Shown here: positions 1 through 64,000 of the stretch, in pieces
Numbering within the stretch: position 1 is the stretch's first letter
How the letters are laid out: every line of letters begins with the position of its first letter
Assembly (NCBI RefSeq): GCF_019317285.1
Contig: NZ_CP079218.1
Location: 1,736,001-1,800,000, forward strand
Reading direction: 5' to 3'
Source of the DNA: Pedobacter sp. D749
Lineage (GTDB): Bacteria; Bacteroidota; Bacteroidia; Sphingobacteriales; Sphingobacteriaceae
Length of the DNA stretch: 64,000 bases
Notes under the pieces: model-generated
The model's database searches: none
The model's input: only the letters and a program-made list of their open reading frames with translations
Told to the model about the DNA's origin: nothing
Made by a program: the position numbers and the translations under genes

Positions 1-126
1 CTGATAGGCCATACGCCGTTCGATACCATTTTCCCTTGAGATTGAAACCAAAGGTTTTTCTCTACTTAAGACCTGGCCGATGATAGCCAGTTTAAATTCA
101 AGGCTATATTTAATTTTTCTGCTCAT
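1..126 (-). CDS. IS3-family transposase OrfA, N-terminal part (truncated by window edge)
   Basis: The ATG is at 126 on the minus strand and 42 codons are visible, open to the window edge. The residues match the first 42 of the two complete OrfA copies except for Val instead of Asp at residue 27 and Ala instead of Val at residue 40. This part holds the first helix-turn-helix that recognises the element ends. It is intact as far as it can be seen. Confidence 0.85.
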   Translation of the reverse strand, partial: MSRKIKYSLEFKLAIIGQVLSREKPLVSISRENGIERRMAYQ

Positions 127-169
127 AAAATGCTCCTCTTAAAGTGTCCAACTTTTTGGGGGCAGTCCA
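1..169 (-). mobile_element. IS150-type IS3-family element, orfA-side end (continues off left edge)
   Basis: This is the third copy of the element found complete at 7620-9051 and 51784-53214. It carries the same terminal repeat (TGGACTGCCCCC read inward from 169) and the same start of orfA. By eye it differs from the copy at 53046-53214 at about seven positions, whereas the two complete copies differ from each other only at a few, so it is an older or separate lineage. It ends exactly where an interspersed repeat (170-206) begins. Whether the element is complete cannot be seen. Confidence 0.9.
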
Positions 170-206
170 TCGCTGTGGGCTTTACACTTCAATAAGGTTT
201 ATAAAC
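170..206 (-). repeat. IS-target interspersed repeat, A half (other half beyond the left edge)
   Basis: Read on the minus strand this is AAACCTTATTGAAGTGTAAA followed by GCCCACAGCGA, directly abutting the IS end at 169. The same sequence lies at 7585-7619, also abutting an IS end, and at 7348-7379 in an uninterrupted copy. The IS therefore entered this copy of the repeat at the same point as in the 7.6 kb copy. Confidence 0.8.
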
Positions 207-249
207 AGAGGTTTCTGCAAGCATGAGCCGTTTTAACCTGCTAGCATCA

Positions 250-322
250 TGGAATCGAGAATCCTCATCAAGCGGTCGTCCTCTCGATCGCAGTGCAGCG
301 TAGTGGAGAGATCTGTGAATTG
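250..322. repeat. Partial GTCATTTCGAC-family intergenic repeat
   Basis: The segment contains the pieces ATCGAGAATCCTC, CGATCGCAGTGCAGCG and TAGTGGAGAGATCTGTGAA. These resemble the arms of the complete hairpin repeats at 3836-3915 and 56555-56628 but are decayed. With the IS end and the promoter at 353-382 it accounts for the non-coding stretch 127-390. An open frame at 249-491 overlaps it and is not believed. Confidence 0.5.
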
Positions 323-352
323 GCTGTTCCTCACCGCAATCTTGATCTTTAG

Positions 353-382
353 TTTGAAATATCAAACTATTTTATATTTTTG
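353..382 (+). promoter_or_regulatory. Bacteroidota-type promoter for the acyltransferase gene
   Basis: TTTG (-33) at 353-356 and TATTTTTG (-7, consensus TAnnTTTG) at 375-382 are separated by 18 bases. Transcription should start a few bases after 382, leaving a very short leader before the ATG at 391. Confidence 0.65.
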
Positions 383-390
383 GTATAGCT

Positions 391-1116
391 ATGACCAACT
401 TTCTAAGGCAAGTACACCGGGTATGGTTTCTATTCTGGATACTGTTTTTTTTCGCACTCTTTTATCCCTTTTACTACATTACTTCACGTAATGAAAAATA
501 TTACGGTATTTTAAACTTTTTCCGTAAAGCCAATAGTTTCTTATGCAGTTTGTTCTCAGGTGTTTTTTTTCGTTATCAATATGAAGAAAAGCTTAATCCT
601 AAACAAACTTATATTTATTGTGCCAACCATACCTCTAATCTTGATATTATGATTTTTTGCATCATGGGGCATGGTAAATTCCATTTTATGGGAAAAGATG
701 AGTTATTGAATAATCCTGTATTAGGCATTTTTTTTAAAACCATCGATATTTCTGTAAACCGCGACAGTAAGATTTCTGCTTTTAAAGCATTTAAAAAAGC
801 TGGCGAAAACCTTGAAAAGGGGATGAGTCTGGTCATTTTTCCAGAGGGTAAAATTGATGACCATTATCCACCGAAGTTAGGCGAATTTAAAAATGGTCCG
901 TTTCGTTTAGCCATTGATAAAAATATTCCTCTGGTACCTGTGAGTATTACCAATATTTGGAAAATTAATTGGGATGATGGCGCAAAGTATGGAAGTAAGC
1001 CGGGAATTTGCGATATTTACGTTCACAAACCCATAAACACCTCAACTTTGGCTGATGTTGATTCTGATGTATTGAAAGAAAGGGTTCACAGTTTGATTGA
1101 GAGCAAGTTAATTTAG
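391..1116 (+). CDS. 1-acyl-sn-glycerol-3-phosphate acyltransferase (PlsC/LPLAT family)
   Basis: It is predicted to transfer a fatty acyl chain to lysophosphatidic acid (or a related lysolipid) at the inner membrane during phospholipid synthesis. The 241 residues show an N-terminal hydrophobic stretch (about 10-30), the catalytic NHTSNLD motif (79-85, the HxxxxD type), a VNRDS block near 122-126, FPEG at 150-153 and the IPLVPV block at 179-184, in the order usual for the family. The start fits the promoter ending at 382. gatC follows after 3 bases, so the two are probably co-transcribed. Substrate specificity cannot be read from the sequence; an ornithine-lipid or other acyltransferase role is possible. 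Confidence 0.88.
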   Translation: MTNFLRQVHRVWFLFWILFFFALFYPFYYITSRNEKYYGILNFFRKANSFLCSLFSGVFFRYQYEEKLNPKQTYIYCANHTSNLDIMIFCIMGHGKFHFMGKDELLNNPVLGIFFKTIDISVNRDSKISAFKAFKKAGENLEKGMSLVIFPEGKIDDHYPPKLGEFKNGPFRLAIDKNIPLVPVSITNIWKINWDDGAKYGSKPGICDIYVHKPINTSTLADVDSDVLKERVHSLIESKLI

Positions 1117-1119
1117 AAT

Positions 1120-1410
1120 ATGAATTTAGACGCAAAAACCATCCATAAAATAGCCGATCTGGCCCGAATTCATATTGATGAAAAGCAGGTGGATACACTG
1201 ATTCCTGAAATGAATAAAATTTTATCATTCATGGAAAAGTTAAATGAATTGGATACTTCGAATGTAAAACCTTTGGTTTATATGAACGAATCGGTAAATG
1301 TTTGGAGGGAAGATGTAGTTAAGCAGGAAATAACTACAGCTGATGGTCTGAAAAATGCAGCAAAGCATACTGACCAATTTTTTATGGTACCAAAAATTAT
1401 TGAAAAGTAA
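1120..1410 (+). CDS. gatC: Asp-tRNA(Asn)/Glu-tRNA(Gln) amidotransferase subunit C
   Basis: The 96-residue protein is a full-length GatC, the small subunit that stabilises GatA against GatB in the complex converting mischarged Glu-tRNA(Gln) or Asp-tRNA(Asn) to the correct aminoacyl-tRNA. It has the family's opening (LDAKTIHKIADLARI), the central LNELDTSNVKPL segment and the conserved WREDV stretch. It sits 3 bases behind the acyltransferase gene. No gatA or gatB is in the window, so the subunits are scattered, as is common in Bacteroidota. A hairpin repeat at 1424-1472 follows the stop. Confidence 0.93.
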   Translation: MNLDAKTIHKIADLARIHIDEKQVDTLIPEMNKILSFMEKLNELDTSNVKPLVYMNESVNVWREDVVKQEITTADGLKNAAKHTDQFFMVPKIIEK

Positions 1411-1423
1411 TGGTGTAATCGTC

Positions 1424-1472
1424 ATGCTGACCTGTAGCGCAGCGGAAAGCTACGCAGTAAATTTAATTCAGC
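1424..1472. repeat. Nested hairpin repeat after gatC
   Basis: The outer arms are ATGCTGA and TCAGCAT, and the inner arms are GTAGC and GCTAC, about 49 bases in all. There is no T-run, so it is not a classical terminator. It looks like another small intergenic palindrome. Confidence 0.45.
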
Positions 1473-1555
1473 ATTTTTAAGCTTAACATTTGTGTGGTAA
1501 TTTTTATCCCTCTTGTAACATCTTACCCTTTACGCTTGTCTAAAAAAGAAAAAAC

Positions 1556-2314
1556 ATGGAGAAACCACTCATCACTATAAAAGAAATTGGCCGTAAATAT
1601 GTTATTGGATCTGAAGTGATTCACGCTTTAAAATCAGTTTCTTTAGATATCAATAAAGGCGAATTCGTAGCATTGATGGGCCCGTCTGGTTCTGGTAAAT
1701 CAACCCTGATGAATATTTTAGGCTGTTTGGATACGCCGTCAAGCGGAACATATATTTTAAATGGAACGAATGTAAGTCAAATGAGTGATGATGCCTTGGC
1801 AGAAGTACGCAACCAGGAAATTGGCTTCGTTTTCCAAACTTTTAACTTATTGCCACGATCAACATCTCTTGATAATGTTGCTTTACCTTTAATTTATGCC
1901 GGAACAAGTAAAAAGGATCGGGATGCGAGGGCAGCTAAAGCATTGGAAAATGTTGGTTTAGGCAATCGTATGGATCATAAACCCAATGAACTTTCAGGTG
2001 GTCAACGTCAGCGTGTGGCAGTGGCCAGGGCTTTAATCAATAATCCTTCTATTATTCTGGCCGATGAGCCTACCGGTAACTTAGATACCAAAACATCAAT
2101 AGAAATTATGGGACTGCTTGAAGAAATTCACAGTAAAGGAAATACCATTATTTTGGTTACGCATGAGGAAGATATTGCGCAGCATGCCCACCGCATTGTA
2201 CGTATGCGCGATGGTTTGATTGAAAATGATTATTTAAACACTGATATAAAAAATGTATCTCCACGCTTGCAGGCATTGAAAGATAACGGCAGCGATTGGG
2301 AGAAAATAAACTAG
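1556..2314 (+). CDS. ABC transporter ATP-binding protein (MacB/LolD-type)
   Basis: This is a 252-residue nucleotide-binding subunit of the type that drives MacB/LolCDE/FtsX-like permeases (type VII ABC systems). Visible are Walker [10 protein letters not shown] (42-50), the [11 protein letters not shown]-loop region (91-100), the signature LSGGQ (146-150), Walker B plus catalytic Glu (IILADE, 166-171) and the H-loop His203. The gene stands alone. Its likely permease is the MacB-like gene at 6050, about 3.7 kb downstream and separated by unrelated genes. That pairing is an inference; other permeases may exist elsewhere. Confidence 0.93.
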
Positions 2315-2317
2315 CAT

Positions 2318-2393
2318 TAAGGTGTAAGGCTTAGGGCGTAAGGTTTAAGGCTTTTAAAACCCTATACCTTAAACCTTTTGCCTTTAACCTTTC
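2318..2393. repeat. Heptanucleotide-periodic hairpin array
   Basis: Units TAAGGTG, TAAGGCT, TAGGGCG, TAAGGTT, TAAGGCT repeat with a 7-base period. After a short spacer the complementary units (CCTTAAA, CCTTTTG, CCTTTAA) follow, so the array can fold into a long imperfect hairpin. It occupies almost the whole gap between the ABC ATPase stop and the next ATG. Similar 7-bp-period arrays lie at 4731-4799, 7298-7333, 7546-7573, 9313-9341, 24899-24976 and 63438-63467. Confidence 0.75.
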
Positions 2394-2396
2394 TAA

Positions 2397-2945
2397 ATGA
2401 AAATCTACACTAAAACTGGCGATAAGGGCCAAACATCACTTATTGGTGGTACGCGTGTACCTAAATATCATTTACGTATCGAAACCTATGGTACTGTTGA
2501 CGAGTTAAATTCGCACATCGGTTTAATTATGTGTCAGGATATTGAGGCGTACGACCAGAAACTGCTAAAAGAGATTCAGGATAGGTTATTTACCATTGGT
2601 TCATCGCTGGCTGCAGACCCGGAAACATCTAAAATGAAGATCCCCGATCTGCACGATACTGATATTACCCTGTTGGAAAATGAGATGGACCTGATGAACG
2701 AAAAGTTGCCTGCCTTAAAACATTTTGTGTTACCTGGTGGAAATACTGTTGTTTCTTACTGTCATATTGCACGCTGTGTTTGCAGAAGGGCAGAACGTTT
2801 GACAGTCGCGCTTGCAGAAAATAGCTTTGTGGATGAGCGGGTAACAGTTTATCTGAACCGTTTAAGTGATTATTTATTCGTTTTGGCACGAAAACTGACA
2901 GTCTATTTTGAAGCTGAAGAAAACATTTGGATTCCTCGGGTATAA
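2397..2945 (+). CDS. Cob(I)alamin adenosyltransferase (PduO/MMAB type)
   Basis: It transfers the adenosyl group of ATP to cob(I)alamin to make adenosylcobalamin. The 182 residues match the PduO-type ATR family: the ATP-binding N-terminus TKTGDKGQTSL (5-15), RIETYGTVDELN (27-38) and the CRRAER block (about 129-134). Its product is the cofactor of the CarH-like regulator at 18907. The start lies 4 bases after the heptanucleotide hairpin at 2318-2393. No cobalamin riboswitch is seen upstream. Confidence 0.93.
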   Translation: MKIYTKTGDKGQTSLIGGTRVPKYHLRIETYGTVDELNSHIGLIMCQDIEAYDQKLLKEIQDRLFTIGSSLAADPETSKMKIPDLHDTDITLLENEMDLMNEKLPALKHFVLPGGNTVVSYCHIARCVCRRAERLTVALAENSFVDERVTVYLNRLSDYLFVLARKLTVYFEAEENIWIPRV

Positions 2946-2960
2946 TAGTGGAAAAATAAG

Positions 2961-2992
2961 TTTGTTTTGCTCAAAAATTTTAATATACTTTG
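2961..2992 (+). promoter_or_regulatory. Probable promoter of the DUF2795 gene
   Basis: TTTG at 2961-2964 is followed 19 bases later by TATACTTTG (2984-2992), a near match to the Bacteroidota -7 element with one extra base. The leader to the ATG at 3031 would be about 35 bases. Confidence 0.4.
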
Positions 2993-3030
2993 CGCAATAA
3001 TAAGAATAGGAATTTAATTGAATTGACGAT

Positions 3031-3252
3031 ATGTATTGGACATTAGAATTAGCATCGCACTTGGAAGACGCACCATGGCCTGCAACTAAAGACGAATTAA
3101 TTGATTATGGTATCCGCTCTGGTGCCCCGGTAGAAGTAATTGAAAACTTACAGGCATTAGAAGATGATGGCGAGCCTTATGAAACTATTGAGGAAATTTG
3201 GCCTGACTACCCAACTAAAGAAGATTTCTTCTTTAACGAGGACGAATACTAG
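3031..3252 (+). CDS. DUF2795 family small protein
   Basis: A 73-residue acidic protein that I recognise as the short DUF2795 type common in Bacteroidota. It opens with YWTLELASHLEDAPWPATK and has a strongly acidic C-terminal half ending in NEDEY. The family has no established biochemical role. It has its own probable promoter and a good terminator (3273-3306), so it is likely monocistronic and perhaps well expressed. The identification rests on recalled family sequence; function is unknown. Confidence 0.85.
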   Translation: MYWTLELASHLEDAPWPATKDELIDYGIRSGAPVEVIENLQALEDDGEPYETIEEIWPDYPTKEDFFFNEDEY

Positions 3253-3272
3253 GATTTTAAAACAGATAAAAG

Positions 3273-3306
3273 AACCTTTCAGTAAAACTGGAAGGTTTTT
3301 TTGTTT
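3273..3306 (+). terminator. Rho-independent terminator after the DUF2795 gene
   Basis: The stem AACCTTTCAGT / ACTGGAAGGTT encloses an AAA loop and is followed by a run of T. Confidence 0.85.
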
Positions 3307-3420
3307 ATTATTTTAATGGTGTAAATCAGTTGGATAAGCAAAATATTTACATTTTTTAAACAAAATCTAAAAGCCGTGTGTTAATAATGCAAAATGTAAC
3401 TTACTAAAAAAATTAACACT

Positions 3421-3579
3421 ATGGGAAATTTATTGTATTTAGTCGCAGTAGTATTGGTAATACTATGGGTGATCGGATTTGTATTTCATGGCTTCGGCGA
3501 TGTTGGTGGTATCATCCACGTATTATTGGTAATCGCAGTAATTGCCATCTTATTAAAAGTAATTGGCAGGGCGGCGTAA
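3421..3579 (+). CDS. lmo0937-family small membrane protein
   Basis: A 52-residue hydrophobic protein begins MGNLLYLVAVVLVILWVIG. It has two predicted membrane segments (about 3-22 and 30-48) split by a glycine-rich turn FHGFGDVGG and ends in a basic tail. This matches the small lmo0937/DUF5670-like membrane family found in many bacteria, often linked to envelope stress (established only loosely). A frame on the same strand at 3465-3764 is an artefact overlapping it. A terminator at 3643-3678 closes the unit. Confidence 0.75.
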   Translation: MGNLLYLVAVVLVILWVIGFVFHGFGDVGGIIHVLLVIAVIAILLKVIGRAA

Positions 3580-3642
3580 AAATATATCGCACCGACATTC
3601 ATTCGTTCAGAAGTAGGGAACACTTTGAAAATAGATGGATTA

Positions 3643-3678
3643 AAAAAAGGAGTTTCATTTTTGGAACTCCTTTTTTTT
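3643..3678 (+). terminator. Rho-independent terminator after the small membrane protein
   Basis: AAAAAGGAGTT and GGAACTCCTTTTT pair around a short T-rich loop and run into eight T. Confidence 0.8.
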
Positions 3679-4058
3679 GCGATCATCATTCTAGTTCCTA
3701 CAAGTTAAAAATATTGTTATCAATTGGATTGTATCTACTGCATGGTCACGTATTTTTTATATAATAGACCCTGAAATGAATTACCTTTGGTAGACCGCTA
3801 AAGTTCTGCTATTAATGACAGATTTAAAAAATCGCCGTCATTTCGACTGAAGCGCAGCGAAATGGAGAAATCTTTAACATAGTTCAAAGATTTCTCCACT
3901 ACGGTCGAAATGACGATACTTTGGAGCTGTTTATCTCCTTAAAATCCACTATTATTTATATTGATTTTTACAAAATAAATTATTCACCGTGGTTAGGGCA
4001 AGTGTTTAAAATAACAGCAGAACTTCTCTTTAAGGGTATGCTTTTTCGAACTTAAACT
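3679..4058. other. Non-coding stretch between the small membrane protein and ispD
   Basis: Apart from the hairpin repeat at 3836-3915, I see only AT-rich sequence and no credible coding frame. Confidence 0.6.
3836..3915. repeat. GTCATTTCGAC-family intergenic hairpin repeat
   Basis: The ends CGTCATTTCGAC and GTCGAAATGACG pair perfectly. Inner segments GGAGAAATCTTT and AAAGATTTCTCC also pair, giving an approximately 80-base hairpin with a side bulge (GAAGCGCAGCGAAAT). The same element recurs at 56555-56628 and decayed at 250-322 and 9166-9220. Confidence 0.8.
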
Positions 4059-4724
4059 TTAACTCTTCAATAACAGTTCTGCCAGCTCAAGATCAATTGG
4101 GTAGGTGATTTTAATATTTCCTCTTTCTCCTTCAATGATATTAATCTCATACCCGATAGATTCTACCACACTTGCATCGTCGGTGAAATGAGCTTTAAAC
4201 TCCTGGTTGTAGGCTTCTTTAAGAATATGATGACTAAAAGTTTGAGGTGTTTGAACCAGAAAGATTTCATCACGATTTAATGCCGTTGTTTTGTCGTTTC
4301 TAAGCAAGCGTACGCTATCGCTGGATTGTACTGCGGCAATAACATTTCCCTGTAGCTCTGCTGCTTTAAAACAGGCATCTATAAGAGATTTGGAAACGAG
4401 TGGACGCACAGCATCGTGAATGGCAACATAACTTTCCTCTTCAATAGCAGAGATTGCATTTTTTACAGAGTAAAAACGTTCTGTTCCGCCGTCAATAACC
4501 TGGTGCGGAATATGGAAGTTAAATTCTTCGCATAACCTGGACCAGTAAGCCTGTTGATCTTTGTTTAGAACTAATAAAATTTTAGGTTGAGTATCGCTTT
4601 GTGCAAAAGCTTTTATGGTATGCATTAAAACCGGAAGGTTTTTGAGCAGTAGAAATTGTTTTGGGGTTTCTGTTTGCATCCGATTGCCAGAACCGCCTGC
4701 TACAATTATAGCGTAGTATTTCAT
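4059..4724 (-). CDS. ispD: 2-C-methyl-D-erythritol 4-phosphate cytidylyltransferase
   Basis: This is the third enzyme of the MEP isoprenoid pathway; it couples MEP to CTP to give CDP-ME. The 221-residue length is normal. Present are the nucleotide-binding loop IIVAGGSGNRM (6-16), PKQFL soon after, and the AIHDAVRPLV substrate block near 103-112. It feeds isopentenyl diphosphate, the substrate of the idi/crtB genes at 19.8-21.2 kb. queA lies upstream on the same strand, separated only by a heptanucleotide hairpin array, so the two may share a transcript. Confidence 0.94.
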   Translation of the reverse strand: MKYYAIIVAGGSGNRMQTETPKQFLLLKNLPVLMHTIKAFAQSDTQPKILLVLNKDQQAYWSRLCEEFNFHIPHQVIDGGTERFYSVKNAISAIEEESYVAIHDAVRPLVSKSLIDACFKAAELQGNVIAAVQSSDSVRLLRNDKTTALNRDEIFLVQTPQTFSHHILKEAYNQEFKAHFTDDASVVESIGYEINIIEGERGNIKITYPIDLELAELLLKS

Positions 4725-4730
4725 TTTTGA

Positions 4731-4799
4731 AGATATGAGATGATAGATTTGAGATATGAGACTTGATTTAACTCAAATCTCATATCTCAATACTCAAAT
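4731..4799. repeat. Heptanucleotide-periodic hairpin array between queA and ispD
   Basis: The units GATATGA, GATGATA, GATTTGA, GATATGA, GACTTGA are followed after TTTAACT by CAAATCT, CATATCT, CAATACT, CAAATCT. The period is exactly 7 bases and the two halves are complementary, so the array folds into a long hairpin. It fills the entire gap between the two genes. Confidence 0.8.
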
Positions 4800-5849
4800 C
4801 TATATAATTAGCATGGCATCGCCATAGCTGTAAAATTTATATTTTTCTTTTACTGCAACTTCGTAAGCATTCATCACATTCTCATATCCGCCAAATGCAC
4901 TAACCATCATCAATAAAGTAGATTCCGGGGTGTGGAAATTGGTAATCATTGAGTTAGCAATACTAAAGTCGTAAGGAGGGAAGATGAACTTACTGGTCCA
5001 GTCGTTAGCTGCTTTTAAGGTTCTGTTAGCAGAAACAGCCGATTCGATAGCACGCATTGAAGTTGTTCCTACCGCACATATTTTTCTTTTCTCCTCTAAA
5101 GCTTTGTTTACAATGTTCGCATCTTTTGGTTCGATGATAAACTGCTCTGAATCCATTTTATGTTTGGTCAGGTCTTCAACCTCAACCGTTCTGAAAGTTC
5201 CTAAACCAACATGCAAAGTTACTTCTGCAAATTCTACACCTTTAAGCTCAAGGCGTTTCATTAGCTCACGACTAAAGTGTAAACCAGCAGTTGGAGCTGC
5301 TACTGCACCCTCGTGTTTAGCGAAAATAGTTTGATAACGTTCTTTATCCTCGGCGGTAGCTTTACGTTTGATATACTTAGGAAGAGGAGTTTCACCTAAA
5401 ATTTCAACGTTTTTTCTGAATTCTTCGTCAGTTCCTTCAAATAAGAAACGGATAGTACGACCACGTGATGTGGTATTATCTACAACTTCGGCAACCAATA
5501 AATCGTCGTCGCCAAAGTATAATTTATTGCCTACGCGGATTTTACGTGCCGGATCTACTAAAACATCCCATAAACGTAATTCCTTGTTTAATTCACGTAG
5601 TAAGAAAACCTCGATGGTTGCACCGGTTTTTTCTTTATTACCATATAAACGGGCTGGGAAAACCTTGGTGTTGTTTAATATCATTACGTCTTTGTCATCG
5701 AAATAACCTAAAACGTCTTTGAAAATTTTATGTTCAATTTTACCGCTGTCTTTGTGTAAAACCATCAGGCGAGCTTCATCGCGTTGTTCTGCCGGATTGT
5801 TGGCAACTAATGATTCAGGTAAGTTGAATTTGAATTGTGATAATTTCAT
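4800..5849 (-). CDS. queA: S-adenosylmethionine:tRNA ribosyltransferase-isomerase
   Basis: It adds the ribosyl-derived epoxycyclopentane ring from SAM to preQ1 in the wobble position of tRNA, giving epoxyqueuosine. With the ATG at 5849 the protein is 349 residues and opens [16 protein letters not shown], the standard QueA start; a longer frame to 5918 crosses the promoter element at 5872-5879 and is rejected. Family blocks such as [32 protein letters not shown] and the near C-terminal [16 protein letters not shown] are all present. queG, the next enzyme, is at 41.6 kb. Confidence 0.94.
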
Positions 5850-5871
5850 TCTTGATGAATTTTTTGAGGTG

Positions 5872-5879
5872 CAAAAATA
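5872..5879 (-). promoter_or_regulatory. -7 promoter element of queA
   Basis: TATTTTTG on the minus strand, about 22 bases upstream of the ATG at 5849, supports the shorter QueA start. No clear -33 element is seen. Confidence 0.5.
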
Positions 5880-5994
5880 CGAATTTAATTTTTCTTTTTC
5901 GTATTTTATCAAACGCAATTTGTGTATATTATGTTTTGAACATTTTAAATCAAATAATACAGTGCGATTAATGCATTGTAGACGTAAAATTAAT

Positions 5995-6002
5995 TAGTTT
6001 TG
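5995..6002 (+). promoter_or_regulatory. -7 promoter element of the ABC permease gene
   Basis: TAGTTTTG matches TAnnTTTG. A TTG at 5976-5978 may be the upstream element. The leader is about 40 bases. Confidence 0.45.
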
Positions 6003-6049
6003 AAGATAAGCTGTAACCTTTTGAGAGGCTTTGCATCTAACCTTTAATT

Positions 6050-7294
6050 ATGATAATCTTTAGGCTAATAGGCGAGAGTTTCCGTTTTGCATTTGATGCA
6101 TTGCGCCAGAATAAATTACGCACCATGTTATCGCTTTTGGCTATAACAATTGGCATTTTTACCATTATTGCCGTATTTTCTGCAGTAGATACTTTTCGTG
6201 GTAAATTGCAGGCCAGTGTAGATAAATTAGGTTCTAACACGATTTATGTTCAAAAATGGCCCTGGAGTTTTGGTGATAATTACCCTTGGTGGAAATATAT
6301 GAACCGTCCTCAGCCTTCGTTACGCGATTTTGAAGCCCTGCGGGAACGAATTGAAAATGCACAAGGCGTTACCTTCGAAATATCGACCAGCGATAGAACC
6401 ATCAAATATAGAAGTAGTTCGGTTGAAGGGATTTCAGTATGGGCGGCGTCTCACGATTTTAATAAAACCTGGAATTTCGAGCTTCAGGATGGCCGGTATT
6501 TTACTGAAAATGAAAGTAAAAACGGATCTCCGGTTTGTATTTTAGGTTCTGATATCGCCGACGGACTTTTTGATGGAGATGCGGCGGTAGGTAAACAGGT
6601 TCAGATTTTAGGAAGAAGATTGACTGTTGTTGGCGTTTTTAAAAAAGAAGGGGAAGATATGTTGGGTACTTCTCTTGATAAAAATGTAAATATTCCCATT
6701 GCTTTTGCAAAAGGTATTTTAGATATCCAGAGTGAACGTTATGGTCCGCAAATTACCGTTCGTGGTAAGGATAATGTGAGTTTAGAAGAAGTGGAAAGCG
6801 AATTGAAAGGCTTAATGCGCTCCATCCATAGAATTAAACCTGGCCAGGAAGAAGATTTTGCGTTAAATAAAACGACCATTATTTCCAACCAGTTAGATTC
6901 GATGTTTAAAATGGTAAATATTGCCGGTTGGGTTATTGGTGGGTTTTCGATTTTGGTTGGTGGTTTTAGTATCGCCAATATCATGTTTGTATCAGTTAAG
7001 GAGCGTACTAATATTATCGGTATCCAGAAATCATTGGGTGCGAAAAATTATTTCATCCTGCTTCAATTCATATTCGAATCCATCTCGTTATGTATTTTAG
7101 GTGGTTTGCTGGGTTTGTTACTGGTCTTTCTACTCTCGCTGGGGATTGGTGCAGCCACAGATTTCCATATTATATTGGGCTTGAATAATATTGCCTTAGG
7201 TATTGGAATATCGATCATTATTGGCACTATCTCTGGCTTTTGGCCTGCATATTCAGCATCAAGATTAGATCCTGTGGAGGCGATTAGAAGTTAA
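6050..7294 (+). CDS. ABC transporter permease (MacB/FtsX family)
   Basis: A 414-residue inner-membrane permease with the type VII architecture. The first membrane helix is at about 20-43 after an FAFDALRQNKLRTMLSLL amphipathic segment. A large periplasmic MacB-PCD domain follows (about 45-275), then three C-terminal helices (about 280-310, 335-365, 378-400) of the FtsX domain, ending PAYSASRLDPVEAIRS. The last motif is typical of MacB/YknZ-type permeases. Its ATPase is not adjacent; the protein at 1556 is the obvious candidate. The substrate is unknown (export of a peptide, lipid or drug, or a mechanotransmission role). Confidence 0.9.
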   Translation: MIIFRLIGESFRFAFDALRQNKLRTMLSLLAITIGIFTIIAVFSAVDTFRGKLQASVDKLGSNTIYVQKWPWSFGDNYPWWKYMNRPQPSLRDFEALRERIENAQGVTFEISTSDRTIKYRSSSVEGISVWAASHDFNKTWNFELQDGRYFTENESKNGSPVCILGSDIADGLFDGDAAVGKQVQILGRRLTVVGVFKKEGEDMLGTSLDKNVNIPIAFAKGILDIQSERYGPQITVRGKDNVSLEEVESELKGLMRSIHRIKPGQEEDFALNKTTIISNQLDSMFKMVNIAGWVIGGFSILVGGFSIANIMFVSVKERTNIIGIQKSLGAKNYFILLQFIFESISLCILGGLLGLLLVFLLSLGIGAATDFHIILGLNNIALGIGISIIIGTISGFWPAYSASRLDPVEAIRS

Positions 7295-7297
7295 TTC

Positions 7298-7333
7298 AGT
7301 TGGCAATTTTTAGTTCGCAATTTGCAGTTATCT
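7298..7333. repeat. Heptanucleotide-periodic array
   Basis: AGTTGGC, AATTTTT, AGTTCGC, AATTTGC, AGTTATC follow each other with a 7-base period, starting 3 bases after the permease stop. Confidence 0.65.
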
Positions 7334-7347
7334 GCACTTACCGTAGT

Positions 7348-7446
7348 GAATAAACCTTATTGAAGTGGAAGCCCGCAGCATAGCGAGGAATATAACGGAA
7401 AGAAGGACTGGATTCTCCGATGGGATGCTTGCTTTCATTTTCAAAG
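7348..7446 (+). repeat. IS-target interspersed repeat, uninterrupted copy
   Basis: This runs from TAAACCTTATTGAAGTGGAA through GCCCGCAGCATAGCGAGGAA to ATGCTTGCTTTCATTTTCAAA. The two halves match the sequences flanking the IS at 7585-7619 and 9052-9120 and, inverted, at 53215-53251 and 51718-51783. It shows what the target looks like without the insertion. A minus-strand frame at 7328-7516 covers it but has no recognisable protein character. Confidence 0.8.
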
Positions 7447-7520
7447 TATAAAGAAATACTCTTATGAGGTCTGAATTAAATAAGAAGATTTCTGGCGATA
7501 AAATCGCCTTTCTCATTAAT

Positions 7521-7537
7521 CCTCGTTACAAACGAGG
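7521..7537. repeat. Small hairpin
   Basis: CCTCGTT-ACA-AACGAGG is a perfect 7-bp stem in the repeat-rich gap before the IS. No T-run follows. Confidence 0.4.
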
Positions 7538-7545
7538 ACTATAGT

Positions 7546-7573
7546 AGTTGACAGTTTTTAGTTTTCAGTTGCA
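7546..7573. repeat. Heptanucleotide-periodic array
   Basis: AGTTGAC, AGTTTTT, AGTTTTC, AGTTGCA: four units with a 7-base period, the same theme as 7298-7333. Confidence 0.6.
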
Positions 7574-7584
7574 ATGCCCATTGT

Positions 7585-7619
7585 TCATAAACCTTATTGC
7601 AGTGGAAAGCCCACAGCGT
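7585..7619 (+). repeat. IS-target repeat, A half left of the IS
   Basis: AAACCTTATTGCAGTGGAAA and GCCCACAGCGT abut the IS end. The B half continues after the element at 9052. The last three bases CGT and the first three after the IS (CGC) form a near target-site duplication. Confidence 0.8.
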
Positions 7620-7662
7620 TGGACTGCCCCCAAAAAGTTGGACACTTTAAGAGGAGCATTTT

Positions 7663-8181
7663 ATGAGCAGAAAAATTAAGTATAGCCTGGAATTTAAACT
7701 GGCTATCATCGGTCAGGTCTTAAGTAGAGAGAAACCTTTGGATTCAATCTCAAGGGAAAATGGTATCGAACGGCGTATGGTCTATCAGTGGGTACAGTTC
7801 TATAAACGTTTTGGAGAGGCCGGACTAATCCCCCAGTCGACAGTCTATTCATTGGAAAACAAACTTGAGGTTATCCGTTACTTTATCTCCAATAAGGTAT
7901 CTTTGAGGGAGGCATGCCTTCAATTTAACATCAGATGTAACAGTGTCCTATCAAATTGGTTAAGGATATACGAATCTGCTGGCGCCGAGGGGCTGTCTGA
8001 AACAACAAGGAAAAAACATCATCCCATGAATCCAAAGATTCCGAAAAAAGCACCTTCCCTCCTGACAGATCATGAACAGGTCCTGGAAGAAAACAATCGT
8101 TTACGTGCGGAGGTCGCGTTTTTAAAAAAGTTACGGGCCTTAATCCAGAAAGAAGAATCAAAGAAAAACAAAAAGCGCTGA
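7663..8181 (+). CDS. IS3-family transposase OrfA
   Basis: This 172-residue DNA-binding protein has two helix-turn-helix modules (about 5-55 and 64-115) and a C-terminal leucine-zipper-like coiled coil (about 135-160, HEQVLEENNRLRAEVAFLKKL). It recognises the element ends, and alone it usually acts as an inhibitor. At codons 155-156 the frame passes over A_AAA_AAG (8124-8130), where a -1 shift would make the OrfAB fusion. It differs from the copy at 52653-53171 at a few residues (Glu/Lys, Asn/Lys, Leu/Ile). Confidence 0.93.
   Translation: MSRKIKYSLEFKLAIIGQVLSREKPLDSISRENGIERRMVYQWVQFYKRFGEAGLIPQSTVYSLENKLEVIRYFISNKVSLREACLQFNIRCNSVLSNWLRIYESAGAEGLSETTRKKHHPMNPKIPKKAPSLLTDHEQVLEENNRLRAEVAFLKKLRALIQKEESKKNKKR
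8124..8130 (+). promoter_or_regulatory. -1 programmed frameshift heptamer A_AAA_AAG
   Basis: The heptamer is in the correct phase of orfA (codons AAA at 8125 and AAG at 8128). After slipping back one base the frame is open through VTGLNPERRIKEKQKALIIH and into orfB, with no stop. This is the standard IS3-family mechanism for the active OrfAB transposase. Confidence 0.85.
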
Positions 8182-8201
8182 TCATTCACGGATTAAGGAA
8201 T

Positions 8202-9020
8202 ATGTTTGACCTATCAGTGCTTTTAGGAGTGGCCGGTATGGCGCGGAGTTCATTTTATTACTGTATAAAATGCAGTGGTACAGACGACAAGTATGGAGTG
8301 GTCAGGAACCGCCTGAATGCGCTCTACAAGCAGCATAAAGGCAGATATGGCTATAGGCGGATGCTGCTCCAGCTAAAAAAGGAAGGGCACACCATCAACC
8401 ATAAGACAGTATTGAGGCTTACTGGAGAGATGGGCCTGAAAAGTGCCGTCAGGCTTAAGAGATACAGGTCGTATAAAGCAGAAGAGGGCAAAACAGTCCC
8501 CAATATACTCAATAGGGAGTTTAATGTTGACAGGCCGTTTGAAAAATGGGCAACCGATGTCACAGAATTCAATGTAACTGGCAAGAAACTGTATCTCTCT
8601 ACCATAATTGATATGTTCAATGGAGAGATTATAAGTTATTCGCAATCCCTAAGGCCGGACTTCGAGCAGGTCACCGATATGCTGGACCGGGCATTGAAAA
8701 AAAAACCAGGTAATGCCAAACTCATACTGCATTCCGACCAGGGTTGGCAATACAAGATGAAGAGTTATCAGGTTATCCTGCACAAGAATGGAATTACACA
8801 GAGCATGTCCAGAAAGGGCAACTGCCTGGATAATGCTGTAATGGAAAACTTTTTTGGTACGCTAAAGTCTGAGATGTTCTACCGCAAAAAATACCTGTCG
8901 GTGGAGGAGCTGAAGGGTGATGTTGATGAGTATATTAGTTATTATAACAATAAAAGGATAAGATTGAACTTAAATGGAATGAGCCCGGTTGAATACCGGA
9001 CACAAGTCTTAAATAATTAA
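8202..9020 (+). CDS. IS3-family transposase OrfB (DDE integrase domain)
   Basis: The 272-residue catalytic part is in the -1 frame relative to orfA. The HTH_21-like segment YKQHKGRYGYRRM is followed by the rve integrase core: first Asp in WATDVTEF, second in HSDQGWQY, and the catalytic Glu in NAVMENFFGTLKSE, with the YNNKRIRLNL signature near the end. It is probably translated mainly as an OrfAB fusion. Its protein sequence is identical to the copy at 51814-52632, indicating recent transposition or gene conversion. Confidence 0.95.
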   Translation: MFDLSVLLGVAGMARSSFYYCIKCSGTDDKYGVVRNRLNALYKQHKGRYGYRRMLLQLKKEGHTINHKTVLRLTGEMGLKSAVRLKRYRSYKAEEGKTVPNILNREFNVDRPFEKWATDVTEFNVTGKKLYLSTIIDMFNGEIISYSQSLRPDFEQVTDMLDRALKKKPGNAKLILHSDQGWQYKMKSYQVILHKNGITQSMSRKGNCLDNAVMENFFGTLKSEMFYRKKYLSVEELKGDVDEYISYYNNKRIRLNLNGMSPVEYRTQVLNN

Positions 9021-9051
9021 TAAGTTTGTCCAACTTTTTGGGGGCAGTCCA

Positions 9052-9120
9052 CGCAGCGAGGACTTGCAACGGAAAGAAGGGCTGAAACCTCCGATGAAAT
9101 GCTGGCTTTCATTTTCAAAT
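9052..9120 (+). repeat. IS-target repeat, B half right of the IS
   Basis: CGCAGCGAGGACTTGCAACG, GAAAGAAGGGCTGAAACC and ATGCTGGCTTTCATTTTCAAA match the second half of the intact copy at 7348-7446. Confidence 0.8.
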
Positions 9121-9165
9121 CAAAAATATTATTCTAGTGGTCAGTGAGGAACCAAACACAAAGGG

Positions 9166-9220
9166 ATTTGTTGTTATAGATCTCTCTACTACGCTGTGCT
9201 CCTGTCGAGATGACGGCCTG
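9166..9220. repeat. Partial GTCATTTCGAC-family repeat
   Basis: GATCTCTCTACTACGCTGTG and CTGTCGAGATGACGG correspond to one arm of the hairpin at 56555-56628. The opposite arm is missing or decayed. No coding signal is seen in 9121-9260. Confidence 0.5.
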
Positions 9221-9259
9221 GAGATGGGGAATGCATTCAAGATGATGATCATACTATAG

Positions 9260-9298
9260 AAAATAAAACCCCTCGCTAAATTTAATAACGAGGGGTTT
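9260..9298 (-). terminator. Terminator of the aspartate aminotransferase gene
   Basis: AAACCCCTCG and CGAGGGGTTT form a 10-bp stem around a 13-base loop. Read on the minus strand it runs into a T-rich tail. Confidence 0.8.
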
Positions 9299-9312
9299 CT
9301 GTTTACATAACT

Positions 9313-9341
9313 CTTAACTGAAAACAGCCAATTGCAAAAGA
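9313..9341. repeat. Heptanucleotide-periodic array
   Basis: AACTGAA, AACAGCC, AATTGCA, AAAGACT: the reverse-strand form of the AGTTGGC/AGTTTTT theme, ending at the aminotransferase stop codon. Confidence 0.5.
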
Positions 9342-10538
9342 CTAGGCTAATTTACCTAAAGCTTCTTTAATTCTTCTTAATGCTTCAACTAAACTTTCGT
9401 CGGATGCTGCATAAGATAAACGGATGTAGTTATTGTTTCCAAACGAATCGCCACCAACGGTTGCTACGTGGCCAACATTTAATAAATATAGAGCTAAATC
9501 TGATGAGTCTTTAATTACGTTTCCATCTGCATCTTTTTTACCAAAGAAAGAACTGATTTCAGGGAAGAAGTAAAATGCCCCATCCGGAAGATTTGTTTTT
9601 ACCCCTGGGATTTCGTTTAACAAATTGTAAACCAATTCTCTACGACGCAAAAATGCTTCTTTCATTTCCAAAACACTTGCTAAACCTTGCTCGTAAGCAA
9701 CAATTCCGGCTCTTTGTGCAATAGAACATGTTCCGGAAGTTGTTTGTCCTTGCAATTTATCGTTAGCGGCTGCAATTTCCTTATTGGCTGCAATGTAACC
9801 TAATCTCCAGCCTGTCATGGCGAAAGCTTTAGAGAAACCATTAACAATGATTACGCGGTCTTTAATGCTGTCGAATTGAGCAATAGACTCATGTTTATCA
9901 ACAAAGTTGATGTGCTCATAAATCTCATCAGATAAGATGTAGATATTTGGATGTTTTTCGAACACGGCAACCAGTGCTGCTAATTCTTCTTTGCTGTAAA
10001 CTGATCCTGTTGGGTTACAAGGCGAAGAAAACATAAATAATTTCGATTTCGGCGTAATGGCTGCTTCTAATTGTGCAGGAGTAATTTTGAAATTACTTTC
10101 GATATCCGTATCAATAAAAACAGATTTTCCTTCTGCCAACGTTACCATTTCTGAGTAAGAAACCCAGTAAGGTGTCGGGATAATTACTTCATCTTCCGGA
10201 TCAATCAAAGTCAGAATAACATTTGATAAAGATTGTTTTGCACCTGTTGAAACAACGATCTGCGAAATATCATAATCCAGGTTGTTTTCTGTTTTTAACT
10301 TGTTTACGATTGCCTGGCGCAGGTCTGGATAGCCCGGTACCGGCGAATAACGTGTATAATTTTCGTCTAATGCCTGTTTAGCAGCATTTTTGACGTGATC
10401 GGGTGTGTTGAAATCGGGTTCGCCAACGCTTAAACTAATGATGTTAATGCCCTTAGACGCTAATTCGCGACCAAGTTTAGTCATTTTAAGGGTTGCAGAT
10501 TCGGAAAGGTTGTTGATTCTTTTGGATAAGGTGCTCAT
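9342..10538 (-). CDS. Pyridoxal-phosphate aspartate aminotransferase (class I, type Ib)
   Basis: It interconverts aspartate and 2-oxoglutarate with oxaloacetate and glutamate. The 398 residues carry SLSVGEPDF (36-43), NPTG with N175, SDEIYEH with D204, the PLP lysine K237 in SKAFAMTGWRLGY and a late NYIRLSY arginine that binds the alpha-carboxylate. The pattern is that of the thermophile/Bacillus-type (Ib) enzyme; some relatives act on prephenate, which cannot be excluded. It is monocistronic, between the -7 element at 10557-10564 and the terminator at 9260-9298. Confidence 0.93.
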   Translation of the reverse strand: MSTLSKRINNLSESATLKMTKLGRELASKGINIISLSVGEPDFNTPDHVKNAAKQALDENYTRYSPVPGYPDLRQAIVNKLKTENNLDYDISQIVVSTGAKQSLSNVILTLIDPEDEVIIPTPYWVSYSEMVTLAEGKSVFIDTDIESNFKITPAQLEAAITPKSKLFMFSSPCNPTGSVYSKEELAALVAVFEKHPNIYILSDEIYEHINFVDKHESIAQFDSIKDRVIIVNGFSKAFAMTGWRLGYIAANKEIAAANDKLQGQTTSGTCSIAQRAGIVAYEQGLASVLEMKEAFLRRRELVYNLLNEIPGVKTNLPDGAFYFFPEISSFFGKKDADGNVIKDSSDLALYLLNVGHVATVGGDSFGNNNYIRLSYAASDESLVEALRRIKEALGKLA

Positions 10539-10556
10539 GGTTAATTACTTTGAGCG

Positions 10557-10564
10557 CAAATATA
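10557..10564 (-). promoter_or_regulatory. -7 promoter element of the aspartate aminotransferase gene
   Basis: TATATTTG on the minus strand, 18 bases upstream of the ATG at 10538. Confidence 0.6.
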
Positions 10565-10629
10565 TAAACCAAATATTATTCTGCACTAAAAAAGACATAG
10601 TTTTTCTTATTTAATTTATTCGATAAGCG

Positions 10630-10637
10630 TATTTTTG
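10630..10637 (+). promoter_or_regulatory. -7 promoter element of the CDF transporter gene
   Basis: TATTTTTG, 14 bases ahead of the GTG at 10652. It fits use of that GTG as the start codon. Confidence 0.6.
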
Positions 10638-10651
10638 AAAAAAATATCCTT

Positions 10652-11638
10652 GTGTCGGTAAAAAAGAAAGCGATAATAATTTCTCTGGTGGTGAGTGTGG
10701 TACTGATGCTGGCCAAGTTTGCAGCGTATTTTATTACGGGATCAAATGCAATCTTAACAGATGCAGCAGAAAGCATTGTAAATGTAATAGCCGGGAGTTT
10801 TGCTTTTTACAGCATCTACCTGAGTACCCGACCCCGCGACGAAAATCATCCTTACGGACATGGTAAAGTTGAATTTTTCTCGGCTTTTGTTGAAGGAATA
10901 TTGATTTTGATAGCTGGAGTGGTTATTATTTTCAAATCGTCGTATAACCTGATTTATCCTCATGTAGTAGGTGAGCTTTTAACCGGAACGCTGATCATTG
11001 GCATTACGGGCTTGATTAATCTGATTGTTGGCTTGTACCTTGTAAACGTAGGTAAAAATGAGCATTCGGTTACTTTGCAGGCTGATGGCGAACATTTATT
11101 GACGGATACGTATACCAGTGGAGCGATTGTGATTGGATTGATCTTAATTCAGTTGACAAATATTATTTGGCTGGATAGCTTACTCTCTTGTTTAGTAGGC
11201 TTTTACATTATTTATTCTGGTTATAAACTCACGCGTGGTTCGGTGGGTGGTTTAATGGATGAAAGCGATTTTACACTGGTTGAAGAGGTCGTTGAAGTGT
11301 TGCAAAAGAACAGACATAATCCCTGGATTGATGTACATAATTTACGTACTCAGCAATATGGTCCTGAATTTCATATCGATTGCCACGTAACGTTGCCTTA
11401 CTATTTTGATTTAAATAAAGTTCACCGCGAAATCTCTCAGATTGACGAACTGATCAATAAAAATGGCTTTCGTAAAGCAGAGCTTTTTATACATGCAGAT
11501 CCATGTTTACCTGAATGCTGTAATTATTGCCACATGAGCGAATGTCCGGTAAGGGCAGAGGCCTTTAAAAAAGAAATTGTGTGGACGCCTGAAATAGTAA
11601 TCAAAAATAAAAAGCATTTCGAAAATGAGCTACTTTAA
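10652..11638 (+). CDS. Cation diffusion facilitator (CDF) family metal transporter
   Basis: A 328-residue membrane exporter for Zn2+, Fe2+ or a related divalent metal, driven by proton exchange. It starts with GTG. Six membrane helices are predicted within residues 7-195; the metal-site motifs SNAILTDAAES (31-41) and HLLTD (148-152), plus HPYGHGKVEF (66-75), are typical. A cytoplasmic domain follows. The C-terminus is unusual: five cysteines and two histidines lie between 281 and 298 (H281, C285, C289, C290, C293, H294, C298), probably a soft-metal site. The end overlaps the Nudix gene by 14 bases. Confidence 0.92.
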   Translation: MSVKKKAIIISLVVSVVLMLAKFAAYFITGSNAILTDAAESIVNVIAGSFAFYSIYLSTRPRDENHPYGHGKVEFFSAFVEGILILIAGVVIIFKSSYNLIYPHVVGELLTGTLIIGITGLINLIVGLYLVNVGKNEHSVTLQADGEHLLTDTYTSGAIVIGLILIQLTNIIWLDSLLSCLVGFYIIYSGYKLTRGSVGGLMDESDFTLVEEVVEVLQKNRHNPWIDVHNLRTQQYGPEFHIDCHVTLPYYFDLNKVHREISQIDELINKNGFRKAELFIHADPCLPECCNYCHMSECPVRAEAFKKEIVWTPEIVIKNKKHFENELL

Positions 11639-12077
11639 TGTTAGGGTTTATGGTTTGTTAGTTAACCAGCATAATGAGGTTTTGGTGAGTGATGAAGAAG
11701 AATATGGTTTTCGTTTCAGTAAGTTTCCTGGTGGTGGTTTAGAGTTTGGTGAAGGCTTAATTGATGGATTAAAACGTGAGTTTATGGAAGAGTGTAATGC
11801 TGAAATTGAAGTATTGTCTCATTTTTATACCACAGATTTTTTTGAAAAATCTTCATTTAATGATAGCCAGGTGATTAGCGTGTATTATCTCGTTAAAGAA
11901 AATGCTCCCTTGCAGCTGGCCTTTAAGGATACAATTTATGATTTCGATGGATCAGGCGAAATTCTTCAGGCTTTCAGGTGGGTGAAAATTGAAGATTTAA
12001 ACATTGAAGATATCACCTTTAAAACAGATAAAACTGTAGCTCAGCTTTTAAAAAATCAATATTCAGTAAAAGTATAA
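11625..12077 (+). CDS. Nudix hydrolase
   Basis: A 150-residue protein with a Nudix box at about 37-59 (GGLEFGEG...REFMEECN), matching GX5EX7REUXEEXG except that the last Gly is Asn58. Nudix enzymes cleave nucleoside diphosphates linked to another group; the substrate here is unknown. The ATG overlaps the end of the CDF gene by 14 bases and bioA starts 1 base after its stop, so the three are probably one transcript. No link in function between metal export, Nudix and biotin synthesis is evident. Confidence 0.9.
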   Translation: MSYFNVRVYGLLVNQHNEVLVSDEEEYGFRFSKFPGGGLEFGEGLIDGLKREFMEECNAEIEVLSHFYTTDFFEKSSFNDSQVISVYYLVKENAPLQLAFKDTIYDFDGSGEILQAFRWVKIEDLNIEDITFKTDKTVAQLLKNQYSVKV

Positions 12078-12078
12078 T

Positions 12079-13383
12079 ATGATGCCCGATAATTCTCAAG
12101 TTTCCACTTCTTTCTCCGAACTTAATCTAACAGAACGCGATAAAAAGGTAATCTGGCATCCTTATACCCAAATGAAGAATGCGCTGCCACACATCCCGAT
12201 TGTGAGGGGTGAAGGGGTGTACGTTTTTGATGAGAATGGAAAACGGTATATCGATGCGGTTTCATCCTGGTGGGTGAATATTCATGGCCATTCGCATCCT
12301 CACATCGCACAAAAAGTAGCCGAACAGCTCACTATACTCGAACATGTAATTTTTGCAGGTTTTACACATGAGCCCGCTGTACTACTTGCAGAAAGGCTTT
12401 TACCCATATTGCCTGGCAAACAAGATAAAGTTTTTTATACGGATAACGGATCGACAGCAGTAGAGGTAGCCTTAAAAATGTGCCTGCAGTACTGGGACAA
12501 TAAAGGCACTCCAAAAACGAAGATTTTAGCTTTTAAAAATGCCTATCATGGCGATACCTTCGGCGCTATGTCGGTAAGTGGCCGCAGTATTTTTACAGAT
12601 GCTTTTAATAGTTTATTATTCGATGTAGAGTTTATCGATCTGCCTGATGAGAGCAATATCTCAAATTTAACCTCCCATATCTCAAATCTTACAGATACCG
12701 CTTGTTTTATCTTCGAACCACTAATTTTAGGTTCAGGTGGTATGTTGATGTACGAGGCGAAATACCTTGATGAATTGGTTGCTGCCTGTAAAAAAGCAGG
12801 TATCTTGATTATTGCTGATGAGATAATGACGGGCTTTGGCCGGACAGGCACTTACTTCGCCTGTGAGAAATTAGACCATAAACCTGATATTATTTGTTTG
12901 AGTAAAGGTTTAACCGGCGGAACAATGCCTTTAGGCGTAACTACTTGTACGGACGAGATTTTTGAAGCCTTTTTAAGTGACGATAAATTAAAAACATTAT
13001 ACCACGGGCATTCTTTTACTGCGAACCCAATTGCTTGTGTTGCTTCTTTAGCAAGTTTAGATATTTTATTGCAGGCAGAAACACTGGCCAATATTAAAAG
13101 GATAGAGGCTAAACATGCTTTGTTTTTACAGGAAATTAAATCGCATCCTAAAGTTAAAGCGGTTAGGCAAACCGGCACCATTATCGCTATTGAGTGGGAA
13201 ACAGGAAATGAAACTTCTTATTTAAGTAATCTGCGTAATTTGTTGTATGCGTACTTTTTAGATAAGGGGATTATATTAAGACCACTCGGTAATATTATCT
13301 ATATTCTTCCACCATATGTAATCAGTGATGAAGATCTGGATTATATTTATACAGCCATAAAATCTGCTTTAGAAGAAGTATAG
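12079..13383 (+). CDS. bioA: Adenosylmethionine-8-amino-7-oxononanoate aminotransferase
   Basis: It converts KAPA to DAPA in biotin synthesis, using SAM as amino donor. The 434 residues include WHPYTQM (26-32, specific to BioA), SSWWVNIHGH (62-71), TDNGSTAVE (121-129), AYHGDT (155-160), D247 in IIADEIMTGFGRTG and the PLP lysine K276. Residues 193-205 are an internal near-repeat (NISNLTSH / ISNLT) whose DNA has the same 7-bp period as the intergenic arrays, apparently an in-frame insertion in a surface loop. No other bio gene is in the window. Confidence 0.94.
   Translation: MMPDNSQVSTSFSELNLTERDKKVIWHPYTQMKNALPHIPIVRGEGVYVFDENGKRYIDAVSSWWVNIHGHSHPHIAQKVAEQLTILEHVIFAGFTHEPAVLLAERLLPILPGKQDKVFYTDNGSTAVEVALKMCLQYWDNKGTPKTKILAFKNAYHGDTFGAMSVSGRSIFTDAFNSLLFDVEFIDLPDESNISNLTSHISNLTDTACFIFEPLILGSGGMLMYEAKYLDELVAACKKAGILIIADEIMTGFGRTGTYFACEKLDHKPDIICLSKGLTGGTMPLGVTTCTDEIFEAFLSDDKLKTLYHGHSFTANPIACVASLASLDILLQAETLANIKRIEAKHALFLQEIKSHPKVKAVRQTGTIIAIEWETGNETSYLSNLRNLLYAYFLDKGIILRPLGNIIYILPPYVISDEDLDYIYTAIKSALEEV
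12656..12693. repeat. Heptanucleotide-periodic array inside bioA
   Basis: ATCTCAA, ATTTAAC, CTCCCAT, ATCTCAA, ATCTTAC follow with a 7-base period and share the CTCAAAT/CATATCT words of the array at 4731-4799. Three units equal 21 bases, so the encoded peptide repeats every 7 residues (ISNLTSH, ISNLT). The reading frame is kept. Confidence 0.6.
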
Positions 13384-13392
13384 GTGTTTTTA

Positions 13393-13415
13393 GGTCGTAG
13401 CGAGAAGCTACGACC
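13393..13415. repeat. Hairpin after bioA
   Basis: GGTCGTAGC and GCTACGACC form a perfect 9-bp stem. A T-rich stretch follows only about 15 bases later, so its role as a bioA terminator is uncertain. Confidence 0.45.
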
Positions 13416-13454
13416 AGTATTAAGCTTTAGTTTATTTTCTTTTTTAAAAAAAAA

Positions 13455-13871
13455 CTAACCCAAAGGCATTTTGCTCATGTCCATATAAAGAATACTCCAT
13501 CTTTGTCCATCCAGGTCAATAAAACCACAGCCATACATCCAGCCATCTTTGTAGCCTGGCTCACCATAAAGTGTACCACCGGCAGCTACTACTTTTTGAG
13601 CAAGGTCATCTACTTCTTCCGGACTTTCTGCATCAAAGGAGAATAATACTTCGCCGCCATTTCGTTTATCGGCAATACTGGTTCCTGCAAAACCCTCGTA
13701 CAAAGCTTCTTCGAAAAGCATAATGGCTAAATTACTTTCTCCTACTAAAAAGCAGGCCGAATCTTCACGGGCACCATACTGTAGATTAAGCGTGAAACCA
13801 AGTTGCGTAAAGAATACTTTAGACTTGTTAATGTCTTTTACCGGAAGGTTTATCCAAAGTGATTTTGTCAT
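13455..13871 (-). CDS. VOC superfamily (glyoxalase/bleomycin-resistance-like) protein
   Basis: A 138-residue vicinal-oxygen-chelate fold protein. It shows the two beta-alpha-beta-beta-beta modules, with SLWINLPVKDINKSKVFFTQLGF at the start and PGYKDGWMYGCGFIDLDGQRW at the end. It belongs to the lactoylglutathione-lyase-like group that is abundant in Bacteroidota. The substrate is unknown. It is convergent with bioA and has no obvious operon partner. Confidence 0.85.
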   Translation of the reverse strand: MTKSLWINLPVKDINKSKVFFTQLGFTLNLQYGAREDSACFLVGESNLAIMLFEEALYEGFAGTSIADKRNGGEVLFSFDAESPEEVDDLAQKVVAAGGTLYGEPGYKDGWMYGCGFIDLDGQRWSILYMDMSKMPLG

Positions 13872-14101
13872 AACGTTTTGTATTTTGTTGTAAGTAAAGA
13901 TAGGTAAGGAATAATAGAGTTGTCCTTGCTAAAGGCGAAAAATTACAGGGGTATTTGAGACAATTTAGGCTATTATGGTTAGCTTATTTCTTATGGTTAA
14001 AGTATTGCTGCAATGTTGTGCGTTATGTGGCGATTCAATAACTTCGTCAAAAGATAAGCAATGAGCTATGAAAGTTGATGAATCCATGGTGTATGATAAT
14101 A

Positions 14102-15475
14102 CTACAATTTATACAATTTCTGTGGATGTTGCTCTGCGTAATTCAGAATTAAATTTAAAATATAACTATTGGATTGATAGGTAGAAAGATCATTTTTGAT
14201 TGGAGCTAATCCATCCGACAAGTAATTTTTGTCTGTAAAATAACCCATTCCATAAAATTTCCCGTTTTCTACTACCAGGCAACTAAATTCTTCCTCTTTT
14301 CGGCCTTCATCTACCAATGCGAAACTTGGTTGCTGATTCTGAACATCAATTAATGCAGCATTTAGTTTTTTGTTGTAAACGGCTACAGTTTCTATTCCAC
14401 TGCAGGCGCCAAAACACTGGCCATTTTCGTGCGCATAACATTTTGTAGCTGTTTTTTGTAAATAACAGAGCTTTGCACAAAGCTGGTATTTATTAACCAG
14501 TTGATTTAAGAAATTATAACCTTCCAATAAACTGTTAAAACTTTGCAGGGCATTATTGTTCTTCTTATGTTTATCTATTGCTAAACGTAAATAACCGTTT
14601 TGATCTTCGAAAACATATAAATCATATTTATGCTCATAACGTTTCATTGCACGGTTATTTTCGGGCCATAAGCGCTTAATTTCATTGGCTTCTAAAATTA
14701 AAGCCATGAGTTCGGTGCCGCATGTTACATAGTCTACATGATGGATGGTGCGTAAAAAATCCTGGCGCTGGCGGTTGGGTGTATTACCGGTAAAATGACT
14801 GGTTACACGTTTCTTAAGGTCTTTAGCTTTTCCAACATAAATAATTTTGCCTTTGCTGTCCTTAAAATAATATACGCCAGGCTGGCTGGGCAACCTCAAA
14901 ATAGAAGCTTTATCTAAGTGCGGCGGTAAAACCTGCTCTTTTGAAGTTTTCTTCAGCATTTCTGCTATAATGCCTTCCTGATCATACTCCAGTAATAAAT
15001 TGAATAGGATACTGGTAGCGTCTGCATCTCCTGCTGCCCTGTGCCGGTTCTGAATCGGTATCTGCAAGGCGGTACAAAGTTTCCCTAAACTATAAGATGA
15101 TTTACCAGGAATTAGTTTTCTGCTTAAGCGTACCGTACAAAGTTTTTTGCATTGTAAATCATATCCTGAGGCTGCCAGATGATGCTTCAAAAAGGAATAA
15201 TCGAAGTTTACATTGTGTGCTACAAAAACCTTATCGCTTAAGAGTTCATAGATTTGTAAAGCAACGTCATCAAAAGCTGGTGCATCCATCAACATGCCAT
15301 CATCAATACCGGTAAGTGCGGTAATGTAATCGGGTACAGGCTGTTTAGGATTAATGAGGGTAGTGTAAGATTCAACGATTTTGTTGCCATCATGAATGTT
15401 AATAGCAACCTCGGTAATGCCATTTGCTGAGGCATGACCACCAGTGGTTTCGATATCTACAACTGCGTATAACAT
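14102..15475 (-). CDS. 3'-5' exonuclease / GIY-YIG nuclease fusion (PolIII epsilon + Cho/UvrC-like)
   Basis: A 457-residue two-nuclease protein. Residues 1-170 form a DnaQ-type exonuclease with VDIETTG (Asp and Glu ligands at 7 and 9), HNVNFDYSFL and the NRHRAAGDAD motif. Residues 200-285 form a UvrC-like GIY-YIG domain (GVYYFKDSKGKIIYVGKAKDL, then catalytic Glu in ILEANEIKRLWP). The C-terminal part (290-457) contains a Cys/His cluster around CYLQKTATKCYAHENGQC and an unassigned tail. It probably takes part in DNA repair, by analogy with the epsilon/Cho fusions of other bacteria. It is monocistronic. Confidence 0.88.
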   Translation of the reverse strand: MLYAVVDIETTGGHASANGITEVAINIHDGNKIVESYTTLINPKQPVPDYITALTGIDDGMLMDAPAFDDVALQIYELLSDKVFVAHNVNFDYSFLKHHLAASGYDLQCKKLCTVRLSRKLIPGKSSYSLGKLCTALQIPIQNRHRAAGDADATSILFNLLLEYDQEGIIAEMLKKTSKEQVLPPHLDKASILRLPSQPGVYYFKDSKGKIIYVGKAKDLKKRVTSHFTGNTPNRQRQDFLRTIHHVDYVTCGTELMALILEANEIKRLWPENNRAMKRYEHKYDLYVFEDQNGYLRLAIDKHKKNNNALQSFNSLLEGYNFLNQLVNKYQLCAKLCYLQKTATKCYAHENGQCFGACSGIETVAVYNKKLNAALIDVQNQQPSFALVDEGRKEEEFSCLVVENGKFYGMGYFTDKNYLSDGLAPIKNDLSTYQSNSYILNLILNYAEQHPQKLYKL

Positions 15476-15492
15476 TAAATTAATTTGAAATA

Positions 15493-15500
15493 CAAATCTA
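15493..15500 (-). promoter_or_regulatory. -7 promoter element of the exonuclease/GIY-YIG gene
   Basis: TAGATTTG on the minus strand, 17 bases upstream of the ATG at 15475. Confidence 0.5.
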
Positions 15501-15547
15501 TGCTAAAATAATTAGTATAAAAATAATTTTGATTATTTCTTTAGCAC

Positions 15548-15580
15548 AAAAAAAGCGGTTACATATTTAACGTAACCGCT
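15548..15580 (-). terminator. Terminator of the outer-membrane protein gene
   Basis: AGCGGTTAC and GTAACCGCT form a 9-bp stem. Read on the minus strand it is followed by seven T. Confidence 0.85.
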
Positions 15581-15601
15581 CCCGTATTTTGTATGTAGCT
15601 G

Positions 15602-16231
15602 TTATTTAAGTTTATTGAGCAGTTTACTTAAATTAGGTTTAATGCCTACAGAGATTGGCACAGTATTAAAAGCCCTGTTCTGGATCTTACTAAAGCCATA
15701 CATGTAACTGGCCTCTACAAACAAATTAGCGCCACCAATATTGTATTCAATTCCGCCACCACCTTCGGCAATGCCTAAACCATTTGATTTATTATCTTGC
15801 GTAACCTGCAAAGTTGATGCATTAACCGCTGCCTGTGGGGTAAGGATAATTCCACCACCTGCACCAGCAAAACCATAAAAGGCCCATTTATTTACAATTT
15901 TACGGTAACCCAATGCCACATTTAATAAATAGGTGGTAGCTCTTCCTTTTTGAAGGGTATAGGTATATCCTGCATCTGGCGTAATCTGATTAAAAGTAAA
16001 GGCATGTAAACTTACTTTAGGGTAAAGGAATAAACCGCCATCTCCTAAGCCCAGGTTTAAACCTAATGATGTTGAAAATTTAGGCTTAAAATAATCGGAA
16101 GTTTCACCCATGGGGAGTGCAAAACCAATTCCACTCATTGAATAGAGTTTGTCAGGCCTGTTTTGTGCCATTACTTTGGTTGATACCATGGTAGCCAGCA
16201 ATAGAAGCGGTGTTAGTAGTTTTAATTTCAT
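15602..16231 (-). CDS. Outer-membrane beta-barrel protein (porin-family-like)
   Basis: A 209-residue secreted protein with a signal peptide (1-22, cleaved near VMAQN). The rest alternates short glycine/aromatic-rich strands (GIGFALPMGETSDYF, LGLNLGLGDGGLFLYPKV, YGFAGAGGGI, NLFVEASYMYGF), typical of small Bacteroidota outer-membrane barrels. No specific cargo or ligand can be inferred. A response-regulator gene ends 10 bases upstream on the same strand, so co-transcription is possible. A strong terminator follows. Confidence 0.8.
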   Translation of the reverse strand: MKLKLLTPLLLLATMVSTKVMAQNRPDKLYSMSGIGFALPMGETSDYFKPKFSTSLGLNLGLGDGGLFLYPKVSLHAFTFNQITPDAGYTYTLQKGRATTYLLNVALGYRKIVNKWAFYGFAGAGGGIILTPQAAVNASTLQVTQDNKSNGLGIAEGGGGIEYNIGGANLFVEASYMYGFSKIQNRAFNTVPISVGIKPNLSKLLNKLK

Positions 16232-16241
16232 ATCTGATTTT

Positions 16242-16604
16242 TTAATTTTCGGTTAAAGCAACTACTTTTCTGAGTAGGTCTGCTATATTAAAAGGTTTTT
16301 CTAAATAATCATCGGGTTGGTATTTTTGTGATGTGATGTAGTTTTCATCATATCTCGCCGATGCCATTATAATTGGTATATGCGCTGTTTCGGTATTTAA
16401 CTTTAACTCTTTAAATACGGCACGGCCATCCATTCCATTTAACATGATATCCAAAATGATCAGATCGGGTCTAAAATCTCTTATCGTTTTAAAAATATAC
16501 CGTGGGGAAAGTAGTGGATAAACTTTATAATGTTCGGTTTCTAATACTTCCTGGAAAACTTCTAACACATCTGGATCATCATCCACAATCAGCACTCTTT
16601 TCAA
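16242..16604 (-). CDS. Single-domain response regulator (CheY-like receiver)
   Basis: A 120-residue receiver domain without an output domain. The acidic pocket is at D8-D10, the phospho-acceptor is D52 (ILDIML), the switch region is IMASA near 79-83 and the conserved lysine is K103 in EKPF. No histidine kinase is nearby. It could relay phosphate or regulate by protein contact. The outer-membrane protein gene lies 10 bases downstream. Confidence 0.9.
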   Translation of the reverse strand: MKRVLIVDDDPDVLEVFQEVLETEHYKVYPLLSPRYIFKTIRDFRPDLIILDIMLNGMDGRAVFKELKLNTETAHIPIIMASARYDENYITSQKYQPDDYLEKPFNIADLLRKVVALTEN

Positions 16605-16716
16605 AACAGATAATCAATTAAACAATAAATAGATTATCCTAATACAAAGTTTTGGACGTAATGTTTTGAATATGTATTAAAATGAATTGGCAATGCTGAA
16701 GATGGGCGATTAAAGA

Positions 16717-17475
16717 CTATATAATGTCATCAGGACGGGGTTTTTCTTGTGGCAAATTGTTTTTGATAAAATTCGCGAAAAGTTCTATAAAGATGTCTGA
16801 AATGGTAAAAGATATTTCGCCCGAGAGCAGTATTTTATTGTTAAGTACACTTTTGATATGCTGTTTTGCAATCACGACAGAAGGGGTAATCTGAATAAAT
16901 GCGGAATGCTCTTTTAGCATTTTCAAGGTCTTGGTAAAATTAGATTTCGAACTCAAAAAAGCATTTTTTGTGGTTTTAAACTGGATATCGTCTCCTATTT
17001 CTTCAATAGCAATTAACTCATTCAGGTCTATTCTTACCAGGTCGCCGTTTTCTCCATGCAAAGGGATATAAAAGAAATGATCGTCTAAAATGGAAAAAGG
17101 ATGTTGTGCTTTTTTTCCTGTTGGGTAAAGGTTATTTATCGTTTTGGCTAAATGTAAAATAGAGTAGGGCTTAAGCAAATAGGCATCCGCCTCTACTTTA
17201 AAGGCATCAATGGCATACCTTGGGTGCGCAGTAGTAAAAACGAGGTATGTGGTTTTTTGCCTTAACAAGCTTGCAAGTTCGATTCCGGATAATGAGGGCA
17301 TTTCGATATCCATAAAGATAATATCAACAGGATTAGACGCCGATATCTCTGTCAGGGCCTGGAGCGGTTCAGTGAAAATTTTGATAAGCTCTAAATCAGG
17401 CAGCTTTTCCATATATGCCGTCAAGCTCTCTAGCGAATGAGGATCGTCATCAATAGCAATACAACTTATCGACAT
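16717..17475 (-). CDS. LytTR-family response regulator
   Basis: This 252-residue transcription regulator has a receiver domain (1-125; D10/D11 acidic pair, phospho-Asp D56 in MDIEMP, Lys in LKPYS) and a C-terminal LytTR DNA-binding domain (about 145-240). The usual LytS-type sensor kinase gene is not adjacent, so the partner is unknown. It is separate from the receiver-only gene by about 110 bases. Targets cannot be deduced. Confidence 0.9.
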   Translation of the reverse strand: MSISCIAIDDDPHSLESLTAYMEKLPDLELIKIFTEPLQALTEISASNPVDIIFMDIEMPSLSGIELASLLRQKTTYLVFTTAHPRYAIDAFKVEADAYLLKPYSILHLAKTINNLYPTGKKAQHPFSILDDHFFYIPLHGENGDLVRIDLNELIAIEEIGDDIQFKTTKNAFLSSKSNFTKTLKMLKEHSAFIQITPSVVIAKQHIKSVLNNKILLSGEISFTISDIFIELFANFIKNNLPQEKPRPDDII

Positions 17476-17870
17476 TTCTTATAGTTTAGTTGATGCAAAT
17501 TACAATTTCGAGCAGTAAAACGAAAAAAAAACATGTTTACAATGTGTTTTTATGTATTCGGCAAGGAAAAATAGCTTTTTTTTGAGATGATGTATGTTTT
17601 AATAATTTTAATTAAAATTAGTAAAACAGTTCCTTATTCATCGTATAACCATATTACTTCGAAATATTTGTTTAACGGGCAACAGGTAGAATTAGGGAAA
17701 ATGTTGAAGCTAAACGCTTGCAGGAAGATAATAGTACAAAAATAAAAGTCGAAATTCAATAAAAAAATATTTAATTACTTGTATCATAATATATTGTATT
17801 TTGAAACGTATTAATTTATAGATATATTTAATAACAGAATAGTTATCCTTAATTATTAAAACAATATCAC
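17476..17870. other. AT-rich intergenic stretch
   Basis: Very AT-rich, with homopolymer runs and no credible coding frame. It must contain the divergent promoters of the LytTR gene and the gene at 17871. I found only imperfect -7-like elements (TAATTTG on minus near 17500, GTATTTTG near 17795). Confidence 0.5.
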
Positions 17871-18146
17871 ATGGAAAATAGAATCCGCAACCTCAATAGA
17901 TTAAACGTATCTATCACAAAAAAGGTTATCGAACTGCAGGAACAAGGTTACGACTGTGATTTTCTTTTGCTGGCCAATGGTAGTTTGCAATGTATGCAAA
18001 CAAATTTAAATTATCCGTTGAGTACAGTAGCTATTAAACAGAGAGAACATGGCTACGATTTATTCAGCCAATCTTATAAAAATGTTCATACCATAGAAAC
18101 TGGTAACGGTGAAAAAGGTGTGTTACTTACCGAAAAGCTATTTTAA
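17871..18146 (+). CDS. Uncharacterised small protein
   Basis: A 91-residue soluble protein that I do not recognise. It opens MENRIRNLNRLNVSITKKV and contains a GYDCDFLLL block, then QREHGYDLFSQSY and a C-terminal GNGEKGVLLTEKLF. No signal peptide or membrane segment is apparent. Codon use is like its neighbours and an A-rich purine tract precedes the ATG. It stands alone between two long non-coding stretches, so it may be individually regulated. Confidence 0.65.
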   Translation: MENRIRNLNRLNVSITKKVIELQEQGYDCDFLLLANGSLQCMQTNLNYPLSTVAIKQREHGYDLFSQSYKNVHTIETGNGEKGVLLTEKLF

Positions 18147-18906
18147 CTTACTGTTTTCTGGCCTTCTGATTATTCATTTAAATGATCATGCTGTCCAAGG
18201 TGTGTCTTAATGCCATCTGGTTCGTTTCAATATTTCTTTTAGCAGGGGTATAACCTGAGTCTAACGTGATAAAATTTAAGGAAACTTGTTTTTTTATACA
18301 CCTTATAGAATCAAAGTGTTTTAACCATTTAGCTCAGCGCCATGGGTCAAGTCTTTCTGTATTCTCTTAAATAAATTTACTGCATGTTTAGAGGATATTT
18401 AAACTTATAGAGTATTACATTGCCTATTGCTGTCACACTCAGGGTTAATTAATTGTTTAAAATCAATATGAATGATTTACAATTATTTTTTCTCTTGTCC
18501 TACGCGCAGTCCTGCCTCGGCTCGCCGCCGCCGAAGGGCTCTTTCTTTTTGGCATCAAAAAGAAACAAAAAATGCCGGCTGAAAATTTTTCTTTTAAAGG
18601 CACTTCTGTAGCAAGAACAGTGCAGCCCGAAAAATTTGTTAGGCCGGATTTAAGTAGAACGGGGATACTGTGCTATGGCCTAGCTGCATGGAAATGCGAA
18701 ATTAGTTAAAATGCTGATTAATATAATTTATAAAATAACGTCAATCGTAGCGAATGGTCTTGCTTTTATTAATGCGCTGAAATGGTCTTTTATCCGCTCA
18801 GACTGGCAAAGGAAATATTTTTATTTAATTTTTAAACAGGCTCTTGGTAAAAAACTTTTCCTTCTCTTTTTTGTTTAAGTTTTATTGAATATATTTAAAC
18901 AAAATA
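18147..18906. other. 760-base stretch without a recognisable gene
   Basis: No credible coding frame on either strand. The middle (about 18490-18570) is sharply GC-richer than its surroundings (CCTGCCTCGGCTCGCCGCCG, then GAAGGGCTCTTTCTTTTTGG and AAAAAGAAACAAAAAATGCC), a pattern that looks like a mobile intergenic repeat or decayed remnant. The right end holds the promoter region of the CarH-like gene. No tRNA or riboswitch fold was recognised. Confidence 0.5.
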
Positions 18907-19812
18907 ATGACTTACTCAATTGCAGATCTTGAACAGCTTTCGGGCGTCCACTCTCACACCATCAGGATCTGGGAGCAACGTTATAATGCGTTGAGTCCGT
19001 CGCGATCTGAAGGCAATACGCGTTTATATGATGATCAGCAGCTTGTAAAACTATTAAACATTGTAACCTTAAATAAAAGCGGATTAAAAATTTCTAAAAT
19101 CTGCAGTCTCTCAGATGAACAGATTGATGAACTTCTAGACCAACAATTTTCTCGTCTTGCTGATGATAAACAAGATGATTATTATATTTATCAACTTATA
19201 AAGTATGGTTTGGCTTTTGACGAATCCTCTTTTAATCATTTAATTGATCAATGCATCGATCAATTTGGCCTTTCTGACTGTTATCGGAAAATAATATATC
19301 CTTTGCTATTACGCCTGGGTTTAATGTGGCGAAAAGACGATATTTGTCCTGCACACGAGCATTTTTTATCAAATATTATCCGTCAAAAAATATTTTCCCA
19401 TATTAATAATATTCCTTTAACTAATCAATCAGGTCAGTGCTGGCTGCTTTTTTTACCGGAAGACGAAGATCATGATATTGGGTTGCTTTTTGCCAATTAT
19501 ATGCTGCGAATGCAGGGTCATCAGGTTATTTTTTTAGGTAGCAAAGTCCCGCTGGATTCGATTAACCGAATATTTTCAACCTTAAATGTTAGCAATGTTC
19601 TGCTTTTTATAATAAAATCCCAATTAGCGTCTGCAGCACAACAATATATCGATCAATTGTCTGAAATATGCTCAGCCACTAAAATCCACCTTGCTGGAAA
19701 TAGTGAGGTTATCGGTAAATTAAACCATATCGATCACATCAACTGGATTAAAACGCTTGATAAATTTGAAAAAACAATAGAATACCCTGTTTTACATGAA
19801 AGAAATTTTTGA
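18907..19812 (+). CDS. MerR-family B12-dependent photoreceptor/repressor (CarH-like)
   Basis: A 301-residue regulator with an N-terminal MerR helix-turn-helix (3-70), a four-helix linker and a C-terminal cobalamin-binding Rossmann domain (about 178-290). The linker has the CarH signature Wx9EH (W141, E151, H152), and the Rossmann domain has ExHxxG (E187, H189, G192), the motif that places the B12 lower ligand. In known CarH proteins adenosylcobalamin makes a DNA-bound tetramer in the dark and light breaks it. The 3' end overlaps crtB by 17 bases, which supports control of carotenoid synthesis. Confidence 0.88.
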   Translation: MTYSIADLEQLSGVHSHTIRIWEQRYNALSPSRSEGNTRLYDDQQLVKLLNIVTLNKSGLKISKICSLSDEQIDELLDQQFSRLADDKQDDYYIYQLIKYGLAFDESSFNHLIDQCIDQFGLSDCYRKIIYPLLLRLGLMWRKDDICPAHEHFLSNIIRQKIFSHINNIPLTNQSGQCWLLFLPEDEDHDIGLLFANYMLRMQGHQVIFLGSKVPLDSINRIFSTLNVSNVLLFIIKSQLASAAQQYIDQLSEICSATKIHLAGNSEVIGKLNHIDHINWIKTLDKFEKTIEYPVLHERNF

Positions 19813-20632
19813 TCAACTATCTGCCGATTGTAGCAGGCTTACCACTAAATCATATAGTACGAGCTTTTCGTTTGGAATTTATTTTCTTGGTAAAGAACTA
19901 CGCCAACCCATACATGCTATTTACGGCTTTGTACGTTTAGCAGATGAAATTGTAGATAGCTTTCATCATTATGACAAGAAATTTTTATTAGCAAAATTTA
20001 AGGAGGATACTTTTGAAGCCATTAACCTGGGCATAAGTTTAAACCCTATCTTAAATTCATTTCAAAAGGTTGTGAATCAATACCAGATAGATATGGAATT
20101 GATTGTTCTTTTTCTAAGAAGTATGGAAATGGATCTTTCCACACAGAAATATACTCCTGAACTTTACAACGAATACATTTTAGGTTCTGCAGAAGTAGTA
20201 GGCTTGATGTGCCTAAAAGTTTTTACCCATGGTAGCGATGTAGGTTATGAACAGTTGAAACCTTATGCCATGAAATTAGGTTCTGCATTTCAGAAGGTTA
20301 ATTTTTTAAGGGATGTTAAAGCTGATCATCAAACACTTAGCCGGAATTATTTTCCTAATGTTAATTTGGCAGCATTTTGTGATAATCAAAAAAGAGAAAT
20401 CGAAGAAGAAATTGAAACAGAATTTGCGATGGCACTAACTGGTATTAAGCTATTACCTGCTGCTTCCAGAAATGGCGTATATTTGTCGTACATTTATTAT
20501 AAAAAACTATTTGCAAAGATAAAGCGCTTAAGTGCTGAAAAAATCATGACTGAACGGATCAGGATTTCGAACACCCATAAGGTTGGTTTGATGTTTGATT
20601 CGATTATCCGTAATAAGTTAAATGTAATTTAA
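19796..20632 (+). CDS. crtB: Phytoene synthase (squalene/phytoene synthase family)
   Basis: It condenses two geranylgeranyl diphosphates to phytoene, the first committed carotenoid step. The 278 residues show the first Asp-rich motif DEIVD (50-54), the RSMEMDL block after it, and the second motif in FLRDVKAD followed by NYFP. The start overlaps the regulator gene by 17 bases and idi follows with no gap, so this is a tight operon. The desaturase crtI and later carotenoid genes are absent from the window. Squalene synthase activity is less likely given the regulator and idi. Confidence 0.88.
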   Translation: MKEIFDQLSADCSRLTTKSYSTSFSFGIYFLGKELRQPIHAIYGFVRLADEIVDSFHHYDKKFLLAKFKEDTFEAINLGISLNPILNSFQKVVNQYQIDMELIVLFLRSMEMDLSTQKYTPELYNEYILGSAEVVGLMCLKVFTHGSDVGYEQLKPYAMKLGSAFQKVNFLRDVKADHQTLSRNYFPNVNLAAFCDNQKREIEEEIETEFAMALTGIKLLPAASRNGVYLSYIYYKKLFAKIKRLSAEKIMTERIRISNTHKVGLMFDSIIRNKLNVI

Positions 20633-21175
20633 ATGGAAGAGCAAGTTATTCTGGTTGACCTTGATGATGTGCCTAGAGGGCAGATGGGTAAGATGGAAGC
20701 GCATGAAAAAGGTATGTTACACCGTGCTTTTTCTGTTTTTATTTTTAATTCTAAATGCGAACTGCTGCTGCAGCAAAGAGCACTGCACAAATACCATTCG
20801 ATGGGTTTATGGACGAACACCTGCTGCAGTCATCAGCGGATTGGAGAAAGTAATATCCGCGCGGCTAAGAGGAGGTTGATGGAAGAAATGGGGATCGATT
20901 GCGAATTAAGCTTTTTGTTTAAATTTACTTATAAAGCAATATTTGAAAATGGCTTAACGGAACATGAGATAGACCATGTTTTTTTTGGCATGAGCGATAA
21001 ATTACCCGTTATAAATCTGGATGAAGTAGTATCCTTTAAGTATGTGGATTTGGAAACTTTAACAAAGGATATTGAGGTTAATCCAAATGCCTATACACCA
21101 TGGTTGAGAATCTCTTTAGATCAAGTGATCGCACATGCATCAACAGCTAAAACAAAAAACGGGCATACAGCCTAA
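20633..21175 (+). CDS. idi: Isopentenyl-diphosphate delta-isomerase, type I
   Basis: It interconverts isopentenyl and dimethylallyl diphosphate, supplying the C20 precursor for CrtB. The 180 residues have the type I Nudix-fold layout: HRAFSVFIFN, the catalytic Cys in TNTCCSH (about 62-68), RRLMEEMG and the second active-site Glu in TEHEIDHVF. The ATG follows the crtB stop codon immediately, so translation is probably coupled. A weak hairpin (21159-21188) overlaps the stop but lacks a T-run. Confidence 0.94.
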   Translation: MEEQVILVDLDDVPRGQMGKMEAHEKGMLHRAFSVFIFNSKCELLLQQRALHKYHSMGLWTNTCCSHQRIGESNIRAAKRRLMEEMGIDCELSFLFKFTYKAIFENGLTEHEIDHVFFGMSDKLPVINLDEVVSFKYVDLETLTKDIEVNPNAYTPWLRISLDQVIAHASTAKTKNGHTA

Positions 21176-21372
21176 GCCATATACCCGTATCTAAATTAAC
21201 GCTCTCGAGGACAAATATAAGGCTACTTTTGAAAATTCCTAAAATTTAATATTTCTTTTACTTTAAGATTATAGTTGGATGTAACGTAAAAGGTTTTACT
21301 ATAATTTAAGTGCTTAATATTTAGTATTTTATGTTTTTTGCTAAAAAAATTAAGCTAAAGAATATTTTTTAG

Positions 21373-22110
21373 CTAGAGGTATAGTTTTTGGCATTTTTCG
21401 CAAAAGTAAGTCTGACGATGTGTTTTGCCAAGTTCCTTTTTCTCTATTTTGTGTTTAAGCGGACACTCCTTCTGATTGTATATCTCCCAATGTTTACTTA
21501 ATGTATTTTCCTTTTTCCATTTTAAAAAATCGAAACTATAATTCCTGGCCTCCTTAACCAATGCCTTTAATTTTGCAGGTGGTAAATTTTCAATTTTGGT
21601 AAGGGGATGTATGCGAGTACGGTATAAAACCTCATTTTTAATAATATTACCCACTCCACTAAAAATTTGCTGATTGAGCAATATGTCGCAAACCGTTACC
21701 TGGGGGTTTTCTTTCAATGTTTTAATAGCTGCGCTACTGCTCCATTCATCAGCCATCACATCGTTTTCCCAATTGTAATGTTTTTTAACATTTCCTTCTA
21801 ATAGATCAACTTTGCAGGTATAGAAATTTAATTCATCTTTTTTGAAGATCAGTCCTAGTTTTAATGGCGTTTTTTTGCGCTCGTTAATTAAATAACTGCC
21901 AAACAGCATAAAATGAATACGGATGGTGAAATCGTTAAAACAGATCAGAAAATGTTTACCCCAGCTTTTAAAATCCTGTATTTTTTGATGGAGCAATCTA
22001 TCTTTGTCGAAATCTTTTACATTACCTGCCACTTCCAGCACTTCAGGTCTACCCAGATGAAGCTCCTTGATTAAATCTTTTAATATTACGATTGATGGAC
22101 CTTCAGGCAT
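21373..22110 (-). CDS. Fpg/Nei-family DNA glycosylase-lyase
   Basis: A 245-residue base-excision-repair enzyme. After Met removal it begins PEGPS, the Pro being the nucleophile and the Glu the catalytic acid. A helix-two-turn-helix segment (NQQIFSGVGNIIKNEVLYR) and a C-terminal zinc-finger region follow, here CPLKH...FCEKC, where one Cys of the usual CxxC is replaced by a His-containing spacing. The whole is closer to endonuclease VIII-like proteins than to MutM. The KTSC gene lies 1 base upstream on the same strand, so they are co-transcribed. Confidence 0.88.
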   Translation of the reverse strand: MPEGPSIVILKDLIKELHLGRPEVLEVAGNVKDFDKDRLLHQKIQDFKSWGKHFLICFNDFTIRIHFMLFGSYLINERKKTPLKLGLIFKKDELNFYTCKVDLLEGNVKKHYNWENDVMADEWSSSAAIKTLKENPQVTVCDILLNQQIFSGVGNIIKNEVLYRTRIHPLTKIENLPPAKLKALVKEARNYSFDFLKWKKENTLSKHWEIYNQKECPLKHKIEKKELGKTHRQTYFCEKCQKLYL

Positions 22111-22111
22111 A

Positions 22112-22315
22112 TTATTCTTCTCCTAGTTTCTGGAATTTATATTTGTCTTTAATATTGCTGTTAAAATATCTCCCTTTTGATCCGGATACTTTTAACATCT
22201 TGTAAATCTTTCCGGGAACATTCTTGTAGAGATAAACCATGCCGGTTACAAAAATGATTTTTAAGGTTTCCGTAGCCTTATCATAACTAAAATATTTGAT
22301 TACTGATGATGGCAT
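22112..22315 (-). CDS. KTSC domain protein
   Basis: A 67-residue protein matching the KTSC domain from end to end: MPSSVIKYFSYD at the start, the VYLYKNVP centre and SKGRYFNSNIKDKY near the end. The domain is thought to bind nucleic acid or accompany nucleic-acid enzymes, but a function is not established. It ends 1 base before the Nei-like glycosylase starts, a link consistent with a repair role (inference). Confidence 0.88.
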   Translation of the reverse strand: MPSSVIKYFSYDKATETLKIIFVTGMVYLYKNVPGKIYKMLKVSGSKGRYFNSNIKDKYKFQKLGEE

Positions 22316-22360
22316 AATATCAGGTTATCCCTTAAAAACAACTACCATTTGCAAATGGTT

Positions 22361-22741
22361 TCAATCATTCTTAAGTGTTGCTTCTTCTTTCTGAGCTTTG
22401 ATTTTCTCTTTCTTCAAATCGATACGGATAATGTTGTATAAGCTCATATACACGTTTGCTATCCATACTATCGAAAAAAAAGAAATAATATAGCCACGCC
22501 AATCCGGATAAATCAATGTGAATTTGGTAATAAAGAGCAATATTAAGGTTACATAGTGACTAAAGCAGTATTCACATGTAAATACATAAAAAAATTTCCT
22601 TTTTACCAGTTGATTGCAGTTTTTAGAGCGATTTACGCAGAATTCACGTGCTTCTCTGAAAATCTCTTCTTTAGTAACTGTCCACGCAATGCAAGCTACA
22701 GGCAAGGCCATAATAAAGAGATAATAAAGGTGTGTTTCCAT
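22361..22741 (-). CDS. Small membrane protein with CxxC motif, uncharacterised
   Basis: With the ATG at 22741 (a TTG lies three codons upstream) the protein is 126 residues. It has three hydrophobic segments (about 4-22, 60-80 and 84-108), a cytoplasmic loop rich in Arg/Lys, the motif FTCEYCFSHY at the second segment, and a charged C-terminal tail. The CxxCxxH arrangement resembles DUF1360-like membrane proteins, but I am not sure of this. It may be transcribed with the KTSC and glycosylase genes 45 bases downstream. Confidence 0.65.
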   Translation of the reverse strand: METHLYYLFIMALPVACIAWTVTKEEIFREAREFCVNRSKNCNQLVKRKFFYVFTCEYCFSHYVTLILLFITKFTLIYPDWRGYIISFFSIVWIANVYMSLYNIIRIDLKKEKIKAQKEEATLKND

Positions 22742-22853
22742 AGTAATCAAATCGGATTATAAATACAACCTTTAACACTTGAAAATGTTTAATTAAGCAA
22801 CGAACATTTTAATCACATTTATGTTAAATAAAATATAGCTAATTATTTATTTT

Positions 22854-23042
22854 ATGGAAAGATCAGAAATTATATCTCTATTAGAGGTAATTAACCAACA
22901 GGTAAGTTCTTCAGTTTTAGGTGGCATGGAAGAAGAATATGAAGAGTTGGAAAGCATGGGGCTGATTAAAATTAACCGCGAATCGGTGCAATGGTCGTCT
23001 GCCATAACTCCTGCTGGGATTGCTTATTTAGGGCATGATTAG
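22854..23042 (+). CDS. Uncharacterised 62-residue protein
   Basis: Opens MERSEIISLLEVINQQVSSS and continues with an acidic EEEYEELESMGLIKI segment. It ends with a ...WSSAITPAGIAYLGH pattern reminiscent of the wing end of winged-helix or YjcQ-like proteins. It is short but has sensible codon use and is divergent from the membrane-protein gene. No family assignment is made. Confidence 0.55.
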   Translation: MERSEIISLLEVINQQVSSSVLGGMEEEYEELESMGLIKINRESVQWSSAITPAGIAYLGHD

Positions 23043-23144
23043 AGCAGATTGGAATGTTTTTTACCACAGAGAACGCAGAGTGAAAAGCGCGGAGACCACA
23101 AAGCTGACAGTGGCTGTCGATACTGGAAATAATCATCAATGAAT

Positions 23145-23213
23145 CGCCATTCCCAACTTGATTGGGAATCGTAATGCAAGTTCTTTAAGATTCCCGCCTG
23201 CGCGGGAATGACG
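23145..23213. repeat. GTCATTCCCAAC-family intergenic repeat
   Basis: Internal hairpins ATTCCCAACTTGATTGGGAAT and ATTCCCGCCTGCGCGGGAAT are joined by TAATGCAAGTTCTTTAA. The outer ends also pair. It is almost identical to 48475-48544. Confidence 0.75.
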
Positions 23214-23276
23214 AACGTGCTAATGGATTCTATCCTATGGTAGGGTAGTCGGAGACCATTTAAATAAATTAAATTC

Positions 23277-23331
23277 TTGACCATATAAGAAATATAAGGT
23301 CATGTAAGGTTACATGTTTTTGTATGGTTAA
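23277..23331. repeat. GACCATATAAG-family inverted repeat
   Basis: TTGACCATATAAG at the left is mirrored at the right by TGTATGGTTAA. Inside, ATAAGGTCATGTAAGGTTACATG also pairs. A related element lies at 57123-57194. Confidence 0.55.
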
Positions 23332-23621
23332 AATGATTTGGAATCTGTGTAATCATTCAATATCAAGATTATTTTAATTTGACTACTATTAGTGCCCAAT
23401 AGCCCTGATGGCAATGGAAATCCCATTTGGATGATTGTTGAATTGTCTGATTTAATGATTTTAACCAAAAGGATTGAAATGTACAGCAGGACTGAACCCT
23501 TGATAATGGTTACTGGTATTGTGCTTCAAAAAAATGACTGTCTATTGTAACGATTGATCTGAAGACCTCCTACCAGGATCTTTACGACTAAACTTTGACT
23601 AATTTATTGTTGGAATTCTGT

Positions 23622-23629
23622 TAAATTTG
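23622..23629 (+). promoter_or_regulatory. -7 promoter element of the HipA-like gene
   Basis: TAAATTTG, 35 bases upstream of the ATG at 23664. Confidence 0.5.
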
Positions 23630-23663
23630 CAGCAAGTTTAGAATTGTGCCCTAAATAAAATAA

Positions 23664-24476
23664 ATGGCTATTCTATCTGCAGATATGAACGATTTACAAC
23701 TTAGAACGGTAAATGTAACCAGATACGTTACACCTTTGCGCGAGGGTGGCTCTATGCCTGCCATTGCGGAGGCTGATGATAACTTTTTATATGTACTGAA
23801 ATTTAGAGGGGCAGGACAGGGTACCCGGGCTTTAATTGCCGAACTAATTGGTGGCGAAATTGCCCGTAATTTAGGTTTGCGCGTACCTGAGTTGGTTTTT
23901 GCCAATTTAGATGAAGCTTTTGGGAGAACAGAGCCTGATGAAGAAATTCAGGATCTGCTAAAAGCCAGTGTGGGTTTAAATTTGGCATTGCACTATTTAT
24001 CTGGTGCAATAACGTTCGACCCGACTGTAACTACTGTAGACGCTAAACTCGCCTCGCAGATTGTATGGCTTGATTGTTTTTTAACCAACATGGACCGTAC
24101 CTGCAGAAACACCAATATGTTGGTGTGGCATAAGGAACTTTGGCTAATTGACCATGGTGCTGCATTATATTTTCATCATTCCTGGCAAAATTGGGAAGAG
24201 CAGGCTATTAAACCTTTCTTTTTGTTAAAAGACCATGTATTGTTGCCATGGGCTACTGAACTGGAAAGTGTAAATGAAGAATTTAGTAAACGACTTAATG
24301 CTGAGAAGATCGAAGCGGTTATTAATTTAATTCCTGATGACTGGTTGGAAGGCGAAACGAACTTCGAAAGTAAGGCAGAGCACCGTAATGCCTATACGCA
24401 TTTTCTTACTACCCGATTAGCTCATTCAACTATATTTTTAAAAGAAGCACAGCATGCAAGGGAAATTCTTATTTGA
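23664..24476 (+). CDS. HipA-like kinase-fold protein
   Basis: A 270-residue protein with the HipA/PI-kinase-like fold. Visible are a glycine-rich loop (REGGS, 26-30), the ATP-binding lysine K46 in YVLKFRG, the catalytic D144xxxxN149 in NMDRTCRN and the metal-binding D163 in LIDHG. It lacks the N-terminal HipA domain and is much shorter than toxin HipA, and no HipB gene is present. Instead it overlaps a DUF3037 gene by 23 bases, a pairing I recall from many bacteria. It probably phosphorylates something, but the target is unknown. A second ATG lies at 23685. Confidence 0.82.
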   Translation: MAILSADMNDLQLRTVNVTRYVTPLREGGSMPAIAEADDNFLYVLKFRGAGQGTRALIAELIGGEIARNLGLRVPELVFANLDEAFGRTEPDEEIQDLLKASVGLNLALHYLSGAITFDPTVTTVDAKLASQIVWLDCFLTNMDRTCRNTNMLVWHKELWLIDHGAALYFHHSWQNWEEQAIKPFFLLKDHVLLPWATELESVNEEFSKRLNAEKIEAVINLIPDDWLEGETNFESKAEHRNAYTHFLTTRLAHSTIFLKEAQHAREILI

Positions 24477-24837
24477 GTATGCTGTGATTCGCGTAATGCC
24501 AAGGGTAGAACGTGAAGAGTTTATTAACGTGGGAATTATTTTGTTTTGCGCCAGGCAAAAATTTCTAAAAAGTGTTTTTTTTCTGGATGAGAAAAGAGTA
24601 AAGGCTTTTTCTGCAGAGATAGATTTAGAAGAGTTAAAAGAGAATTTATGTGCTTTTGAGAGAATAAGTACATCTGCGAAAGGATCAGGTCCCATCGGCC
24701 AATATGACCAGGCTTCCCGGTTCAGGTGGCTTACCGCAACCAGAAGTACGGTAGTGCAGTGCTCAAAAGTACACCCAGGCTTTTGCGATGATGCGGAAGA
24801 GACTTTATTGAGGTTGCACCAGGAGCTGGTTCTGTAG
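24454..24837 (+). CDS. DUF3037 family protein, partner of the HipA-like kinase
   Basis: A 127-residue protein recognised as DUF3037 by its opening (FEYAVIRVMPRVEREEFINVGIIL), the PIGQYDQASRFRWLTATRST centre and the acidic end DDAEETLLRLHQEL. Its function is unknown. It overlaps the kinase-fold gene by 23 bases in another frame, so the two are translated together and may form a complex, possibly antitoxin-like or a substrate. Its stop codon lies inside a perfect hairpin (24835-24856). Confidence 0.85.
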   Translation: MQGKFLFEYAVIRVMPRVEREEFINVGIILFCARQKFLKSVFFLDEKRVKAFSAEIDLEELKENLCAFERISTSAKGSGPIGQYDQASRFRWLTATRSTVVQCSKVHPGFCDDAEETLLRLHQELVL

Positions 24838-24856
24838 CGCCATGCGTATGGCGCTA
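24835..24856. repeat. Perfect palindrome over the DUF3037 stop codon
   Basis: TAGCGCCATG and its complement flank CG; the arms pair from end to end over 22 bases. No T-run follows, so it is a processing or repeat hairpin rather than a classical terminator. Confidence 0.55.
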
Positions 24857-24898
24857 AGCGTTTGAATTAACTTCATGAACAACTATTTTCTGTTCCTG

Positions 24899-24976
24899 AA
24901 CAATCTATCAATCTAACAATTAATCAGTTTACAATTGGCAGTTTTTAGTTAACAATCAAGCAATTCAACAATTAAA
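24899..24976. repeat. Heptanucleotide-periodic array
   Basis: Units such as CAATCTA, TCAATCT, AACAATT, AATCAGT, TTACAAT, TGGCAGT, TTTTAGT, TAACAAT, CAAGCAA, TTCAACA keep a 7-base phase over about 75 bases. It ends just before the helicase start. Confidence 0.6.
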
Positions 24977-25003
24977 GAGTTTCCACAATTAACACATCTA
25001 CCC

Positions 25004-26917
25004 TTGCCAAAAGAATATTTCAAAAAACTTCAGGATCTGCTCGATACCGAACGCAACGAAGATTTACAATCATACCTAAAACTTACTGAAAATACTTCGG
25101 CTGCCGATAGGAGGGCCCTGGGGCTGACCTGGTATCCTATTGCAATCAGGAATACAGAAATAGGCCGTGGCGATTATTTAACCGTTGAACTGGAAAGAAC
25201 TACCCATCAGGATTTTTCCCATCAGTTCCGTTTTGGTTCTGCTGTGGTATTATTTTCTAATCACGATGCTAAAGAAGATCGGATAGAGGGAATTATAACG
25301 CATCAAAGTGGTATCCGGATGAAAATCAGCTTCCGTGTTGATGAACTACCAGATTGGACCAGAGATGGCAAACTCGGCGTAGATCTACTTTTTGATAATA
25401 ACAGTTACGACGAAATGCAGAGCGCCCTTAAACAGGCTACACATCTGGCAGAAAATGAATCAGAAAATAAACTGATCCGCATTTTAACAGCAGGAGAAAA
25501 ACCATCATTTCAGGGAGAAGAGAAATTTATCATTCCCAATACACTAAACGACTCGCAGCAATTAGCGGTGAATAAAATTATAGCAGCCGATCATCTGGCT
25601 GTGGTTCATGGTCCGCCAGGTACCGGAAAGACAACGACGCTTGTTCATGCAATAAAATCTTTGATTAAACACAGCGATCAAAAAATCCTGGTGGTAGCGC
25701 CAAGTAATACCGCTGTTGATTTACTTACGGAGAAGTTAGCTGCTGAAGGGTTAAAAGTAATCCGTGTGGGCAACCCGGCAAGGGTTTCAGAAAGATTGCT
25801 TGCGGCAACTCTGGATCATCAAATGGCCGACCATCCGGAGATGAAAACCATTAAAGCTTTAAAAAAACAGGCCAGTGAATATAAAAACATGGCCCATAAA
25901 TACAAACGGAGTTTTGGTAAAGCAGAACGCGACCAGCGCAAAGCACTGTTTGATGAAGCACATAAAATTGGAAAAGAAGTAGAAAAAACAGAACAGTATA
26001 TTATGGATAATCTGTTTGCCAAAGCACAGATTATCACAGCCACATTGGTAGGCGCTAACCATTATACCGTTCGAAATTTGAAATATAATACAATTGTGAT
26101 TGATGAGGCTGGCCAGGCCTTAGAACCAGCTTGCTGGATACCAATTTTAAAGGCGCAAAAAGTAATATTGGCTGGAGACCATTTTCAACTTTCGCCAACT
26201 ATAAAATCTAATGAAGCAGCCAGAAATGGTTTAAGTAATACTTTATTAGAGAAAGCAGTAAATCTTCATCCAGAATCAGTTGTGTTGCTAAATGAACAAT
26301 ACAGGATGAATAAAGATATTATGGGTTATTCATCCCAGGTATTTTACAAAAATGCATTAAAAGCCCATCAGTCTGTTGCCGATCATTTATTATTTGCTGG
26401 CGATGAACCGATCCAGTTTATCGATACGGCAGGTTGTAGTTTCGACGAAAAGTTAGATGGAACCAGTACAACCAATCCTGATGAAGCTGCGTTTTTGGTT
26501 AAACATTTAACACACCTGGTTGGCAATTTATCTGCTATTTCTACAATAGATGCCTTTCCATCCATTGCAATTGTTTCGCCTTATAAACAGCAAGTTCAGA
26601 TTTTAAATTCCCTGGTTCAGGAACATGAAATTTTAATTCCATATCGACATAAAATTGCGGTAAATACCATTGATAGCTTTCAGGGGCAGGAGCGTGATGT
26701 GGTTTATATCAGCCTGACCAGGAGTAATGGCGATGGAAGTATCGGGTTTTTATCAGATACGAGGAGAATGAATGTGGCCATGACGAGGGCCAGGAAAAAG
26801 CTGGTTGTGATTGGCGATAGCGCTACCTTATCGAAATCTAATTTTTATGCGGAGTTTATCCAATATGCAGAAAAACTGAATGCCTACCACAGCGCCTGGG
26901 AATTTATAGACATTTAG
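25004..26917 (+). CDS. SF1 DNA/RNA helicase (IGHMBP2/UPF1-like, AAA_11-AAA_12)
   Basis: A 637-residue superfamily 1B-type helicase with a TTG start. The N-terminal beta-barrel-like region (1-170) precedes Walker A HGPPGTGKTT (202-211), an insertion with coiled-coil character (about 275-330), the DEAGQALEP motif II, GDHFQLSPT (motif III), NTIDSFQGQERDVVY and the arginine-bearing VAMTRARKKL. It matches the IGHMBP2-type family widespread in Bacteroidota; whether it acts on DNA or RNA is not known. It converges with topB with a 1-base gap. Confidence 0.9.
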   Translation: MPKEYFKKLQDLLDTERNEDLQSYLKLTENTSAADRRALGLTWYPIAIRNTEIGRGDYLTVELERTTHQDFSHQFRFGSAVVLFSNHDAKEDRIEGIITHQSGIRMKISFRVDELPDWTRDGKLGVDLLFDNNSYDEMQSALKQATHLAENESENKLIRILTAGEKPSFQGEEKFIIPNTLNDSQQLAVNKIIAADHLAVVHGPPGTGKTTTLVHAIKSLIKHSDQKILVVAPSNTAVDLLTEKLAAEGLKVIRVGNPARVSERLLAATLDHQMADHPEMKTIKALKKQASEYKNMAHKYKRSFGKAERDQRKALFDEAHKIGKEVEKTEQYIMDNLFAKAQIITATLVGANHYTVRNLKYNTIVIDEAGQALEPACWIPILKAQKVILAGDHFQLSPTIKSNEAARNGLSNTLLEKAVNLHPESVVLLNEQYRMNKDIMGYSSQVFYKNALKAHQSVADHLLFAGDEPIQFIDTAGCSFDEKLDGTSTTNPDEAAFLVKHLTHLVGNLSAISTIDAFPSIAIVSPYKQQVQILNSLVQEHEILIPYRHKIAVNTIDSFQGQERDVVYISLTRSNGDGSIGFLSDTRRMNVAMTRARKKLVVIGDSATLSKSNFYAEFIQYAEKLNAYHSAWEFIDI

Positions 26918-26918
26918 G

Positions 26919-28772
26919 CTAAACCTTTTCCAGTTTCTTTTCTTCTGCGAGTTTGCCCGATATACTTGCCCCTGCAATTAATAGTTCGTGCGTAATGGTT
27001 TTAGTGTATTCTGTAATTTCAGATTTAAAATCTTTTACTGATGAACCAGAACGGATTTCTTCCAGTCTTTTTTCCCATTGTCCGGTAAGTTCTGCCTGCG
27101 CAATCTGTTTATCTTTAACCACTTCGTAAACAGCCAAACCTTTATTGGTAGGTACGAGATTTCGCTTTTCCCTTGTAATATATTCTCTGGTAATTAACGT
27201 TTCTATAATGGAGGCACGTGTTGCCGGTGTACCTAAACCACTATCTTTCATGGCATAACGTAATTCTTCATCTTCAATCTCTTTGCCACAGGTTTCAAGC
27301 GCTTTTAATAACGAAGCCTCGTTATACATTGGCTTTGGTTTAGTCTGTTTTTCTAAAAGAGATTTTTCAGTAATAGGCAATTGTTCGCCAACAGCAACTT
27401 TTGGTAATGCTGCATTGTCTTCATCTTTTTTATCATCTTCAGGATCGTTAAAAACAGCCCGCCAGCCTGCAGAACGGATTACCGTTCCATTAGCCACAAA
27501 AGTAACTCCCGATTGAATGGTTATTTTGGTTAATTCTTTGATACATTCCTGGTGAAATGCCTCAATCATACGTCCAACAACCATATCGTATACCGCTTGT
27601 TTATCCGGACTCAATCCATAAGCCTGCTCGCCAGTCGGTAAAACAGCATGGTGATCGGTTACTTTTTTAGCGTTAACACTTCGTTTATTTAAAGCAATGG
27701 TTTGCAGAAACTGTGCTTGTTTTCCAAAATCAGCATGATCGGTGAATTTTGCAATCAGATCCGGAACGCCGGCAAAAACATCATCGCCAATATAGCGCGA
27801 TCCGGTACGCGGGTAAGAAACCAATTTGCTTTCATACAGGTTCTGCAAGATATTAAGTGTTTGATCAGCAGTATATCCTTTTTTCTTATTGGCTTCCTGC
27901 TGCAAACTGCTTAAGTCGTGCAGTAGTGGAGGGGGTTCTTTTCTTGGTTTAGCTTCTACAGCTGTAATGTTTCCACCTGTTGGAAAGCCAGAGGCCACAT
28001 CCTCTACAAGTGCAAATAACTTTTCTACCTCTTCCTTTTCCTTATAATTCGAGGTTGAGATAGCCTTAAAAACCTGTTCATCTTTAGCCAGTAAAATGCT
28101 GATTTGGTAATAGGTTTGAGGAACGAAATTTTTAATCTCTAAAAAACGGGCACAAATCATCGCGAGGGTAGGTGTTTGTACGCGACCCAGCGAAAGGACT
28201 GTTCTATTGCCTGCAGAAATACTTAGTGCCTGTGTAGCATTCATTCCCACAAGCCAATCCGATTCAGAGCGACAATGAGCCGAATTAAATAAAGTATCGT
28301 AATCTGTTCCGGGTTTTAAATTTCTGAATCCATCTTTTATCGCTTCATCTGTTTGCGAAGAGATCCAAAGGCGTTTAAATGGTTTTTTGCATTTCAGGTA
28401 ATAATAAATGTACCTGAAAATCAATTCACCCTCACGCCCCGCATCCGTTGCTACAATAATTTCGCTCGCCTCATCAAAAAGTTTTTTTATCGTATCTAAT
28501 TGTTTGCGAACGGCCGGATCTTCAACAAAACCATCTTTCGTTTTAATTTTCCTGACGGCCAGTTTGAACTTTTGTGGAAGCATAGGTAAATGTTGCTTCC
28601 TCCAGCCAATAAAACCATAATCCTGAGGAGGAGCCAATTGTAATAAATGCCCAAATGCCCAGGTAAAAGAATATCCTTTACCTTCAATGTATCCATCTTT
28701 TCTGGTGGTTGCTCCGAAAACTTTAGCAAGTTCACGACCAACAGAAGGCTTTTCTGCAATTACAATCTTCAT
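26919..28772 (-). CDS. topB: Type IA DNA topoisomerase (topoisomerase III-like)
   Basis: It relaxes and decatenates DNA through a 5'-phosphotyrosine intermediate. The 617 residues have the Toprim Glu/Asp in the N-terminus and VATDAGREGELIFR (107-120), the LSLGRVQTPTLAMI block (193-206) and the active-site Tyr320 in SYPRTGSRYI. The length and absence of zinc ribbons fit the TopB family rather than TopA. It is an isolated gene convergent with the helicase; RecQ, a frequent partner of Topo III, is encoded at 61.5 kb. Confidence 0.93.
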   Translation of the reverse strand: MKIVIAEKPSVGRELAKVFGATTRKDGYIEGKGYSFTWAFGHLLQLAPPQDYGFIGWRKQHLPMLPQKFKLAVRKIKTKDGFVEDPAVRKQLDTIKKLFDEASEIIVATDAGREGELIFRYIYYYLKCKKPFKRLWISSQTDEAIKDGFRNLKPGTDYDTLFNSAHCRSESDWLVGMNATQALSISAGNRTVLSLGRVQTPTLAMICARFLEIKNFVPQTYYQISILLAKDEQVFKAISTSNYKEKEEVEKLFALVEDVASGFPTGGNITAVEAKPRKEPPPLLHDLSSLQQEANKKKGYTADQTLNILQNLYESKLVSYPRTGSRYIGDDVFAGVPDLIAKFTDHADFGKQAQFLQTIALNKRSVNAKKVTDHHAVLPTGEQAYGLSPDKQAVYDMVVGRMIEAFHQECIKELTKITIQSGVTFVANGTVIRSAGWRAVFNDPEDDKKDEDNAALPKVAVGEQLPITEKSLLEKQTKPKPMYNEASLLKALETCGKEIEDEELRYAMKDSGLGTPATRASIIETLITREYITREKRNLVPTNKGLAVYEVVKDKQIAQAELTGQWEKRLEEIRSGSSVKDFKSEITEYTKTITHELLIAGASISGKLAEEKKLEKV

Positions 28773-28973
28773 GAATGGGCTTATCTTCTCAAGCGCAAAG
28801 ATGATTAAAATATTGGCAACAGATTAAAAAAATTACTCACAATGCCTTTTAATACTCATTTTAGTAAACAATTATCAGATAACTTTGTCCATCACTTGAA
28901 TCGTTAATTTTTATATCGGATTGATTAACAATTTAATAATATCACGATCTAACTGCTGCAATTATTTTAATGA

Positions 28974-29426
28974 ATGGATAAAATTTACGAACTGAAAGGA
29001 AATAAAATTAAAGTTGGACTCGAGCATCAGTTAATCCGTGTGTACAGCAATGCTCAACTTTGGGCTTATCTGGCGGGAAAAGCAGATGTAAGGCTTGAGC
29101 GGTTCGAGCTTTTGGTAAATACAATTAAAGCCGATTATGAACAGCATTTCGGTAAAAAACTTGTTATTTCTAACGCTTCGCTTATTGTAGAAATTCTGGT
29201 ACACGTGTACTGCGATTACCTGGGTTTATACTTTAACCGTATTGTACAAATAAGATGGATCCAGGATTTCGTTAAAAAACTGCTCAAGCGGGCCGAGGTT
29301 GTAGATTGTGGCGAAAAAGAGGTAGACAGCAACCGTTGGGTTTGGGATTTGCTTGCAGGCAGCAAATCACTTTTCATTAGCATCCTGCCGAAAAAACTAA
29401 ATGCCAAAAATATTAAGCACCATTAA
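28974..29426 (+). CDS. Uncharacterised 150-residue protein
   Basis: A basic, soluble protein of unknown family. It opens MDKIYELKGNKIKVGLEHQ, has a helical QLWAYLAGKADVRLERFELLV segment, a hydrophobic LIVEILVHVYCDYLGLYF stretch (about 69-86, amphipathic or a single membrane segment) and a lysine-rich end. The stop codon overlaps that of the convergent YkuD_2 gene (shared TTAA at 29423-29426). No function is proposed. Confidence 0.65.
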   Translation: MDKIYELKGNKIKVGLEHQLIRVYSNAQLWAYLAGKADVRLERFELLVNTIKADYEQHFGKKLVISNASLIVEILVHVYCDYLGLYFNRIVQIRWIQDFVKKLLKRAEVVDCGEKEVDSNRWVWDLLAGSKSLFISILPKKLNAKNIKHH

Positions 29427-30208
29427 TCCATTTGAGCTGCTAAAATCTGTTCCTGATTTAGTATAACACTTGCAGCAAGTGTTTCATTTAAAAATGATGA
29501 ATTGTATTGCTGGTCTGAATTATTGATAAACAGCACTGTCCGGTCTGAAATGGTATTGATGACCTGATCGGCGAGCTTGGCAGGAACAGCGGGGCAACCC
29601 TGGCTTCTGCCCAATCTACCCAATTCATCTATACTTTTCTGGCTTACATAACTTGCACCATGAACCACAATTGATCGTTCTCTGGCATTGCTGTTAAAAC
29701 CTTGATCCATGCCATCCAACTTGATCGAACGACCGTGTTTACCACTATAAATTTCACCGGTTAAATAGAAGCCTAAACTACTCTGGTTTGAGTTGATGTT
29801 ATTCGAGAAAGATGAAGGCTTATCGCCACCACTGTTTTGCCCATGAGCTACCCAGGTATTTAATACCAGTTTTTTGCTTGCAAGATCGATAATGTATAAA
29901 CGTTTTTTAGTGCTTTCCTGATCGAAATCAGCAATTGTTAAAATAGATTTAGCATGTAATAAACCAGAATACTTCATGTTATAAAACCCGGTTAATGCCT
30001 TTTCGAAAACCTGTTCATTTAATCCGGCAGAATCTAAATGAATTTGGTGGTATATATTTAAGATGTATTGATTGTACAGACTGTCTGCCGCTATATTTTT
30101 AATCGTATCTTGTTGTGTTTGGGGGCGATCTATCGCTTTCCAACTTGTTCCGACAATGCTCATGCCCACTAAAAAAATCGTAGCAATGTCCAGGATGTAT
30201 TTCTTCAT
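29423..30208 (-). CDS. YkuD_2-type murein L,D-transpeptidase-like protein
   Basis: A 261-residue exported protein with an N-terminal signal/anchor (4-24). The catalytic domain carries SIVVHGASYVS and the cysteine motif RSQGCPAVP, the His and Cys of the L,D-transpeptidase fold in its YkuD_2 (murein L,D-transpeptidase catalytic domain family) form. It probably acts on peptidoglycan stem peptides in the periplasm. It is a single gene; activity in this subfamily is inferred rather than shown. Confidence 0.86.
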   Translation of the reverse strand: MKKYILDIATIFLVGMSIVGTSWKAIDRPQTQQDTIKNIAADSLYNQYILNIYHQIHLDSAGLNEQVFEKALTGFYNMKYSGLLHAKSILTIADFDQESTKKRLYIIDLASKKLVLNTWVAHGQNSGGDKPSSFSNNINSNQSSLGFYLTGEIYSGKHGRSIKLDGMDQGFNSNARERSIVVHGASYVSQKSIDELGRLGRSQGCPAVPAKLADQVINTISDRTVLFINNSDQQYNSSFLNETLAASVILNQEQILAAQMD

Positions 30209-30419
30209 TCAGTATGGTTTAGTTTGATGTTGAGTTATTTATACGGTTGTTTTGCTTAAATGTTGCCCAAATCAATCTGTAGTGCTACAATTACATTTGG
30301 TTTTACATTCTCGTGACTTAAGGTATGAGCATATAGCTTTTAGGAATTTCAATTTAAATGCTGAAAATGAATATCGCTAACAATCGCTTTTATTTTGTGT
30401 TATGTATTAAACCTGTATT

Positions 30420-31868
30420 ATGAAAATTTTATTAACCGGAGCGAACGGTTATATTGGCACCAGACTAATCCCTTTATTGTTAGAAGAAAAGCATGAAATC
30501 GTTTGTATGGTTAGGGATAAGCGAAGGTTTGTTTCAGCTTCTGATTTAAGTGATCAGGTGACGGTTATTACAGGTGATTTACTGGATGCAGAAAGCTTAA
30601 ACGAAATTCCAAAGGATATTGATGCTGCATATTACCTGGTCCATTCCATGTCTTCAAGTCAAACAGGTTTTTCTGATATGGAGAAAGCTTCTTCCGAAAA
30701 CTTTTCGGCAGCCATACGAAAAACCAATTGCAGGCAGATTATTTATTTAACTGGCATTGCAAATGACGAACATCTATCTAAACATCTGGGATCAAGGTTA
30801 GCGGTAGAGGAAGAACTTAAATCATCAGGAAAAGCCTGCACCATTTTAAGAGCGGCTATTATTATCGGCTCTGGAAGTGCCTCATTTGAAATTATTAGAG
30901 ATTTAACTGAAAAAATTCCTTTCATGATTACGCCCAAATGGGTTGAAACGCTTTGTCAGCCGATTGGTATTCGCGATGTATTGGCTTATTTGGTAGGTGT
31001 TTTGCATCATGAGAAAGCATTTAATCAGACATTCGATATTGGCGGACCTGATGTGCTAACCTACAGGCAAATGCTTTTGGGCTATGCTAAAGAACGTGGG
31101 TTGAAACGATGGATCATTACTGTTCCGGTACTAACACCCCGACTATCTTCCTTATGGTTGAATATGATTACACCTGTACCTTATTCGTTAGCCCGTAGTT
31201 TGGTAGATAGCATGAAGAATGAAGTAATATGTAAAGATAACCGTATCCAGGAAGTTGTACCAATAAAATGTTTAAGTTATGCAGAAGCTTTGCACTTAGC
31301 TTTCGAAAAGATAGACCAGAATTCTATTGTTTCGAGTTGGAAAGATGCCCTGAACCGTGGTTATTTAAATTCTAATTTTATGGATCAGATTAAGGTGCCA
31401 CAAAATGGAACCTTAGAATATAAAGTGAAAATGCCATTCGAACGTAAAGCAGAAGAGGTATTTGAAAATATCTGGAGTATTGGAGGGAATAGGGGTTGGT
31501 ATTTCATGGATTGGTTGTGGCATTTGCGTGGCTTTTTAGATAAAATGTTTGGTGGGGTAGGTACCAGAAGAGGCAGGACCAGCAATACCGATTTACAGGC
31601 CGGTGATGTGCTCGATTTCTGGCGTGTATTGCTTGCCGATAAAAAGAGTAAAAGATTGTTACTGTATGCTGAAATGAAAGTGCCTGGTGAGGCATGGCTT
31701 GAATTAAAGCTGGTAGAGTTTCATGGAAAAGCTTTTTTATCACAAATCGCTACTTTCAGACCAAAGGGTTTATGGGGTAGAATGTATTGGTATGCCATGT
31801 GGCCATTCCATATTGTTTTATTTAAGGGGATGGCCAGGGAGATTACCACTTACAGGCCCGATAATTAA
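30420..31868 (+). CDS. NAD(P)-binding (NmrA-like) protein with C-terminal DUF2867 domain
   Basis: A 482-residue two-domain protein. Residues 1-270 are an atypical short-chain dehydrogenase fold starting with the dinucleotide loop LLTGANGYIGTRL (4-16) and containing the YYLVHSM and IYLTGIAN strands. Residues about 330-480 are the DUF2867 domain with WYFMDWLWHLRG and the GDVLDFWRVLLADK segment, which has a START-like fold. Family members are of unknown reaction. It is monocistronic, possibly followed by the small gene at 31906. Confidence 0.85.
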   Translation: MKILLTGANGYIGTRLIPLLLEEKHEIVCMVRDKRRFVSASDLSDQVTVITGDLLDAESLNEIPKDIDAAYYLVHSMSSSQTGFSDMEKASSENFSAAIRKTNCRQIIYLTGIANDEHLSKHLGSRLAVEEELKSSGKACTILRAAIIIGSGSASFEIIRDLTEKIPFMITPKWVETLCQPIGIRDVLAYLVGVLHHEKAFNQTFDIGGPDVLTYRQMLLGYAKERGLKRWIITVPVLTPRLSSLWLNMITPVPYSLARSLVDSMKNEVICKDNRIQEVVPIKCLSYAEALHLAFEKIDQNSIVSSWKDALNRGYLNSNFMDQIKVPQNGTLEYKVKMPFERKAEEVFENIWSIGGNRGWYFMDWLWHLRGFLDKMFGGVGTRRGRTSNTDLQAGDVLDFWRVLLADKKSKRLLLYAEMKVPGEAWLELKLVEFHGKAFLSQIATFRPKGLWGRMYWYAMWPFHIVLFKGMAREITTYRPDN

Positions 31869-31905
31869 ATCTATTTGCCTATTTTTGCTGCATAAAGAAT
31901 GTAAA

Positions 31906-32028
31906 ATGCCAAACGAAGAAAATGATTACTCTTTCTGGACCAAATACAAGAGATTTGCTTCAACAGAAATTTTGATGTACCTAATCATGATTATTGGTAT
32001 TGGCCTCGGGATTATTTTTTTAAGCTAA
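31906..32028 (+). CDS. Small single-pass membrane protein
   Basis: A 40-residue protein: a charged start (MPNEENDYSFWTKYKRFAS) followed by one membrane helix (about 22-40, ILMYLIMIIGIGLGIIFL). A longer frame from 31723 overlaps the DUF2867 gene in another phase and is not credible as a start. It has the look of a small membrane protein of the envelope; I do not recognise a family. Confidence 0.55.
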   Translation: MPNEENDYSFWTKYKRFASTEILMYLIMIIGIGLGIIFLS

Positions 32029-32097
32029 GGGCGCTTTATTTCCCACAGATTAAGCAGAAAAGAAGCGCAGATTTTTACTAATGATTAAAAAAGTGGT

Positions 32098-34005
32098 CTA
32101 TTTCTTTAAGCTAAGGGCAAGTTTTAAATAATCAGCCGAATTTACATCGTTAATAAATTTCGAGAAGTCCGCATATTTTTCTGCAGGAAATATTCCATCG
32201 TTTAAAATAAACTTTCTATAGTAGATTAATTTCTTGCCTTCTGCAGATATTTTACACGCATATTGCCCAAAATCGCTTTGAAACGTTTTATCCTGTCCTA
32301 TAATTAATTTGGTATCTACATTATCAGGTAGGGTATATACAATGGTATCTTCATCTGTATACCCGCGGTTAATGTAAACAGGGAGCGTTCTGTTCTTTAT
32401 TTCAGGAATTGATCTCTTTAGATTAAAGGCATTGAGCTGCAAAAACATTTTATTTCCGTTAACCGGGGCATAATTTCTGATATTAATGCTTACTTCCTCT
32501 GTTAATTTCGGCGATATATCTTTTTTCTGCGCAAGGGAAACTGCCTCGAAATCGATATTATCAATGTTATAGGCTTCTTTTAATAATTTATGTTGTTCGG
32601 TTATCGATTTCCCAATTAAAGATTCCTGATTTTCATATTGTGAACCCGAATAAACAGTATTCATTTTTCCAGATATGCTGCCGTCTAACTGAACCATTAA
32701 GTCAGCCCTACGGATCTGCAGGTTCTCGGCGGTTGTTAATTTTGGCGTATGCAATAGTTTGCCTCCATCGGCAGTACAGGCCAGTACCAATCTATCATCA
32801 GTAAAATCGCTTAAAAAGCCGAAGGGGATTTTTTGGCTCGTGCATTCTAACCAGGTAGTATCACCCTTTAGTGGCATACATAGGATAATATGATTGCCTT
32901 GCACCATACTGGCATATGTTGGGTCCATACTTTTCTTTTCAGAACCAGCTGATACTACACAGTAATAAGAATCTATATTTGCAGCATTGAGCAGGCTTTG
33001 CATGTAATTTACCAAAGCTTTACAGTCACCATAGCCCAAACGGTCTATTTCACTTGCTGCAATAGGTTGAAAACCACCGATACCAATCTGTACGCTGATA
33101 TACCTTGTTTTATCTTGTAAATACTGATAGATTTTACGCGCCTTATCTTTGTCCGTTTTTTCATTTTTTACCAGATCTTTTACCATTTCAATGGTTGCAG
33201 GTGGCAGGGCTTTGCGTGCTGCTAACAAATCATCGTAAATCCATTTACCCAGCTCTTTCCAGTTGGTATAACTGCCTTTATGGTTGTAATAATAAAACGT
33301 TTGCGGGGCAATCTGGATGTTGGTGGCATAGGTTTCGTGTGCCGGGCTATAGGGTTCAGTTCTAATGGCCAGGATATTATTTGCTTTCCAGATTGTTTTT
33401 TTCTGCTTTTCATCAGTTAAAACTTCTGGTGTTCCGTTATAATTCTGGGTTTTAATTCTTACCTGGTCTGTCGGCTTACAAATAAAAGTATAGGTACTTT
33501 TTTCCACTGAAACATCATCTGCTGGTTTAGGGTTCCAATCAGGGATAATCAGATTTTGCTTATTTCTAATTTCATAATTGTAAACCAGGGTGTAAGGATA
33601 TTGGTTTACTGATGGCAGGTAGTGTTTTACGCGGCTATCAACAAATAAGGAGAACCCATCGGCCGCACTCATATCAGCAAAATCATTCTGAGAAAACTTG
33701 TTCGTCAGTTTGCCTACGCTATTGTAAACTTCTCCCTTTATGCTTTTAATCGAAATATTTTTATCGTAATAGATGGCCAAACGGGCCTCATCCTCTCCAT
33801 TTTGGTTAAAAACGGTAATCGCTTTTTTTACATTGAGCATTACGTTATCAGGTGAGCGCATGTCGACAGTTATTTCCTCATTGCGGATACAGGCGTTAGC
33901 ACGGTTACGGAGGTTCGATGGAATTAAATCAACATCATAATTGTCTTGTGCAAAGCCAGCAAAAGAAATTAAAAGGAAGGAAAACACGGTAAATAGGAAT
34001 CTCAT
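32098..34005 (-). CDS. Secreted DUF3857 / transglutaminase-like protein (second of a tandem pair)
   Basis: A 635-residue protein with a signal peptide (1-19). A DUF3857 domain (about 55-210) is followed by a transglutaminase-like core (about 265-350; ARKIYQYLQDKTRY and the GYGDCKALVNYM segment carrying the catalytic-type Cys), and a DUF3858-like C-terminus. Such proteins are exported and frequent in Bacteroidota; function is unknown, with cross-linking or peptide cleavage suggested by fold. Its ATG directly abuts the stop of the paralogue upstream. Confidence 0.88.
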   Translation of the reverse strand: MRFLFTVFSFLLISFAGFAQDNYDVDLIPSNLRNRANACIRNEEITVDMRSPDNVMLNVKKAITVFNQNGEDEARLAIYYDKNISIKSIKGEVYNSVGKLTNKFSQNDFADMSAADGFSLFVDSRVKHYLPSVNQYPYTLVYNYEIRNKQNLIIPDWNPKPADDVSVEKSTYTFICKPTDQVRIKTQNYNGTPEVLTDEKQKKTIWKANNILAIRTEPYSPAHETYATNIQIAPQTFYYYNHKGSYTNWKELGKWIYDDLLAARKALPPATIEMVKDLVKNEKTDKDKARKIYQYLQDKTRYISVQIGIGGFQPIAASEIDRLGYGDCKALVNYMQSLLNAANIDSYYCVVSAGSEKKSMDPTYASMVQGNHIILCMPLKGDTTWLECTSQKIPFGFLSDFTDDRLVLACTADGGKLLHTPKLTTAENLQIRRADLMVQLDGSISGKMNTVYSGSQYENQESLIGKSITEQHKLLKEAYNIDNIDFEAVSLAQKKDISPKLTEEVSINIRNYAPVNGNKMFLQLNAFNLKRSIPEIKNRTLPVYINRGYTDEDTIVYTLPDNVDTKLIIGQDKTFQSDFGQYACKISAEGKKLIYYRKFILNDGIFPAEKYADFSKFINDVNSADYLKLALSLKK

Positions 34006-35979
34006 TTAATTCGCCTTTTTTAATAAAAACTCTGTTTTCTGGTTTTGAATGATTTTGCTATAGAATTCTTTTAAGAAAAGATATTCTTCTGGCTGATAAA
34101 TAGCATTGTTAAACTGTAAAATCTGACTTATTGAAATGGTGTTTTCATCTAAACCCGTTTGCAATAAATACCTTCCGCCACCATTAGGTAGTGCTATGGC
34201 CATGTCTTTTGGTTTTTCCAGCAATTGATATTTTTCTGGTAAAAGCACATTGATGATAATCCGTTCATCGGATGCTGCACCTAAATCAACAGGGTAGGTA
34301 CGTTCATTTAAATTAAACGGATTTTTTGAAATGGTATTGATAAAAAATGGACTGAAATAAAACTGGTCTTTATTGGTGCCATCGTTTACGGTAAATTCTA
34401 CCTCGTATTTCTCTACCAAAGAATTTTCTACACTATCAAGGTTCGAAATTTGATGATCCAGGATCTTAATTCGGGTTAACCGTTCATCCAGTTTTTCTAC
34501 ATATTCATCCGGAGAACTGTAACGCAGAATATCTTTACGTTTGCTATATGCCGCATAACCCATTGTATGGGTGGTTAAAGTACCAATAATTTTTCCATCG
34601 GTAGTCATTTTTCCTGTAAGGATATAACTGGTGATTGCTTTCTGGCTCGCCGTTAAATCGATCCAGTAAGATGGTTTTTTTAAGTTGATTACCCTGCCTT
34701 GATCGTTAATACACCGTAACGGCAATAATCCAAAGGGTAGAAGTGGTTCCGTAGCATCCAATAAATAACTTTTATCGGCAATATTTACTTTGGCTACCAG
34801 GTAATTAAAATCACTCATAACCGGGTAAAGCTTGTTTACTGTTCCATTATCACGGGTAGAAAGGATAACAGCCTCTGCATCTAAACCAGCTGCAGAAAGT
34901 GCTGCAATTAAGCTCAGGTTAACATCTGCTACGTTGCCTGATCGGTTTTCTAATGCCTTTTTGATGTTATCTTCTGCGTACTTTCCGTAATAATTATTCC
35001 ACTTAATCTGTTTTTTAATGTAATTATAAATGGCTTTTGCTTTATCCAAATCGGTAGTAGTTCCTTTTGTGATTTCTGGAATGAGCTCTTTAAAAACGTC
35101 TTTTCTTTTCATCTGGTCGCCCAGTGTTTTATAGGATGACAGCTCATAATCAATATCTTTCCAAGTTTTAGTATAAGACGTTTTACTACCATTTAAATTC
35201 TGAACATCAGAAAGCTCAAAATAGATGGCCGATTTGAAGTTACTCGGAGCAGTCATGTTATCTTCCTCAATAAATGCCGGAATATTTTTCATCACGTAGG
35301 TGATTTTTGAGCAATCGATAGCAACGCCTGAAAGCCTTAAACATTCTTTGCTCAATTCTGATTTTTGATCAGTCAGTTTTTGAAATCCGCGTAAAGAAAC
35401 GTTATAGTTGTAAATCCCTGGAATATAAACCAAATACTCGCTAATCACCTTTGGAATGTCGCCTTGAAACTCCCATGTTCTGAAATTAAATAAGTTGGGC
35501 GATTTTAACCTGTAACTATATTCAATTATTGAGCCTTCTTTGAGGTTCGGAAGGGTAAACTTGGTCAGTCGGGTGTATTTTGACCGGTTTTCGGTGAAAA
35601 TGGCCTTCCTGTCCATAATGGTTTCAACAAAATTATTGTCTACATAATTAAAGGTAGAAGCTTTTAAATCACTGATCGTCTCTTCGCGAGATTCATCTTT
35701 ATAGGTTGGAATAACAATATTAGCTTCTTTAAAGCCTTCTTTATTGTAGATTTTAATTTTTACATGCTGTTCAAAAATCAACTCTAAACTGCCTGTAATG
35801 TCGTCGCGTTGAATTGATGCGGTACCAAATTCTTTTAAAACAATGGCATTTGCATTACTGTCTAATTTTTTTCTGTCGAATTCGTAATCATCATAGGTAA
35901 TTGCTCCGAAGTTAAAGTTTTGAGCATAAGTGGTTAACGATAAAGAAAGGAGGAATAGTATGGGGAATATTTTATTCAT
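34006..35979 (-). CDS. Secreted DUF3857 / transglutaminase-like protein (first of a tandem pair)
   Basis: A 657-residue paralogue of the next gene on the strand. The chosen ATG at 35979 starts a clean signal peptide (MNKIFPILFLLSLSLTTYAQ); a frame to 36024 adds 15 residues that spoil it. It has a DUF3857 domain (about 50-230) and a transglutaminase-like region (about 300-380) with KAIYNYIKKQIKWN. The equivalent of the catalytic Cys motif here reads RSGNVADVNLSLIAAL, in which the Cys is replaced by Val or Ala, so it may be an inactive partner of the second gene (inference). The genes abut without a gap. Confidence 0.87.
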   Translation of the reverse strand: MNKIFPILFLLSLSLTTYAQNFNFGAITYDDYEFDRKKLDSNANAIVLKEFGTASIQRDDITGSLELIFEQHVKIKIYNKEGFKEANIVIPTYKDESREETISDLKASTFNYVDNNFVETIMDRKAIFTENRSKYTRLTKFTLPNLKEGSIIEYSYRLKSPNLFNFRTWEFQGDIPKVISEYLVYIPGIYNYNVSLRGFQKLTDQKSELSKECLRLSGVAIDCSKITYVMKNIPAFIEEDNMTAPSNFKSAIYFELSDVQNLNGSKTSYTKTWKDIDYELSSYKTLGDQMKRKDVFKELIPEITKGTTTDLDKAKAIYNYIKKQIKWNNYYGKYAEDNIKKALENRSGNVADVNLSLIAALSAAGLDAEAVILSTRDNGTVNKLYPVMSDFNYLVAKVNIADKSYLLDATEPLLPFGLLPLRCINDQGRVINLKKPSYWIDLTASQKAITSYILTGKMTTDGKIIGTLTTHTMGYAAYSKRKDILRYSSPDEYVEKLDERLTRIKILDHQISNLDSVENSLVEKYEVEFTVNDGTNKDQFYFSPFFINTISKNPFNLNERTYPVDLGAASDERIIINVLLPEKYQLLEKPKDMAIALPNGGGRYLLQTGLDENTISISQILQFNNAIYQPEEYLFLKEFYSKIIQNQKTEFLLKKAN

Positions 35980-36161
35980 TTGAGCGTGTATAAATTGTCG
36001 CAATTTAACCCTACAAAGTAACATTCTAAAATAATTTGAAAATTAAATTTATAATTAATAAAGCTGTTTTACAGAACTAATGAAACCTTTTTAGCATTTT
36101 TGAAAAAAAGAATTTGACATTCCGATTCAAATCTAATGTCGCCAATCTCACATCATAAGAA

Positions 36162-37115
36162 ATGAAATTAAATTTAAAGCGCCCTTTAGCATTTTTTGAT
36201 TTAGAAGCTACTGGAGTTAATGTTGGAGCTGACAGGATCGTTGAAATAGCGATTTTAAAAGCCATGCCAGATGGTTCTGAACTTGTTAAAACCTGGCGCG
36301 TAAATCCGGAAATGCCAATCCCTTTGCAAACTTCATTGATACACGGTATTTATGATGAAGATATTGCAAACGAGCCTACCTTTAAAACTTTAGCTGCAGA
36401 AATTGCTGAATTTATTGGAGAAAGTGATCTGGCAGGATACAATTCAAACAAATTTGATATCCCTATGCTTTTAGAAGAATTTTTAAGAGCTGAGGTGGAT
36501 TTTGATATGAACAACCGCAAGTTTGTTGATGTACAGAATATTTTCCACCAAATGGAGCAACGTACCTTAAAAGCAGCTTATAAATTCTATTGTCAGGAAG
36601 ATTTAATTAATGCGCATGCTGCAGAAGCAGATGTTATAGCAACCTATAAAGTTTTACTTGGACAATTAGAAATGTACAAGGAAACCGAGTTCGAAAGCAA
36701 ACAGGGCGTAAAAAGTATTCCGGTTGTAAACGACATCGATGCATTACATATCTTCACCAACATTAATAAACCTGTAGATTTTGCTGGCCGGTTGGTTTAC
36801 AATGATAATAATGAGGTATGTTTTAACTTTGGTAAACACAAAGGTAAAACCACTGCTCAGGTATTTTCTGTAGAGCCTAGCTATTATGCCTGGATGAAGA
36901 ATGGCGATTTCCCCTTGTATACAAAAAAGAAATTAGACGAGGAGTGGGCAAAGTTCAATGCGAAGAAAAACGAGAACAGGGCAGCACGACCTCAAAATAA
37001 CACACCTGCCAATAAGCCTCAATTTCAACAGAAACCTCAGCCGAAGCCAGAAAAACCTGCAAAGCCGATCGATACGGATATGTTGGAACAATTGAAGATG
37101 AAATTTGGTAAGTAG
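36162..37115 (+). CDS. DnaQ-type 3'-5' exonuclease with DUF3820-like C-terminus
   Basis: A 317-residue protein. Residues 1-180 form an exonuclease of the PolIII-epsilon type: FFDLEATG (first Asp/Glu), GYNSNKFDIPML (second) and the HAAEADVIATYKVL motif (HxxxxD). Residues 218-263 resemble the putative quorum-sensing-regulated/DUF3820 module (FNFGKHKGKT...YYAWM). A proline/lysine-rich linker and a short C-terminal tail (DMLEQLKMKF) follow, possibly a protein-binding peptide. It probably works in DNA or RNA processing. Confidence 0.88.
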   Translation: MKLNLKRPLAFFDLEATGVNVGADRIVEIAILKAMPDGSELVKTWRVNPEMPIPLQTSLIHGIYDEDIANEPTFKTLAAEIAEFIGESDLAGYNSNKFDIPMLLEEFLRAEVDFDMNNRKFVDVQNIFHQMEQRTLKAAYKFYCQEDLINAHAAEADVIATYKVLLGQLEMYKETEFESKQGVKSIPVVNDIDALHIFTNINKPVDFAGRLVYNDNNEVCFNFGKHKGKTTAQVFSVEPSYYAWMKNGDFPLYTKKKLDEEWAKFNAKKNENRAARPQNNTPANKPQFQQKPQPKPEKPAKPIDTDMLEQLKMKFGK

Positions 37116-37171
37116 CAGACTGGATAATTGTTAAACGCCATGCGCATTGCGCCAGGCCCTAAGCTAAAAAA

Positions 37172-39031
37172 ATGAAATCTATAAAAATATTTAGCCTTTT
37201 ATTGTGTGTAGCATTTTACGCCAGCGCGCAGACTACTTTACCGATAGCACCTGTATTTCAGAAAACCTATCAAAGGGAAACCAGAAATGCGAATGGGAAA
37301 CCCGGTAAGCATTATTGGCAAAATACTTCAAAGTACGATTTGAATGTAGACTTTAATCCTGGCAGCAGATTATTAAAGGGTAAGGTTCAGGTAACTTACA
37401 CCAATAACAGTCCTGATACTTTGAAAGAAATCTGGTTTAAACTTTATCCAAATCTGTACAAAAAAGGGACACCAAGAAAATCAAACCTGGCAGAGTCTGA
37501 TCTTGGTAATGGGGTTGCGATAGAAAAAATGGTTGCGAACGGAAAATCAATCACCGATTTTAAAATTGATGGAACAAATATGACCGTTAACGTTCCTGCA
37601 GTTGTGCCAGGCAAAACCATTAGCTTTTCTATCGATTACAGCTATACTTTAAATAAGGGGTCACATGTGCGTACAGGTCAAGTAGATGAGGATTCTCATT
37701 TTGTAGCCTACTTTTTTCCGCGGATAGCAGTTTACGATGATGTTGATGGTTGGAATAAATTTCCTTACACAGGCGCAGAAGAATTTTACAATGATTTCGA
37801 CCAGTTTAATGCTTCAATTACGGTACCGGGAGGTTACGGTGTTTGGGCAACAGGAGATCTGAAAAACCCTTCGGAAGTTTTCCAGAAAGATATTGTTTCG
37901 AGAATGTTAGTTGCTGAAAAGAACGATGCTGTAATTGATGTGATTACCGATAAAGATTTAGCCGATAAAAAAGTAACGCAACCTAATGCTTATAACACTT
38001 TTAAGTTTGAAGCCAAAAATGTAACCGATTTTGTATTTGCTTTGAGTGATCATTACTTATGGAAATCGAGCAGTTTAGTGGTTGATCCTAAAACGAAAAG
38101 AAGAACCCGTGTGGATGCTGTTTTTAACCCAAAACATAAAGATTATTATGAAGTGATTGATTTCGCCCGTAAAACGGTGGAATCGATGAGCTATACTTTT
38201 CCGAAATGGCCTTTCCCCTATAATCATGAAACGATATTTGACGGTTTAGACCAGATGGAATATCCAATGATGGTAAATGATAATCCGGTTGATAATCGTA
38301 CAGATGCCATTACCTTAACCGATCATGAAATTTTCCATACCATGTTTCCATTTTATATGGGTATAAACGAAACCAAGTATGGCTGGATGGACGAGGGCTG
38401 GGCTACAATAGGCGAGTGGCTGATATCGCCAATGATTGATGCTACTATTCTTGATGAATATGGCGTACAACCTACCGCGTCCTCATCTGGCGGGAAAGAC
38501 GATACGCCAATTATGACCCTGACACCTGATTTAAAAGGATCAGGCTCTTTTACCAACTCTTATCCTAAACCTGGGTTAGCTTATTTGTATGTTAAAGATT
38601 ATCTGGGAGATGAATTGTTTACTAAAGCTTTACACACTTATATTCAAAACTGGAATGGCAAACACCCAATGCCATACGATTTCTTTAACAGCATAAATGA
38701 GGGTAGTGGTAAAAATTTAAACTGGTTTTGGAAAGCCTGGTTTTTCGAAGGTGGTGTTACTGATATGGCCGTTAAAGCTGTAGATAAAACTTCAGGTGGA
38801 TATACAGTAAGCATTGAGAATAAAAGTGTTAAGCCTTTGCCTATTGATTTAACGCTAACTTATGAGGATGGTTCTGTTGAAAAGAAACACAGTACCATCG
38901 GCGTTTGGGAAAAAGGCGACAGGTTGGTTAAAATTGAAGTAAAGACTTCCAAAAAATTAGCTAAAGTTGTGATGGGAAATCCACATACGCCTGATAAGGT
39001 TAAAAGTGATAATAGCTTTTCTGTAAATTAA
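37172..39031 (+). CDS. M1 family metallopeptidase (secreted)
   Basis: A 619-residue zinc aminopeptidase-like enzyme with a signal peptide (1-19). The catalytic site is HEIFH (385-389) with the third ligand E408 in MDEGWA, which is the canonical HEXXH-X18-E spacing. Upstream is the exopeptidase-type segment GLDQMEYPMM, standing where M1 enzymes have GAMEN. A C-terminal domain (about 500-619) closes the protein. It probably degrades peptides in the periplasm. It is monocistronic. Confidence 0.92.
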   Translation: MKSIKIFSLLLCVAFYASAQTTLPIAPVFQKTYQRETRNANGKPGKHYWQNTSKYDLNVDFNPGSRLLKGKVQVTYTNNSPDTLKEIWFKLYPNLYKKGTPRKSNLAESDLGNGVAIEKMVANGKSITDFKIDGTNMTVNVPAVVPGKTISFSIDYSYTLNKGSHVRTGQVDEDSHFVAYFFPRIAVYDDVDGWNKFPYTGAEEFYNDFDQFNASITVPGGYGVWATGDLKNPSEVFQKDIVSRMLVAEKNDAVIDVITDKDLADKKVTQPNAYNTFKFEAKNVTDFVFALSDHYLWKSSSLVVDPKTKRRTRVDAVFNPKHKDYYEVIDFARKTVESMSYTFPKWPFPYNHETIFDGLDQMEYPMMVNDNPVDNRTDAITLTDHEIFHTMFPFYMGINETKYGWMDEGWATIGEWLISPMIDATILDEYGVQPTASSSGGKDDTPIMTLTPDLKGSGSFTNSYPKPGLAYLYVKDYLGDELFTKALHTYIQNWNGKHPMPYDFFNSINEGSGKNLNWFWKAWFFEGGVTDMAVKAVDKTSGGYTVSIENKSVKPLPIDLTLTYEDGSVEKKHSTIGVWEKGDRLVKIEVKTSKKLAKVVMGNPHTPDKVKSDNSFSVN

Positions 39032-39069
39032 AACAGGTACAGTGAATTGATATTTAATGAGCTTGTTTA

Positions 39070-39894
39070 ATGCGTATATTCGAAACTTTTAAGCCAGAAA
39101 GTGAACTAATAAGGAAATATGTAAGTTATTATTACCTACACATCACCGATGATCAATATGAGGAAAATGAGTATATCTGTTACCCTCATTATAACAATAC
39201 CATCTCGTTATACAGCAGTCATCGTTTTAAATACGAACCAGACCATTCCATTTTGGAATTCGATATTGAGTCGGAACCTCTTCAAATTTATACCCCGATC
39301 AGAGAACGGCCATTAAAGGTTACGCAAACTGGAGCTGTTTGTAAAATAGCCATTGTTTTTAACCCCTTTGGAATTAATCAATTTTTAAATGGTTCATCAT
39401 TATTGGCATTCGATCAAAATTTTTCGTTTTTTGAGGAGGAAGAAATTAAGCAGTTATTCGGAACAAATAATATTGAAAAACTTGTTACTTTAATTGATCA
39501 TTCGCTTATTAAGAGATATACTAAAGTTGAGAACTTATACATCGAAAAAGCAATAGACTTATTTCGCGATAATGTTAATGATATTTCAATTGATTTGATT
39601 GCTGAAAATAAACTAGGCATCAGCAGAAAACATTTAAACCGCTTATTTCATAAATATCTTAATATCAGTCCACAGAAATACAGGTCGATTGTGCGTTTTA
39701 GAGAATTAATGTCGAATAAGTTAAGTAGTAACAATGATCAGAATCTATCTGATCTTTCTCATCAGGCAAATTATACCGATCAATCTCATTTTATTAAAGC
39801 TTGCAAATTGCTCACAGGTGTTGCGCCGGCCAGGTTTTTTAATGATGGAAAGATTATCGGTAAAGAAGATACCTTCTGGAAGTTTAGCAGTTAG
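39070..39894 (+). CDS. AraC-family transcriptional regulator
   Basis: A 274-residue regulator. Its N-terminal part (1-165) is a DUF6597-like sensing domain; residues about 165-265 form the double helix-turn-helix of the AraC/XylS family, with ISRKHLNRLFHKYLNISPQKYRSIVRF and the second-motif DQSHFIKACK. The ligand is unknown. It lies 39 bases after the M1 peptidase and 64 bases before the esterase-like gene, which has its own promoter. Confidence 0.9.
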   Translation: MRIFETFKPESELIRKYVSYYYLHITDDQYEENEYICYPHYNNTISLYSSHRFKYEPDHSILEFDIESEPLQIYTPIRERPLKVTQTGAVCKIAIVFNPFGINQFLNGSSLLAFDQNFSFFEEEEIKQLFGTNNIEKLVTLIDHSLIKRYTKVENLYIEKAIDLFRDNVNDISIDLIAENKLGISRKHLNRLFHKYLNISPQKYRSIVRFRELMSNKLSSNNDQNLSDLSHQANYTDQSHFIKACKLLTGVAPARFFNDGKIIGKEDTFWKFSS

Positions 39895-39936
39895 CCAAAT
39901 GTCCCAATTTTACAATTATAGCATTCAATTCTCTCT

Positions 39937-39944
39937 TAAATTTG
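39937..39944 (+). promoter_or_regulatory. -7 promoter element of the esterase-like gene
   Basis: TAAATTTG, 14 bases upstream of the ATG at 39958 (or 20 upstream of 39964). Confidence 0.5.
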
Positions 39945-39957
39945 AGGATCTAAATCA

Positions 39958-41649
39958 ATGGTAATGAAGAAAATTGTGATCTTGTTTTTATTTTTAAGTA
40001 TTGTTTTAAAACTAAATGCCCAAACCTATACCAAGTTAACCGATAGTGCATTAAACCTGATGTCGGATGCAAAGGATACTGTAGATTATAGGAAATCTCT
40101 AAACTTATACAAAAAGGCATTTATACTATTCCCAAAAGAGGTAAGCGACCAGTCTCTTTATAAAGCATCTGTTTTAGCTTCAGAACTTAAAGATAATAAT
40201 GATGCAATCGAATATCTAAATCATTTACTGGCGCTCAATAATGATGAAAGAACTACATGGGATTATTTAACTTTTGAATATCCTCAAAATGAATATAAAA
40301 ATCTTTTTAATGATGGCAGATGGCCGGTCGTATTGGCGAAAGCTCAAAAGATGAAGGCGACTTTTTTTAAAAAGCTGCACGATCGGCAGGACGAATTCCA
40401 GGCTGGCCCCTTAAAACAGGATACTTATTTTAAAGCTAAGAATGGCAAACAAGTATATCAGGAGATTAAATCGTTCAATGCCTATCAGGCAAAAAAGGAC
40501 ATTGGTTATTCCATAGAATTTAAAGTGACAGATAGCTTAATTACCTCATATTATGTTAGTTTACCATCACGCTATAATCCTAAAAAAAGCTACCCTGTAT
40601 TGTTTTTTCTTCATGGAGCGGTAAGTGGTAATAGCCTTTCGAGTTTTCAAAATGCATCCTGGGTTATGGATGGCTGGAACAGATATTATACTAAATATGC
40701 TGCTGTAAATGAGGTAATAATGGTTTATCCAAAAGGTTCAAAGAAATTTAACTGGATGAAACCTGATGATGGTTTCTTCATGGTACCAGCAATGCTAAGG
40801 GAAATTAAAAAATCTATCAATGTAGATGATGATAAAGTTTTTATCACCGGGCATTCAAATGGAGCAACAGGTTCTTTTTCTTATTTAATGAAGCAACAAA
40901 GTCCCTTTGCCGGCTTTTATGGATTTAATACGCAGCCAAGAGTTAGAACCGGAGGTACATTTGTGCGCAATATTTTAAACAGATCGTTTTTTAATGTGTC
41001 TACGGATGAAGATTACTACTTTCCACCAGATGCAAATGATTCTTTAAATGTAATAATGAAAAAAATGGGGGCAGATTATCAGGATCACCGATATAACGGG
41101 TGGCCTCACTGGTTTCCGCAATTTGATGAATCTGAGCCTGCTTACCAGTTATTATTTAAGGATTTAAAAAGCAGAAGCAGAAATCCATTTCAAAAATCCA
41201 TTTATTGGGAATGCGATGATGTGAAATATGGTAAAACAGATTGGATCCAGATTACTGCATTGGATACGGCCAATAAACAGGCAAACTGGCACAAAAGAAT
41301 AAATTTCGATATATATAAAGTGGTTGACTATGATGAATCAAAAGATACAGTTATTACAACCGATACATTATTTAAAGCATTTAACTTTCCAAGAAAATCG
41401 GCTGCAGTCAGGGCTACTTTTAGCAATAATGAATTTCATATAGAAACATCACGGGTTAAATCGCTGACCATCTTTCTATCACCAGAAATGATTGATGTAA
41501 GTAAACCGGTATCTGTTTTTATAAATGGAATTAAACGGATTGAAAAAATGGCTGTTTATGACAAAAAAATTATACTGGATAATTTTAATAAAACTTACGA
41601 TCGTAAGGCAGTTTGGATTGATCAGATAGAACTTTTAATATCAAACTAA
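39958..41649 (+). CDS. Secreted alpha/beta hydrolase (esterase/PHB-depolymerase-like)
   Basis: A 563-residue exported protein with a signal peptide at its start; the ATG at 39964 gives a neater signal sequence than 39958. A TPR-like helical region (about 30-130) precedes the hydrolase domain, with the oxyanion segment [13 protein letters not shown] and the nucleophile elbow GHSNGATGS. The C-terminal third holds a late [18 protein letters not shown] segment, which may supply the catalytic His, and a beta-rich region. Substrate is unknown. Its stop codon overlaps that of the convergent queG (CTAA). Confidence 0.8.
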
Positions 41650-42584
41650 TTTTCTGGTTTCAGAAAATTGATATTTCTTTTTAGTCCGGTAAATTTGGTG
41701 CGTTTAACTGCCGAGCCTTTAAAAACCTTTCTAAAAACATCATCTGTAATTTCGGTCAGGTCTTTTGCGTTCAAATCCAGTAAGCCATTCTCAGGCTTAA
41801 AGGCTTCTTCATTGTGTGCTTTAGAGAAACGGTTCCATGGGCAAACATCCTGACAGATATCGCAGCCAAACATCCAGTTGCTCATTTTATCTTTAAACTC
41901 ATTTGGGATCTCATTTTTGAGCTCAATGGTGAGGTAGGAGATGCATTTCGTTCCATCTACAACCTGTGGTGCAATAATGGCATCAGTAGGGCAGGCATCT
42001 AAACATCGGGTGCAGCTTCCACAGTAATCGGCCTGGTATGGATGATCGTAACCCAATTCCAGATCAACAATCAATTCAGCAAGGAAGAAAAAAGAACCAT
42101 CGGTTTTACTGATCAGGTTAGAATTTTTACCAATCCAGCCAATTCCCGATTTTTTTGCCCAGGCACGGTCTAAAACCGGGGCAGAATCAACAAATGCTCT
42201 TCCAGAAACTTCTCCAATATTTTCTTCTATAAAATAAGTCAGTTCTTTTAATTTTTCTTTGATTACGGTGTGGTAATCCTGTCCGTAAGCATACTTAGAA
42301 ATTTTTGGCGCATTGGGATCAGATTGTTTTTCTTCGGTATAATAATTTAGCGACAAGGAAATTACAGATTTAGCGCCATCAACCAGTAATCTGGGATCGA
42401 GGCGTTTATCGAAATAATTTTCCATGTATTTCATTTCTCCATGACGGTTCTGGTTGAGCCAGTTTTCGAGTCTGGGTGCTTCCTCTTCAAGAAATTCAGC
42501 TTTGGAAATACCACAGGCCATAAAACCCAAACGCAGGGCTTCATCTTTGATCAATTGGCTATATTTCGCATAATTGTTATACAC
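41646..42584 (-). CDS. queG: Epoxyqueuosine reductase
   Basis: It performs the last step of queuosine synthesis, reducing epoxyqueuosine in tRNA with a cobalamin and two 4Fe-4S clusters. The N-terminal DUF1730 region and the two ferredoxin-like cysteine groups [12 protein letters not shown] and [12 protein letters not shown] are clear. A longer frame reaches 42632, but a TATCTTTG promoter element lies inside it at 42592-42599, so I place the start at the GTG at 42584 (312 residues), where the family-like [12 protein letters not shown] begins. queA at 4.8 kb is the preceding enzyme. Confidence 0.9.
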
Positions 42585-42591
42585 CGGTCTG

Positions 42592-42599
42592 CAAAGATA
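42592..42599 (-). promoter_or_regulatory. -7 promoter element of queG
   Basis: TATCTTTG on the minus strand, 7 bases before the GTG at 42584. It implies an almost leaderless message. Confidence 0.45.
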
Positions 42600-42720
42600 A
42601 GGCTTAGGAATTAAAACATTTTCATTAATCACTTGTTCTAATCATAGAAACTAAATTAATTAATTATGGTTCGTCCTGATCTGGATTTCAGCTATAAGGA
42701 AGGGCTTTTAAAGATAAGAC

Positions 42721-42927
42721 ATGGAAAACATCGATCCACAACATACGGAATCAGGAGCAGCTCCTAAACCGATTGAAAAAGATTACGAAAGTCATAAAGA
42801 AGATCCGGGACCGGCAAAACCAGCGGTTACCGAGAAAGATGAAAACGGCGCAGGACAAGCCCTGAAATGGGTATTGCCCATAGCGGTTATCATTGGACTA
42901 ATTATCTGGTTTGTGATGAGAAAATAA
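42721..42927 (+). CDS. Small tail-anchored membrane protein
   Basis: 68 residues: a polar, proline- and charge-rich N-terminal region (1-48) and a single C-terminal helix (about 50-65, WVLPIAVIIGLIIWFVM) ending in RK. I do not recognise a family; such proteins are common in Sphingobacteriaceae. A bidirectional-looking terminator follows at 42944-42982. Confidence 0.6.
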   Translation: MENIDPQHTESGAAPKPIEKDYESHKEDPGPAKPAVTEKDENGAGQALKWVLPIAVIIGLIIWFVMRK

Positions 42928-42943
42928 TTAGCTTTAGATTAAA

Positions 42944-42982
42944 AATGAAATGCCGGTACATTAATTTGACCGGCATTTTTTA
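42944..42982. terminator. Bidirectional terminator
   Basis: AATGCCGGT and ACCGGCATT pair around ACATTAATTTG, with T after and A before the stem. It serves the small gene at 42721 and the GNAT/nitrilase gene on the other strand. Confidence 0.8.
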
Positions 42983-42990
42983 TATTGTAA

Positions 42991-44499
42991 TTATTTTAAA
43001 AGTTTAACCTGGTAAAGATCTTTCCGCCTGTCTTTTAGCACTTTTACCGTTCCGTAATGATGTAGTTCATCTAACAAATGTAAGTCAACGTCTACTACCA
43101 GCACCATTTCGGTATTTGGCGTTGCCTCTGCTTTAATCGCGTTGGTTGGAAAGGCGAAATCGGACGGAGTAAACACTGCTGATTGAGCAAACTGAATATC
43201 CATATTATTCACCTTCGGTAAATTACCTACACAACCTGCAATGGCAACGTAACATTCGTTTTCTATTGCCCTTGCCTGCGCGCAGTGGCGAACACGGGTA
43301 TAACCGTTCTGTGTATCGGTTAAAAATGGTACAAATAAAATCTGCATGCCCTGCTCGGCATAAATGCGGCTTAATTCAGGGAATTCTACATCATAACAAA
43401 TCAAAATGCCTACTTTACCACAATCAGTATCAAAAACCTGCACCTTATCGCCACCAATCATGCCGTAATATTTTTGCTCATTTGGTGTGATGTGGATTTT
43501 TCTATACTCATCTATTTTGCCAGTACGGTGACAAAGGTAAGTAGCATTATATAGTTTACCATCCTCAATAAGCGGCATACTCCCGGTAATGATGTTTGTA
43601 TTGTAGCTCAATGAATATTCATGCATTTTTTGTACAATCTCTTTCGTTTTTTCGGCAAGCTTGCGCATCGCCTCAATTTCTGGTAAGTGATTGTATGGTT
43701 GCAGCAGGGGCGTATTAAACAGCTCGGGGAACATCACAAAATCTGATTTGTAACCGCTCAAAGCATCAACAAAAAATTCTACCTGTTCGTAAAATGCTTC
43801 CATATTTGGGAACAAACGCATTTCCCATTGTACTAAACCTAATCGAATGGTCATCGCCGAACGAGCCGAGGCATCAATACCCTGGTAATAAATATTATTC
43901 CACTCAATTAAGGTGGCATATTCTTTTGATTCTTTATCCCCTGGTAGATAATTCTTTAATACTTTTCTGACGTGAAAATCATTCGAAATCTGAAAAGTTA
44001 ATGTAGGATCGTAGATCTCTTTTGCCTTTACCTTATCTATATATTGTCTCGGGCTTAACTTCTCTGCATACTCATGGTAACCAGGAATTCTTCCGCCGGC
44101 AATAATGCTTTTGAGGTTAAGGCTTTCACAGAGTTCTTTCCTGGCTTCGTATAATCTTCTGCCTAAACGCAGGCCCCGGTAATCGGGGTGAACGAAAATT
44201 TCGATGCCGTACAGGGTATCGCCATTTGGATCGTGTGTTGTAAAAGAATAATCACCTGTGATTAATTTATAGGTGTGCCGATCGCCATATTCGTCGTATT
44301 CTACTATAATAGCCAATGAACAGGCCACAACTGTATCATCAACTGCGATACAGAGCTGTCCTTCAGGGAAAATATTTAAAAGTTTCGCAATACTCGATTT
44401 CGGCCAGATGGAACCACCCATACTGTCGTAGGCTTGTAGCATTGATTCTTTAAGATCTTCGTAATCTTCGAGCGTTAGTTTACGTAATTCAATATTCAT
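42991..44499 (-). CDS. GNAT acetyltransferase / carbon-nitrogen hydrolase fusion
   Basis: A 502-residue bifunctional protein when started at the ATG at 44499 (opening MNIELRKLTLEDYEDLK); an upstream GTG at 44526 gives an unlikely extension. Residues 1-205 are a GNAT N-acetyltransferase (acetyl-CoA loop HPDYRGLRLGRRLYEA). Residues 215-500 are a nitrilase-superfamily domain with catalytic Glu (MFPELF), Lys (RKIHITPNE) and Cys (LICYDVEFPE). The fusion is known from other bacteria, and a substrate is not established. Confidence 0.9.
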   Translation of the reverse strand: MNIELRKLTLEDYEDLKESMLQAYDSMGGSIWPKSSIAKLLNIFPEGQLCIAVDDTVVACSLAIIVEYDEYGDRHTYKLITGDYSFTTHDPNGDTLYGIEIFVHPDYRGLRLGRRLYEARKELCESLNLKSIIAGGRIPGYHEYAEKLSPRQYIDKVKAKEIYDPTLTFQISNDFHVRKVLKNYLPGDKESKEYATLIEWNNIYYQGIDASARSAMTIRLGLVQWEMRLFPNMEAFYEQVEFFVDALSGYKSDFVMFPELFNTPLLQPYNHLPEIEAMRKLAEKTKEIVQKMHEYSLSYNTNIITGSMPLIEDGKLYNATYLCHRTGKIDEYRKIHITPNEQKYYGMIGGDKVQVFDTDCGKVGILICYDVEFPELSRIYAEQGMQILFVPFLTDTQNGYTRVRHCAQARAIENECYVAIAGCVGNLPKVNNMDIQFAQSAVFTPSDFAFPTNAIKAEATPNTEMVLVVDVDLHLLDELHHYGTVKVLKDRRKDLYQVKLLK

Positions 44500-44620
44500 A
44501 ATGTTTGATTTGTAGCTATTGAACACAAAAGCTGCGTTAATGTTTTCTTGAAAATGTTAATAGGTTGTGAGGTTGTATTTTTGAGTATTCTTTTCTGGAA
44601 TAAATTATTAAATTTAAGTA

Positions 44621-45004
44621 ATGACGGAAAATGAAGTATCATATATCATTCGAGGAAGTATTTTTAGAGTTTATAATACGCTTGGACCGGGCTTACTCGA
44701 ATCTGCTTATGAAGCCGCCTTAAAATATGAAATAGAAAAGGCAGGGTTATTTGTGCAAAGACAGGTTTCATTGCCCATGCACTATGAGGAAATTACCGTT
44801 GATGTTGGATATAGATTAGATCTTTTAGTAGAAAAAAAGGTGGTCGTTGAATTAAAATCAGTGGAGTTTATTATGAATGTTCATCATAAACAATTGCTTA
44901 CTTATTTAAAGTTATCGGGTTATAAATTGGGATTATTAGTCAATTTTAATACTGATAATATTGCTGATAGTATTTTCAGAAAAGCTTATCGTTTAGATCT
45001 TTAA
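44621..45004 (+). CDS. GxxExxY protein
   Basis: A 127-residue member of the GxxExxY family; the naming motif GPGLLESAY is at 22-30. Residues 66-80 (LDLLVEKKVVVELKS) look like a PD-(D/E)xK nuclease core (D...ExK). These proteins are common in Bacteroidota and cyanobacteria and their role is unknown; they are often in repeat-rich, variable positions. A CACAGAT-type repeat block follows directly. Confidence 0.9.
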   Translation: MTENEVSYIIRGSIFRVYNTLGPGLLESAYEAALKYEIEKAGLFVQRQVSLPMHYEEITVDVGYRLDLLVEKKVVVELKSVEFIMNVHHKQLLTYLKLSGYKLGLLVNFNTDNIADSIFRKAYRLDL

Positions 45005-45009
45005 CAACC

Positions 45010-45138
45010 TTGTGGCACTTTTCACACAGATTTAGCAGATCAAGCCCGCAGATTTAAAATGATTTTTTTTGATCTGTAGGCTACGTGCGCTATCTGTGAT
45101 GATCTGTGTTTTTTATCATTTGGATCTGCGGGAAACAG
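45010..45138. repeat. CACAGAT/ATCTGTG-type intergenic repeat
   Basis: Contains CACACAGATTTAGCAGATCA, GCCCGCAGATTTAAAATGA, TTTTTTGATCTGTAGGC, GCTATCTGTGATGATCTGTG and TTTGGATCTGCGGG: complementary arms of a large hairpin that bridges the gap to the ruvB 3' end. A smaller fragment (CCACAGATTAAGCAGAAAAG) lies near 32043. Confidence 0.65.
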
Positions 45139-45147
45139 TATATAGCA

Positions 45148-46170
45148 TTAAAACAACTTCCCGGTTTGGCCTGGATAATTTTTCTTTAAGTGCTTGTAAG
45201 CCGCTTCGGTAACCTCTCTACCGCGTGAAGTACGCATGATATATCCTTCCTGGATTAAAAACGGTTCATAAACTTCCTCAATAGTACCTTCATCTTCTCC
45301 AACAGCCGTCGCAATGGTTTTTAAACCTACCGGACCACCCTTAAATTTGTCGATAATGGTAACCAGAATCCTGTTATCCATCTCATCTAAGCCATGTTCA
45401 TCCACATTTAGTGCATTTAAGGCATAGCGGGCTATTTCGGTATCGATATTTCCATTTCCCTTAATCTGCGCAAAATCTCTTGTTCTTCGTAAAAGTGCAT
45501 TTGCTATACGGGGCGTGCCACGGCTACGGCGGGCAATTTCATAGGCACCTTCGTCACTTATAGGTGTTTTTAATATATCAGAAGAGCGTAGCACAATTGT
45601 AGTGAGTAACTTAGCATCGTAGTAAGCCAAACGGGCATTAATTCCGAAACGGGCTCTTAAAGGCGCAGTTAGCAGGCCCGAACGCGTAGTGGCGCCAACC
45701 AACGTAAAAGGATTAAGCGATATCTGTACCGAACGGGCATTCGGACCAGTTTCGAGCATAATATCAATTTTAAAATCTTCCATGGCAGAATACAGGTATT
45801 CTTCCACAAGCGGAGATAAACGATGGATCTCATCAATAAAAAGGATATCGCCTTCATCAAGGCCAGTTAATAAACCAGCGAGGTCGCCAGGTTTATCCAA
45901 TACCGGACCAGAGGTTACTTTGATACCGGTAGCCATTTCATTGGCAATGATATGAGAAAGAGTGGTTTTGCCTAATCCGGGAGGACCATGCAAAAGAACA
46001 TGATCTAAAGCCTCGCCACGGAGTTTCGCCGCCTGAACAAAAATCTTCAGGTTTTCCATCACTTTTTCCTGCCCCGTAAAATCTTCAAAAGCCTGTGGCC
46101 TCAAAACCCTTTCAATATCGCGATCGGTAGGGGTAAGGTTGCTTGCTTCAGGATCCAGGTTCTCATTCAT
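45148..46170 (-). CDS. ruvB: Holliday junction branch migration helicase subunit RuvB
   Basis: The hexameric AAA+ motor of the RuvAB complex that moves Holliday junctions. The 340 residues carry Walker [11 protein letters not shown], Walker [11 protein letters not shown], sensor ATTRSGLL with the RARFG arginine-finger block, and the C-terminal winged helix ending ...[12 protein letters not shown]. The length is normal. Its -7 element lies only 5 bases before the ATG, so the mRNA may be leaderless. ruvA and ruvC are not in the window. Confidence 0.96.
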
Positions 46171-46174
46171 ACGG

Positions 46175-46182
46175 CAAATATA
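46175..46182 (-). promoter_or_regulatory. -7 promoter element of ruvB
   Basis: TATATTTG on the minus strand, ending 4 bases before the ATG at 46170. Confidence 0.5.
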
Positions 46183-46201
46183 AAATTAAATGCTAAAAAA
46201 A

Positions 46202-47095
46202 TTAGGATTTTTTAAATTTATCAGAAATGACTAGTTCTTTTGATCCCGCGATATATTGATAAAAGCCTTCGCCGCTTTTGGCTCCTTTTTTACCTGCGGC
46301 AACCATATTTACCAGTAAAGGGCATGGAGCGTATTTTGGATTACCAAAACCATCGTTCAATACTTTTAAAATAGCCAAACAGACGTCCAAACCGATGAAA
46401 TCGGCCAATTGCAATGGACCCATTGGATGAGCCATCCCTAATTTCATTACGGTATCAATCTCATACACACCAGCTACGCCTTCGTACAGGGTGTAAATGG
46501 CCTCATTAATCATGGGCATTAAAATGCGGTTAGCCACAAAACCCGGATAATCATTTACCTCAACAGGAATCTTTCCCAAACTTTGCGATAACGACATAAT
46601 GGTACTGGTTGTTTCATCACTGGTGGCATAACCTCTTATTACTTCTAATAACTTCATTACCGGAACAGGGTTCATAAAGTGCATTCCGATTACCTGATCA
46701 CCTCTTCCAGTTACGGCAGCAATTTGTGTAATGGAAATAGAGGAAGTATTGGAAGCGAGAATAGCATGTGCGGGCGCATACTCATCTAAATCCTTAAAAA
46801 TTTTCAATTTTAAGTCTACATTTTCGGTAGCGGCTTCTACAATTAAATCAGAACTTTGAACACCATCCTTAATTGATGTGGAGGTAGAGATGTTATTCAG
46901 AGTGACCGCTTTCTGATCTTCTGTTAAGGTTCCTTTGGCAACCTGCCTGTCTAAATTTTTGGTAATGGTTTGTATAGCCTTATCCAATGCAGTTTGATTG
47001 ATATCAATCAGATTGACTTTATAATTGAACTGTGCAAAGGTATGAGCAATGCCATTTCCCATTGTACCGGACCCTATAACTGCGATTTGTTTCAT
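46202..47095 (-). CDS. 3-hydroxybutyryl-CoA (3-hydroxyacyl-CoA) dehydrogenase
   Basis: It oxidises 3-hydroxyacyl-CoA with NAD+ (or the reverse). The 297 residues show the dinucleotide motif IGSGTMGNGIAHTFAQ, the catalytic His region IGMHFMNPVPVM with the ENVDLKLKIF Glu region upstream, and the C-terminal domain NRILMPMINEA plus GPLQLADFIGLD. The size is that of Hbd/PaaH monofunctional enzymes. It sits alone on the minus strand, so whether it serves beta-oxidation or phenylacetate breakdown is unclear. Confidence 0.93.
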   Translation of the reverse strand: MKQIAVIGSGTMGNGIAHTFAQFNYKVNLIDINQTALDKAIQTITKNLDRQVAKGTLTEDQKAVTLNNISTSTSIKDGVQSSDLIVEAATENVDLKLKIFKDLDEYAPAHAILASNTSSISITQIAAVTGRGDQVIGMHFMNPVPVMKLLEVIRGYATSDETTSTIMSLSQSLGKIPVEVNDYPGFVANRILMPMINEAIYTLYEGVAGVYEIDTVMKLGMAHPMGPLQLADFIGLDVCLAILKVLNDGFGNPKYAPCPLLVNMVAAGKKGAKSGEGFYQYIAGSKELVISDKFKKS

Positions 47096-47194
47096 CCTTT
47101 ATGAGATTAGAAAAAAGAGAATTTACGAGTAAACGATTAGTTGAAATAAAGATCTTGCTGTAAAGCCGATCTATTTTGATTTTTATAAACAACC

Positions 47195-47845
47195 TTATGG
47201 TGCTAACCTGGTTTTAGTCCAGATTCCATTAGCCTTTTCGAAATTTATCCTATCGTGTAACCTGCTTCTTCTTCCTTGCCAAAACTCTATTCTTGTCGGT
47301 TTTACAATATAACCTCCCCAGTGTGCCGGTTTCGCAATGCTTTTATCGGAACTTTTAGCTTTAAGCTCTTCAACTTTTTCTTCCAAAAATGTCCTGTCCG
47401 GAATAATCTGGCTTTGTGGTGAAACTACCGCTCCAATCTGACTGGCAATCGGTCTGGTGTTGAAATAGGCTTCCGATGTTTCTTTATCCAATTTTTCTAC
47501 TGTTCCTTCAATTCTCACCTGTCTTTCAAGCTCCGGCCAGAAAAACACCAAAGCTGCATAAGGATTGCGTTTTAGTTCTTTTCCTTTGGCACTCAGGTAA
47601 TTGGTAAAAAACCTGAAACCGTCTCCATCAACCCCTTTTAACAGCACAATACGGGCATCTGGCCGGCCAGCTTTATCAGCCGTAGCTAAAGTCATTACAT
47701 TAGGCTCATATATCTGGGCATCAACTGCGTGTTGAAACCATTTTTGAAACTGGACAATCGGATCTTGGTCAACGTCAGATTCGTCCAGCGAAGCGCTTTT
47801 GTAATCTTGGCGCAGGTTTTGTAGAAATTCATTTGTAACTTGCAT
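47195..47845 (-). CDS. pdxH: Pyridoxamine 5'-phosphate oxidase
   Basis: The FMN enzyme that makes pyridoxal 5'-phosphate from PNP or PMP, the cofactor of the two aminotransferases in this window. The 216 residues include VMTLATADKAGRPDARIVLL, FFTNYLSAKG, ALVFFWPELERQVRIEG, the SQIGAVVSPQSQ block and the terminal EFWQGRRSRLHDR. The -7 element ends 5 bases before the ATG (47850-47857). It is divergent from yqgE. Confidence 0.95.
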   Translation of the reverse strand: MQVTNEFLQNLRQDYKSASLDESDVDQDPIVQFQKWFQHAVDAQIYEPNVMTLATADKAGRPDARIVLLKGVDGDGFRFFTNYLSAKGKELKRNPYAALVFFWPELERQVRIEGTVEKLDKETSEAYFNTRPIASQIGAVVSPQSQIIPDRTFLEEKVEELKAKSSDKSIAKPAHWGGYIVKPTRIEFWQGRRSRLHDRINFEKANGIWTKTRLAP

Positions 47846-47849
47846 TTAA

Positions 47850-47857
47850 CAAAAATA
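47850..47857 (-). promoter_or_regulatory. -7 promoter element of pdxH
   Basis: TATTTTTG on the minus strand, ending 4 bases from the ATG; this predicts a leaderless or near-leaderless transcript. Confidence 0.5.
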
Positions 47858-47879
47858 GGCATCTTTTACGGTGTAACAA

Positions 47880-48455
47880 ATGATTATCATCATGCTGAAC
47901 AATATAAAACCAAAAACTGGCCGCTTGCTCATCTCAGAACCATTTATGGCCGATCCGAATTTTAAAAGATCCGTTGTGTTGTTAACCGAACATGGTGATG
48001 ATGGAACAGTAGGTTACATTCTTAACCAGGTAGGGAATCTGATGTTGAACGACGTAATTCAGGACTTATGGGATGCAAAAAATTACATTTATTTCGGCGG
48101 ACCTGTTGCTGCAGATACTTTGCATTTTATTCATAGGTGTTACGATAAATTACAGAGTGGGGAGCCAATTGGGAATGGATTGTATTGGGGAGGTAATTTT
48201 GAAACCCTTAAAATCCTGTTAAATACCAATGCCATAAGCCAGGAGGAGGTGAAGTTTTTTATGGGGTATTCAGGTTGGGATCATGGACAACTTGATCGTG
48301 AAATAGAGCAGAATGCCTGGATGGTGAGCGACACCTTTAACCCTTATCTCATTTTTAGTAATGATGATGAAAAACTTTGGCGGGATGTAATTGTAAACCT
48401 AGGCCCGAAATATGCACACATTAGTAATTTTCCGGTAGATCCTAGTTTGAATTAG
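47880..48455 (+). CDS. YqgE/AlgH family protein (DUF179)
   Basis: A 191-residue protein of the YqgE/AlgH fold: GRLLISEPFMADPNFKRSVVLL at the start, GYILNQ, YFGGPVAADTLHF in the centre and the FFMGYSGWDHGQLDREI block. AlgH was once called a transcription regulator but the family's activity is unsettled. The second ATG at 47892 could be used instead. It converges with purE across a palindromic repeat. Confidence 0.92.
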   Translation: MIIIMLNNIKPKTGRLLISEPFMADPNFKRSVVLLTEHGDDGTVGYILNQVGNLMLNDVIQDLWDAKNYIYFGGPVAADTLHFIHRCYDKLQSGEPIGNGLYWGGNFETLKILLNTNAISQEEVKFFMGYSGWDHGQLDREIEQNAWMVSDTFNPYLIFSNDDEKLWRDVIVNLGPKYAHISNFPVDPSLN

Positions 48456-48474
48456 TTTGGAGGGTTAGGCGGAG

Positions 48475-48544
48475 CGTCATTCCCAACTTGATTGGGAATC
48501 GTAATGCAATAAGCTTTAAGATTCCCGCCTGCGCGGGAATGACG
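48475..48544. repeat. GTCATTCCCAAC-family intergenic repeat
   Basis: A cloverleaf-like element: outer arms CGTCATTCCC / GGGAATGACG and two inner hairpins ATTCCCAACTTGATTGGGAAT and ATTCCCGCCTGCGCGGGAAT. It lies between convergent yqgE and purE and is almost identical to 23145-23213. Confidence 0.8.
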
Positions 48545-48575
48545 CCTCTTTTTAAGAATTTGTCTTAGTACTTTA

Positions 48576-49076
48576 TTACATTGTTTCTGCGCTTTCTTCA
48601 ACTTTTCTTCTCAACTCATCTTTATAAGCCTGCATTTTAACTGTTAAAGATTCATCAGCAGTTGCTAAGATTTGAGTAGCTAATAAACCTGCATTTTTAG
48701 CAGCATTTAAGGCAACTGTGGCAACCGGAATACCATTCGGCATTTGTAAAATCGATAAAATACTGTCCCAGCCATCAATAGAGTTTGATGATTTAACCGG
48801 AACACCGATTACGGGTAAAGTAGTGATAGAAGCCACCATCCCAGGTAGGTGAGCAGCACCGCCAGCTCCTGCAATAATCACTTTTAAACCACGGCCTTGT
48901 GCTTCTTTAGCGTAATTAAACATGCGTTCTGGTGTTCTGTGCGCAGAAACAACCGTAATTTCATAGTTTATTCCAAATTCTTTTAATACATCAGCAGCAT
49001 CTTGCATTACAGGTAAATCTGATTTGCTACCCATTATAATGCCTACTAATGCCGAATTTGAATTTCCTTGACTCAT
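48576..49076 (-). CDS. purE: N5-carboxyaminoimidazole ribonucleotide mutase
   Basis: It moves the carboxyl group from N5-CAIR to C4 to give CAIR in purine synthesis. The 166 residues include [23 protein letters not shown] with the catalytic-site histidine, [13 protein letters not shown] and the VPVKS loop. It is the bacterial class I (N5-CAIR) type, which fits with purK upstream. The gap to purK is 78 bases and they are surely one unit. Confidence 0.96.
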
Positions 49077-49154
49077 ATCTATTTCTTTTTTAACTTCTTT
49101 TAAAATTTTGTATTTCCACCTCGCTATTAGTTCTCCCTTTAGGGGGCTAGAGGC

Positions 49155-50294
49155 TTATGCGATTACCTTCAATGTTTTTTGTACAAACCTTGCTTTTTCG
49201 ATTGCTTTTTCCCTGTCAATATCTACAATGGTTACATGCCCCATCTTGCGGAAAGGTTTAGTGTATTTTTTGCCATATAGGTGAACATAAACACCATCGA
49301 TAGCTAATATTTTTTCCAGATTTTCATATTTGGCTACACCTTCAAAACCTTTTTCTCCAAGTAGATTAATCATAATGGCATTGGTAATGCTACTGGTATC
49401 GCCTAATGGTAAGTTATAAATTGAGCGTAAATGCTGTTCAAATTGAGAAACATAGTTACCTTCAATAGTCTGATGACCGCTATTGTGCGGACGAGGGGCT
49501 ACCTCATTAACCAATAACTCTCCATCTTTGCAAACAAACATCTCAACCGCTAAGATTCCGGTAATATTCATCGCAGAAGCTATGTTTTTGGCAATATTTT
49601 CGGCTTTTTGCTGCAAACTTTCAGCAAAAGTTGAAGGGGAAATTAAAAATTCTACCAGGTTGGCTTCAGGATTAAATTCCATCTCAACCATTGGGAAGGT
49701 TTTCATATCGCCATTGGCATTACGGGCTACAATTACCGCAACTTCTTTATCAAAATCGACCAGTTTTTCAATAATACAAGGCGCATCAAAAGCATTCTCA
49801 AGATCGGTGGCATTGTTGATTTTCATTACGCCTTTACCATCATAACCATCTTTCCTCAATTTCAAAATGTATGGAAAATGGAAAGGACTGTTCTCCATAT
49901 CTTCCTTGGTATTTACAATCTGAAAAGGGGAGGTAGGAATGTCATTTTCTTTGAAAAACTGTTTCTGTACGCCTTTATCCTGAATTAAACGGATTACCCT
50001 TGATTGCGGAAAAACCTTTTTACCTTCTTTTTCCAATTGCTCAAGCGCATCAATATTTACCTTTTCAATTTCAATGGTAATAATATCAGCTTTCTTTCCA
50101 AAGTTGTAAACGGTGTCAAAATCGGTAATTGAGCCATTTTCGAAATAATTTGAAATGTGTTTGCAGGGAGCATCAGGATCAGGGTCTAAAACTAATGTAG
50201 TTACATTGTAATTGATTGCTTGTTGAATGAGCATTCTACCCAATTGTCCGCCACCTAAAATACCTAATTTTAATTCGCTAATCTGTTTTGCCAT
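49155..50294 (-). CDS. purK: N5-carboxyaminoimidazole ribonucleotide synthase
   Basis: An ATP-grasp enzyme that carboxylates AIR to N5-CAIR with ATP and bicarbonate. With the ATG at 50294 the protein is 379 residues and opens MAKQISELKLGILGGGQLGRM. A frame to 50324 would start inside the promoter element at 50322-50329 and is rejected. Other blocks are LKLRKDGYDGKGVM, the EMFVCKDGELLVNEVAPRPHNSGH metal/ATP region and the C-terminal HLYGK. It is first in a two-gene unit with purE. Confidence 0.95.
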   Translation of the reverse strand: MAKQISELKLGILGGGQLGRMLIQQAINYNVTTLVLDPDPDAPCKHISNYFENGSITDFDTVYNFGKKADIITIEIEKVNIDALEQLEKEGKKVFPQSRVIRLIQDKGVQKQFFKENDIPTSPFQIVNTKEDMENSPFHFPYILKLRKDGYDGKGVMKINNATDLENAFDAPCIIEKLVDFDKEVAVIVARNANGDMKTFPMVEMEFNPEANLVEFLISPSTFAESLQQKAENIAKNIASAMNITGILAVEMFVCKDGELLVNEVAPRPHNSGHQTIEGNYVSQFEQHLRSIYNLPLGDTSSITNAIMINLLGEKGFEGVAKYENLEKILAIDGVYVHLYGKKYTKPFRKMGHVTIVDIDREKAIEKARFVQKTLKVIA

Positions 50295-50311
50295 GCGCTT
50301 GAAAATAATGC

Positions 50312-50319
50312 TACTTTTG
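50312..50319 (+). promoter_or_regulatory. -7 promoter element of the BaiN-like gene
   Basis: TACTTTTG, 29 bases before the ATG at 50349. Together with 50322-50329 it forms the palindrome TACTTTTG-TG-CAAAAGTA. Confidence 0.65.
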
Positions 50320-50321
50320 TG

Positions 50322-50329
50322 CAAAAGTA
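50322..50329 (-). promoter_or_regulatory. -7 promoter element of purK-purE
   Basis: TACTTTTG on the minus strand, 27 bases before the purK ATG at 50294. It is the mirror image of the plus-strand element 2 bases away, so the two polymerases would compete for the same site. Confidence 0.65.
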
Positions 50330-50348
50330 ACCATAATAAATTTTATTG

Positions 50349-51539
50349 ATGAATGCTGATGCAATAATTATTGGTGCAGGTGCCTGCGGATTGATGTGTG
50401 CCGTGCAGGCAGGCTATTTGGGTAAGAAAGTAATTGTGCTTGAGAAAAACGAAAAACCTGGGGCCAAAATTTTAATTTCTGGTGGCGGCCGCTGCAATTA
50501 TACCAATCAATTCACATCAGCTGAGCAGTTTATATCTGCCAATCCACATTTTGTAAAATCGACCTTTACCCAGTGGACGGTTGACGATACCATTGGCTTT
50601 TTCGAGACTTATGGCATAGCAGGCAAAGAAAAAACTTTGGGTCAATTATTTCCTGATGATAAAAATGCGAAAGATGTTGTTCAGGTTTTTACTTCCATTT
50701 GCGAAGATTTCGGACAAGAAATCAGGTGTAATGCCGATGTAAAGGACATTGAAATACTGCCTGAAGGCTTTAAAGTAACTTACGAGAAAAATGGTAGAAA
50801 GGTAATCATTAGCGCTGAAAAGCTGGTGGTTGCCACCGGAGGCTTGCCTATCCCAAAAATGGGCGCTACCGATTTTGCTTTACGTTTCGCCAGAAAAAAT
50901 GATCTAAAAATAATTGAAACTGCTCCGGCTTTGGTTCCCTTAACCATTACTGGTAAGGATGAAGAGTGGTTTGCCCAGCTTTCGGGCAATTCTGTTTTTT
51001 GCGAAGTTAGCAACGATGAAATTTCGTTCGAAGAGAATATCCTCTTTACCCATTGGGGATTAAGTGGACCTGCTATTTTGCAAATCTCTTCTTTTTGGAG
51101 AAGAGGTGAAACGGTTAACCTTAATCTGTTGCCACATCAACATATTGTTGCACTATTGGATGAAGAAAGAAAAAACAATGGTAAAACTTTATTATCTACG
51201 CTGTTAAACCGGATTTATACTAAGAAGTTTACCGATGCCTTAGGTAAGTTTTTGCCTTTAAATAAGCCTGTTGCTGCATTAACCAAAACAGAACTCGATT
51301 TAATTGAACAAACGATCCATCATTTTAAGGTTAAACCCGCTGGCGATAAAGGTTACGACAAAGCCGAGGTGATGCGCGGTGGGATAGATACGAATGAAAT
51401 CTCTTCTAAAACCCTGGAATGTAAAAGAATACCCAACCTGTTTTTTGGTGGTGAATGTTTAGATGTTACAGGTTGGCTGGGTGGTTATAACTTTCAATGG
51501 GCCTGGGCCAGTGGCTTCGTAATTGCGCAGAATTTATAA
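50349..51539 (+). CDS. NAD(P)/FAD-dependent oxidoreductase (BaiN/HI0933 family)
   Basis: A 396-residue flavoprotein: the FAD-binding loop AIIIGAGACGLMCAVQAG at the start, KILISGGGRCNYTN, VVATGGLPIPKMGATDFA and the late GGECLDVTGWLGGYNFQWAWASG block, all typical of the HI0933/BaiN family. The ATG at 50349 is preferred to a TTG one codon earlier. The physiological reaction is not known in most members. It diverges from purK. Confidence 0.92.
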   Translation: MNADAIIIGAGACGLMCAVQAGYLGKKVIVLEKNEKPGAKILISGGGRCNYTNQFTSAEQFISANPHFVKSTFTQWTVDDTIGFFETYGIAGKEKTLGQLFPDDKNAKDVVQVFTSICEDFGQEIRCNADVKDIEILPEGFKVTYEKNGRKVIISAEKLVVATGGLPIPKMGATDFALRFARKNDLKIIETAPALVPLTITGKDEEWFAQLSGNSVFCEVSNDEISFEENILFTHWGLSGPAILQISSFWRRGETVNLNLLPHQHIVALLDEERKNNGKTLLSTLLNRIYTKKFTDALGKFLPLNKPVAALTKTELDLIEQTIHHFKVKPAGDKGYDKAEVMRGGIDTNEISSKTLECKRIPNLFFGGECLDVTGWLGGYNFQWAWASGFVIAQNL

Positions 51540-51717
51540 TATCCGTCACCCTGTTCCGATTTTTCATCGGGATCAGGGTCTATCCAGCCTCTCGTGTTTT
51601 TAAACGGCGTAGCTTTCAATGAGGTAGATGAAACCAGAAATACCCCGGATAGAACCTGATAGCTTTGTAAGTCGCGCTACTTAGATGTCCTCAGGTGGCT
51701 AAGGTGGTCAATATTAT
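51540..51717. other. Non-coding stretch before the IS-target repeat
   Basis: Starts with a GTCACCCTG...ATCAGGGTCTATCC type fragment that pairs imperfectly with itself, then low-information sequence. No coding frame is seen. Confidence 0.5.
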
Positions 51718-51783
51718 TTTGGAAATGAGCGGCTGTAATACTTCGGATTTGCAGCCCTGCTATCGTTCCAAGTCCTCACGAGT
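51718..51783 (-). repeat. IS-target repeat, B half left of the second complete IS
   Basis: Read on the minus strand: CGTGAGGACTTGGAACGATA, then GCAGGGCTGCAAATCCGAAG and a final TTTCCAAA. It matches the B half at 9052-9120, more diverged in its distal part. The base triplet AGT (51781-51783) is duplicated after the IS at 53215-53217. Confidence 0.75.
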
Positions 51784-51813
51784 TGGACTGCCCCAAAAAG
51801 TTGGACAAACTTA

Positions 51814-52632
51814 TTAATTATTTAAGACTTGTGTCCGGTATTCAACTGGACTCATTCCATTTAAGTTCAATCTTATCCTTTTATTGTTATAATAACTAAT
51901 ATACTCATCAACATCACCCTTCAGCTCCTCCACCGACAGGTATTTTTTGCGGTAGAACATCTCAGACTTTAGCGTACCAAAAAAGTTTTCCATTACAGCA
52001 TTATCCAGGCAGTTGCCCTTTCTGGACATGCTCTGTGTAATTCCATTCTTGTGCAGGATAACCTGATAACTCTTCATCTTGTATTGCCAACCCTGGTCGG
52101 AATGCAGTATGAGTTTGGCATTACCTGGTTTTTTTTTCAATGCCCGGTCCAGCATATCGGTGACCTGCTCGAAGTCCGGCCTTAGGGATTGCGAATAACT
52201 TATAATCTCTCCATTGAACATATCAATTATGGTAGAGAGATACAGTTTCTTGCCAGTTACATTGAATTCTGTGACATCGGTTGCCCATTTTTCAAACGGC
52301 CTGTCAACATTAAACTCCCTATTGAGTATATTGGGGACTGTTTTGCCCTCTTCTGCTTTATACGACCTGTATCTCTTAAGCCTGACGGCACTTTTCAGGC
52401 CCATCTCTCCAGTAAGCCTCAATACTGTCTTATGGTTGATGGTGTGCCCTTCCTTTTTTAGCTGGAGCAGCATCCGCCTATAGCCATATCTGCCTTTATG
52501 CTGCTTGTAGAGCGCATTCAGGCGGTTCCTGACCACTCCATACTTGTCGTCTGTACCACTGCATTTTATACAGTAATAAAATGAACTCCGCGCCATACCG
52601 GCCACTCCTAAAAGCACTGACAGGTCAAACAT
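51814..52632 (-). CDS. IS3-family transposase OrfB (DDE integrase domain)
   Basis: 272 residues, identical to the OrfB at 8202-9020, with the same Asp, Asp and Glu motifs (WATDVTEF, HSDQGWQY, VMENFFGTL). It is probably made as an OrfAB fusion through the -1 slip at 52704-52710. Confidence 0.95.
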   Translation of the reverse strand: MFDLSVLLGVAGMARSSFYYCIKCSGTDDKYGVVRNRLNALYKQHKGRYGYRRMLLQLKKEGHTINHKTVLRLTGEMGLKSAVRLKRYRSYKAEEGKTVPNILNREFNVDRPFEKWATDVTEFNVTGKKLYLSTIIDMFNGEIISYSQSLRPDFEQVTDMLDRALKKKPGNAKLILHSDQGWQYKMKSYQVILHKNGITQSMSRKGNCLDNAVMENFFGTLKSEMFYRKKYLSVEELKGDVDEYISYYNNKRIRLNLNGMSPVEYRTQVLNN

Positions 52633-52652
52633 ATTCCTTAATCCGTGAATGA

Positions 52653-53171
52653 TCAGCGCTTTTTGTTTTTCTTTGATTCTTCTTTCTGGATTAAGGCCCG
52701 TAACTTTTTTAAAAACGCGACCTCCGCACGTAAACGATTGTTTTCTTCCAGGACCTGTTCATGATCTGTCAGGATGGAAGGTGCTTTTTTCGGAATCTTT
52801 GGCTTCATGGGATGATGTTTTTTCCTTGTTGTTTCAGACAGCCCCTCGGCGCCAGCAGATTCGTATATCCTTAACCAATTTGATAGGACACTGTTACATC
52901 TGATGTTAAATTGAAGGCATGCCTCCCTCAAAGATACCTTATTGGAGATAAAGTAACGGATAACCTCAAGTTTGTTTTCCAATGAATAGACTGTCGACTG
53001 GGGGATTAGTCCGGCCTCGCCAAAACGTTTATAGAACTGTACCCACTGATAGACCATACGCCGTTCGATACCATTTTTCCTTGAGATTGAATCCAAAGGT
53101 TTCTCTCTACTTAAGACCTGACCGATGATAGCCAGTTTAAATTCCAGGCTATACTTAATTTTTCTGCTCAT
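52653..53171 (-). CDS. IS3-family transposase OrfA
   Basis: 172 residues with two helix-turn-helix modules and a C-terminal coiled coil. It differs from the copy at 7663-8181 by Lys for Glu in SISRKNG, Lys for Asn in MKPK and Ile for Leu in APSIL. All are substitutions that leave the frame intact. Confidence 0.93.
   Translation of the reverse strand: MSRKIKYSLEFKLAIIGQVLSREKPLDSISRKNGIERRMVYQWVQFYKRFGEAGLIPQSTVYSLENKLEVIRYFISNKVSLREACLQFNIRCNSVLSNWLRIYESAGAEGLSETTRKKHHPMKPKIPKKAPSILTDHEQVLEENNRLRAEVAFLKKLRALIQKEESKKNKKR
52704..52710 (-). promoter_or_regulatory. -1 programmed frameshift heptamer A_AAA_AAG
   Basis: The minus-strand counterpart of 8124-8130; it is in phase with orfA codons and leads into an open -1 frame to orfB. 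Confidence 0.85.
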
Positions 53172-53214
53172 AAAATGCTCCTCTTAAAGTGTCCAACTTT
53201 TTGGGGGCAGTCCA

Positions 53215-53251
53215 AGTTCCTCGCTCCGGGCTTTCCACTTTATCAGGTTTA
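53215..53251 (-). repeat. IS-target repeat, A half right of the second complete IS
   Basis: Read on the minus strand: AAACCTGATAAAGTGGAAAG, then CCCGGAGCGAGGAACT, matching the A half at 7348-7379. The insertion point is shifted about six bases compared with the other two copies. Confidence 0.75.
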
Positions 53252-53290
53252 TTTAACCTAAAGCAGTGGTTGTTAGGGGTGAACTAAAAT

Positions 53291-53323
53291 AAACCTCGCA
53301 GGTTTTGAAAACCTGCGAGGTTT
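53291..53323 (-). terminator. Palindromic terminator after the secreted protein gene
   Basis: AAACCTCGCAGGTTTT and its complement pair almost perfectly over 33 bases. Read on the minus strand it is followed by a TTTATTTT tail. Confidence 0.8.
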
Positions 53324-53329
53324 GCTCCG

Positions 53330-54046
53330 CTACAAATAAACATTTGGTATAATTTCCCAAGCCCATGGCTTTTTGAAAGTCTTAAATGTTCTCAGTTGAG
53401 AAAAATACAATACTTCGCTGGTTTTCTTATTGGCAATATCCCTTCTGTGCAAATTACCAACAGTAGTAAATAATTCACGTGTTTTAAAATCGTAAACCCT
53501 CTCGGTCATATCTCCGGTATTTTGGTTAAAGTAAAGATTGATGGCGCTGGTTAGAAACCAATCTTTGTTCTCGAATTTAAAAGTATAACCTAATTCCCAG
53601 CGCCACTCTGATCCTCCCTGGAAACGGAGATAAAGTTGCTGGTCTTTAATCGCAATCTTTTGCAGTGGGTCGCCCAGTTTACCACCTTCTTCTGAGCGTA
53701 AGATAAAATCATTGTTTTGTGTAGATAAATAATAATTTCCTGATGATTTGTCTTTAAAACATAAAGCCAAAATCCTCGGTTTCTGTGTTTCCTTTATAAT
53801 CGCGCTGCTGTTGTCGCCATAAACCCGGGTTTCATCAATTGCTTTATCATACTCTAAAATTACTGCTAAATCGGCTAAACCATCGTTGTTTAAATCGCCG
53901 TAAGCCTGGTCGACAACTGTCCAGTCGGCAGGGGTAAACTGTTCAACAGAAGGTCCTTGTGTTTTAATTTTAGGGAATATAAATGTTTTTTGCGCAAAGC
54001 TAAGTTGTGCGCAGAGCATCAGGATGTAAAGACAAAAAACTTTCAT
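53330..54046 (-). CDS. Secreted protein of unknown function (FG-GAP-like segment)
   Basis: A 238-residue exported protein with a signal peptide (1-18, cleaved after FAQ). A calcium-binding type loop GDLNNDGLADLAVIL (about 50-64) resembles an FG-GAP/VCBS repeat. The rest alternates strands and aromatic residues (YLRFQGGSEWRWELGYTF). It is the type of periplasmic protein seen widely in Bacteroidota, of unknown role. It is monocistronic and ends in a strong hairpin. Confidence 0.75.
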   Translation of the reverse strand: MKVFCLYILMLCAQLSFAQKTFIFPKIKTQGPSVEQFTPADWTVVDQAYGDLNNDGLADLAVILEYDKAIDETRVYGDNSSAIIKETQKPRILALCFKDKSSGNYYLSTQNNDFILRSEEGGKLGDPLQKIAIKDQQLYLRFQGGSEWRWELGYTFKFENKDWFLTSAINLYFNQNTGDMTERVYDFKTRELFTTVGNLHRRDIANKKTSEVLYFSQLRTFKTFKKPWAWEIIPNVYL

Positions 54047-54268
54047 TCAGATAGAAAAGGTGTTGATGTAAGGATAAAACGTGTTAATTGGGCTTTTAGT
54101 TTAATTGGATCATATCCCGCGACTCGTCATGCTGATCCGGTAGCCATCGGATTTTTTTATGAGCTGTTATTTTGTTTTTAAAGGTCTGATAGCTACTTCG
54201 GGGTCGGAATCTTTTTTAAAAATAGATCCTGAAATAAATTCAGGGTGACGACTGTGTGAAAAATCCCG

Positions 54269-54276
54269 TACTTTTG
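54269..54276 (+). promoter_or_regulatory. -7 promoter element of the radical SAM gene
   Basis: TACTTTTG, 19 bases upstream of the TTG at 54295. It lies downstream of a GTG at 54256 in the same frame, which argues against that start. Confidence 0.55.
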
Positions 54277-54294
54277 CAGAAAAAACAATTCCTT

Positions 54295-56511
54295 TTGAAA
54301 ACCGAAATCCTTGCCATTACGCCGCCGTTTACCCAACTTAATACACCATATCCAGCAACGGCGTATATAAAAGGTTTTCTGAACACCAAAAATATCAGCG
54401 CAACACAGGCCGATTTAGGAATTGAGGTTATTTTACAGTTATTCTCTAAAAAAGGACTACAAGATTTGTTTAGTCACACCGGGCGAAGTTTAAGTATTGA
54501 TGATCAAAAACCTAAAAGTGACAATGCTAAACGTATTTTCGCTTTACAGGATGAATATTTAAAAACCATTAATGCCGTAATCGCCTTTCTTCAGGGGAAA
54601 AACCCAACCCTGGCCTTACAGATCTGCGGTGATGACTTTTTGCCTCAGGCTTCAAGGTTTGCTGTTTTAGAGGAATTAGACTGGGCCTTTGGTGCGATGG
54701 GTACGCAGGATAAAGCAAAACATCTGGCCACACTTTATCTAGAAGACATATCTGATTATATTGTAGAGTGCATCGACGAAAATTTTGGTTTTAGCCGTTA
54801 TGCTGAACGTTTAGGCAGAAGTGCGAACTCTTTTGATGAATTATATAATGCTTTATTAAAAGAACCTACTTACATCGATCAGATCCTGGTTTCGGTTTTA
54901 AAAGAGAAAATAGAAACGGTACAGCCTAAATTATTTTTGATTTCTGTTCCGTTTCCGGGTAACTTATACAGTGCTTTCCGCTGTGCGCAATGGATAAAAG
55001 CCAATCATCCTGAAATCAAAATTTCTATGGGCGGCGGTTTCCCAAATACCGAATTAAGGTCGTTGTCAGATGTACGGGTTTTTGAGTTTTTTGATTACAT
55101 TACATTGGATGATGGCGAGCTGCCAATCGAATTGTTGTACCATAACATTACGCACCCCATCCCAGCTGAAGCCCACTTTTATAAAAGAACTTTTCTTCTT
55201 GAAAATGGTAAAGTAGTTTACCGTAATGATGCTTTCAGAAACGATTATAAACAAGCTGATGTAGGTACACCAGATTATACAGGCCTGCTTTTAGACAAAT
55301 ACATTTCGGTAATTGAAATTGTTAACCCCATGCACCGCATGTGGAGTGATGGAAGGTGGAACAAGCTTACTATGGCCCATGGCTGTTATTGGGGTAAATG
55401 TACGTTTTGCGATATTTCACTGGATTACATTAAAGTTTACGAGCCTATAGCCGCTAAGTTGATTGTGGATCGCATTGAGGATTTATATGCTAAAACCGGA
55501 CAGAATGGGTTTCATTTTGTAGATGAGGCAGCACCACCCGCACTGATGCGTGAAGTGGCTCTGGAAATTATCAGAAGGAAATTAGCGGTTACCTGGTGGA
55601 CAAATATCCGCTTTGAAAAAAGCTTTACACAGGATTTATGTTTGTTATTAAAGGCATCAGGTTGTATTGCCGTTTCGGGTGGATTGGAAGTTGCATCTGA
55701 TCGTTTGTTAAAACTGATTGATAAAGGTGTAACAGTAGAGCAGGTAGCTAAGGTTACCCGTAACTTTACCGAAGCAGGAATTATGGTTCATGCTTATTTA
55801 ATGTATGGTTATCCTACGCAAACTATACAAGAAACGGTTGATAGTTTAGAAATGGTACGTCAATTATTTGAAGTAGGCATACTACAATCGGGTTTTTGGC
55901 ATCAGTTTGCCATGACGGCACATAGTCCGGTGGGCATGTACCCTGAAAAATTTGGCGTGGTAAAAGAAACCGAAGCGATAGGAACTTTTGCCAATAACGA
56001 TATCAATTATACCGATAAAATAGGGATTGATCACAATAAATTCAGTTTCGGATTAAAAAAATCACTGTTCAATTTTATGCATGGCATCTGTTTTGATTAT
56101 GAACTGCAGGATTGGTTTGATTTTAAAATTCCGAGAACAAAAATTCCAGCCGACTTTATTGAAAAGGCATTAAACGACAGCGACCATTTTAATACGAAAC
56201 CTACTGCAAAAGTAGTGTGGATAGGAGGAAAGCCTTCTGCCGATTATTTCACCAAATCCAAAAAGGGTAATACGTGGGAATTGGCGTCGCTTACTTTTCA
56301 CGATAAAAAAGAAACCTTTACCATACAGACGAATAAAAAAGAAGGTGAATGGTTAACTGCTATCTTGAATAGAATTTCGATCTCGAATGAGAAAGTATAT
56401 ACTTTTCAAGAGATTAAGGCTGATTTTGAGACAGAATTGGAAAACTTTGAACTTTTCTGGTATTCGAAACCCATAAATACGTTAAGGGAATACGGTTTGT
56501 TGGTTTTATAA
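54295..56511 (+). CDS. Radical SAM protein with N-terminal B12-binding-like domain
   Basis: A 738-residue protein, starting with TTG at 54295 (MKTEILAITPPFTQLNTPYP) because the promoter excludes the GTG at 54256. The N-terminal region (1-330) resembles cobalamin-binding radical SAM proteins (LFLISVPFPGNLYSAF, SMGGGFPNTELRS) but lacks a DxHxxG motif. The iron-sulfur motif is GCYWGKCTFCD, a CxxxxCxxC arrangement instead of the usual CxxxCxxC. The GGLEVASDRLLKLIDKG SAM-site segment follows. The reaction is unknown. Confidence 0.85.
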   Translation: MKTEILAITPPFTQLNTPYPATAYIKGFLNTKNISATQADLGIEVILQLFSKKGLQDLFSHTGRSLSIDDQKPKSDNAKRIFALQDEYLKTINAVIAFLQGKNPTLALQICGDDFLPQASRFAVLEELDWAFGAMGTQDKAKHLATLYLEDISDYIVECIDENFGFSRYAERLGRSANSFDELYNALLKEPTYIDQILVSVLKEKIETVQPKLFLISVPFPGNLYSAFRCAQWIKANHPEIKISMGGGFPNTELRSLSDVRVFEFFDYITLDDGELPIELLYHNITHPIPAEAHFYKRTFLLENGKVVYRNDAFRNDYKQADVGTPDYTGLLLDKYISVIEIVNPMHRMWSDGRWNKLTMAHGCYWGKCTFCDISLDYIKVYEPIAAKLIVDRIEDLYAKTGQNGFHFVDEAAPPALMREVALEIIRRKLAVTWWTNIRFEKSFTQDLCLLLKASGCIAVSGGLEVASDRLLKLIDKGVTVEQVAKVTRNFTEAGIMVHAYLMYGYPTQTIQETVDSLEMVRQLFEVGILQSGFWHQFAMTAHSPVGMYPEKFGVVKETEAIGTFANNDINYTDKIGIDHNKFSFGLKKSLFNFMHGICFDYELQDWFDFKIPRTKIPADFIEKALNDSDHFNTKPTAKVVWIGGKPSADYFTKSKKGNTWELASLTFHDKKETFTIQTNKKEGEWLTAILNRISISNEKVYTFQEIKADFETELENFELFWYSKPINTLREYGLLVL

Positions 56512-56554
56512 GCTACTGTGAGCTTTAAAATAGCGATAATATGTTACGAAAGCT

Positions 56555-56628
56555 CGTCATTTCGACCGCAGTGGAGAAATCTGTCTTGATAGATCTCTCC
56601 ATTTCGCTACGCTTCAGTCGAGATGACG
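56555..56628. repeat. GTCATTTCGAC-family intergenic hairpin repeat
   Basis: CGTCATTTCGACCGCAGTGG at the left and GTCGAGATGACG at the right, with GAGAAATCTGTCTTGATAGATCTCTC as the internal hairpin. It is the same family as 3836-3915. Confidence 0.8.
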
Positions 56629-56664
56629 ATTATCTATTAAAAACGAGCGCAACCATCGCTAAAA

Positions 56665-56928
56665 TTACATTTTCATTTTAAAATGCGTGAGAAAATAGAT
56701 AATACAGATGAGTATAATCGAATTTATGATCAACAACAACCACAAAATAACAGATTTCCGGTTTTTCATTACCGCGATAAAAGAAGTGATGTAAGCCATT
56801 GCAATCAGTGCCAGGAATAAGTTCACCGTCTGGATTCCCAAAATATAATACCCACTATATGAAAAAACGATCACACTGAGTAGTAGGAATACAATTGATG
56901 CGATAGTGTAAAGTTTGTTTGGTTTCAT
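56665..56928 (-). CDS. Small membrane protein, uncharacterised
   Basis: 87 residues with three hydrophobic segments (about 8-28, 31-54 and 62-83) and short charged loops. It opens MKPNKLYTIASIVFLLLSV. No family recognised. It is flanked by a hairpin repeat on one side and a 290-base gap on the other. Confidence 0.6.
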   Translation of the reverse strand: MKPNKLYTIASIVFLLLSVIVFSYSGYYILGIQTVNLFLALIAMAYITSFIAVMKNRKSVILWLLLIINSIILICIIYFLTHFKMKM

Positions 56929-57219
56929 GCTATGTATTCTAAATTAATTGTTTTTCGAACCTTTCAGTACCTAATCTATTTCGATCTTTTTGCTAGATAG
57001 TCGGTTAATTTTAATTACTTCTCTTCTAATTGATACTTTAAGTGTTGTTCATTCGAAACGTGAACCTGTAAGAAAATAATATTAATACAATATCTCATTA
57101 CTACTCATAATCTGTTGTAATGTTTTTGACCGTATAAAGAATGTAAGATCATTTAAGCTTATATGTACCTCACGTGTCTTATATGGTCAAAAAATGTTTC
57201 CGAAATTTGCGGATTAGTT
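56929..57219. other. Non-coding gap with an inverted repeat
   Basis: AT-rich; the only structure seen is the GACCATATAAG-family element at 57123-57194. Confidence 0.55.
57123..57194. repeat. GACCATATAAG-family inverted repeat
   Basis: TTTTTGACCGTATAAAG at the left is the complement of CTTATATGGTCAAAAA at the right, with one or two mismatches. The centre (GATCATTTAAGCTTATATG) is palindromic around AAGCTT. A related element lies at 23277-23331. Confidence 0.65.
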
Positions 57220-60200
57220 TTAATCACAGTGCGGAACCGTAAAAGTCCAGGTTTCTGATTCTCCGTTTGGAATAATGTAGCCATTTCCCCTGATATTCTC
57301 GAACCACAATTTGCCTCTCAGTTTTTCTCTTGTACCTACTTCATTTAAGGTAGCACTATCGTAAAGGCGACCATTGATCATCACATATTTGATTTTTTCC
57401 GAATTGCGAATATCATCTAAAGGGTTGGCATCCATAATCACCATATCTGCCAGTTTACCTACTTCTAATGAACCTATTTCTTTGTTCATGCCCAAATAAC
57501 CAGCGCCATTTAATGTTGCAGCCCTGATGGCCTGCAGCGGGCTAAAGCCGCCTTGAACCAGCATCCACAATTCCCAATGTGCCCCTAAACCCTGAATCTG
57601 CCCGTGTGCGCCAAGGTTAACCTTTGTGCCACCATCTGCAATCTGTTTGGTGGCTTTTGCAATGTTGATGTGGTTATAATCGCTATATTCGGATGTGGTC
57701 CTCCGTCTTGCCCTCGCGTCTATAATGGAGCGTGGGGTGTAAGTCATTAATTTTTCGTTTTCCCAAACGTTGGTTCTATCATACCAGTAATTTTCGCCCC
57801 ATTGACCGCCGTAGGCCACAATCAGTGTGGGGGTGTAACCCACTTCGGTATTGTTCCAAAGCGTGGTTACATCTTTATAAATCGGTAACACCGGGATACT
57901 GTGCTCAATTCCGGTATGCCCGTCGGCAACCATATTCATATTGGTGAAAAAAGTAGAACCTCCTTCGGGTACAACTTCCATTTTTAGCTGTCGTGCGGCT
58001 TCTAAAATCTGTTGACGCTGCTCTCTTCTTGGCTGATTGTATGATTTCACCGAAAAAGCACCAACAGCTTTTAACCTGCGTAAATTGGCCAAGGCATCGT
58101 CTAAGCTGTTAATCACAACCTTAAAATCACCATCGGCACCATATAAAATGGAGCCTGTAGAGTAAACCCTCGGACCAACCATTCTGCCTGCTTTAAGCAT
58201 TTCACTTTGGCTAAAAACCATTTCGGTATTGCTTGATGGATCGTGTGAAGTGGTTACACCAAAAGCTAAATTAGCCATATAACTCCAATCGTTCTGTGGT
58301 GTTATGCCATCCGGACTGGTTCGCAAGTGGGCATGAACATCAACAATACCAGGCATAATGGTTTTGCCGTTTACATCAATTACTTTGGCATTGGCAGGGA
58401 TGTTTACCGCATCTGATTTTCCGATTGCCGTAATTTTATTTCCATCGGTAAGAATGGTTCCGTTTTCAATTACTTCATCACCTTTCATTGAAATGATTCT
58501 GGCACCTTTTAAAGCCATAATTCCGGTAGGAACATCGGCTTTTAAAACCAGATTGATATCGATAGATGAAGCTTCTGTTTTAGGTGTAGTGCCATCAAAA
58601 TTGAAAGCACTGTTTACATCAATGGTGAAATATTTCGGTCCTAATGTCCAATGCAAGCTTTTACTATCGTTGCTCCATTGAATGTATGTTCCACCGTCGG
58701 TAGTCACTTTTGTAACCGGAATAGCACTATTACCTGCCGATGCATCTTGCGCTGTACCAATATTGATCATCGGTGTGATGTAAACGTTAAATAATTCGTT
58801 AAAGGCCACCCACTTATTGTCAGGACTGATGACGAACTGATTGGCATATTGTGAAGTAAAGTGTGTTCTTTCGTTAGCGCCGTTTAAATCGATGCTTTTC
58901 AATGCCTTTTTACCATCTGCATAACTTTGGAAATAAATACGGGTATCAGTATTATTAAACTGTGGACGGATGCCGTTATCCGAAATCAAAGTTTTAGCGC
59001 CACCATTGGCCTGCATCATGAAAATTCCCGTTCCACGGCCATAATTATAACCTAAAACATCATTTCCACTTCCTTTTCTGAAAACAATTTTATCACCTTT
59101 GGTTGAATATTGAGGAGAGTAATAAAAACCTTTTTCATCGCTCAGGGTGATAGTTTTACCTGATTTGAAATCGGTTCTTTTTATTGCTCCACGCAATTCA
59201 TCGCTCCAGGTAGTATAAACCACATATTTTCCATCCGGACTAAAAGCCGGTTCGAATTCGAAATCCAAACCATTTGTTAATCTTTCTGGTTTTCCTATCG
59301 GTAATTCTTGTTTGTATAGGTATCCTGCTGCATTAAAAACGATGGTTTTTCCATCGGGTGAGGTTGTAAGTTGCCTCAACATTTTAGCCGAAAACTCGTT
59401 GCTGAAAACCTGCTGCTCAAAATGTAAAGCCTGTTGTACCGTTTGAATGGTATTGGCCTGGAAAGGAATGGTACTATTGATCAATGTACCTATTTCGGTT
59501 TTCCTGATTTTGCCTTTAGCATAGTAAATGATGCTTTTGCTATCCGGAGTCCAGGCGAAATTCGGATAAACGCCAAAAATCGCCCATGTTTCCTGCTGAT
59601 CGTGGGATAAATCTTCATTTACTGGCCACTCTTCGCCCGTTTTAATATTCTGAACATATAAAGTAGATTTTAACCTTACCCGTTTTACAAAAGCAATTAA
59701 ATTTCCATCGGGAGAAACCTGCGGACGACAAGCACCTCCTTGCTCATCAATTAAGGTAATTAATTTACCTGTCGTTAAATCAAGCTGACGGATGGCATAA
59801 ATAGTCCCGTTAGGATCTTTACTGTATTCGAAATTTGGACCAGGGCTCACATCTTCGCTAAAATAAAGGTATCTTCCGTCGGGCGAAACGTTGGGCTCAC
59901 CGGCATCCTGCTGATCATTTTTACGTTTGGTTAACTGTATACCGTCGCCACCATTGATGCTATACATCCACATTTCGCCGGCGCCTAACGATCGGCTGGC
60001 CGTGAAGTGTTTTCTAGCTACCAGATATTCGCTGTTGGGCATCCAGGTGGCATTATTCAATAACCTGAAACTCTCTTTGGTAACCTGCTTTTTGCCGGAA
60101 CCATCACGGTTCATGATCCAGATATTATCGCCTCCACTCTTATCGCTTGTATAAGAAATGTACTTCCCGTTAGGGCTGAACCTTGGTTGTACATCCCATG

Positions 60201-60447
60201 CAATACCTCCGCTGATCAGTTTAGCTACTCCACCGCTAATGGGCATTACGTAGATATCACCCAGTAAATCAAAAACAATTTCCTGTCCGTCGGCGCTTAC
60301 ATCAAGATTCATCCAGGTACCTTCATCCGTATTTAGCGTGAAATTTTTTGTAGTGCCCTGGTACTTTTCAATGTCCCATTTCTTTTCCTGGGCATAAGAA
60401 CTGAAAAATAATAACGAAAGAGCGGATAAAAAATAGAGGTGTTTCAT
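57220..60447 (-). CDS. Secreted TolB-propeller / amidohydrolase fusion protein
   Basis: A 1075-residue exported protein with a signal peptide (1-19). Residues about 40-640 contain repeated PD40/TolB-type blades (SPNGKYISYTSDKSG, SPDGRYLYFSED, SPDGKYVVYTTW and others). Residues about 650-1060 are an amidohydrolase-superfamily domain with the metal motif IMPGIVDVHAHLR, the HSIPVLP segment, and the final VGKLADMVIMDANPLDDI. It may hydrolyse cyclic amides or peptides (imidazolonepropionase-like). The DUF1016 gene ends 14 bases upstream on the same strand. Confidence 0.92.
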   Translation of the reverse strand: MKHLYFLSALSLLFFSSYAQEKKWDIEKYQGTTKNFTLNTDEGTWMNLDVSADGQEIVFDLLGDIYVMPISGGVAKLISGGIAWDVQPRFSPNGKYISYTSDKSGGDNIWIMNRDGSGKKQVTKESFRLLNNATWMPNSEYLVARKHFTASRSLGAGEMWMYSINGGDGIQLTKRKNDQQDAGEPNVSPDGRYLYFSEDVSPGPNFEYSKDPNGTIYAIRQLDLTTGKLITLIDEQGGACRPQVSPDGNLIAFVKRVRLKSTLYVQNIKTGEEWPVNEDLSHDQQETWAIFGVYPNFAWTPDSKSIIYYAKGKIRKTEIGTLINSTIPFQANTIQTVQQALHFEQQVFSNEFSAKMLRQLTTSPDGKTIVFNAAGYLYKQELPIGKPERLTNGLDFEFEPAFSPDGKYVVYTTWSDELRGAIKRTDFKSGKTITLSDEKGFYYSPQYSTKGDKIVFRKGSGNDVLGYNYGRGTGIFMMQANGGAKTLISDNGIRPQFNNTDTRIYFQSYADGKKALKSIDLNGANERTHFTSQYANQFVISPDNKWVAFNELFNVYITPMINIGTAQDASAGNSAIPVTKVTTDGGTYIQWSNDSKSLHWTLGPKYFTIDVNSAFNFDGTTPKTEASSIDINLVLKADVPTGIMALKGARIISMKGDEVIENGTILTDGNKITAIGKSDAVNIPANAKVIDVNGKTIMPGIVDVHAHLRTSPDGITPQNDWSYMANLAFGVTTSHDPSSNTEMVFSQSEMLKAGRMVGPRVYSTGSILYGADGDFKVVINSLDDALANLRRLKAVGAFSVKSYNQPRREQRQQILEAARQLKMEVVPEGGSTFFTNMNMVADGHTGIEHSIPVLPIYKDVTTLWNNTEVGYTPTLIVAYGGQWGENYWYDRTNVWENEKLMTYTPRSIIDARARRRTTSEYSDYNHINIAKATKQIADGGTKVNLGAHGQIQGLGAHWELWMLVQGGFSPLQAIRAATLNGAGYLGMNKEIGSLEVGKLADMVIMDANPLDDIRNSEKIKYVMINGRLYDSATLNEVGTREKLRGKLWFENIRGNGYIIPNGESETWTFTVPHCD

Positions 60448-60461
60448 TATATATTGGATGG

Positions 60462-61430
60462 TTATTTGAATAATTCGTGTATTTTTCTTTGAAGTATTTT
60501 TTTATCGGGAAGCTGTGTTTTGTATTCTGCGACTAAAGTGGGAGAGAGACTTCGGCTCAATGCATATTCTACCACTTCGTTATCTTTATCTTTGCAGAGG
60601 AGAATACCAATACTTGGGTTTTCATTTAACTTTTTAACATCTCTATCTAAAGCTTCCAAATAGAAATTTAACTGACCTAAATGTTCGGGCTTAAATTTAT
60701 CTACCTTTAATTCAAATGCAACTAAACATTGTAAGCCACGATGGTAAAAAAGAAGATCAATATAGAAATCGCTATTCCCGACCTGTATTTTATATTCTTC
60801 ACTAATAAATAAGAAATCTTTCCCAAGTTCAAGGATGAAATTTCTCATTTCTAAAACTAAATTTTTCTGTAGATCGTTTTCGCTGTGAGGTTCGGAAAGA
60901 TTAAGGAATTCAAATACATAAGTATCTTTGAATATGGTTTCAATCTCGTTTTGTAAAACTCTCACCACTGGTGAGAGTTTTGTATTTCCCATTATAGATC
61001 TTTCGTAATGACTAGCAGATATCTGTCTTTCAAGCTCTCTCTTACTATATTTTTCTTTTAGACAAAGTTTTAAATAGAATTCTTTTTCCTCAATTGATTT
61101 TAACCTAGAAAGAATAATCAGATTGTGAGTCCAGCTAATTTCTCTCAGCAGTGTTGAGAGTTTTGGATAATCTCTATAGCTTTCATAAAACTGTTTCATC
61201 CGCCAAAGGTTTTTATCCGAAAAACCTTTTAAATCAGGTTCATTCTTTGATAAAAATTCTGCTAGTTGCTTTACAACTGATTGTCCCCATTCGGCGTTTT
61301 TAACTCTGTTGTGTATATACTCACCAATATTCCAATATAGGTTTATTAATGTAGAATTAACAGTTTTCAATGCCACTGCCCGGGCATTTTTAATTAAGCT
61401 GACAATATCTGCAAACTGCGTTTCTAACAT
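60462..61430 (-). CDS. DUF1016 (YhcG-type) PD-(D/E)xK nuclease-like protein
   Basis: A 322-residue protein of the YhcG family. The N-terminal DUF1016_N part (1-150) carries NLYWNIGEYIH and the WSHNLI-like block SWTHNLIILSRLKS. The C-terminal part is a PD-(D/E)xK fold with DFYIDLLFYHRGLQCLVAFELK, whose D...ExK residues could bind metal. The role is unknown; relatives often lie near restriction systems, which is not the case here. It is divergent from recQ. Confidence 0.9.
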   Translation of the reverse strand: MLETQFADIVSLIKNARAVALKTVNSTLINLYWNIGEYIHNRVKNAEWGQSVVKQLAEFLSKNEPDLKGFSDKNLWRMKQFYESYRDYPKLSTLLREISWTHNLIILSRLKSIEEKEFYLKLCLKEKYSKRELERQISASHYERSIMGNTKLSPVVRVLQNEIETIFKDTYVFEFLNLSEPHSENDLQKNLVLEMRNFILELGKDFLFISEEYKIQVGNSDFYIDLLFYHRGLQCLVAFELKVDKFKPEHLGQLNFYLEALDRDVKKLNENPSIGILLCKDKDNEVVEYALSRSLSPTLVAEYKTQLPDKKILQRKIHELFK

Positions 61431-61525
61431 TTAATCCTTCTTATTTAGCAAAGTTAATAATCTTTTCTAAAGATGATTTTTTTCAATTTCCAACAATAAT
61501 AAGTGGTGATTTTGGATTAAATGTA

Positions 61526-61533
61526 TAGTTTTG
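61526..61533 (+). promoter_or_regulatory. -7 promoter element of recQ
   Basis: TAGTTTTG, 14 bases before the ATG at 61547. Confidence 0.55.
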
Positions 61534-61546
61534 ATACTGCCGATTT

Positions 61547-63439
61547 ATGACAGCAATAGAGATTTTACAAAAATATTGGGGACACCAGGCTTTTAGACCT
61601 TTACAGGAAGATATTATTGCTTCTGTTTTAGCAGGAAATGACAGTTTAGCGCTATTGCCTACGGGTGGTGGCAAATCAATCTGTTTTCAGGTTCCTGCCT
61701 TGGTTAAAGAAGGAATCTGCATTGTAGTTTCGCCGTTAATTGCCCTGATGAAAGATCAGGTAGAAAACCTGAAATCGAAAGGGATTGAAGCCATTGCCAT
61801 TTATGCCGGGATGGGCAAACGTGAAATCGATATCTTACTGGACAACTGTATTTACGGAAAAATTAAATTCCTTTACTTATCTCCGGAGCGTTTATTAGCT
61901 GATTTAGTGCGTGTTCGTATTTCCTACATGAATGTGAACCTGATTGCGGTAGACGAGGCGCATTGTATTTCGCAATGGGGCTACGATTTTCGTCCGCCGT
62001 ACCAACAGATTTCCAAACTCCGCGAAATTTTGCCTGATGTTCCGGTTTTGGCACTTACAGCAACTGCTACCTCTTTTGTTCGAAAAGATATCATAGAAAA
62101 ACTGGAAATGAAAGACCCACAGGTTTTTGTGAAAAGTTTTGCGAGAGACAATTTAAGTTATGTGGTTTTCGGTAATGAAGATAAATATAAAAAGCTGATC
62201 GATATTTGCCAAAAAGTAAAGGGTACAGGTTTGGTTTATGTCCGTAACCGGAGAGAAACTGCCGAGGTTGCCAATTTTATCAATAGGAATCAGATTAAAG
62301 CCGATTTTTACCATGCCGGATTGGAACGTGATGTCCGCTTCTTGAAACAGGAAGAGTGGAAGAACAACAAAACCCGTATCATGGTGGCCACAAATGCCTT
62401 CGGCATGGGCATAGATAAAGCAGATGTTCGTTTTGTAGTGCATTTAGATTTACCAGAAAGCTTAGAGGCCTATTACCAGGAAGCAGGTAGGGCAGGGCGC
62501 GATGAAAAGCGAAGTTACGCTGTTCTTTTAGCCAATCAGTCTGATGTTTTAGGCCTGGAGTCCAGGTACCTTGATAGTTTTCCATCTCCTGACGAAATCC
62601 GAAAAACCTATCACTATCTTGGCAACTATTTTCGACTGGCATTTGGTGCCGGCGAAGGGCTAACCCTTGCTTTCGATATAGCTGATTTTTGTAAACGATT
62701 TAATATCAGTGTTTTAAAGACAATTTCTGCATTGAAATTTTTAGAGCATGATGGTTATCTAACCTTATCTGAAAGTGTTTTTTTACCATCGAGAATAATG
62801 TTTATTGCCAGTCATGAAGATATTTACCGTTTTCAAATTGAAAATAAGGCTTACGATGGGATTATAAAGACGATTTTGCGTTCGCATGGCGGCGCTTTCG
62901 ATGGTTTTGTTAAAATTAATGAGGCGGATTTAGCCAAAAAAACGGGCTTGTCTTACCAAGAGATTATCGCTTTATTGAATAAGCTGCAGGCTATTGAATT
63001 GCTGACATATATTCAACAGACCGATCAGCCACAGTTACAATATGTTAGACCAAGAGTTGATATGGATCATTTTGACCTCGATGTGAAATACCTCGGGCTG
63101 AGAAAAGAGATCTTACACAAGCAGATTAATGCGGTGGTGGCTTACGCTTCGTCTAATTTGTGCAGAAGTGTTCAGTTGCTGAATTATTTTGATGAACATC
63201 ATGCTACAAAATGTGGTGTTTGCGATGTTTGCTTAGCTGAAAAAAGAGCCGAAAACCAGAACCAAGTGGGCGAAGAAATTGAATTTGAAATTATTTCTTT
63301 ACTACAAAAGCAAGCGCTAAGTCTTGATGATCTGGCTACTAATATTAAAAATGGTACTGAAGCTGAAAGAATTGATGCCATCAGAGAGTTATTAGATGCA
63401 GGTAAGATTAAAACTGATGGGAAGAAGTATTATCTTTAG
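61547..63439 (+). CDS. recQ: ATP-dependent DNA helicase RecQ
   Basis: A 630-residue 3'-5' helicase used in recombination and fork repair. It has the RPLQEDII Q-motif-like start, Walker A LPTGGGKS (37-44), the DEAHCISQWGYDFRP aromatic-rich loop, the TGLVYVRNRRETAE and QEAGRAGRDEKR motifs, and the RQC zinc site (NLCRS ... CGVCDVC). The short C-terminal tail suggests that an HRDC domain is reduced or missing. The stop codon lies in a 7-base tandem repeat (63438-63467). topB at 26.9 kb is its typical partner enzyme. Confidence 0.94.
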   Translation: MTAIEILQKYWGHQAFRPLQEDIIASVLAGNDSLALLPTGGGKSICFQVPALVKEGICIVVSPLIALMKDQVENLKSKGIEAIAIYAGMGKREIDILLDNCIYGKIKFLYLSPERLLADLVRVRISYMNVNLIAVDEAHCISQWGYDFRPPYQQISKLREILPDVPVLALTATATSFVRKDIIEKLEMKDPQVFVKSFARDNLSYVVFGNEDKYKKLIDICQKVKGTGLVYVRNRRETAEVANFINRNQIKADFYHAGLERDVRFLKQEEWKNNKTRIMVATNAFGMGIDKADVRFVVHLDLPESLEAYYQEAGRAGRDEKRSYAVLLANQSDVLGLESRYLDSFPSPDEIRKTYHYLGNYFRLAFGAGEGLTLAFDIADFCKRFNISVLKTISALKFLEHDGYLTLSESVFLPSRIMFIASHEDIYRFQIENKAYDGIIKTILRSHGGAFDGFVKINEADLAKKTGLSYQEIIALLNKLQAIELLTYIQQTDQPQLQYVRPRVDMDHFDLDVKYLGLRKEILHKQINAVVAYASSNLCRSVQLLNYFDEHHATKCGVCDVCLAEKRAENQNQVGEEIEFEIISLLQKQALSLDDLATNIKNGTEAERIDAIRELLDAGKIKTDGKKYYL

Positions 63440-63467
63440 ATGGGAGATGGGAGATGGGAGATGGGAG
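63438..63467. repeat. Heptanucleotide tandem repeat over the recQ stop codon
   Basis: AGATGGG is repeated four times exactly, followed by AGA. The TAG stop of recQ is at its first bases, so copy-number slippage would leave the protein unchanged. Confidence 0.8.
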
Positions 63468-63569
63468 AAAATGCCTATCAAGTTAGCAATAAAATATTAG
63501 TTTTGTAATGAACTATTTAATCAGTGGTATCCAAACAATCAGTTTAGTCTTCCGAGAAGCGAAAAACAA

Positions 63570-64000
63570 ATGATAGAAAAAGATAATAAGAAAACCATAC
63601 GCTCCTGGGCTTTCTTCGACTGGGCAAATTCTGCCTATAATTTAGTGATTACCTCGACCATTTTTCCAGTTTACTATGTTGCAATTACTACAACAAAAGC
63701 GCATGGCGACGAAGTAACTTTTTTTGGTAAAACGTTTATAAATACCGTTCTTTCTAATTATGCGCTTGCTTTCGCTTACTTATTAATGGTGGTTTTGTTG
63801 CCGGTACTATCTTCCTATGCGGATGCGAAAGGCAAAAAGAAGTTCTTCATGAAATTGTTTACCTATGTCGGATCTTTCGCCTGCATGGGTTTATTTTTCT
63901 TCAAACTGGAAACTTTAGAAGCTGGAATTATTTGCTTTGTGCTGGCTGCAATGGGCTATGTGGGCGGTGTAATGTTTAATAATGCCTATTTGCCCATAAT
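63570..64000 (+). CDS. UMF1-type MFS transporter, N-terminal part (cut by window edge)
   Basis: 143 codons are visible from the ATG at 63570, open to the last base. The opening MIEKDNKKTIRSWAFFDWAN, with the FFDWANSAY signature, identifies the UMF1/Atg22-like MFS family. Predicted membrane helices lie near 22-40, 62-85, 95-112 and 116-135, with the MFS A-type loop YADAKGKKKFF between the second and third. Substrates are unknown. The gene follows recQ by 130 bases and is probably separate. Confidence 0.85.
   Translation, partial: MIEKDNKKTIRSWAFFDWANSAYNLVITSTIFPVYYVAITTTKAHGDEVTFFGKTFINTVLSNYALAFAYLLMVVLLPVLSSYADAKGKKKFFMKLFTYVGSFACMGLFFFKLETLEAGIICFVLAAMGYVGGVMFNNAYLPI

Follow-up and report, generated by a model that had tools for sequence, protein, structure and literature searches.

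We consider it quite probable that an IS3-family mobile element of Pedobacter sp. D749 inserts at or near the apices of intergenic hairpins, that the wider clade to which it belongs mostly uses terminator-like hairpins, and that the lineage found in this genome prefers a REP-like palindrome, where its spacing to the GGACTT arm is constant and both orientations occur. This reading is built on the observed positions of the copies, their flanking duplications, the stems at the insertion points and the corresponding empty sites in other genomes. The window, i.e. the whole 64-kb stretch of DNA that was analysed, is contig NZ_CP079218.1 1,736,001-1,800,000 of Pedobacter sp. D749 (GCF_019317285.1; labelled G000:C1:1736001-1800000), and contains two full copies of the element and the left end of a third (Table 1).

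Table 1. Copies of the IS element, their coding regions and the associated repeat units in the 64-kb window.
Feature	Position	Strand	Description and basis
IS copy A (L001)	7620..9051	+	1432 bp, ends TGGACTGCCCCC...GGGGGCAGTCCA; sequence and script
orfA of copy A	7663..8181	+	172 aa, helix-turn-helix protein, HTH_28 and HTH_Tnp_1
orfB of copy A	8202..9020	+	272 aa, HTH_21 and rve, IS3 family transposase, DD(35)E spacing
AAAGCCC half of split repeat, copy A	7589..7619	+	sequence
GGACTT half of split repeat, copy A	9052..9116	+	duplication CGC here versus CGT at left
Unoccupied, diverged repeat copy	7348..7446	+	sequence comparison
IS copy B (L002)	51784..53214	-	1431 bp; ORFs 52653-53171 and 51814-52632
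GGACTT half of split repeat, copy B	51718..51783	-	AGT at 51781-51783 (ACT on the repeat strand)
AAAGCCC half of split repeat, copy B	53215..53252	-	AGT at 53215-53217
IS copy C (L006), left end	1..169	-	full length at G000:C1:1734738-1736168 (aligned coordinates)
AAAGCCC half of split repeat, copy C	170..206	-	sequence

The ORFs are intact in both full window copies, each of which lies between convergent ORFs. Relative to orfA, orfB is read in the -1 frame and stays open through the junction, and a C AAA AAG motif lies close to the orfA end, so that the two ORFs are candidates for joining by -1 frameshifting. Domain searches matched orfB to rve_2, besides HTH_21 and rve, and it scored 319 bits against the NCBIfam model NF033516 (transpos_IS3; cut-off 160), with 35 residues between the second D and the E by hand count in the sequence. 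The IS3 family is defined by TG...CA terminal inverted repeats and a short duplication. With its IS3-type DDE transposase, ends of TGGACTGCC...GGCAGTCCA that constitute TG...CA terminal inverted repeats, and a short duplication, the element is assignable to this family from its sequence.

Six full copies (L001-L006), all of them intergenic, are present in the D749 genome (G000), in two isoforms (L001/L002 and L003-L006) whose orfB is 92% identical, and five of the six lie inside the repeat. The initial annotation had described the three window copies as splitting one repeat in one orientation, and this was borne out, the orfA end facing the AAAGCCC half each time (for copy C, the half visible in the window). 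A single orientation did not survive as a general rule, since relative to the repeat the window copies (L001, L002 and L006) point one way and L003 and L004 the opposite way, i.e. 3 vs 2 genome-wide. The junctions, previously given as two at the identical base and a third about six bases further on, are all identical when measured from the GGACTT arm (5 nt from the duplication in 5/5 repeat sites), and it is the gap to the AAAGCCC arm that varies, being either 4 or 10 nt. As the gap to GGACTT is constant and the orientation divided three to two, the site amounts to one base set from one arm, with orientation free. The proposed specificity for a chromosomal repeat holds as a strong preference for the loop of the palindrome, in the manner of REP-targeting elements, with most copies (5/6) splitting the REP at one base; the repeat as sole target was ruled out by the sites of relatives and by the sixth copy, L005, which lies outside the repeat within the loop of a terminator-like hairpin, AAAAGCCACAGAATTTCTGTGGCCTT.

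Duplications of 3 bp flank L002 (ACT, at 51784-53214), L003 (CGT) and L004 (GCG), and imperfect ones flank the copy at 7620 (CGT/CGC, 7617-7619 vs 9052-9054) and copy C (CGA/CGC, 170-172 vs the far flank of L006). Both of the imperfect duplications, those of copies A and C, mismatch at the base adjoining the orfA end. Assuming about 40 repeat units of 65 bp, the probability that at least five of six copies would fall in the repeat by length is 1e-16, and it is 2e-11 to 7e-6 when 30-60 units are weighed against comparably strong hairpins, as extrapolated from the window. L001 and L006 are possibly non-independent, because about 7.5 kb separates them and over 167 nt their right flanks match at 78%, and counting them as a single event would weaken these P values. 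Carriage of the copies by duplication together with their repeat was rejected, as the flanks are unlike beyond the repeat except in L001/L006.

The half-pattern of the repeat was matched in 62/145 Pedobacter genomes, with 5 matches in 2 genomes for the reversed control among the matches listed; G000 itself holds 17 matches to this half, and 42 to the pattern of the other half versus 12 for its reversed control. We found 47 units and aligned 45, leaving out the long-loop units L233:1446-1531 and L244. A nested hairpin, with CCTG/CAGG outside AAGTCC/GGGCTT, pairs 96% of cells in this alignment, and sliding the partners drops pairing to <=66%. Three pairs are changed on both sides, which 14/500 shuffles attain; the covariation score was attained by 0/500 shuffles, and the number of further pair types by 178/500. 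Five inner pairs out of six are invariant across the 45 units, so covariation backs mainly the outer helix, and RNAalifold picked another pairing, in which no pair is changed on both sides. We regard the nested fold as supported, not settled. Its pairing is REP-like and includes some compensatory changes, and the repeat appears to answer to the description of a REP, being a short extragenic palindrome with conserved pairing and many copies. Insertion falls in its apical part, mid-loop in the short loop form and off-centre in the long form, as judged by hand. A tie between the repeat and a nearby tyrosine transposase was also considered and rejected: G000 has six Y1_Tnp genes, and the repeat core was found at 0/6 of these loci (1.5 kb on each side) with an expression that detects 26/30 repeat loci; an unlinked transposase of this kind may exist. 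Two other kinds of repeat were encountered. A second interspersed family, of the AGATTTCTCCA...CGAAATGACG type, occurs in both orientations in the window (3823-3873, 3888-3935, 9166-9215 and 56535-56641), and the left flank of L005 (joined-flank query 1278-1386) carries a palindromic repeat with TGTCATGCTGAGGCACGAAGCATCTG, which is found at many places in most of 12 Pedobacter genomes among the matches listed.

Comparison of occupied with empty sites, as the initial annotation had proposed, was informative in that likely orthologous empty sites are present in other Pedobacter genomes. In 12 chosen genomes we looked for the flanks of L001-L005, joined across the element, and judged orthology from how similar the flanks were and not from synteny. 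No IS occupies the L005 hairpin in G003 (96%), G006 or G112 (small differences). The L003 site is empty in G067 and in G121, as is the L002 site in G003, G041 and G068, and all of these are likely to be orthologous to the occupied sites. For L004 and L006, this search of L001-L005 flanks across 12 genomes gave no clear empty site. The L001 site in G003 (L293, 97%) reads CACAGCGC-TGGACT-TGCAACGG, and its sequence CACAGCGCTGGACTTGC is possibly the scar of an IS lost through the 5-bp microhomology GGACT. At the L002 site the six bases of the loop are ACTCGT in G000 and the reverse complement, ACGAGT, in G003, G041 and G068 (L295, L297, L347).

Beyond this genome, the left end of the IS was matched in 69/145 Pedobacter genomes (control: 0 among the matches listed) and, with one mismatch, in 104/399 genomes of the family, representing 8/25 genera, Pedobacter counted. 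We took 100 stretches from the left-end matches listed, minus contig-edge, two-mismatch and some duplicate hits, and added 30 loci. For 36 of the 145 distinct left ends sorted, both ends were read; 34 were classed as short forms, 55 lacked a recognisable right end and 20 were truncated at contig ends. Scoring was carried out on 31 copies, i.e. the 36 two-ended readings after removal of one that had no right flank and of four in which a symmetric element had been read in reverse. The 31 include two shortened copies, L021 and L035. L027 and L030 were excluded for missing the left-end pattern, and three G127 matches with 0-1 mismatches and one G107 edge match, read later, stand outside the counts. 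Duplications are of 3 bp in 23/31 copies and 4 bp in 3/31, and an exact duplication is absent in 5/31, two of them window copies.

The stem at the insertion point exceeded the 95% level in 23/31 copies and the 99% level in 20/31 when compared with 3000 random positions, which were drawn from the window (mostly coding) and not from the relatives. With flank positions of the same copies as the control, the 95% level (21.0) was exceeded by 22/31 and the 99% level (37.5) by 5/31. At the 26 non-repeat sites (L005 and 25 from other genomes) the stems beat dinucleotide shuffles at p<=0.05 in 24 and at p<=0.01 in 19, and the best stem found within 30 nt had its axis <=3.5 nt from the insertion in 22, where 3.0 would be expected if axes were uniform, and <=7 nt in 25. 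Strong stems and 3-bp duplications were also read at L343 and L344 (G127, outside the 31). A significant stem is absent at L019 and L132, among the 31, and at the relatives L027 (p 0.14) and L030 (p 0.06), outside them. By the same ungapped measure, 4/5 repeat sites are not above chance. This last result, together with the constant 5 nt to GGACTT in 5/5 repeat sites beside a variable other side of the loop, is what would be expected of a transposase that reads a short motif of the repeat (on the GAGGACTT side) and for which the palindrome is incidental; off-centre insertion at a fixed distance from one arm in the long repeat form likewise points to sequence reading. However, no such motif is visible at L005 or the 25 other non-repeat sites, where 22/26 insertions are at stem centres, and the duplications vary from GCG to TTT, so that we hold this explanation to be unlikely.

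Collecting copies across the genome and its relatives upheld the repeat for D749 (5/6 copies); most copies of the related elements lie in terminator-like hairpins. Most of the relatives' sites show, by eye, the A- and T-rich arms of intrinsic terminators, and the terminator label was based on the stem, on visual reading of A/T tracts and on gene ends. A scan with a consensus terminator over 20 kb found 14 vs 14.6 expected from shuffles, and was not used. Of 30 loci from the family-wide search, 16 lie in four other genera and were all read by eye; about 12 of their left flanks resemble terminator arms, and L315, the sole one of them with both ends, has a perfect stem around it. Among 22 non-repeat copies that have a flank of 500 nt or more, 11 are within 50 nt of the stop of an inward-reading frame of at least 100 codons, a count made with no control. 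Such proximity to gene ends would also fit recruitment of the transposase by a host factor (gyrase or IHF at REP, paused RNA polymerase at terminators), the hairpin being only a marker, but a single factor would then have to serve both repeats and terminators and set the apex position as well, and we give this explanation the same low standing as motif reading. Least credible, and in our judgement very improbable, is wide insertion with only copies in harmless intergenic places being kept: the intergenic location of 6/6 G000 copies and the tolerance of intergenic hairpins agree with it, but tolerance predicts neither insertion at stem axes (22/26 at <=3.5 nt) nor the use of a single repeat base.

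Because the relatives' sites outside the repeat sit mostly at stem axes, the likely insertion rule is hairpin-apex targeting, with the REP-like palindrome as the preferred hairpin of the G000 lineage. Against this rule stands that all sites are positions after selection, with no transposition event observed. Under hairpin-apex targeting, the transposase would recognise an extruded hairpin (cruciform or single-stranded), not sequence alone, and in the repeat-using lineage some reading of sequence may have been added. The non-repeat hairpins would be working terminators, and repeat use would have evolved from terminator use. The benefit to the element could be an address that seldom damages genes, and landing on hairpin tips may explain how it spreads without breaking them.

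The lineages bear on this change of target. In a tree of orfB (quick method), all six G000 copies group together (100) and join the elements of G041, G042 and G112 in a further clade (100). L018 (G112) and L021 (G091, of the same end type and outside the tree) have strong stems, L020 (G041) has one stem arm only and L019 (G042) no significant stem, and the repeat pattern has 14 matches in G041, 5 in G042, 13 in G112 and 3 in G091. The IS ends of G107 are 95-97% identical over about 200 nt, and 4/4 ends read there are in the repeat (L024, L172, L243, L346), two of them at exactly the same base and L172/L243 displaced by about 3 nt. With sampling this thin, a shift of preference from terminators to the repeat in the G000 lineage is the most economical interpretation. 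The transposase of the G000 element is 77-79% identical to that of the G041/G042/G112 element, and with two lineages so close and so different in preference, the residues that decide the target may be mappable.

The left end itself carries a hairpin in most of the clade. Its second arm, GGGGGC (one mismatch allowed), is present in 126/142 left ends with enough sequence, and in 97 of these 126 the 8 bases that follow include at least 5 T. Folding energies are -16 to -24 kcal/mol for twelve distinct types, versus -7.5 for the window lineage, which is without the GGGGGC arm in 8/8 ends (L001-L006, L024, L172); the G000 copies read AAGAGGAG in place of the second arm. Left ends without a recognised right end include L099, L101, L111, L125, L127, L157, L159, L180 and others, and in these the hairpin and T-run occupy, by eye, the position of a terminator 3' arm, as if termination had been taken over.

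Among the short forms, 24 of 42-43 bp keep the two outer arms, with L121 (unlike arms) added by hand. Their flanks form a stem at 0.05 in 20/24 and at 0.01 in 16/24, and a 3-4 bp duplication is found in 8/24. These short forms may arise by deletion between the inner and the terminal GGGGGCA, and 2/4 predicted deletion products were found: L121 (in G042) matches the product of the G068 element, and both L081 (in G127 itself) and L128 match that of a G127 element; the remaining two were not found among the left ends sorted. Palindromic short forms include L072, L079, L084, L089, L090, L093, L094, L121, L122, L163, L165, L176 and L182. Other short forms are perfect palindromes that reach up to 18 nt into the flanks, so deletion alone does not explain those. 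L084 and L093 are seemingly one locus in two genomes, with arms that have changed yet still pair. Treating L121 (scar) and L134 (full IS) as one locus was rejected, the shared right flank being just 20 bp. It seems that some copies have degenerated into scars, in the form of 43-bp hairpins lying within stems that resemble terminators. A broader scenario is tentative, and we think it rather more apt to be wrong than right: a family-wide IS3 clade would live in terminators, its left-end T-run hairpin replacing the terminator that it splits, copies would decay to 43-bp hairpins of host terminators, and one lineage would have lost the hairpin on moving to REP. If left-end hairpins and 43-bp scars do terminate transcription, this would also be a way in which mobile elements restore terminators in the host genome.

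IS3 elements that target REPs are already known, and the window element adds one to their number; what sets the present case apart is a clade that uses terminators, together with the hairpin at its left end and the scars. A literature search of partial coverage returned no report of IS3 elements targeting terminators in Pedobacter, or of such scars, which is no proof of absence. The comparison suggests that REP-specific transposition can arise from a general habit of insertion at hairpin apices. Group IIC introns insert at intrinsic-terminator hairpins, and they are RNA-based retroelements, unlike the Pedobacter IS with its DDE transposase. IS1272 of Staphylococcus aureus targets inverted repeats without common sequence, for which a cruciform target has been proposed; according to the available text of that report it replaces the stem-loop with no duplication, whereas the Pedobacter IS splits the stem and has a 3-4 bp duplication in 26/31 copies (PMC5678879). 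The IS3-family elements IS1397 and ISKpn1 of enterobacteria insert into REP palindromes, with a specificity ascribed to their transposases, and they resemble the present element in having a REP palindrome as target; they differ in that terminator use is not mentioned for them in the portions of the source available (PMC1525189). A close parallel is ISPsy8, an IS3-family element of Pseudomonas syringae, 5/5 copies of which break the REP at one point, on the symmetry axis of a predicted hairpin, with a 3-bp duplication and with broken REPs on both strands (PMC1525189). The two differ in the repeat and in the phylum of the host, and terminator-using relatives are unreported in the available part of that paper (PMC1525189); they are alike in being orfA/orfB elements that split a REP at one point and leave a 3-bp duplication.
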